Of a stretch of 23,110 nucleotides of DNA, positions 1 to 23,110 are shown piece by piece (position 1 is the first letter of the stretch; every line of letters starts with the position of its first letter). Position numbers and translations under genes: made by a program. Where the stretch lies: IMG/VR virus record IMGVR_UViG_3300020172_003463, positions 1 to 23,110 of that record. One strand, 5' to 3'. This stretch comes from a virus. Below the pieces are notes generated by a model. That model was not told where the DNA came from. It saw only the letters and a program-made list of their open reading frames with translations, and did not search any database.

Positions 1-156
1 CTCGAAGAAGAACTAGGCGATATGTTGGCTATGATTGATATCCTATGCTCAAAAGGTGTAATTGAGTTAGACAATCTCCGTGTTGCAAAATTAGCAAAGA
101 TCGAAAAGCTCAAACAGTGGTCCAATATTCAAAATTTAGAAAAGATGTCAAGCTAA
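1..156 (+). CDS. MazG-like nucleotide pyrophosphohydrolase, C-terminal fragment
   Basis: The frame is open from the first base of the window and ends at TAA 154-156, so only the last 51 residues are visible. They begin with EEELGDMLAMIDIL, which matches the acidic helix motif (ELxDxL) that binds metal in all-alpha MazG-type NTP pyrophosphohydrolases. A lysine-rich helix follows. Enzymes of this family hydrolyse NTPs or dNTPs to NMPs, and phage copies are thought to adjust nucleotide or ppGpp pools. The partner genes folA and thyA downstream fit a nucleotide-metabolism setting. The identification rests on one motif, so a different small helical protein is possible. Confidence 0.55.
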   Translation, partial: LEEELGDMLAMIDILCSKGVIELDNLRVAKLAKIEKLKQWSNIQNLEKMSS

Positions 157-163
157 GTATCAT

Positions 164-183
164 TGCGTCATACCAATGACGTA
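164..183 (+). other. Hairpin ahead of the permease gene
   Basis: Bases 164-171 pair with 176-183, an 8-bp stem with one G-U pair, around the loop ACCA at 172-175. The hairpin lies between the MazG-like stop (156) and the AAGGAG ribosome site (189-194) of the permease gene. It is followed by TATTTCT rather than a run of T, so it is a weak terminator candidate at best. It could act as an mRNA processing or stability element. Its role is inferred only. Confidence 0.4.
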
Positions 184-199
184 TTTCTAAGGAGAAAAA

Positions 200-1237
200 A
201 TGGACTTCATTACAAACGTTCTGTTAAAGAACATTTCGTATCTATGGATGATATTCTTCATTATGATCACTGCCGGACTAGCAAAAGAGTATCACCTCTT
301 TGCCCCGGCATTTGCCTATGTAAGAAATACATTTCGTAGTAACAAGTTTGTAGTAGTTCTCCTAAGTGCGATTGGAGGAGTTCTTCCAATCGAAGGTCGA
401 GTCACTGTATCGGCAGGTTTGCTTGATACAGTTGCACCTAAGTGCGGACACGGTCGTGAGAAGATGGGTATTGTTGATTACTTGAGTACACACCACTATT
501 ACTTGTGGTCACCTCTTGAGAAAACAGTTATCCTACCTATTGCGGCTTTTGGTCTAACCTATGGTGCATGGCTTGGCCTAGTTGCGCCTTTATTGATTGT
601 TACTTTTGCGTTTATTACTTGGTACATCTGGAGCCAAGTACACAACGAAGAAATAGTGATCACCCCAGGAAACTTTAAACTATCATCGGTATTACGAAAT
701 GTATTGCCTATGTTTGTAGCAATCGGCCTTTACATTTACAATGATAAGTGGATGGTCGGTTGTTTTGGTTTCCTAACCCTGTATTACATCATCATTAGCC
801 AACAGTGGAACATTAAGAAATTATTGAGCTACGTTCGCTGGGATGTATTAGCTTGGGTTGGCGCAGTTATTATGCTAGGAAACTACATGAAAACCTATGA
901 CGCCGCATGGCAAACTATGTTAAAGACCAGTGTGCTTGATCCGCATACTTTTGTTGGCATAGTAATCATCAGCCTCATTGGTCTTGTTGCCAGCTTCTTT
1001 ATGGGTAGCAGTGGAAAATTTATTGCAATTGCTGTGTTAATGGCTCAAGTCTTTGGACAAGAGTATTTCTTATGGTTTTTTGCCATTGACTTTGCTGGCT
1101 ACTTATTAAGCCCAACTCACAAATGTGTGATGATTGGTAATCGTTATTTCGGAACACCCTTCGGTACCTATTACAAAGCATTAGGTGCATGGGGAGGTCT
1201 AATGTTAGTAACGGCTGGACTAATTACTTTTCTATGA
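200..1237 (+). CDS. Multi-pass membrane permease, DUF401-like
   Basis: The 345-residue protein has about nine or ten hydrophobic segments (roughly residues 12-28, 48-64, 108-140 as two, 163-200 as two, 213-229, 250-267, 270-285, 288-305 and 329-345), so it is an inner-membrane protein. Two conserved-looking blocks recall the DUF401/COG1906 permease family: GGVLPIEGRVTVSAGLLD around residues 59-76 and LSPTHKCVMIGNRYF around 303-317. A GSSGKF turn lies at 269-274. The family is predicted to transport organic solutes, but its substrate is not known. The start is clear, with AAGGAG five bases before ATG. The stop overlaps the next start as ATGA, which suggests translational coupling to the 2OG oxygenase. 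A full-length permease is unusual cargo for a phage. Membrane location is certain; the family call is from memory of its motifs. Confidence 0.6.
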   Translation: MDFITNVLLKNISYLWMIFFIMITAGLAKEYHLFAPAFAYVRNTFRSNKFVVVLLSAIGGVLPIEGRVTVSAGLLDTVAPKCGHGREKMGIVDYLSTHHYYLWSPLEKTVILPIAAFGLTYGAWLGLVAPLLIVTFAFITWYIWSQVHNEEIVITPGNFKLSSVLRNVLPMFVAIGLYIYNDKWMVGCFGFLTLYYIIISQQWNIKKLLSYVRWDVLAWVGAVIMLGNYMKTYDAAWQTMLKTSVLDPHTFVGIVIISLIGLVASFFMGSSGKFIAIAVLMAQVFGQEYFLWFFAIDFAGYLLSPTHKCVMIGNRYFGTPFGTYYKALGAWGGLMLVTAGLITFL

Positions 1238-1806
1238 ACCGAATACCATTATTTCATTCCGACATCTTTACAGTATCTGAAGTAGGAGATAGTACGCAAG
1301 TATCTGATCTTCTATTACAGATAAAAAAAGAAAAAGCAATAACTCCTGCTACTGTTATGACTAATGACGGTTGCTGGAGAAGTAGTAAACAGTGGAATGA
1401 AATAAATTGGTTATTAGAAAAAGTATTTCAACTCGCTGTCAATGCACAAGAATATTATCGTGCTATTGACAGCGTTTTTGATCTTCCCAAAGAGCAATTT
1501 AAAATAGAGATGTGGACAAACGTTAATTCCCCCGGAAGCAGAAACGTGTTGCACAATCATAAAAAAGCAAATTTCAGCGTAGTGTATTATCTGCAATCAG
1601 AAGACACAGGAAATTTAAGATTAATTAATCCTGCAAATATGCTTGCCGATTGCAATACCGCAGGCCCCTTTACTCGAGATTTTTCTTTTAGGCCAAAAAA
1701 TAAAGACTTAATTCTGTGGCCAGCTTGGGTACCACATGAAGTAGAAACCAATCTATCAACTAACGATAGAATTAATATTGTTTTCGATATCTACACTAAT
1801 ACTTAG
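1234..1806 (+). CDS. 2OG-Fe(II) oxygenase family protein
   Basis: The start at ATG 1234 overlaps the permease stop (ATGA); an in-frame ATG at 1189 lies inside the permease gene and is less likely. The 190-residue product carries the pattern of the short putative 2OG-Fe(II) oxygenases (2OG-FeII_Oxy_5/TIGR02466 type). LHNHKKANFSVVYYL places candidate iron ligands at H107/H109. WPAWVPHEVETN places the distal His at H168, and R179 in NDRINIVF would bind the 2-oxoglutarate carboxylate. Such enzymes use 2-oxoglutarate, O2 and Fe(II) to hydroxylate a substrate, unknown here. Homologues are common in T4-like aquatic phages. The 3' end overlaps the convergent radical SAM gene by 11 bp. Confidence 0.7.
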   Translation: MNRIPLFHSDIFTVSEVGDSTQVSDLLLQIKKEKAITPATVMTNDGCWRSSKQWNEINWLLEKVFQLAVNAQEYYRAIDSVFDLPKEQFKIEMWTNVNSPGSRNVLHNHKKANFSVVYYLQSEDTGNLRLINPANMLADCNTAGPFTRDFSFRPKNKDLILWPAWVPHEVETNLSTNDRINIVFDIYTNT

Positions 1807-1808
1807 TG
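1794..1808. other. Palindrome across two convergent stop codons
   Basis: CACTAA (1794-1799), loop TAC, then TTAGTG (1803-1808) form a perfect 6-bp hairpin. One arm contains the TAG stop of the 2OG oxygenase (1804-1806). The other contains the - strand TAG stop of the radical SAM gene (1796-1798). There is no T-run on either side, so it is not a classical intrinsic terminator, though it could slow polymerase or protect 3' ends on both strands. Confidence 0.35.
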
Positions 1809-2650
1809 AGAGAATGATCTTCCGGGTGTATGCAAGATTGCATCCCACATATTTGAGGTCCTGCTGGAAGATTAAGTCCATGCCAAATATTTCCTAAAGA
1901 AATATTATTGCATTGGCTGGCGCTAACCCATCCAGTGTGTCCAATGTGCAATGTTTCAATCCCGCCCATACATTTCATTCCAGAAAAAACAGGACCACCG
2001 TTATTAATTTCTTCTGATCGCTTACTAAACGTTACAGTTTTGTATTCTTCATTTTGATCAGCATAGGGTTGTCCAATCAACGTAACTAGATCGTCTTTAG
2101 AATAATTCATAAAACCTGCAGATGTATTTGCTAAAATGTAAAGAGATTGTTTAACACCATAAAATCCATATTCCTCTTCAATTGCTTTTGCTCGAGCCAT
2201 ATCTTCTTTAAAATAATCATGCCGTATTGGAACTTTGATATCTATAGATTTTCCGTTCTTATTAAACAGTTGAATAATAAATCTAATGAGATTAGGATTT
2301 TGCCAATAATGATAGGTCAACGAAAGGTGTGAAATGTATGGTTCAATTGCCCACCAGTCCATCCAAAGTTTTCCACCATTAGAAGCTAATACAATTGAAG
2401 ATTCTTCTGTTTTACAAACTTTTAGAAACTCCGGAAAATCAAACATTTCTAAAGGTTCTCCGCCATTAAATATCCAATCAACTTTTCTACCTAAAGAAGC
2501 ATAATGATCAATAAGACGGTTGGCTACTTCTATGTATTTGAATATTTCGGGCGGAGTTGTACCACCACTTAAATTTCCAGGACAATATGTGCAACCCGCT
2601 GTGCAATAGTCATGTAAGTTCCAAATGATTTTGGTTTTAAGAATAGACAT
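1796..2650 (-). CDS. Radical SAM enzyme with SPASM/twitch-like C-terminus
   Basis: This 284-residue protein is the only - strand gene in the left half. C16-x3-C20-x2-C23 in DYCTAGCTYCPGN is the radical SAM [4Fe-4S] motif, and NGGEPL at 62-67 is the GGEP SAM-binding strand. The C-terminus has four cysteines, C227, C247, C268 and C273, spaced around G-V and LGNIW patterns. This resembles the SPASM or twitch auxiliary-cluster domain of enzymes that modify peptides or small molecules. The reaction and substrate are unknown. The start has a GAAG ribosome site just upstream and its own candidate promoter at 2682-2710. It converges on the 2OG oxygenase and diverges from queE, so it forms a separate transcription unit. 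Confidence 0.78.
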   Translation of the reverse strand: MSILKTKIIWNLHDYCTAGCTYCPGNLSGGTTPPEIFKYIEVANRLIDHYASLGRKVDWIFNGGEPLEMFDFPEFLKVCKTEESSIVLASNGGKLWMDWWAIEPYISHLSLTYHYWQNPNLIRFIIQLFNKNGKSIDIKVPIRHDYFKEDMARAKAIEEEYGFYGVKQSLYILANTSAGFMNYSKDDLVTLIGQPYADQNEEYKTVTFSKRSEEINNGGPVFSGMKCMGGIETLHIGHTGWVSASQCNNISLGNIWHGLNLPAGPQICGMQSCIHPEDHSLTKY

Positions 2651-2665
2651 TTTTCTTCAAGGTGG

Positions 2666-2694
2666 TTGACAGATCTAAATAATAATATTACAAT
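2666..2694 (+). promoter_or_regulatory. Sigma70-type promoter for queE
   Basis: TTGACA at 2666-2671 and TACAAT at 2689-2694 are separated by exactly 17 bases. The expected start near 2701 leaves a short leader with AAAGG at 2709-2713 before the queE ATG at 2724. The -10 box abuts the -10 box of the opposing promoter with a single base between them. Confidence 0.75.
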
Positions 2695-2710
2695 TACTTA
2701 TCATCCTCAA
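2682..2710 (-). promoter_or_regulatory. Divergent sigma70-type promoter for the radical SAM gene
   Basis: On the - strand, TTGAGG (2705-2710) and TATTAT (2682-2687) are separated by 17 bases. This gives a start near 2675 and a leader of about 25 bases before the radical SAM ATG at 2650. The -35 box matches four of six consensus bases and the -10 box five of six, so this is weaker than the + strand promoter it overlaps. Confidence 0.5.
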
Positions 2711-2723
2711 AGGTTTCCTAATT

Positions 2724-3572
2724 ATGAGCAAAATTAAAGTATCGGAATTATTCTATTCCATCCAAGGCGAAGGACGTTTTATGGGCGTCCCTAGTGTGTT
2801 TTTACGTACATACGGCTGTAACTTTACCTGTCAAGGTTTTGGTATGCCACGTGGCGAACTAAGTCACGAAGCAACAGACATTGCGGCACAGCATACAATG
2901 ATTACACCGTTTACAGAATACAAATCACTGCCACTAGTCAGTACAGGCTGTGACAGTTATGCAAGTTGGCATCCTGCATTTAAAGATCTAAGTCCAATGA
3001 TTGAAGTTGAAGGACTAGCTAAAGACATTGTTGCTACACTACCATACATGGAATGGCGAGAGGAACATCTTGTTATCACTGGTGGCGAACCTTTGCTAGG
3101 CTGGCAAAAGCAGTATCCAGCTTTGTTAGAACAACCGTGTATGCAAGGATGTAAAGATATTACATTCGAAACTAATGGCACAATGCGTCTTACAGAAAAG
3201 TTCAAAGAATATCTGTCAATGCGTAGTGGTCACACAGAATTTACATTCAGTGTAAGTGCTAAACTTCCGGCAGCTGGCGAGCCTTGGAAAGATGCTATCA
3301 AGCCTAAAGTTGTTGTAGATTATGAAAACTACGGATATGTGTACCTGAAGTTTGTAGTATCCACAGAAGAAGATATTCAAGATGCATTAAAAGCTACACA
3401 AGAGTACAGAGATGCAGGGTTGCAAGGTCCAGTCTATCTTATGCCAGTCGGCGGAGTAGAGTCTGTGTACGCATTAAATAATAAAGCAGTAGCACTAGCG
3501 GCTATGAAGCACGGTCTTCGATACAGCGATCGATTACAAGTACCGTTATTTAAAAACGAATGGGGAACTTAA
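2724..3572 (+). CDS. queE: QueE-like 7-carboxy-7-deazaguanine synthase, phage variant
   Basis: The protein has 282 residues. The N-terminus VSELFYSIQGEGRFMG, followed by PSVFLRTYGCNFTC, is the hallmark of QueE, the radical SAM enzyme that rearranges 6-carboxytetrahydropterin to 7-carboxy-7-deazaguanine. ITGGEPLLGW near 117-126 is the SAM-binding GGEP motif. The iron-sulphur cysteines are unusual. C32 and C36 are in place, but the expected third cysteine is missing from the QGFGMP stretch, and the next one is C76 in STGCDSYASW. The protein is also longer than typical bacterial QueE (about 210-240 residues) because of inserts here and around 220-250. In phages the pathway can supply deazaguanine bases for DNA modification. 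No queC, queD, folE or tgt/dpd gene is in the window. The gene has its own strong promoter, and the next gene follows after one base. Confidence 0.85.
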   Translation: MSKIKVSELFYSIQGEGRFMGVPSVFLRTYGCNFTCQGFGMPRGELSHEATDIAAQHTMITPFTEYKSLPLVSTGCDSYASWHPAFKDLSPMIEVEGLAKDIVATLPYMEWREEHLVITGGEPLLGWQKQYPALLEQPCMQGCKDITFETNGTMRLTEKFKEYLSMRSGHTEFTFSVSAKLPAAGEPWKDAIKPKVVVDYENYGYVYLKFVVSTEEDIQDALKATQEYRDAGLQGPVYLMPVGGVESVYALNNKAVALAAMKHGLRYSDRLQVPLFKNEWGT

Positions 3573-3573
3573 T

Positions 3574-4020
3574 ATGAATAAGTTTATTAAAAAGATTTTC
3601 GGTATCGATAAAATCGAAGCAGAAGTTGCGGAAGCTACAAAATTAAAAGTGCAAGCAGAGGCCGAGGCAGCTATTGCAGTAGCATCAGCTGATGAAGCTA
3701 AAGAAAAAGAACGTCTTGCTTTGCTAAACCCAAAAGAACTTGCTACAGAAAAGAAAGAACCTTGGGTTGCTGTATTAGACACACACGTAAACAAAGACAA
3801 CATCCGCAACGGATTTTTTGAGCTTGACTGGAATGAGTACTTTGTGTTACAATTAAGAGAAGCGGGATACATAGGCGAAACGGAAGAAGCAGTTGTAGAT
3901 CAATGGTTTCAAGAACTTTGTCGAAATGTAGGTTCCGAAGCAGGTGTTAATATGGACCGACGGGGGAGCGGGTTTATTAATGTTAATAACTTAGGTGATG
4001 GTAGATCGGAAATATCTTAA
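3574..4020 (+). CDS. Conserved phage protein with N-terminal coiled coil
   Basis: The product has 148 residues. Residues 1-55 are an Ala/Glu/Lys-rich helix likely to form a coiled coil. The remainder is a compact domain with PWVAVLDTHV, FFELDWNEYFV and VVDQWFQELCRNV. I recall this pattern from small conserved proteins of T4-like aquatic phages, but no function is known to me. The start follows the queE stop by one base with GGGGAA upstream. The stop overlaps the start of the 5' nuclease gene (TAATG), so it is probably co-translated with that replication gene. No catalytic motif is visible. A structural or adaptor role is only a guess. Confidence 0.7.
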   Translation: MNKFIKKIFGIDKIEAEVAEATKLKVQAEAEAAIAVASADEAKEKERLALLNPKELATEKKEPWVAVLDTHVNKDNIRNGFFELDWNEYFVLQLREAGYIGETEEAVVDQWFQELCRNVGSEAGVNMDRRGSGFINVNNLGDGRSEIS

Positions 4021-5012
4021 TGGCTAAAACATATATTCTAGTAGATACTGCAAATACTTTCTTTAGGGCGCGGCACGTTATTCGTGGCAGTCTAGAAGAT
4101 AAAGTAGGTATGAGTATTGCAACCGTACTCGGCAGTGTGAGAAAAGCGTGGCGAGATTTTAATGGTAGTCATGTTGTATTCTTTCTAGAAGGTCGCTCAT
4201 GGCGAAAGGACTTTTATGCTCCTTACAAGCGCCAGCGGACTGAAGCTCGTGCGGCACAAAGCCCACGCGAAGCAGAAGAAGATCGAGTGTTTTGGGAAAC
4301 GTTTGATCAGTTCAAAGACTTCATTGCAAATAAGACAAACTGTACCGTACTACAACATCCTAATCTAGAAGCTGATGATTTAATTGCAGGTTGGATACAA
4401 AGTCATCCAGAAGATACTCACGTGATTATCAGCACAGATGGCGATTTCGCACAATTGATTGCACCCAACGTCAAACAATACAACGGTGTAATGCAGATTA
4501 CAACCACACATGAAGGATACTTTGATGAAAAAGGCAAGCGTGTCGTTGATAAGAAAACTATGTTGCCAAAGCCCGAGCCGGACCCTGCTTGGCTACTCTT
4601 TGAGAAGTGTATGCGTGGCGACACCTCCGACAACATCTTCTCTGCTTATCCGGGAGTACGCGAGAAAGGGACAAAGAATAAGATTGGTCTCCGTGAAGCC
4701 TTTGCCGATAGAAACAGCAAGGGGTACAATTGGAACAATATGATGCTCCAAAAGTGGTCTGACCACGAAGGGGTCGAACATCGAGTAATCGATGACTACA
4801 CTCGAAATGTTAAACTATGCGATCTCACTGCCCAGCCAGATGATGTAAAGGTACAGATGGCGGAAACAATTGCCACAGCAGTTACAGCAGAAAAAAATAT
4901 TCCGCAAGTAGGAGTTCGATTGCTAAAATACTGCGCCGAATATGATCTGCAAAAAATTAGCGAACAAGTTACTAGCTATGCCGAACCTCTTAATGCAAGA
5001 TATTCGGCATGA
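4020..5012 (+). CDS. 5'-3' exonuclease / T4 RNase H-like flap nuclease
   Basis: This is a 330-residue PIN/FEN-superfamily nuclease. Acidic metal ligands appear in the expected order: D9 (ILVDTANTFF), E57 (VVFFLEGRS), E117/D119/D120 (LEADDLIAGW), D140/D142 (STDGDFAQLI) and D201/D204 (MRGDTSDNI). The segment around 61-80, rich in Arg and Lys (WRKDFYAPYKRQR), fits the helical arch that threads 5' flaps. T4 RNase H removes RNA primers and flaps from Okazaki fragments, and this protein is the likely counterpart. FEN enzymes usually have Asp where E57 stands, a conservative change. The start overlaps the upstream stop by one base. The C-terminal ~100 residues are less conserved and may bind DNA or a partner. 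Confidence 0.85.
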   Translation: MAKTYILVDTANTFFRARHVIRGSLEDKVGMSIATVLGSVRKAWRDFNGSHVVFFLEGRSWRKDFYAPYKRQRTEARAAQSPREAEEDRVFWETFDQFKDFIANKTNCTVLQHPNLEADDLIAGWIQSHPEDTHVIISTDGDFAQLIAPNVKQYNGVMQITTTHEGYFDEKGKRVVDKKTMLPKPEPDPAWLLFEKCMRGDTSDNIFSAYPGVREKGTKNKIGLREAFADRNSKGYNWNNMMLQKWSDHEGVEHRVIDDYTRNVKLCDLTAQPDDVKVQMAETIATAVTAEKNIPQVGVRLLKYCAEYDLQKISEQVTSYAEPLNARYSA

Positions 5013-5052
5013 TACATGCCCAAATAAAACTATTAAGTGTAAGGTAGACAAA

Positions 5053-5523
5053 ATGAATGTAACGTCGAAAGCTGTTATTCCTAACAAGGAGTGGATTTTA
5101 GAGGACCACGGTAAAAAAATTGGTTCCATTTCTAAGATCAAAAAAGGTTACGCATTTTTGCGTAAAGGTCAAAAATTTGAATTTAAAAGTCTAAAAGAAA
5201 TTAAAGACGAACTGAACATTTCGGTTGCGGAACAAACACAAAAACCTGAACCTATTGATTACGGCAATACAATTTACGGATATCCGTGTAGTTCAAAACC
5301 CTACGAACCTGTTTACAATTTAAAGAAACGTCTTCCTCTTTACGCAAAAAGTGCAAAAAGTAAAAGTCAATATTGTGCAGGTTACTATGTAATCAAATTC
5401 CGTAAAGGTTGGGTTAAAAGTTTCTGTCCTAAGTTGATTACATTAGAACGATATCCATTCCACGGTCCTTTTAAAACAGAAACCGAAATGCGAAATACAT
5501 TGAATACTGTTAATAAATCATGA
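5053..5523 (+). CDS. Conserved phage hypothetical protein (156 aa)
   Basis: The start was set at ATG 5053, preceded by AAGG at 5041-5044. The open frame extends upstream to 4942, but that part lies within the 5' nuclease gene. The product is basic and rich in Lys, Tyr and Phe. Its N-terminal part (VIPNKEWILEDHGKKIGSI, residues 8-26) looks like a small beta domain. The C-terminal half holds a conserved-looking block, QYCAGYYVIKFRKGWVKSF, followed by CPKLITLERYPF. I recall this block from small genes of T4-like aquatic phages. The positive charge and aromatic content would suit nucleic acid binding, but no known domain is visible. It overlaps the next gene's start by four bases (ATGA). Confidence 0.72.
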   Translation: MNVTSKAVIPNKEWILEDHGKKIGSISKIKKGYAFLRKGQKFEFKSLKEIKDELNISVAEQTQKPEPIDYGNTIYGYPCSSKPYEPVYNLKKRLPLYAKSAKSKSQYCAGYYVIKFRKGWVKSFCPKLITLERYPFHGPFKTETEMRNTLNTVNKS

Positions 5524-5744
5524 AACAGCTCAATACATTACCCATAGAAGATTTCTTAGAAAAGGCCAGAATTGCGATCAAAAGCAATCAAAAAACTGTA
5601 AATTTGACCTTAAAAGAAGCTACAGATCTACAAAACAGTCTTAGTGTAGTAATGACACGCCTAGCAGGAGAGTTAGATCAACTTGTAACTAATTCTTCTC
5701 AAAATAACAAAATCGAAGTCAAAGTTGACGGTGGTAAATTTTAA
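5520..5744 (+). CDS. Small helical phage protein (74 aa)
   Basis: The start at 5520 overlaps the previous stop (ATGA), indicating translational coupling. The protein is predicted helical through residues 8-60 (IEDFLEKARIAIKSNQKT, then LKEATDLQNSLSVVM and RLAGELDQLV), with a short tail IEVKVDGGKF. It looks like a small coiled-coil or helical-bundle protein. I cannot assign a function. Its place in a run of tightly packed genes after the 5' nuclease suggests an early or middle operon. Confidence 0.65.
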   Translation: MKQLNTLPIEDFLEKARIAIKSNQKTVNLTLKEATDLQNSLSVVMTRLAGELDQLVTNSSQNNKIEVKVDGGKF

Positions 5745-5752
5745 GTAAAGCG

Positions 5753-5760
5753 GATAAATA
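5753..5760 (+). promoter_or_regulatory. T4-late-promoter-like box GATAAATA
   Basis: GATAAATA matches the T4 late promoter TATAAATA at seven of eight positions and lies in a 44-bp gap between genes. In T4, late transcription starts about six bases downstream of the box, which would be near 5766 here. No -35 box is needed for T4-type late promoters. That the phage uses a T4-like late sigma is inferred, since no such gene is in the window. Confidence 0.5.
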
Positions 5761-5790
5761 AGTACGCACTTTTCGGAGATACGTACTTAT
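5758..5790 (+). promoter_or_regulatory. Hairpin covering the start codon of the next gene
   Basis: ATAAGTACG (5758-5766) and CGTACTTAT (5782-5790) form a perfect 9-bp stem with a 15-base loop. The right arm includes the first two bases of the ATG at 5789, and the loop holds the GGAG ribosome site (5775-5778). The left arm overlaps the late-promoter-like box, so a transcript starting near 5766 would lack most of it and could not fold this way. Confidence 0.6.
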
Positions 5791-6088
5791 GAGTAGGCCA
5801 AAACCTAAAGTTTTATTAGAAGTTACAAATAAAAAAACCTACAAGACTGACATGGTTTTGGAGGCTGATGCCATCTGGGCAGTCTTCTATCAAGATAAAC
5901 CAATTAATTTAAAAACCAGTAGCATTGTTGCACAACAATTAGGACCTAAATACAAAAAGGTAAGTTTTTCAAATAGTGGTCACGCATTTAATCTAGCAGA
6001 AAAACTCAATAAATTGTTCAACACTGCTGACTTTGCCGTTTTTAAATTAAGCACCGGCGAAAAAGTCACAGATGAATCCCAAGTATGA
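5789..6088 (+). CDS. Conserved phage hypothetical protein (99 aa)
   Basis: This small protein begins with a basic segment and a beta-rich stretch (KVLLEVTNKKTYKTD). It continues with VLEADAIWAVFYQDKPIN and GPKYKKVSFSNSGHAFNLA, then a helix AEKLNKLFN and a strand FAVFKL. I recall this pattern from small genes of T4-like aquatic phages but know no function. The start is ATG 5789, ten bases after GGAG. A hairpin over this start and a late-promoter-like box just upstream suggest that its translation is tied to late transcription. Its 3' end overlaps the next gene by 17 bases. Confidence 0.7.
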   Translation: MSRPKPKVLLEVTNKKTYKTDMVLEADAIWAVFYQDKPINLKTSSIVAQQLGPKYKKVSFSNSGHAFNLAEKLNKLFNTADFAVFKLSTGEKVTDESQV

Positions 6089-6461
6089 TATCACCAAAGC
6101 GGTACTAGAATCAACAGGGCTAGTTGTTGACGAAAAAAGAATCAAAAAAACCATCCCAACTTGGTGGGTAAACCCAAGAAAAAAAGAAAAAGGTGGGCTT
6201 AGACTCACTGAGCAAGGGTTCGAATGCCTAAAACAGGCAGACATTAAATCATACGAACTCAAATTTGACGAACCGTTAGTAGTCACTAACGAATTACTAC
6301 TCTGGATAGACCAAAATTTAGATTGTCCGTTTTACATAACTAACCGGAAAATTTGGGTTTTTGGAGAAAGAATGGCTGTCCAATTAGTGTTGTTTTCTGG
6401 CAACATTGCTAAATTCCACAGAGCCCAAAAAAGATTCACAGAAAAACAAAAAACATCTTGA
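6072..6461 (+). CDS. Conserved phage hypothetical protein (129 aa)
   Basis: The start lies inside the preceding gene (17-base overlap). The product is basic and has a distinctive block TIPTWWVNPRKKEKGGLRLT at residues 27-46, followed by EQGFECL. Its C-terminal half contains CPFYITNRKIWVFGERMAV, which looks like beta-strands and a helix. The overall look is of a small phage regulator or nucleic-acid-binding protein, but this is a guess and no catalytic motif is present. The TGA stop (6459-6461) is embedded in the -35 box of the promoter for the AAA+ gene. Confidence 0.68.
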   Translation: MNPKYDITKAVLESTGLVVDEKRIKKTIPTWWVNPRKKEKGGLRLTEQGFECLKQADIKSYELKFDEPLVVTNELLLWIDQNLDCPFYITNRKIWVFGERMAVQLVLFSGNIAKFHRAQKRFTEKQKTS

Positions 6462-6486
6462 CAAGACAGCAGATCTTTGCTACAAT
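6458..6486 (+). promoter_or_regulatory. Strong sigma70 promoter for the MoxR-like ATPase gene
   Basis: TTGACA (6458-6463), a 17-base spacer, and TACAAT (6481-6486) preceded by TGC (6478-6480), an extended -10. This is the best promoter in the window and should be active with unmodified host polymerase. The predicted start is near 6493, leaving a 45-base leader. Confidence 0.8.
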
Positions 6487-6492
6487 ATTAAC

Positions 6493-6517
6493 ACTGTAAA
6501 CAAATTCCTTTCACAGT
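6493..6517 (+). other. Possible 5'-end stem-loop or operator
   Basis: ACTGT (6493-6497) and ACAGT (6513-6517) form an inverted repeat extended inward by AAA/TTT across a bulged C. The left arm starts at the predicted transcription start. It could be a transcript-stabilising 5' hairpin or a repressor site. The stem is short, so this is tentative. Confidence 0.3.
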
Positions 6518-6537
6518 ATTTTTAAAGAAAGCACACT

Positions 6538-7620
6538 ATGTCAAAAGAAATTTCCGCAAATCGCACAGTTGGCCCTAACGAAGCTAAGGCAGCTATTCGT
6601 AAATGTTTGAAAAAGCAACGTCCAGTTTTTATGTGGGGTCCTCCCGGTATTGGTAAATCCGATATCGTTAAACAACTGGGCGATGAATCCGGTCGTGAAG
6701 TTATCGACGTTCGACTGAGTTTGTGGGAACCTACTGACATTAAAGGCATTCCATATTACAATGCCACTTCAAATACAATGACTTGGGCTCCTCCTGCAGA
6801 ATTGCCCACAGATCCAGAGTCTACTGCTATCTTGTTCTTAGACGAGTTGAACTCTGCGGCTCCTGCTACACAGGCAGCGGCTTTCCAATTGGTATTGAAT
6901 CGTCGTGTTGGTACTTACATTCTTCCAAAAGGTGTTAGCATTGTTGCCGCAGGTAACCGTGAAACTGACAAGGGTGTTACTTATCGTATGCCTGCTCCGT
7001 TGGCTAATCGTTTCTTGCACTTGGAACTCCGCACTGACTTTGAAGATTGGCACCAGTGGGCTGTTAACAACCGCATTCATGAGCAGGTTGTTGGTTATGT
7101 TGGCTTTGCCAAGCAAGACTTGTATGACTTTGATCCAAAGTCTAGCTCACGCTCTTTTGCTACTCCTCGCTCTTGGAGCTTTGTGTCTGAGTTGTTGGAA
7201 GAAGATGATGTTCCAGAAAACACATTGACTGATTTGATTGCAGGTGCTGTTGGTGAAGGTCTTGCTGTTAAGTTTATGGCTCACCGCAAGGTAGCAAAAC
7301 AGATGCCTAAGCCAGAAGATATTTTGGCAGGCAAAATTAAGAAGTCTGATATCAAAGAAATCTCTGCAATGTATTCTTTGACTATTAGTCTTTGCTACGA
7401 GCTTCAAGAAGCAGATCGTAAAAAGACCAAAGATTGGGATGCTATGGCAGACAACTTCTTTGGCTTTATGATGGATAATTTCCCAACCGAATTGGTTGTT
7501 ATGGGTGCTAAGGTTGCGTTGACTAACTATCAATTGCCGTTTGATGCTAGCAAATTGGCTAACTTTGACAAGTTCCACGACAAATACGGTAAGTACATTA
7601 TCCAAGCAATGGAAGGTTAA
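6538..7620 (+). CDS. MoxR-family AAA+ ATPase
   Basis: The 360-residue protein has a Walker A motif GPPGIGKS (34-41), Walker B ILFLDEL (98-104), sensor 1 Asn in VAAGN (140) and a candidate arginine finger R158 in LANRF. This is the layout of MoxR-type AAA+ ATPases, which remodel or load metal centres together with VWA-domain partners. The next gene encodes such a partner. The gene is monocistronic in appearance, with a consensus promoter upstream and an intrinsic terminator right after it. Codon use differs from its neighbours: about 21 of 29 Leu codons are TTG and only one is TTA, and GTT, GCT and CGT dominate, as in a highly expressed or recently acquired gene. The ribosome site is weak (AAAGAAA). 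Confidence 0.85.
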   Translation: MSKEISANRTVGPNEAKAAIRKCLKKQRPVFMWGPPGIGKSDIVKQLGDESGREVIDVRLSLWEPTDIKGIPYYNATSNTMTWAPPAELPTDPESTAILFLDELNSAAPATQAAAFQLVLNRRVGTYILPKGVSIVAAGNRETDKGVTYRMPAPLANRFLHLELRTDFEDWHQWAVNNRIHEQVVGYVGFAKQDLYDFDPKSSSRSFATPRSWSFVSELLEEDDVPENTLTDLIAGAVGEGLAVKFMAHRKVAKQMPKPEDILAGKIKKSDIKEISAMYSLTISLCYELQEADRKKTKDWDAMADNFFGFMMDNFPTELVVMGAKVALTNYQLPFDASKLANFDKFHDKYGKYIIQAMEG

Positions 7621-7624
7621 AATT

Positions 7625-7644
7625 GGCCCTTAGGGGCCTTTTTT
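7625..7644 (+). terminator. Intrinsic terminator after the MoxR-like gene
   Basis: GGCCC (7625-7629), loop TTAG, GGGCC (7634-7638), then six T (7639-7644). It lies five bases after the stop codon and separates the ATPase gene from its VWA partner, which then has its own promoter. Confidence 0.85.
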
Positions 7645-7646
7645 AC

Positions 7647-7675
7647 TTGCTCTTTTGATAAATTGAATGTATAAT
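7647..7675 (+). promoter_or_regulatory. Sigma70-type promoter for the VWA/metallopeptidase-like gene
   Basis: A perfect -10 TATAAT (7670-7675) follows a poor -35 TTGCTC (7647-7652) at 17-base spacing. The ribosome site AGGAG (7691-7695) lies six bases before ATG 7702. The arrangement directly follows the terminator, so the two partner genes can be expressed at different levels. Confidence 0.65.
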
Positions 7676-7701
7676 AGTATTATCGCAACTAGGAGTAATA
7701 A

Positions 7702-8967
7702 ATGTCCGCAGTAATGAAACAAGAGAAACAAAAGAAACAAGATTGGCTAGGCAAGACTTTTAGTGAAAACGAAAAAGCTAAAATTCTTGATAAACTAATT
7801 ACCGCACGAGTTGGCCTGTTGCTCCGCCATCCGTTTTTTGGTAACCTTGCTACTCGAATGAAAATGATAGAAGCCAGTGACTGGTGTGCTACATTGGCAA
7901 CAGATGGTCGTAATTTTTATTACAACCTTGGTTTTGTAAACAAGCTCACTCCTAAAGAAGCAGAGTTTGGTTTTGCACACGAAGTCCTACATAACGTATT
8001 TGACCATATGGGTCGACGCGATAATCGCGATCCGCAGTTATCAAACATTGCCGCAGACTTTGCCGCAAATCAAATTCTTAAAGACGAGCGAATTGGGTCA
8101 GTGCCTAGCTTTATTAAAATTTTCCAAGACGACAAATACCGTGGTTGGTCCTACGAACAAATCTATGCAGACCTGTACGAAAAGGCTGAAAAGATTGATC
8201 TGAGCCAACTCGGCGAACTGCTCGACGAACACTTAGATGGTGAAGGCGATGGTGAAGGCGGAGGAGACGGCGAAGATGATCAAGAAGGCAAGGGTAAAGG
8301 TCGTCCTAAGCTGACTGCCGAAGAAAAGAAACAGATCCGTGACGAGATCAAAGAAGCAATGGTTGCGGCGGCGCAGAGTGCCGGTGCTGGTAAAATGCCG
8401 GCGGCAATTGCTCGAATGATCAAAGACTTCACCGAGCCAAAGATGGACTGGCGTCAACTGTTGCGTATGAATATCCAAAGTATTCTTAAGAGCAATTTTA
8501 GCTTTGCGCGACCTAACCGCAAGAGTCAACAATGTGGCGCTATTTTGCCAGGCATGATGAACGAAGAAACTATTGACGTGAGTGTGGCCATTGACATGTC
8601 AGGTAGTATTTCAGATAAAATGGCTAAAGAGTTTTTGTCAGAAGTTAAAGGTATTATGGATGAATACAAAGACTTCAAATTAGACATTTGGTGCTTTGAC
8701 ACAGATGTTTATGGATACAAACAATTTACTGGCGACATTGCAGACGAGATCAACGATTACGAATGTCAAGGCGGTGGTGGCACTGACTTTGAAGCCAATT
8801 GGCAGTTTATGAAAGACAACGATATTAACCCTAAAAAGTTTATCATGTTCACAGACGGATATCCTTGCGGTAGCTGGGGTGATGAAGATTACTGTGATAC
8901 GCTGTTTATCATTCACGGAAACGATGCCATTATTGCACCATTCGGCCAGACTGCCTATCATAAATAA
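7702..8967 (+). CDS. DUF2201-like metallopeptidase/VWA protein, partner of MoxR ATPase
   Basis: The protein has 421 residues in three parts. Residues ~20-165 form a metallopeptidase-like domain with HEVLH (93-97, the HExxH zinc motif) and a possible further ligand D119 in NIAADFAANQ. Residues ~178-200 are a Gly/Asp/Glu-rich flexible linker. Residues ~290-421 are a VWA-like domain with the metal-ion-dependent adhesion site DMSGS (298-302), a conserved Thr in GGGGTDF (T361) and FTDG (383-386). This architecture is typical of the VWA-like DUF2201/COG3864 proteins encoded beside MoxR ATPases. Whether it cleaves proteins is unknown, but the HExxH motif is intact. The end of the gene contains a late-promoter-like box for the next gene. 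Confidence 0.85.
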   Translation: MSAVMKQEKQKKQDWLGKTFSENEKAKILDKLITARVGLLLRHPFFGNLATRMKMIEASDWCATLATDGRNFYYNLGFVNKLTPKEAEFGFAHEVLHNVFDHMGRRDNRDPQLSNIAADFAANQILKDERIGSVPSFIKIFQDDKYRGWSYEQIYADLYEKAEKIDLSQLGELLDEHLDGEGDGEGGGDGEDDQEGKGKGRPKLTAEEKKQIRDEIKEAMVAAAQSAGAGKMPAAIARMIKDFTEPKMDWRQLLRMNIQSILKSNFSFARPNRKSQQCGAILPGMMNEETIDVSVAIDMSGSISDKMAKEFLSEVKGIMDEYKDFKLDIWCFDTDVYGYKQFTGDIADEINDYECQGGGGTDFEANWQFMKDNDINPKKFIMFTDGYPCGSWGDEDYCDTLFIIHGNDAIIAPFGQTAYHK

Positions 8968-8976
8968 AATAGGTAG
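8951..8976 (+). promoter_or_regulatory. Hairpin with late-promoter-like box in its loop, hiding the ribosome site
   Basis: Bases 8951-8958 pair with 8969-8976 (8 bp, one G-U). The loop contains CATAAATA (8959-8966), seven of eight matches to the T4 late promoter. The right arm contains the AGG ribosome site (8971-8973) for ATG 8980. A late transcript starting near 8972 would lack the left arm. The VWA gene's stop (8965-8967) lies in the loop. Confidence 0.5.
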
Positions 8977-8979
8977 TTT

Positions 8980-9270
8980 ATGGCTTTAAATAGAGGATCA
9001 GTTAATGCTTTAAATGTTTTGGGATTTAGGAAACTATCCTTTATTCCAGAGCATTTTTCCAAAATTAAAATTGACCATAAATTTGATACCAAAGCTGTAG
9101 AGCATTGGATTGAGTTCAACTTAAATAGCAGATACGCAATTCAAGTGAATTACGGTTTAGATTCTACTAGGAAGATGATTCTTATTACTGAAATAGGAAT
9201 GGAAGATCCTAAAGAATTGACCATGCTATCTTTGGGTTGCCAACATTTACATAAACAAAAGGATTTTTAA
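8980..9270 (+). CDS. Small phage hypothetical protein (96 aa)
   Basis: The product appears to be a small alpha/beta protein with no recognised domain: a basic N-terminus (ALNRGSVNALNVLGFRKLSF), then KAVEHWIEFNLNSRYAIQV and RKMILITEIGMEDPKELTML. The AGG ribosome site six bases before ATG lies in a hairpin arm, and a CATAAATA box is just upstream, so it may be expressed late. The next gene starts two bases after its stop. I do not recognise it. Confidence 0.6.
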   Translation: MALNRGSVNALNVLGFRKLSFIPEHFSKIKIDHKFDTKAVEHWIEFNLNSRYAIQVNYGLDSTRKMILITEIGMEDPKELTMLSLGCQHLHKQKDF

Positions 9271-9272
9271 AA

Positions 9273-9524
9273 ATGGATAATCAAGAACAAGTTAACGCAC
9301 AAGTTACTGAAGTAGAAGGACAGGGTTCTGCACCTGCACAACCAGAACTAACTGTTACCGATCTTGCAAATTTACGTGCAATCGTCGATGTAGCAGTTCG
9401 TCGAGGTGCATTTGGTGCATCTGAGATTACAGGTGTAGGCACAGCATTTGACAAATTAAATGCTTTCTTAAATGCTGTTGCACCGCAGAAGCCAGAAGAG
9501 CAAACTGCAGGACCAAAACAATAA
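9273..9524 (+). CDS. Small conserved phage protein (83 aa)
   Basis: The N-terminal 25 residues are rich in Gln, Glu, Ala and Pro and probably disordered. A helical domain follows: LTVTDLANLRAIVDVAVRRG, then AFGASEITGVGTAFDKLNAF. The C-terminus is again disordered (PQKPEEQTAGPKQ). I recall small proteins with this pattern in T4-like cyanophages, function unknown. AGGA lies ahead of the start. It sits in a likely operon with the genes on either side. Confidence 0.68.
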   Translation: MDNQEQVNAQVTEVEGQGSAPAQPELTVTDLANLRAIVDVAVRRGAFGASEITGVGTAFDKLNAFLNAVAPQKPEEQTAGPKQ

Positions 9525-9536
9525 AAGGAGATTCAC

Positions 9537-10151
9537 ATGAAACATGTGGGAAAAATGAAAAACAACTCTGCTCGAGTTGCAGTTGTGTACCGAACACTAC
9601 CGGGAGAACCTAACAATGCCTTAGTAGTTGGCACTAACGGTTTACCTGATGCGTACCACGACTCCCTAATGGGAGTTATTGAGAGCGACTCCGGACAACA
9701 GGCAAATGAGTTAGCTGACGTTTTAGCTTCTCGCCGTTTTCCAGATGGAGAAGTTATACTACAATGGTTACATGCTCGAGGACATCTGAAAAAAGTTCCC
9801 ACTAACCTTGTGATTATGACTCCTAGTAAACAGAATACAATTCAGTTGAACGAACTTAATCAATTAATTGCAGACCAAAAAGGTATTAAAGTCGAGGACC
9901 TAGCAGTCTCCGACAATACTACAACTCCTGCTAAGAAAGATACAAAGAGTTCTCGGCCAGTAGAAGAAATCATTATCGACGAAGCTCCTATTACAGTTGA
10001 GCCAATTGTTAATGAAGCTCCTGTAACTGCGTCAGATCTTCGTTCGATGGCAGACAAACTTTCCAAGCAGGCTGCAGAAATGCGCCGTAAGGCAGACGAA
10101 ATGGCTCCGCCAGTTAAGAAGGCAGCTAAGGCAACAAAAGCTGAGGCTTAA
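9537..10151 (+). CDS. Conserved phage protein with Lys/Ala-rich tail (204 aa)
   Basis: A strong ribosome site AAGGAG lies seven bases before ATG. Residues 1-110 form a globular domain: MKHVGKMKNNSARVAVVYRT, PNNALVVGTNGLPDAYHDSL and SRRFPDGEVILQWLHARGHL. I recall this domain as widely conserved in T4-like aquatic phages, without a known function. Residues ~125-165 are acidic and Pro/Thr-rich. Residues ~165-204 form a charged helix ending in PPVKKAAKATKAEA, which resembles histone-like or DNA-binding tails. A DNA- or RNA-associated role is plausible but inferred only. The stop is followed immediately by the TTG start of folA. Confidence 0.7.
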   Translation: MKHVGKMKNNSARVAVVYRTLPGEPNNALVVGTNGLPDAYHDSLMGVIESDSGQQANELADVLASRRFPDGEVILQWLHARGHLKKVPTNLVIMTPSKQNTIQLNELNQLIADQKGIKVEDLAVSDNTTTPAKKDTKSSRPVEEIIIDEAPITVEPIVNEAPVTASDLRSMADKLSKQAAEMRRKADEMAPPVKKAAKATKAEA

Positions 10152-10628
10152 TTGATCAACTGTTTAGTAGCAGTAGAAAAAAGTCAGGGCATCGGATTTA
10201 ATGGTCAGATGCCCTGGCCTCACCTTAAAGGTGATATGTCTTGGTTCAGACAAATGACTACCAACCAGGTTATTATTATGGGCTCAACTACATATGACAG
10301 TTTAGGTAAATCTTTACCGAATAGAATTAATGTAGTGATAAGCAGGAAACGAGAATTAGGTGATCACACGTTTGACGATTGTGGTAGCGCATTAGATTAT
10401 TGTGCAGTTGAATATCCCGATAAAGAAATATTCATCATAGGCGGAAGTGCCATTTATGAGCAATATCTCGATATCATTGATAGATTTTATGTAACAGAAA
10501 TTGATGCAGATTACAAGTGCGACAAGTTCTTTGATTTAGACTATGTAAAAAATCACTTTACAAAAGTTAAAGAACATGCTACATTTAATGATCCAATAAA
10601 ATACACAATAAAAGAATACAATCTATGA
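10152..10628 (+). CDS. folA: Dihydrofolate reductase
   Basis: The product has 158 residues, normal for DHFR, and regenerates tetrahydrofolate for thymidylate synthase using NADPH. Motifs: GIGFNGQMPWPHLKGDM with the active-site acid D28 (equivalent to E. coli D27), IIMGSTTYDSLG for NADPH phosphate contacts, and IIGGSAIYEQYL for the dinucleotide loop. The start is TTG at 10152, directly after the previous TAA, with GAGG at 10143-10146 at good spacing. No ATG offers a full N-terminus. The end overlaps the thyA start by four bases (ATGA), the same coupled order as frd-td in T4. Confidence 0.93.
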   Translation: MINCLVAVEKSQGIGFNGQMPWPHLKGDMSWFRQMTTNQVIIMGSTTYDSLGKSLPNRINVVISRKRELGDHTFDDCGSALDYCAVEYPDKEIFIIGGSAIYEQYLDIIDRFYVTEIDADYKCDKFFDLDYVKNHFTKVKEHATFNDPIKYTIKEYNL

Positions 10629-11506
10629 CACATCCAGAACAAGAATATCTTAAAGCGTTAAAAGACATCCTAGAAACAGGAGAACATCGTCCTGATAGAA
10701 CTGGTGTCGGAACTATTAGCAAATTTGGTGTACAGATGCGTTTTAATTTGTCACAAGGATTTCCAGCAATTACTACAAAAAAATTAGCATGGAAGGCTTG
10801 TAAGAGCGAATTACTTTGGTTCATTGAAGGCAGCGGTGATGAGAATCGTTTAAAAGAAATTCTACACGGTAGCCGTAATAGTCCAGAAAATACTATTTGG
10901 TCAGGAAACGCAAACGCCGACTACTGGAAACCAAAAGCACGATTTAAAGGAGACCTCGGAAGAGTCTACGGAGTACAATGGCGTACATGGCGTGCTCCAG
11001 TATTTGGTACAAATAGGATGGCAGTCAAGCACGTTGATCAGTTACAGACATTGATTAATGGTCTTAAAAAAGATCCTTACGGTCGTCGACATGTTATCAC
11101 TGCATGGAATCCAGGAGAACTAGATTCAATGGCGCTGCCACCATGCCATATGATGGCACAGTTTTATGTAAGCAAGGATAAGAAACTCAGCTGCCAAATG
11201 TATCAACGTAGTGCAGATATGTTTTTAGGTGTTCCTTTTAACATTGCATCATACGCATTGTTTACACACATGATTGCACAAGCGTGTGATCTAGGAGTAG
11301 GGGAACTTGTTATTGTGTTGGGCGATGCTCACATTTATGAAAATCATGTTGAGCAAGTAAAAGAGCAATTAACCAGAAAGCCTTTTCCACTACCAGTATT
11401 AAAATTAAATCAAGACATCGAAGATGTAACTGAATTTAAAATGGAAGATATCGAACTAGAAAACTACACAAGCCACGAGGCTATCAAAGCCCCAATGGCT
11501 GTTTAA
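10625..11506 (+). CDS. thyA: Thymidylate synthase (ThyA type)
   Basis: The 293-residue enzyme converts dUMP to dTMP with methylene-tetrahydrofolate. Signature elements are present: HRPDRTGVGTISKFG at 21-35 (phosphate-binding Arg), VYGVQWRTW at 114-122, the catalytic C174 in LPPCHM, and QRSADMFLGVPFNIASYA at 194-211 (nucleotide and folate binding). The length is near T4 Td (286). No intron or insertion is visible, unlike T4 td. Translation is coupled to folA through ATGA. It is the last + strand gene, and its TAA overlaps the stop of the first - strand virion gene. Confidence 0.96.
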   Translation: MTHPEQEYLKALKDILETGEHRPDRTGVGTISKFGVQMRFNLSQGFPAITTKKLAWKACKSELLWFIEGSGDENRLKEILHGSRNSPENTIWSGNANADYWKPKARFKGDLGRVYGVQWRTWRAPVFGTNRMAVKHVDQLQTLINGLKKDPYGRRHVITAWNPGELDSMALPPCHMMAQFYVSKDKKLSCQMYQRSADMFLGVPFNIASYALFTHMIAQACDLGVGELVIVLGDAHIYENHVEQVKEQLTRKPFPLPVLKLNQDIEDVTEFKMEDIELENYTSHEAIKAPMAV

Positions 11507-12741
11507 AGAATTACACACTCGATAAATTTAACGCCAGCGTCGGCGTTAGTTTCGAGTGCAATAGCAAAGACATTCATTGCGTCTTGAGGTGAACCGCTAA
11601 CAGCCGATGCTGTTCCGTTGTTGTTTGCTACTAAACGATCTTTTTTAGTTACAGGACCGGTTATTTTAACCGGTACACGACCCTTTAAGGCAACTGGCGT
11701 TCCTTTAACAAGACCTTTATTCATTAGATATGCAGGATTTGCAGATACAACTCCAATTGCACGATCTCCATAGGTGCTAGCTGTGATTTCTTTTTCGCCG
11801 CCCACTGATACTACAGTTCCCATTTCATATTCTTGATCTGCAAGATATTTTTCTGCCAAGTCTGCATACAATGCACTAGAAGCAATTCCATCAAAATTAT
11901 CAGCTGTTACAGTATTTGTTGAAGGATTAAATGTAAAAGCTGTGTTTTGATAAGTTAAAACATTATCAGAAAATGGAATAGCGTATTCTTGATTATTAGT
12001 AGGTGAAGTGTTTAATTCCACTGTTAACGCTCTATCAGCAACCTCAGTAACTAAAGAATGAGCAGAAGTTCCCCAAAGTAGTACACCTGTACTGCTAGTA
12101 GTCGCTGAAATTCCGGTTATCGGGTTGGCACCTGCTAGTGTAATTCCTTTTTTAAGAACTGTTGTTCCTGGATAGATAGGAAAGCTAGGACTAACTAAGT
12201 CTTGAGATAATTCATAAAAATCAGCAGATACAATAGCAATTACTTCGTTACCTGATCCTACTACCGCTTTAATATTATACTTAGGAAGACCTTCTTCTTC
12301 TTTACTGTACTCATAAGAACCTCTCCATTGTGCTCTACTATCTGCACCGCTTAATGGACCAACAAGAATAAAGGAAGAACCGTTGTAAACGTGTAATTGC
12401 TCTTCAGTGGTATCAAACCAAAGATCGCCTTGTTCAAAATTTTGTAAAGCATCAGGGCTTTCGGCTGAAACTTGTAAATTAGAAACACCTTTCCAGTTAC
12501 TACCGTCATAAATGTTAAGTTGTTTTGTTGTACTATTGTACCAAATTTGACCGTCTATTGGTTTAGCAGGGGATGTTGAATTTGCAAAATTTTCTAATAA
12601 TTTTAAGAAATTTTCATTTTGAATTTCACCGTAGCCTGCATAGTTTCTACCAACAAAAGACAGATCAGTAGTTAAGTCAAGAGATGCATCTTGTACCGTT
12701 GCTACGATTGTACCGTTTGTTTTATTAAGAATGTATGGCAT
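11503..12741 (-). CDS. Tail fibre protein with conserved fibre C-terminal domain
   Basis: The protein has 412 residues. The N-terminal module (about 20-130) is shared with the next two genes upstream: LSFVGRNYAGYGEIQNENFL, LKLLENFA, then two strands GQIWYNSTTKQLNIYDGSNW and GDLWFDTTEEQLHVYNGSSF. The middle is beta-rich and Ser/Thr-rich. The C-terminal ~120 residues begin ADLAEKYLADQEYEMGTVV and include NPAYLMNKGL and ALKGRVPVKITGP. This domain recurs at the ends of many phage tail fibres and appendages. AAGGA precedes the ATG. It is probably the last gene of the fibre operon. A receptor-binding role is inferred from family and place. Confidence 0.82.
   Translation of the reverse strand: MPYILNKTNGTIVATVQDASLDLTTDLSFVGRNYAGYGEIQNENFLKLLENFANSTSPAKPIDGQIWYNSTTKQLNIYDGSNWKGVSNLQVSAESPDALQNFEQGDLWFDTTEEQLHVYNGSSFILVGPLSGADSRAQWRGSYEYSKEEEGLPKYNIKAVVGSGNEVIAIVSADFYELSQDLVSPSFPIYPGTTVLKKGITLAGANPITGISATTSSTGVLLWGTSAHSLVTEVADRALTVELNTSPTNNQEYAIPFSDNVLTYQNTAFTFNPSTNTVTADNFDGIASSALYADLAEKYLADQEYEMGTVVSVGGEKEITASTYGDRAIGVVSANPAYLMNKGLVKGTPVALKGRVPVKITGPVTKKDRLVANNNGTASAVSGSPQDAMNVFAIALETNADAGVKFIECVIL
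11529..11548. other. GC-rich inverted repeat at the convergent block boundary
   Basis: TAACGCC (11529-11535) and GGCGTTA (11542-11548) form a perfect 7-bp stem with loop AGCGTC. It lies 23 bases after the thyA stop and inside the last codons of the fibre gene. No strong T-run follows on either strand. It may still attenuate transcripts running past thyA, since no other terminator is visible at this junction. Confidence 0.35.
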
Positions 12742-12751
12742 TTATTTTTCC

Positions 12752-13717
12752 TTAGACTACTATATTATTAGCCGCGGTTGATGTAGAATAGTACAATGTA
12801 GTATTAGGAGCCCAACGCAGTGGCCCGCTAATAGCAATAAATCTTCTAACAGATGTCGCTCCTCCTCCGCCTTCTTGACAAAGAACCCTAACTTCAGATC
12901 CTACAGGATAATAATAAGTGTTGTATGTAGAAGTTGATAACGGAAACATCATTTCTAAATCGGCAGCAATGGCAACATTCCCGTTATTAATAGCTGTAGG
13001 ATTATTAGGTGTTCCCCAAGGAGAAATGTCATAATTGACGGCCAATGTTTTATTAGGAGGAACTTGTCTGTTGCCTTCTACGTAGACATCACCTCTTACA
13101 TCTAAATTGTTAAAAACTGTTAATCCTTTGACTACATTAGTTACTGTACTAACACCGAAGTAAACAGAAGATGTATTAGCAGACATTTGGAATGAAGATG
13201 TTGTAGTTAATGCAACTGCATCCCCATATGAATAGAACACTCCAACTTTCTGAGGAATGTTACTTCCATAATCTCTAATAGTCGCAGACGGTGGAGTTAG
13301 TCCAAACCGTCCATGTACAGTAGAAACAGCAGGACCTACTAATTGAAACTCATCACCGTCCCAAATATTTAATTGCCCGTTAATAGTATCAAACCACAAG
13401 TCGCCTGTACTGGTTGTAATAGGAGAGGTGCCTGCTACTGTAGATCCGTAAGTAGGTTTAAAAGAATCACCATCATACACGGTCAACCTACTAGAAGTTT
13501 TGTTGAACCATAGTTGACCAATTTGAGGACTTAACGGTTGATTTCCATCAGCCGAAGCAAAACTGGTTAACAGCTTAACCATGTTGTTATTAAATGACTG
13601 TCCGTAATTATTAACGTTTTTTCCAATTAGATCTAAACTTGTAGTAGAACTATCAATTTCGCCATCAGGCATTGTTAATAAAATATCGCCATCACCGTTG
13701 TAAATTATATATGCCAT
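12752..13717 (-). CDS. Tail fibre paralogue (321 aa)
   Basis: The N-terminal module is shared with both neighbours: TSLDLIGKNVNNYGQSFNNN, MVKLLTSFA, GQLWFNKTSSRLTVYDGDSF and GDLWFDTINGQLNIWDGDEF. The remaining ~190 residues are Ser/Thr/Asn-rich and probably beta-structured, with LDVRGDVYVEGNRQVPPNKT and a C-terminal RRFIAISGPLRWAPNTTLYY. No collar domain or chaperone is visible. It is the shortest of the three tandem fibres and may be an adaptor segment or a separate short fibre. The ATG has only a weak ribosome site (AAGA). The stop lies ten bases before the next gene's ATG. Confidence 0.78.
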   Translation of the reverse strand: MAYIIYNGDGDILLTMPDGEIDSSTTSLDLIGKNVNNYGQSFNNNMVKLLTSFASADGNQPLSPQIGQLWFNKTSSRLTVYDGDSFKPTYGSTVAGTSPITTSTGDLWFDTINGQLNIWDGDEFQLVGPAVSTVHGRFGLTPPSATIRDYGSNIPQKVGVFYSYGDAVALTTTSSFQMSANTSSVYFGVSTVTNVVKGLTVFNNLDVRGDVYVEGNRQVPPNKTLAVNYDISPWGTPNNPTAINNGNVAIAADLEMMFPLSTSTYNTYYYPVGSEVRVLCQEGGGGATSVRRFIAISGPLRWAPNTTLYYSTSTAANNIVV

Positions 13718-13721
13718 GTTC

Positions 13722-15485
13722 TTATGTCTTTATGATGTAGTTAACAGGAATGGATCCAACTGCATTTGTAACACCTGTCATATTAGGAACTTTAAATGTA
13801 CCTGGAGCGCCTGTGCCATATGTTGTCCCAATCACAGCATACAATGCAGGATAAGTTCCTTGACTGTATGTTGATCCGTTGCATAATAAGAAATTAGCAG
13901 GTGCAGTTGTGCCGCCATATGGAATTATCATTCCCGTAGTTAATAATGTAGAATACAAATCACTTAGTAAATCACCTTTGGTAATTTTGTAAATCGAATT
14001 ACCACCGGAAATTAACAATGTTGAAGTAGATTTTGCAGATGCAAGACTAGTTTGATTATCGATAGCACCAGCTGTTAACGTAGTGTTAAACACTGCATCG
14101 GCTGTTGCATTCCAAGAAACGCTAGTAGCAGTTACCTGACCTTGAATTTTAAAATTCCTGCTAGATAATCTAGCATCGCTGGCTATTAATCCGTGAAAGG
14201 TTCCGTAAACATTTGTACTTGCTGTATTTGCACTATCACCCAATTGTTTAGCATAAACAGTTCTAAATGGTATTGCTGAAGATCCAATGTCATAGGTGCT
14301 GGTGTTTACAGAAATCGCACTTCCAAATCCAGGAGTTAATGTAATTACCAATGGTTTATTAAACGTCGAAGTTCCAATGACTCGAACAGTTCCACTAACT
14401 AACAAATTTTTACTAATTGTTGCGCCACCTGCAACTGTCAAAGAAGTTGTTGCAGTTGAGTTAACTGTAACTGAACCAGAAAATGCAGCACTACCGTTAA
14501 CATCAAATGCAGGTGATACAGAAGTAGGCGCTTTATTGATACCTACGCTGTTGTAAATTGGATTAAATTGCACAAATGCATCATTGCCTACACCAATCTT
14601 AAAAGATTTAGTCGTATCAGAATAATCAATGTATGCACCACTACCTGTATTGTAAACATGAATTTGTTGATTGAATGAAGCATTTTTTACATAAATTCCT
14701 TCTGCAGATTCGACTACAAAGGTTCCTGTATGTATTTGTTGTGATCCTGAAACTCTATTTCTTAAAACTTCATTAGATCTAATAATTGCACCAGAAGGTA
14801 AAGACAACGATTCTGCCTTCTCTGATGTTCCGTTGTATTTTGTTCCGGACCTTAAAGTAGTACCTGCTTGGACAGCCGTAAATCCGTTAATAACAGTCCT
14901 CGGAACAAATGAATTTTGAGAAATTATTTCAACAACTTTTCCATTTGCCCAATTTAAAATTACAGGATACGTTGTACCAGTATTACTCTCTACAGTAGTA
15001 GCTTCTGATCCTGTCCTCGATCCACTTGCAGCCGCCTGAGGTCCTACTAATGTCCAATTATCGCTGTATCTAATTTTTAACTGATTTACGCTAGTGTCTA
15101 CCCAGATGTCACCTTCTTTAATATTTCCAAGGTACTCATATGCCGGATCATTAGACTGCTGATATATTCCGTTTGCGCTAGGCCAACGGTTGTTTGTAAT
15201 TGTTCCGTTATTAATTCTTAAGACTTTTCTATCAGGATTGCTAGTATCGTACCATAGCTGTCCTTCAATTCCGTTTAAAGGAGCATAAGGACTAGAGAAA
15301 TTTTCTAATAATTTTAAAAAATTCTGTTGAACGGATTGGCCATAAGCAACATATCCGGGTCCAACTAGATCCAAACTTGTGTCGTAGTTATTTTTTCCGG
15401 TGCCTTCACTAATGCCCAATACCGTAATGAAGTCCGGTTGTTTAGTTGGGTCTGAAAATTTTAATTCGTATGATGTTGCGGCCAT
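13722..15485 (-). CDS. Tail fibre paralogue with tail-collar domain (587 aa)
   Basis: Three parts are visible. Residues ~25-150 hold the shared fibre N-terminal module: SLDLVGPGYVAYGQSVQQNF, LKLLENFS, GQLWYDTS and GDIWVDTSVNQLKIRYSDNW. Residues ~150-510 are a long Ser/Thr/Asn-rich beta shaft. Residues 518-587 form a phage tail-collar domain: GMIIPYGGTTAPANFLLCNG, YPALYAVIGTTYG and FKVPNMTG. Collar domains sit in T4 gp12-type short fibres and many receptor-binding fibres, so this is a plausible adhesin. TGGAA precedes the start, which follows the upstream stop by two bases, indicating coupled translation. Confidence 0.85.
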   Translation of the reverse strand: MAATSYELKFSDPTKQPDFITVLGISEGTGKNNYDTSLDLVGPGYVAYGQSVQQNFLKLLENFSSPYAPLNGIEGQLWYDTSNPDRKVLRINNGTITNNRWPSANGIYQQSNDPAYEYLGNIKEGDIWVDTSVNQLKIRYSDNWTLVGPQAAASGSRTGSEATTVESNTGTTYPVILNWANGKVVEIISQNSFVPRTVINGFTAVQAGTTLRSGTKYNGTSEKAESLSLPSGAIIRSNEVLRNRVSGSQQIHTGTFVVESAEGIYVKNASFNQQIHVYNTGSGAYIDYSDTTKSFKIGVGNDAFVQFNPIYNSVGINKAPTSVSPAFDVNGSAAFSGSVTVNSTATTSLTVAGGATISKNLLVSGTVRVIGTSTFNKPLVITLTPGFGSAISVNTSTYDIGSSAIPFRTVYAKQLGDSANTASTNVYGTFHGLIASDARLSSRNFKIQGQVTATSVSWNATADAVFNTTLTAGAIDNQTSLASAKSTSTLLISGGNSIYKITKGDLLSDLYSTLLTTGMIIPYGGTTAPANFLLCNGSTYSQGTYPALYAVIGTTYGTGAPGTFKVPNMTGVTNAVGSIPVNYIIKT

Positions 15486-15487
15486 GA

Positions 15488-16189
15488 TTAAATTCCAGTA
15501 CTTAGGCTTTGTATCCTAATAGTGTAATCCACTTGAATCATTCTATTCAATGATTTTTGCACAGGGTGGAAAATAACATGAGTTAACAATAACCCAGTGT
15601 CGGGTCCTTCTGGATTAAATGATTTAAGTCCAAGTTCGTCAAATACAAAATTACCTTCTGTGCTAGTAGCATTATCAAATGCAGCTTGTCCTGAAGGTTC
15701 ACCAAAATCTAATAAGCAACTAACAAGAACATCTGTGTAAACAACACCTGCAATATGACGTGTTTCCATGAAATTACGTGCAGGATCTAATGAGTAATCG
15801 CTTTTTGCATCTACAGTTTTGTAATAAGTTTGATTGTACAAACTTGCACCACTGCCAACATTATTAGGTGTTAGATATGTAATAATTCCAGTGCTATCAA
15901 CACGAGATCCACCGTTACCAAATACCATTTCTGCAATAGGACCTTCTCCTTGATTAGCAATACTTTGTGCTAAAGCAATAGAAAAGTTCTCATAATGAAT
16001 AGCATTACGCTTGTTTATGTAAACTTCTTTAGATACAGGGTCATAGATCTTAATGTGACCTTGGACACTGACGCCACCAACTTCGTTAGGTTTAGAAGTT
16101 GGAATAGATTCTTTTGGTAAATTACTCATGTTTTTTTCATCCATATTGATATTTATCAATAAATTTTTGTTAGTATTTTTATCTTCCAT
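15488..16189 (-). CDS. Small virion structural protein (233 aa)
   Basis: The protein contains GVSVQGHIKIYDPVSKEVYI, NKRNAIHYENFSIALAQSIA and IAEMVFGNGGSRVDSTGIIT, then VFDELGLKSFNPEGPDTGLL and a final strand RMIQVDYTIRIQ. I recall this pattern in virion proteins of T4-like cyanophages. A baseplate or fibre-attachment role is inferred from position. The start is uncertain. The longest frame begins at 16189, overlapping the protease gene by 11 bases. ATGs at 16144 and 16129 also lie in frame, and a GATAAATA box on this strand at 16150-16157 would place a late transcript start just before them. The Asn/Lys-rich first 20 residues look unlike the rest, so 16129 may be the true start in late infection. 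Confidence 0.75.
   Translation of the reverse strand: MEDKNTNKNLLININMDEKNMSNLPKESIPTSKPNEVGGVSVQGHIKIYDPVSKEVYINKRNAIHYENFSIALAQSIANQGEGPIAEMVFGNGGSRVDSTGIITYLTPNNVGSGASLYNQTYYKTVDAKSDYSLDPARNFMETRHIAGVVYTDVLVSCLLDFGEPSGQAAFDNATSTEGNFVFDELGLKSFNPEGPDTGLLLTHVIFHPVQKSLNRMIQVDYTIRIQSLSTGI
16146..16159 (-). promoter_or_regulatory. Late-promoter-like box inside a palindrome
   Basis: On the - strand TTGATAAATATCAA is an inverted repeat (TTGATA/TATCAA around AA) containing GATAAATA at 16150-16157, seven of eight matches to the T4 late promoter. It would direct transcription into the small virion gene and the three fibre genes downstream. It lies within the 5' part of the annotated frame, which is why that gene's start is in doubt. 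Confidence 0.5.
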
Positions 16190-17804
16190 ATCTGTAAATC
16201 TTAGGTCTAGGCCAGGTCATTCCTTTACTAGGACGAGCTCCTAGATTAATTTTTGGGCCAACTTGGCCGGTTTCGGGCCTATCTTTAAAATAGAATAAGT
16301 ATCTGTTAGGAGAACCCTGTGTATCAGTATTATCCCCCGGGCCGCCGCTTGTAGAGCCAACCTGAGGAGTTGAATGCTGTATCAAATAATTCATTACATC
16401 ATCTTGTTTCATAGTGGGCCATTGCTCGGCTAGGCAGGCAACTACCCCAGAAACTTGCGGACTTGCCATACTTGTTCCGCTGAATTTTGATACTTTGTAA
16501 GTAGAATTCCTTAAATCAGAGGTGCCAGCAGGAGAATTAATACTGCTAATTATTCCGCTACCGGGTGCATGAATATCTACACGAGGTCCACAATTACTAA
16601 ACGTACTTTTCCACTCAGTTGATATTACACCAATTGAACCAACACAAATCATTCTAGGGGCTGCGGTAATAGAGCCTCGAAGATAATTATCATAATATAC
16701 ACCATCATAGATGTAATTGTTGTATTCATTACTTAAATTAGCATTAGGAGTAGCAATTTTAGAATACTCATTTCCCGATGCGCCAATTACTATTATGCCG
16801 TCATTCATTGCATCGATAAAATCTTGTTCTAAAGGTGCATATCTTAAAGGATATTCTACATCTGTTCCGTTAACAGGTATGTTGTAACCCTGTAATGCAG
16901 GAATACTAAACGGTCCATTGTAGACATTCCCGTTGAATCTAACTTGTTGAATATCAGTGTATGGTAAAGTGTAACTAAGTCCGTAACTATGATTAGTGAT
17001 AGTAGGGTTTCTTCTTCCTGTTACTGGATTAATCGGCTTACGTTTATGCCATTCTCTTATGTAATCCATAAAATTAGATACATAAGTTGCGCCAGTAGCA
17101 TAAGGAGTAATATTGTAGATATTAGCATCTCGAGCCCATCCATAACTATTTCCGACTGCTGTTCCTGCTACGTGACATCCGTGATTATTATCACTACTAA
17201 GATCCGGGTCACCTGCATCATAATAGGGAGTGTAGACGTAGGTGCCGCCCATGCCACTATCACCAACATAAGGATCTAATGAAAACCAGTTGAATTGATT
17301 TACCCTAGATCCGCCCGATCCATCAGGATTAACTGCAAACTCTGGATGAGCTGGATTCATATGCCCATCAACAATTACTACGTCAACATGTCTTCCACTA
17401 GACGTAGTATTAACAGTACCGGTTTGATTAGTAGTGCCGTCTAATCCCCAATTAGTTCGTTGTGCTCCTTCGATACATCTTAATATTGCCCAATTTTTAT
17501 GGCTAGCACTTAGGGTAGAAGATTTATTGTAAAAGGAACTTGTTTCAGTCCACATTGGTTTAATCTTTAACCCTTGTTCTTCCAACGACAACTCAACGTG
17601 CATTACTCTAGGATCATTCCGTATTTGATCCGCTTCTTCTTCAGTTACAAGATAATGAGTATTTCTACTTACTGGCCTTCTGGAGGCAACTTCAACTCGC
17701 CTTCCAGGAATGTAAAGATTGCCGCCAGGAGTTTCCATGTCATCATAGAACGCATCCAAATCTTCAAAATTATGCAGAGTAATAACGTATTCTCGAAGAG
17801 TCAT
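16179..17804 (-). CDS. Subtilisin-like serine protease (S8 family) in the tail module
   Basis: The 541-residue protein has a complete catalytic triad: D146 in VIVDGHMNPAHPEF, H208 in NNHGCHVAGT, and S445 in FSGTSMASPQVSG. The oxyanion-hole Asn is N345 in ASGNEY. The first ~75 residues (EYVITL, then TEEEADQIRNDPRVMHVEL) resemble an I9-type propeptide, which normally folds and inhibits the protease before self-cleavage. The C-terminal ~60 residues are basic and Pro/Gly-rich. No signal peptide is seen. It sits between the collagen-like protein and a small virion protein, one base from the former, so it is probably made with the tail. Possible roles are cleavage of fibre proteins during assembly, or digestion of host surface protein. 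Which applies is unknown. Confidence 0.9.
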   Translation of the reverse strand: MTLREYVITLHNFEDLDAFYDDMETPGGNLYIPGRRVEVASRRPVSRNTHYLVTEEEADQIRNDPRVMHVELSLEEQGLKIKPMWTETSSFYNKSSTLSASHKNWAILRCIEGAQRTNWGLDGTTNQTGTVNTTSSGRHVDVVIVDGHMNPAHPEFAVNPDGSGGSRVNQFNWFSLDPYVGDSGMGGTYVYTPYYDAGDPDLSSDNNHGCHVAGTAVGNSYGWARDANIYNITPYATGATYVSNFMDYIREWHKRKPINPVTGRRNPTITNHSYGLSYTLPYTDIQQVRFNGNVYNGPFSIPALQGYNIPVNGTDVEYPLRYAPLEQDFIDAMNDGIIVIGASGNEYSKIATPNANLSNEYNNYIYDGVYYDNYLRGSITAAPRMICVGSIGVISTEWKSTFSNCGPRVDIHAPGSGIISSINSPAGTSDLRNSTYKVSKFSGTSMASPQVSGVVACLAEQWPTMKQDDVMNYLIQHSTPQVGSTSGGPGDNTDTQGSPNRYLFYFKDRPETGQVGPKINLGARPSKGMTWPRPKIYRYGR

Positions 17805-17805
17805 T

Positions 17806-18897
17806 TTAAGATTCCAATTGTAATAATGTTAATGTTACACTTATGTCTCTAGAAACAACATCATTATTTGTAACTCTCAAATAAACTGTCTCTGCAGGAA
17901 CGGTATCGTTGTTAAATCCCATAACGCCGGGAGTAATTAATTGTGTTAAAGATCCAGAAGTTGTAATAACTTCAGCAATAACACCTGCACCAGGAAGAGG
18001 ATCGTAACCTTCAGTTCTCGAAGAGTCACTGCTTCTACTAGTAGTGTCTGAATAAATTCTAACCCATGATGGATATGTTGTAACAACTTTAGATAATAGA
18101 TATGTCTTGTATCCAGTTAACTGAACGTTTGCAGATGCACCTGCTGCAATAGAACCACTAGCAGTAGTAACTGCTGATCGAGATCCTAAACCAATTCCAC
18201 CACCACCACTACTGTCTGCCCAGATAGTGTCATAATCATCTACTGACTGTTTTGTTAATACCTGACCTATTGTGCCGCCAACCGGTACACCAACTCCCTG
18301 CGGTCCTTGGGGACCGCTAGGGCCTGAAGGACCGGACAATCCTCTAGGTCCTTGGGGTCCTGTATTTCCCTGTGGTCCCTGTGGACCCGTTACACCTTGT
18401 GGTCCTTGTGGACCTCCGCTAGGGCCGGTCGGGCCCGCTGGGCCTGTAGGGCCTGTAGGGCCTCCGGGCGTTCCTGCTGGGCCTTGTGGTCCTGCTACCC
18501 CTTGCGGACCTTGCGGGCCAGCCGGTCCTGTGGGTCCTGGAACATCACTTACTCCGTCATTACCGGTATCACCTTTAGGCCCGGTCGGGCCAGCAACTCC
18601 TACAGGGCCTGTAGGACCAGTATCACCTTTAGGACCAGTTGGTCCAGGTGGACCACCTGCAGGGCCAGTGGGGCCAAGTGGACCTGTAGGACCGATTGGG
18701 CCAGACGGTCCAGCAGCAGTTCCAGGTGGGCCAGCTGGGCCAGTTGGACCAGTAAATACTACATCTTGTAGATCTCCTAATATCTGACCGTACAAATCAT
18801 CATAGCTTAATCGTTTTGTAGATCTGTCATCTACAACTAAAAAGCTAGTTGCATCTGTACTTGAATTAATAAAAGGTAATTGAGTAACTTTTGACAT
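17806..18897 (-). CDS. Collagen-like fibre protein (363 aa)
   Basis: Residues 1-48 are a short head ([20 protein letters not shown]). Residues 50-204 are nearly continuous Gly-X-Y triplets rich in GPT, GPA, GPQ and GPK, with brief breaks near 60, 80, 119, 144 and 160. They would form a collagen triple helix and therefore a trimeric rod. Residues ~207-235 ([12 protein letters not shown], then [15 protein letters not shown]) link to a C-terminal beta domain (236-363), [20 protein letters not shown] to VTLTLLQLE, that I recall in other T4-like phage virion proteins. The latter is a likely trimerising or receptor-binding tip. GAGGG precedes the ATG, which lies one base after the stop of the giant virion gene. 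Confidence 0.88.
18286..18750 (-). repeat. Collagen-type Gly-X-Y coding repeat
   Basis: About 50 triplets of Gly-X-Y are encoded by imperfect 9-base units (GGX CCX XXX style), raising local G+C well above the surrounding sequence. Both strands are open over much of this stretch because Gly and Pro codons (GGN/CCN) are complementary. The units vary at third positions, so it is an old or slippage-resistant repeat rather than a perfect satellite. Confidence 0.85.
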
Positions 18898-18898
18898 G

Positions 18899-21800
18899 TT
18901 AATATCCCTCTAAGGGTTCCTCGCTATCGTTGGTTAATGGAGTGTTGTTGTCTTCTACCAATACAGGATCTCCACCATAGAAGTAACTATCCGGTAATGT
19001 TGTTGGTTTGTCTCTTAAGAATTGTGCCTGAATCACATCACTTGTTAGGATAGACTCAGTGCCAGTCCAAGCTGTTGCTTCTGATTTAACTATCTTAAGT
19101 TGTGTGCTTTCAACAATACCATCTGCAATATTTAATCGCAATTCTTGAGTAGATGTATTGATAGTAAACTCAGGTGCTAGTATTGTAACACTATTAGGAG
19201 TTGTATCATATGCTAGGTCCATATTGTGCAGAATTAATGAAGATTTTCTTAATTGTCGGCCACCATAATAAACCATAACTTGATCAACTGCATTAATAGC
19301 AGGATCTAACACAATTCCATTTCCAATTACAGTATTAGATGTTGTACTAATAATGTAAGTGGTAGAATTTGTAAGTGTAGTTTGTGTTCTAACTACATCT
19401 CTGTATGGAATAGTTTGTTGTAAACTTTGATCAATAACCCTTGTACCAATATCAGAATAGTCAGCAGGTGAAGTACCGAACGTACCTCGACGCAATTGAC
19501 TCAATATGTTTACTTCTTTCTTAAAGAACTCAATGCGTTCTCCATCAATTAGAATAACACCCGGTTTATTAATTGCAGGATTTGGCGGCACCAGTTTGCT
19601 GGCATCAACTACATGAATTTCTGTATCATAATAGTTCAACGCTTTTTCGAGTGTCGTACTGTATGCATCAGCAATTCGCTTGTAATGATTTCTTCCAAAC
19701 ATGTCCTTAAAGACACGATACCCTACGATCTGTGAGCCATGATATGGTTGATCAACTGTTGTAATTACAATATCGCTGTCTTCTGTTAAATGTACCCATT
19801 CGTTAATTTGAACAGTTTTTAAGTCATCTAAGATATCATAGTCATAACGAGCAGTAATAGGCTGTCCATCTACATACACCCAGACATAATTTTCAGTGAG
19901 TGCGGGTCGACTTAATGTAAAGCGTCTCGATAATGATCCGTTAAATCTTTCTGTACGCATTAACATATTATCATGATCAGTAAATGTTATTACTCGAACG
20001 TCGGCACCAACAACATTTGCAGCAACTGAATCAGGAATTGTTAAAAGATTTCCAGTGATTAGATATTCGTAGTCGACTAAACTCATGACTGCCAATACAT
20101 CACCGTTGGTTAATAATCCAGGTGAAAGAACAATTTGACTAGTTGTATCATTGATTTGATAATCAAATCCAGAAATTAATTGTACACCATTGGCGTAAAC
20201 TTTAACTGTGTCAATTGTGTATGTTGCAGTAGAGTGATCTCTATTTTCGATATCAAAAACAGTTTCATTGTTTTCAATCTGATAATAGCTCACCCATGGA
20301 GGGCTTAACCTTCTTCGTTGAGAAGGATTATCTGTGCTACCCACTTCTACAATTGCTTGTGCGCTAACAGGTTCGATAATGCCTGGAGGAATTGATAGTG
20401 TAAATGCTACATCAGTTGCAGACGATACTTGGAAAGTTTCTTCATTTACTCTATTAAATGTTTCGTAAGGAGTGTTAAAGAACCACGCCTGCAATGTATG
20501 AGATCCGCTAGGAATATTGTAAAACTTTACACATGCTCTATTATTGTCTACACCAACCGGAGCAAGCATGTAGCCATAATTTGTAGTTGTAGTAATTTCG
20601 TCAACTGGCTGACCATCAACTAATACATAAACTTGTCTTACATCGTAGATGCTACCTACGCTGTACAAGATAGCTTCGTTTTGATCCTCAACTAACATCA
20701 TCGAATTATCAATTAATGAGTCGCCACCGACTCCGATAATAGTGTATCCAATTCTAGAATTTGCAATCTGCGGTGCAACTACTACAGTGTTACCTTGGAT
20801 AAAGAATTGATTTGATGTAGTAAATGAGTTTGTAGACATTCTATCAAATATCTGTGCGCCATTATGTACAAGTATTCCGGCAGCATCTTCAATAGCATAG
20901 CCCACTTCAAATTCTGTAGTTTGTCCTTCTACGGCTCCTACTCCACCAGTTAACACCAATGCATAAGATTGTTGATTTTTTGTAAAAACATTAATTCCAA
21001 CGCTGTCAATAACAGTGCCGGCAACACATTCTTCTGGAGCATAACCAGAATCGATATTTAAAAATGCCGAACCGTCAATGGTTAAGTCTTCAGGGTTAAT
21101 TCCTTGTGCTCCAAGGAATCCTTCTGAATTCCAAGATCCAGCAGAGATAGAACTGTCAAGACCAGATGCGTCAGTATCATTCTTCCAAAACTCTATCACT
21201 GGACTAGAATAAACATCAACATCAATTGTGTAAGTTTGATCAGCTTCAAGTTCAACTACAACAATACCGTGTCCTAAAATATCCTGTGTTAGATAATAGT
21301 AGTCAGCTTCAGGAGGACTTAACGGATTACCACTTGGAATAGGAGATCCATTCTTTCTTACTTCTACATTAGTAACATCAATTGCATGGAATCCCAATTC
21401 TAATCTGCTAGAAGAAGTAGAGACATAATCTGCACTTACTGTTTTAATAAAAATATTTCCCGATTCTATTGTAGTTAAAATTGGAGATATTGTAGCATAC
21501 GAACTTGTTGTTACACCCGCAGTAGTTGTAGACAACGTGCCAGTAACTTCTACTGTAAATCTTGTAGTGTCTAGAATAGAATCAATTGTGTAAAATCCGT
21601 TGTAACCAGTTGCAGTAACTCCAGTTAACTGAATGATATCACCAACGGACATTATTCCGTTAAACGCTGTACGAGTTTTAATAGTCATTGTTGAACCAGG
21701 AGCAGTACCTGTTACATCAATTTTCTTAATTCCATATGATGGAGCACTAATTGTAATAGAGTTAGCAGATGTATTAACTGACTCAACAACAGTATCAACT

Positions 21801-23110
21801 CGAACTCTCTGAGTTGAAGAATTTAAAATATTAATTAACTGTCCTACTACAACTCCTGTAACTGTATTTAGGTACAGTACATTATCGCCTAGTTCAGCTG
21901 TTGATGCTAGTCTTGCTGCGGCATAGTAATTGATTAAATCACTCCAGGCAGAGTCGCCATTGTAACCTCCAAGACCGTAGCCCGGAGAATAATCAAATGA
22001 TAGACCTTGAACAACAGTTCCTGGATATTCAGCCCCAGACATTAGCATCGGCAATTCATTGCCTGGCATGTCATCTGTAGGATTGTACAACCAATTTATT
22101 CTATCAACTGCTGTGTAAAGATTAATATTCTTTTTGTAGGTAATCTTAAAAGTTTGACCTTGTGCAGGAACAGCTCTTAAGAACACAAATTTAGAATATT
22201 TTTTCTGATAACCATTGTATTCTTCAGTGTAGTATTGAAGTGTGTAATCTGCAGACAACACTAACTTTCCATCTAACAAAGGAACAATCTCAAGTTTGTC
22301 CGGATCAGCCAACCATGTTAATACAAACTCAGCTGTATTGCCAGGACATTCGAAAGTATCGATCCAAGTTTGATTTGTCATCTCATCTGTTACACCTACT
22401 CTGTCAAATTTAATTCCAACAAGATTTTTTCTCACTGTAGAATTAGTGATAACAGGCGAAACTGTAGCAGTTGTAGTAACAAACGGGCCTCCACCTGATA
22501 TTGTTACTACAGGAGGAACAACATATCCTGTTCCAGGATTTGTTATTAATACTTTGTAAAGTTTTCCATTTTTAATGTAAGCATCAGCACTAGCACCCGT
22601 TCCAGTATCTCCAGAAGCAGTCGTAATTACAACTGACGGTCTTTGAGTGTATCCTGCTCCGAGATTAGCAACTTCTATTCCTGTTAATTCATAGGTGTAG
22701 TTGTCTTTCCAAGATTTCCAAGGATACTGGTCAACGATGTCTGTATCAATTGTAACTGTTTCAAACTGATTAGTTAATGTATTAAAATAAGACGGTAAGT
22801 CAAAATCTGTTACATTTATATTTGCAGTTTCTAAACTATCGTACTTAGATGTGTATGTTCTAATCTTACTGTGGTAAGGTTTGATTTCTTTTACATAAGA
22901 TTCGAAGTATTCTTCATTGTCTAATTTGTAAACAGATCGTTGGTCCAAGTTTCCTAATACATTAGTTACATTAATAAAGGATGTTTTAAAAGCCCAGTCA
23001 AGTAATTTTTGTTCAGTTAATGCATACTTAACTGCTTTAAAGAAGAACTGATTCCAATTAATCTTTAAATCTTTAATAAAGATATTATCTTTAAGAGCAT
23101 TTAAAATGTA
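18899..23110 (-). CDS. Giant virion structural protein, 5' end outside the window
   Basis: The frame has no stop from 18901 to the end of the window. A TTG at 22948 could be taken as a start, but 54 more codons upstream are open and read like protein ([12 protein letters not shown], then [18 protein letters not shown]), so the gene continues beyond 23110. At least 1403 residues are visible. The N-terminal part includes [20 protein letters not shown]. Two Gly-rich beta motifs follow near visible residues 145-205 ([13 protein letters not shown] and [18 protein letters not shown]), then many beta-sandwich-like units with DGQP, ANGVQL and DYxx turns. [12 protein letters not shown] and QLRRGTFGT lie near the C-terminus. 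I recall similar very long virion proteins in T4-like cyanophages. A baseplate or long-fibre role is inferred. Confidence 0.82.

Follow-up and report, generated by a model that had tools for sequence, protein, structure and literature searches.

Does the leader of a conserved 99-aa gene in an environmental phage act as a switch that keeps early transcripts silent and lets late ones be translated? We examined this question in a window of 23,110 nucleotides (the whole stretch of DNA analyzed, positions 1 to 23,110 of IMG/VR record IMGVR_UViG_3300020172_003463) and in the leaders of homologous genes from other viral contigs. Taken together, the evidence makes a translation switch governed by promoter choice, as in T4 gene e and I-TevI, the probable reading (roughly 0.85), as set out below.

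A late promoter box overlaps a hairpin at the start codon

A preliminary description of this DNA had proposed a perfect 9-bp inverted repeat covering the AT of the start codon, with the GGAG ribosome site looped out and the left arm overlapping a seven-of-eight match to the T4 late promoter, and each of these elements was recovered in our analysis. On the plus strand, a T4-type late promoter box GATAAATA occupies positions 5753-5760 (core TAAATA at 5755-5760) and is identical to the T4 late promoter TATAAATA at 7 of 8 positions. The left arm of the hairpin, ATAAGTACG (5758-5766, assigned from predicted fold and covariation), begins within this box and is the exact reverse complement, over 9 bp, of the right arm CGTACTTAT (5782-5790), which spans the spacer and the AT of the start codon. 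The ATG of the 99-aa gene lies at 5789-5791 with its A and T paired in the right arm, and the GGAG Shine-Dalgarno sequence (5775-5778) falls inside the loop, where part of it has an alternative predicted pairing with CUU. The minimum-energy fold of the predicted RNA pairs exactly these two arms (-12.5 kcal/mol), and an RNA beginning at 5766 is predicted to adopt a weak and different fold (-3.8 kcal/mol).

The late promoter box of T4 spans -13 to -6, and on this spacing late transcription would start at the sixth base after the box, plus-strand position 5766. In T4 late promoters, an 8-bp TATA box precedes the start by approximately one helical turn (PMC2988020), and TAAATA sites in the jumbo phage PA5oct have A at 70% six bases after the box. 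The geometry of box and arm fits a late switch with the start so placed.

Because the front half of the hairpin would be encoded inside the late promoter, early messages would be silent and late ones translated. In the proposed mechanism, the 99-aa gene would lie in an operon read early by the host sigma70 polymerase, and the resulting read-through RNA would hold both arms, fold, and bury the spacer and start codon, preventing initiation. Late, a phage gp55-type sigma factor would bring polymerase to (N)ATAAATA/GCTAAATA, and the RNA would begin about 6 nt past the box, at 5766, with the left arm absent entirely or nearly so, leaving the GGAG and AUG open for translation. The start site, the read-through and the translational effect are each inferred.

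Taken by itself, the window sequence is weak evidence for any such switch, since 26 of 200 shuffled versions of the segment fold equally well (z = -1.16 for the window fold) and among 1201 gene starts of the relatives, 14 (1.2%) carry a perfect helix of at least 9 bp that covers the ribosome site or start.

The leader hairpin is conserved with compensatory changes

We therefore turn to the leaders, defined as the sequences upstream of 99-aa gene homologues in viral contigs, of which 155 were distinct among the matches listed. TAAATA was present upstream in 153 of the 155, preceded in the leaders by the dinucleotide GA, AA or GC, and 147 of the 153 boxed leaders had a stem (score ≥6.5) linking the bases right behind the box with the start codon. 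The left arm ends 5-9 nt past the box, mostly 6-7, with variable loop length. The preliminary description had turned on whether the stem persists alongside the gene, as it does within this clade, and had proposed looking for compensatory changes in homologous loci, which are plentiful: 37 different 7-nt left arms occur across the leaders, and near-neighbor left-arm differences comprised 345 compensated on the other side, 25 saved by G-U pairing and 186 with one member unpaired (counts of sequences rather than independent events). Stem positions from box+1 to box+9 each exhibit several pair types, including A-T, T-A, G-C and C-G. When paired with their own partners, the arms reached a stem score of at least 7 in 94% of cases, compared with 35% when arms were swapped between leaders. 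In one contig (L109, near 5256), box and hairpin are both gone and the start of the upstream gene is fused to the 99-aa gene, apparently through a deletion that extends into the former; this could be an assembly error.

Loss of the left arm is predicted to open the start region

To represent late RNA, we removed everything before the sixth base after the box. Across 108 leaders, opening the start region was predicted to cost a median of 9.5 kcal/mol in the long RNA vs. 2.2 kcal/mol in the late RNA, with the difference exceeding 2 kcal/mol in 98% of leaders. Among 36 homologues of 63-71% identity, the cost dropped from 9.3 to 2.3 kcal/mol once pre-start RNA was removed. The window's own stem yields a difference of 4.4 kcal/mol, below that of many leaders, which counts as a point against the switch.

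TAAATA is associated with virion genes in PA5oct, and large relatives encode a gp55-type sigma factor

Of all hexamers, TAAATA shows the strongest enrichment upstream of genes in PA5oct and in each of six large relatives. In PA5oct, 35 of 93 genes taken as virion-detected (those whose annotation has an ESI-MS/MS note) have it in front of them vs. 27 of 339 others (p = 4.5e-11; 7-fold enrichment). Each of 12 large contigs examined carries a gene for a gp55-type late sigma factor related to the one in PA5oct. The PA5oct protein matches phrog_12791 and has a weaker match to phrog_234, the family of T4 gp55; no gp55-type sigma gene was identified within the 23-kb window fragment. The T4-type clamp models PF09116 and PF02916 had no match in the relatives, although the control genomes were also barely matched by them. 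The hexamer enrichment, the association with virion genes and the presence of the sigma factor in 12 of 12 contigs support the reading of TAAATA as a late promoter in these phages. Together with the conserved box and stem and their covariation, the gp55-type sigma factor also favors the late-translation switch that the preliminary description had interpreted from this leader.

The putatively controlled gene and its operon

The putatively controlled gene (5789-6088, plus strand) is conserved, with at least 588 relatives confirmed in viral contigs in a first scan and further homologues in PA5oct, Phosso, Atu_ph07 and Salicola phage SCTP-2; a megablast of the region against phages returned no match. 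Sequence searches with its 99-aa protein against Pfam, PHROG, NCBIfam and PDB returned no match, and its structural model (pLDDT 69, modest) has no fold match. The end of the gene is overlapped by a 129-aa gene (6072-6461, plus strand), which may be translationally coupled to it and to the switch; its protein gives a confident model (pLDDT 87) with no significant fold match.

The upstream neighbor in this operon (5520-5744, plus strand) stops 8 nt short of the box, and our scan detected no convincing terminator between it and the box or before 5789. It closes a plus-strand run of genes starting at 2724 (QueE-like), 3574, 4020 (exonuclease), 5053 and 5520. Ahead of this run is a sigma70-like promoter, TTGACA-N17-TACAAT (2666-2694, plus strand; 11/12, a consensus match only), which is a candidate source of early read-through. 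Given the plus-strand run, this site and the lack of a convincing terminator in the scan, early read-through into 5789 is likely. A further sigma70-like sequence (6458-6486, plus strand; again 11/12 as a consensus match only) lies before a MoxR-type ATPase gene, and is a candidate for the resumption of early transcription downstream of the switch.

Variant hairpins, distant relatives and other boxes

Some leaders have arrived at a different geometry. In L283, the ribosome site is hidden by a 10-bp helix that AGGAGTTAAC forms with GTTAACTCCT, which lies upstream of the box; the box itself is looped out, and the arrangement in L152 is similar. These different hairpins would have the same effect, as the blocking arm would be absent from late RNA. 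An insertion is present in the leaders of L141 and L142; in L141, the space between the hairpin and the 99-aa gene is exactly filled by a 186-aa GIY-YIG/NUMOD3 homing-endonuclease-like gene (L141:4694-5254), and the stop of this inserted gene overlaps the GTG of the 99-aa gene. Being inserted there, the endonuclease gene now lies behind the switch.

The homologues in PA5oct, Phosso, Atu_ph07 and SCTP-2 retain TAAATA, with no stem over the ribosome site evident by eye in any of the four, and the PA5oct leader, the only distant one folded, gave no comparable hairpin. With the box but no clear hairpin in these distant relatives, the switch appears specific to the environmental clade. Before the PA5oct gene we noted CCCTGTATA-gtc-TATACAGGG-TTTTT, terminator-like by eye, and PA5oct may insulate its gene with a terminator instead of a hairpin; this stays a suggestion because the scan did not flag the element. 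As a separate observation, PA5oct gp228 (L162:20955-21161) is a ribosomal protein S21 (Pfam E = 1e-15).

We also asked whether such switches form a genome-wide family. Of 190 TAAATA sites drawn from seven sequences, eight had masking hairpins that exceeded all swapped controls vs. 3.1 expected, a mild excess, and on these numbers we rejected a genome-wide family, leaving the 99-aa gene as the conserved case. Individual sites from this material merit mention in their own right. The leader of PA5oct NC_071039 135020-136453 (L161:35020) has TAAATA and an 8-bp GTCTCCGT/ACGGAGAC stem over GGAG (-22.8 kcal/mol, z = -5.1), the largest masking effect among the screened sites, and gene starts in G001 near 59786 and 8144 (L214 and L212) have strong start-masking stems at TAAATA, above all swaps.

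Within the window, a second late box CATAAATA (8959-8966, plus strand) precedes the ORF at 8980-9270. The late promoter at 8959-8980 is conserved as TATAAATAAAGTAGGTA, with a leader of about 8 nt before the ORF, and an apparent hairpin at this box is not conserved in relatives, because its left arm sits in coding sequence. That this box is conserved without a conserved hairpin indicates that our method does not find hairpins at every box. The 96-aa product of the ORF matches the FANCL UBC-like domain weakly and below threshold (E = 8e-4), and the ORF adjoins MoxR ATPase and VWA-type genes. On the minus strand at 16150-16189, GATAAATA also occurs within the first codons of a 233-aa ORF; translation of this ORF may really begin at an ATG further downstream (MSNLPKES...), which would place it behind a late promoter.

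Alternative readings of the leader

The alternative that survives best is that the hairpin damps every transcript, or serves as a temperature or RNase element, untied to the late promoter, so that its overlap with TAAATA is incidental. The hairpin would indeed cover the start in any RNA containing both arms, but the box-to-arm spacing is fixed with the arm ending at the inferred start, and the blocking arm of L283 and L152, located upstream of the box or overlapping it, would still be lost from late RNA; we regard general damping as unlikely. It is quite improbable that late transcription starts further upstream and that the late mRNA keeps the hairpin for stability or fine tuning, given the T4 distance of around one helical turn from box to start (PMC2988020), the enrichment of A at box+6 in PA5oct and the gp55-type sigma factor.

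A DNA-level explanation, in which the dyad is an operator and a dimeric repressor covers the late promoter, would have a model in I-TevI, which is known to autorepress at a late promoter (PMC2988022). An operator would conserve sequence and spacing, whereas here there are 37 left arms and the loop length varies while complementarity is kept, and this reading is highly improbable. We rejected both a repressor operator and a terminator, as the arms stay complementary despite changes in sequence and loop length and the stem extends to the start codon. Finally, the window fold's z of only -1.16 would suit a chance inverted repeat beside a chance AT-rich motif, an origin that we reject and give almost no credence, since the hairpin is conserved with covarying, compensated arms over 155 distinct leaders.

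The promoter-choice switch is thus the reading we retain. Beyond it, we lean toward a broader picture in which a conserved non-T4 jumbo lineage has independently retained, or evolved anew in more than one geometry, a switch on one small gene, whose protein would be harmful or useless early and needed late, and whose leader can be captured by invading homing endonucleases.

Comparison with known systems

The preliminary description had pointed to T4 genes e, soc and I-TevI as precedents; these, plus gene 49, are documented cases of a late promoter combined with a hairpin (PMC3014915). The T4 mechanism is therefore already known, and the instance in jumbo phages outside the T4 family is new, the same switch in jumbo phages not having been found in the open-licence literature searched. 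It carries a textbook mechanism of T4 over to environmental jumbo phages, an abundant and widespread group, and offers a natural covariation set of about 150 distinct leaders vs. a handful of T4-type leaders. Early expression of the 99-aa gene would be selected against, which is a direct functional lead, and the endonuclease insertion in L141 suggests that a mobile gene may gain stage control by landing behind an existing switch.

A close parallel is T4 gene e, where early long transcripts fold a hairpin over the initiation region, and late promoters coincide with the DNA for its 5' strand, which late RNA therefore lacks (PMC3014915). The present case differs in that it concerns another phage clade and an unrelated gene, with the GGAG in the loop and the spacer and start codon in the stem, and in that covariation maintains the hairpin over a far larger sequence set. 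In T4 I-TevI and segB and in Aeh1 mobE, a late promoter likewise lies directly upstream and a hairpin sequesters the ribosome site early (PMC2988022), but those genes are selfish endonucleases, whereas the gene here is a resident one. As for the promoter itself, the Aeh1 late promoter variant replaces TA with a/gC at -13/-12 (PMC2988020); the leaders studied here share the TAAATA core of the T4-type late promoter TATAAATA, and their GC and AC forms match the Aeh1 variant (PMC2988020), with the difference that they belong to PA5oct-like jumbo phages, whose late sigma factor (phrog_12791) is distantly related to T4 gp55.
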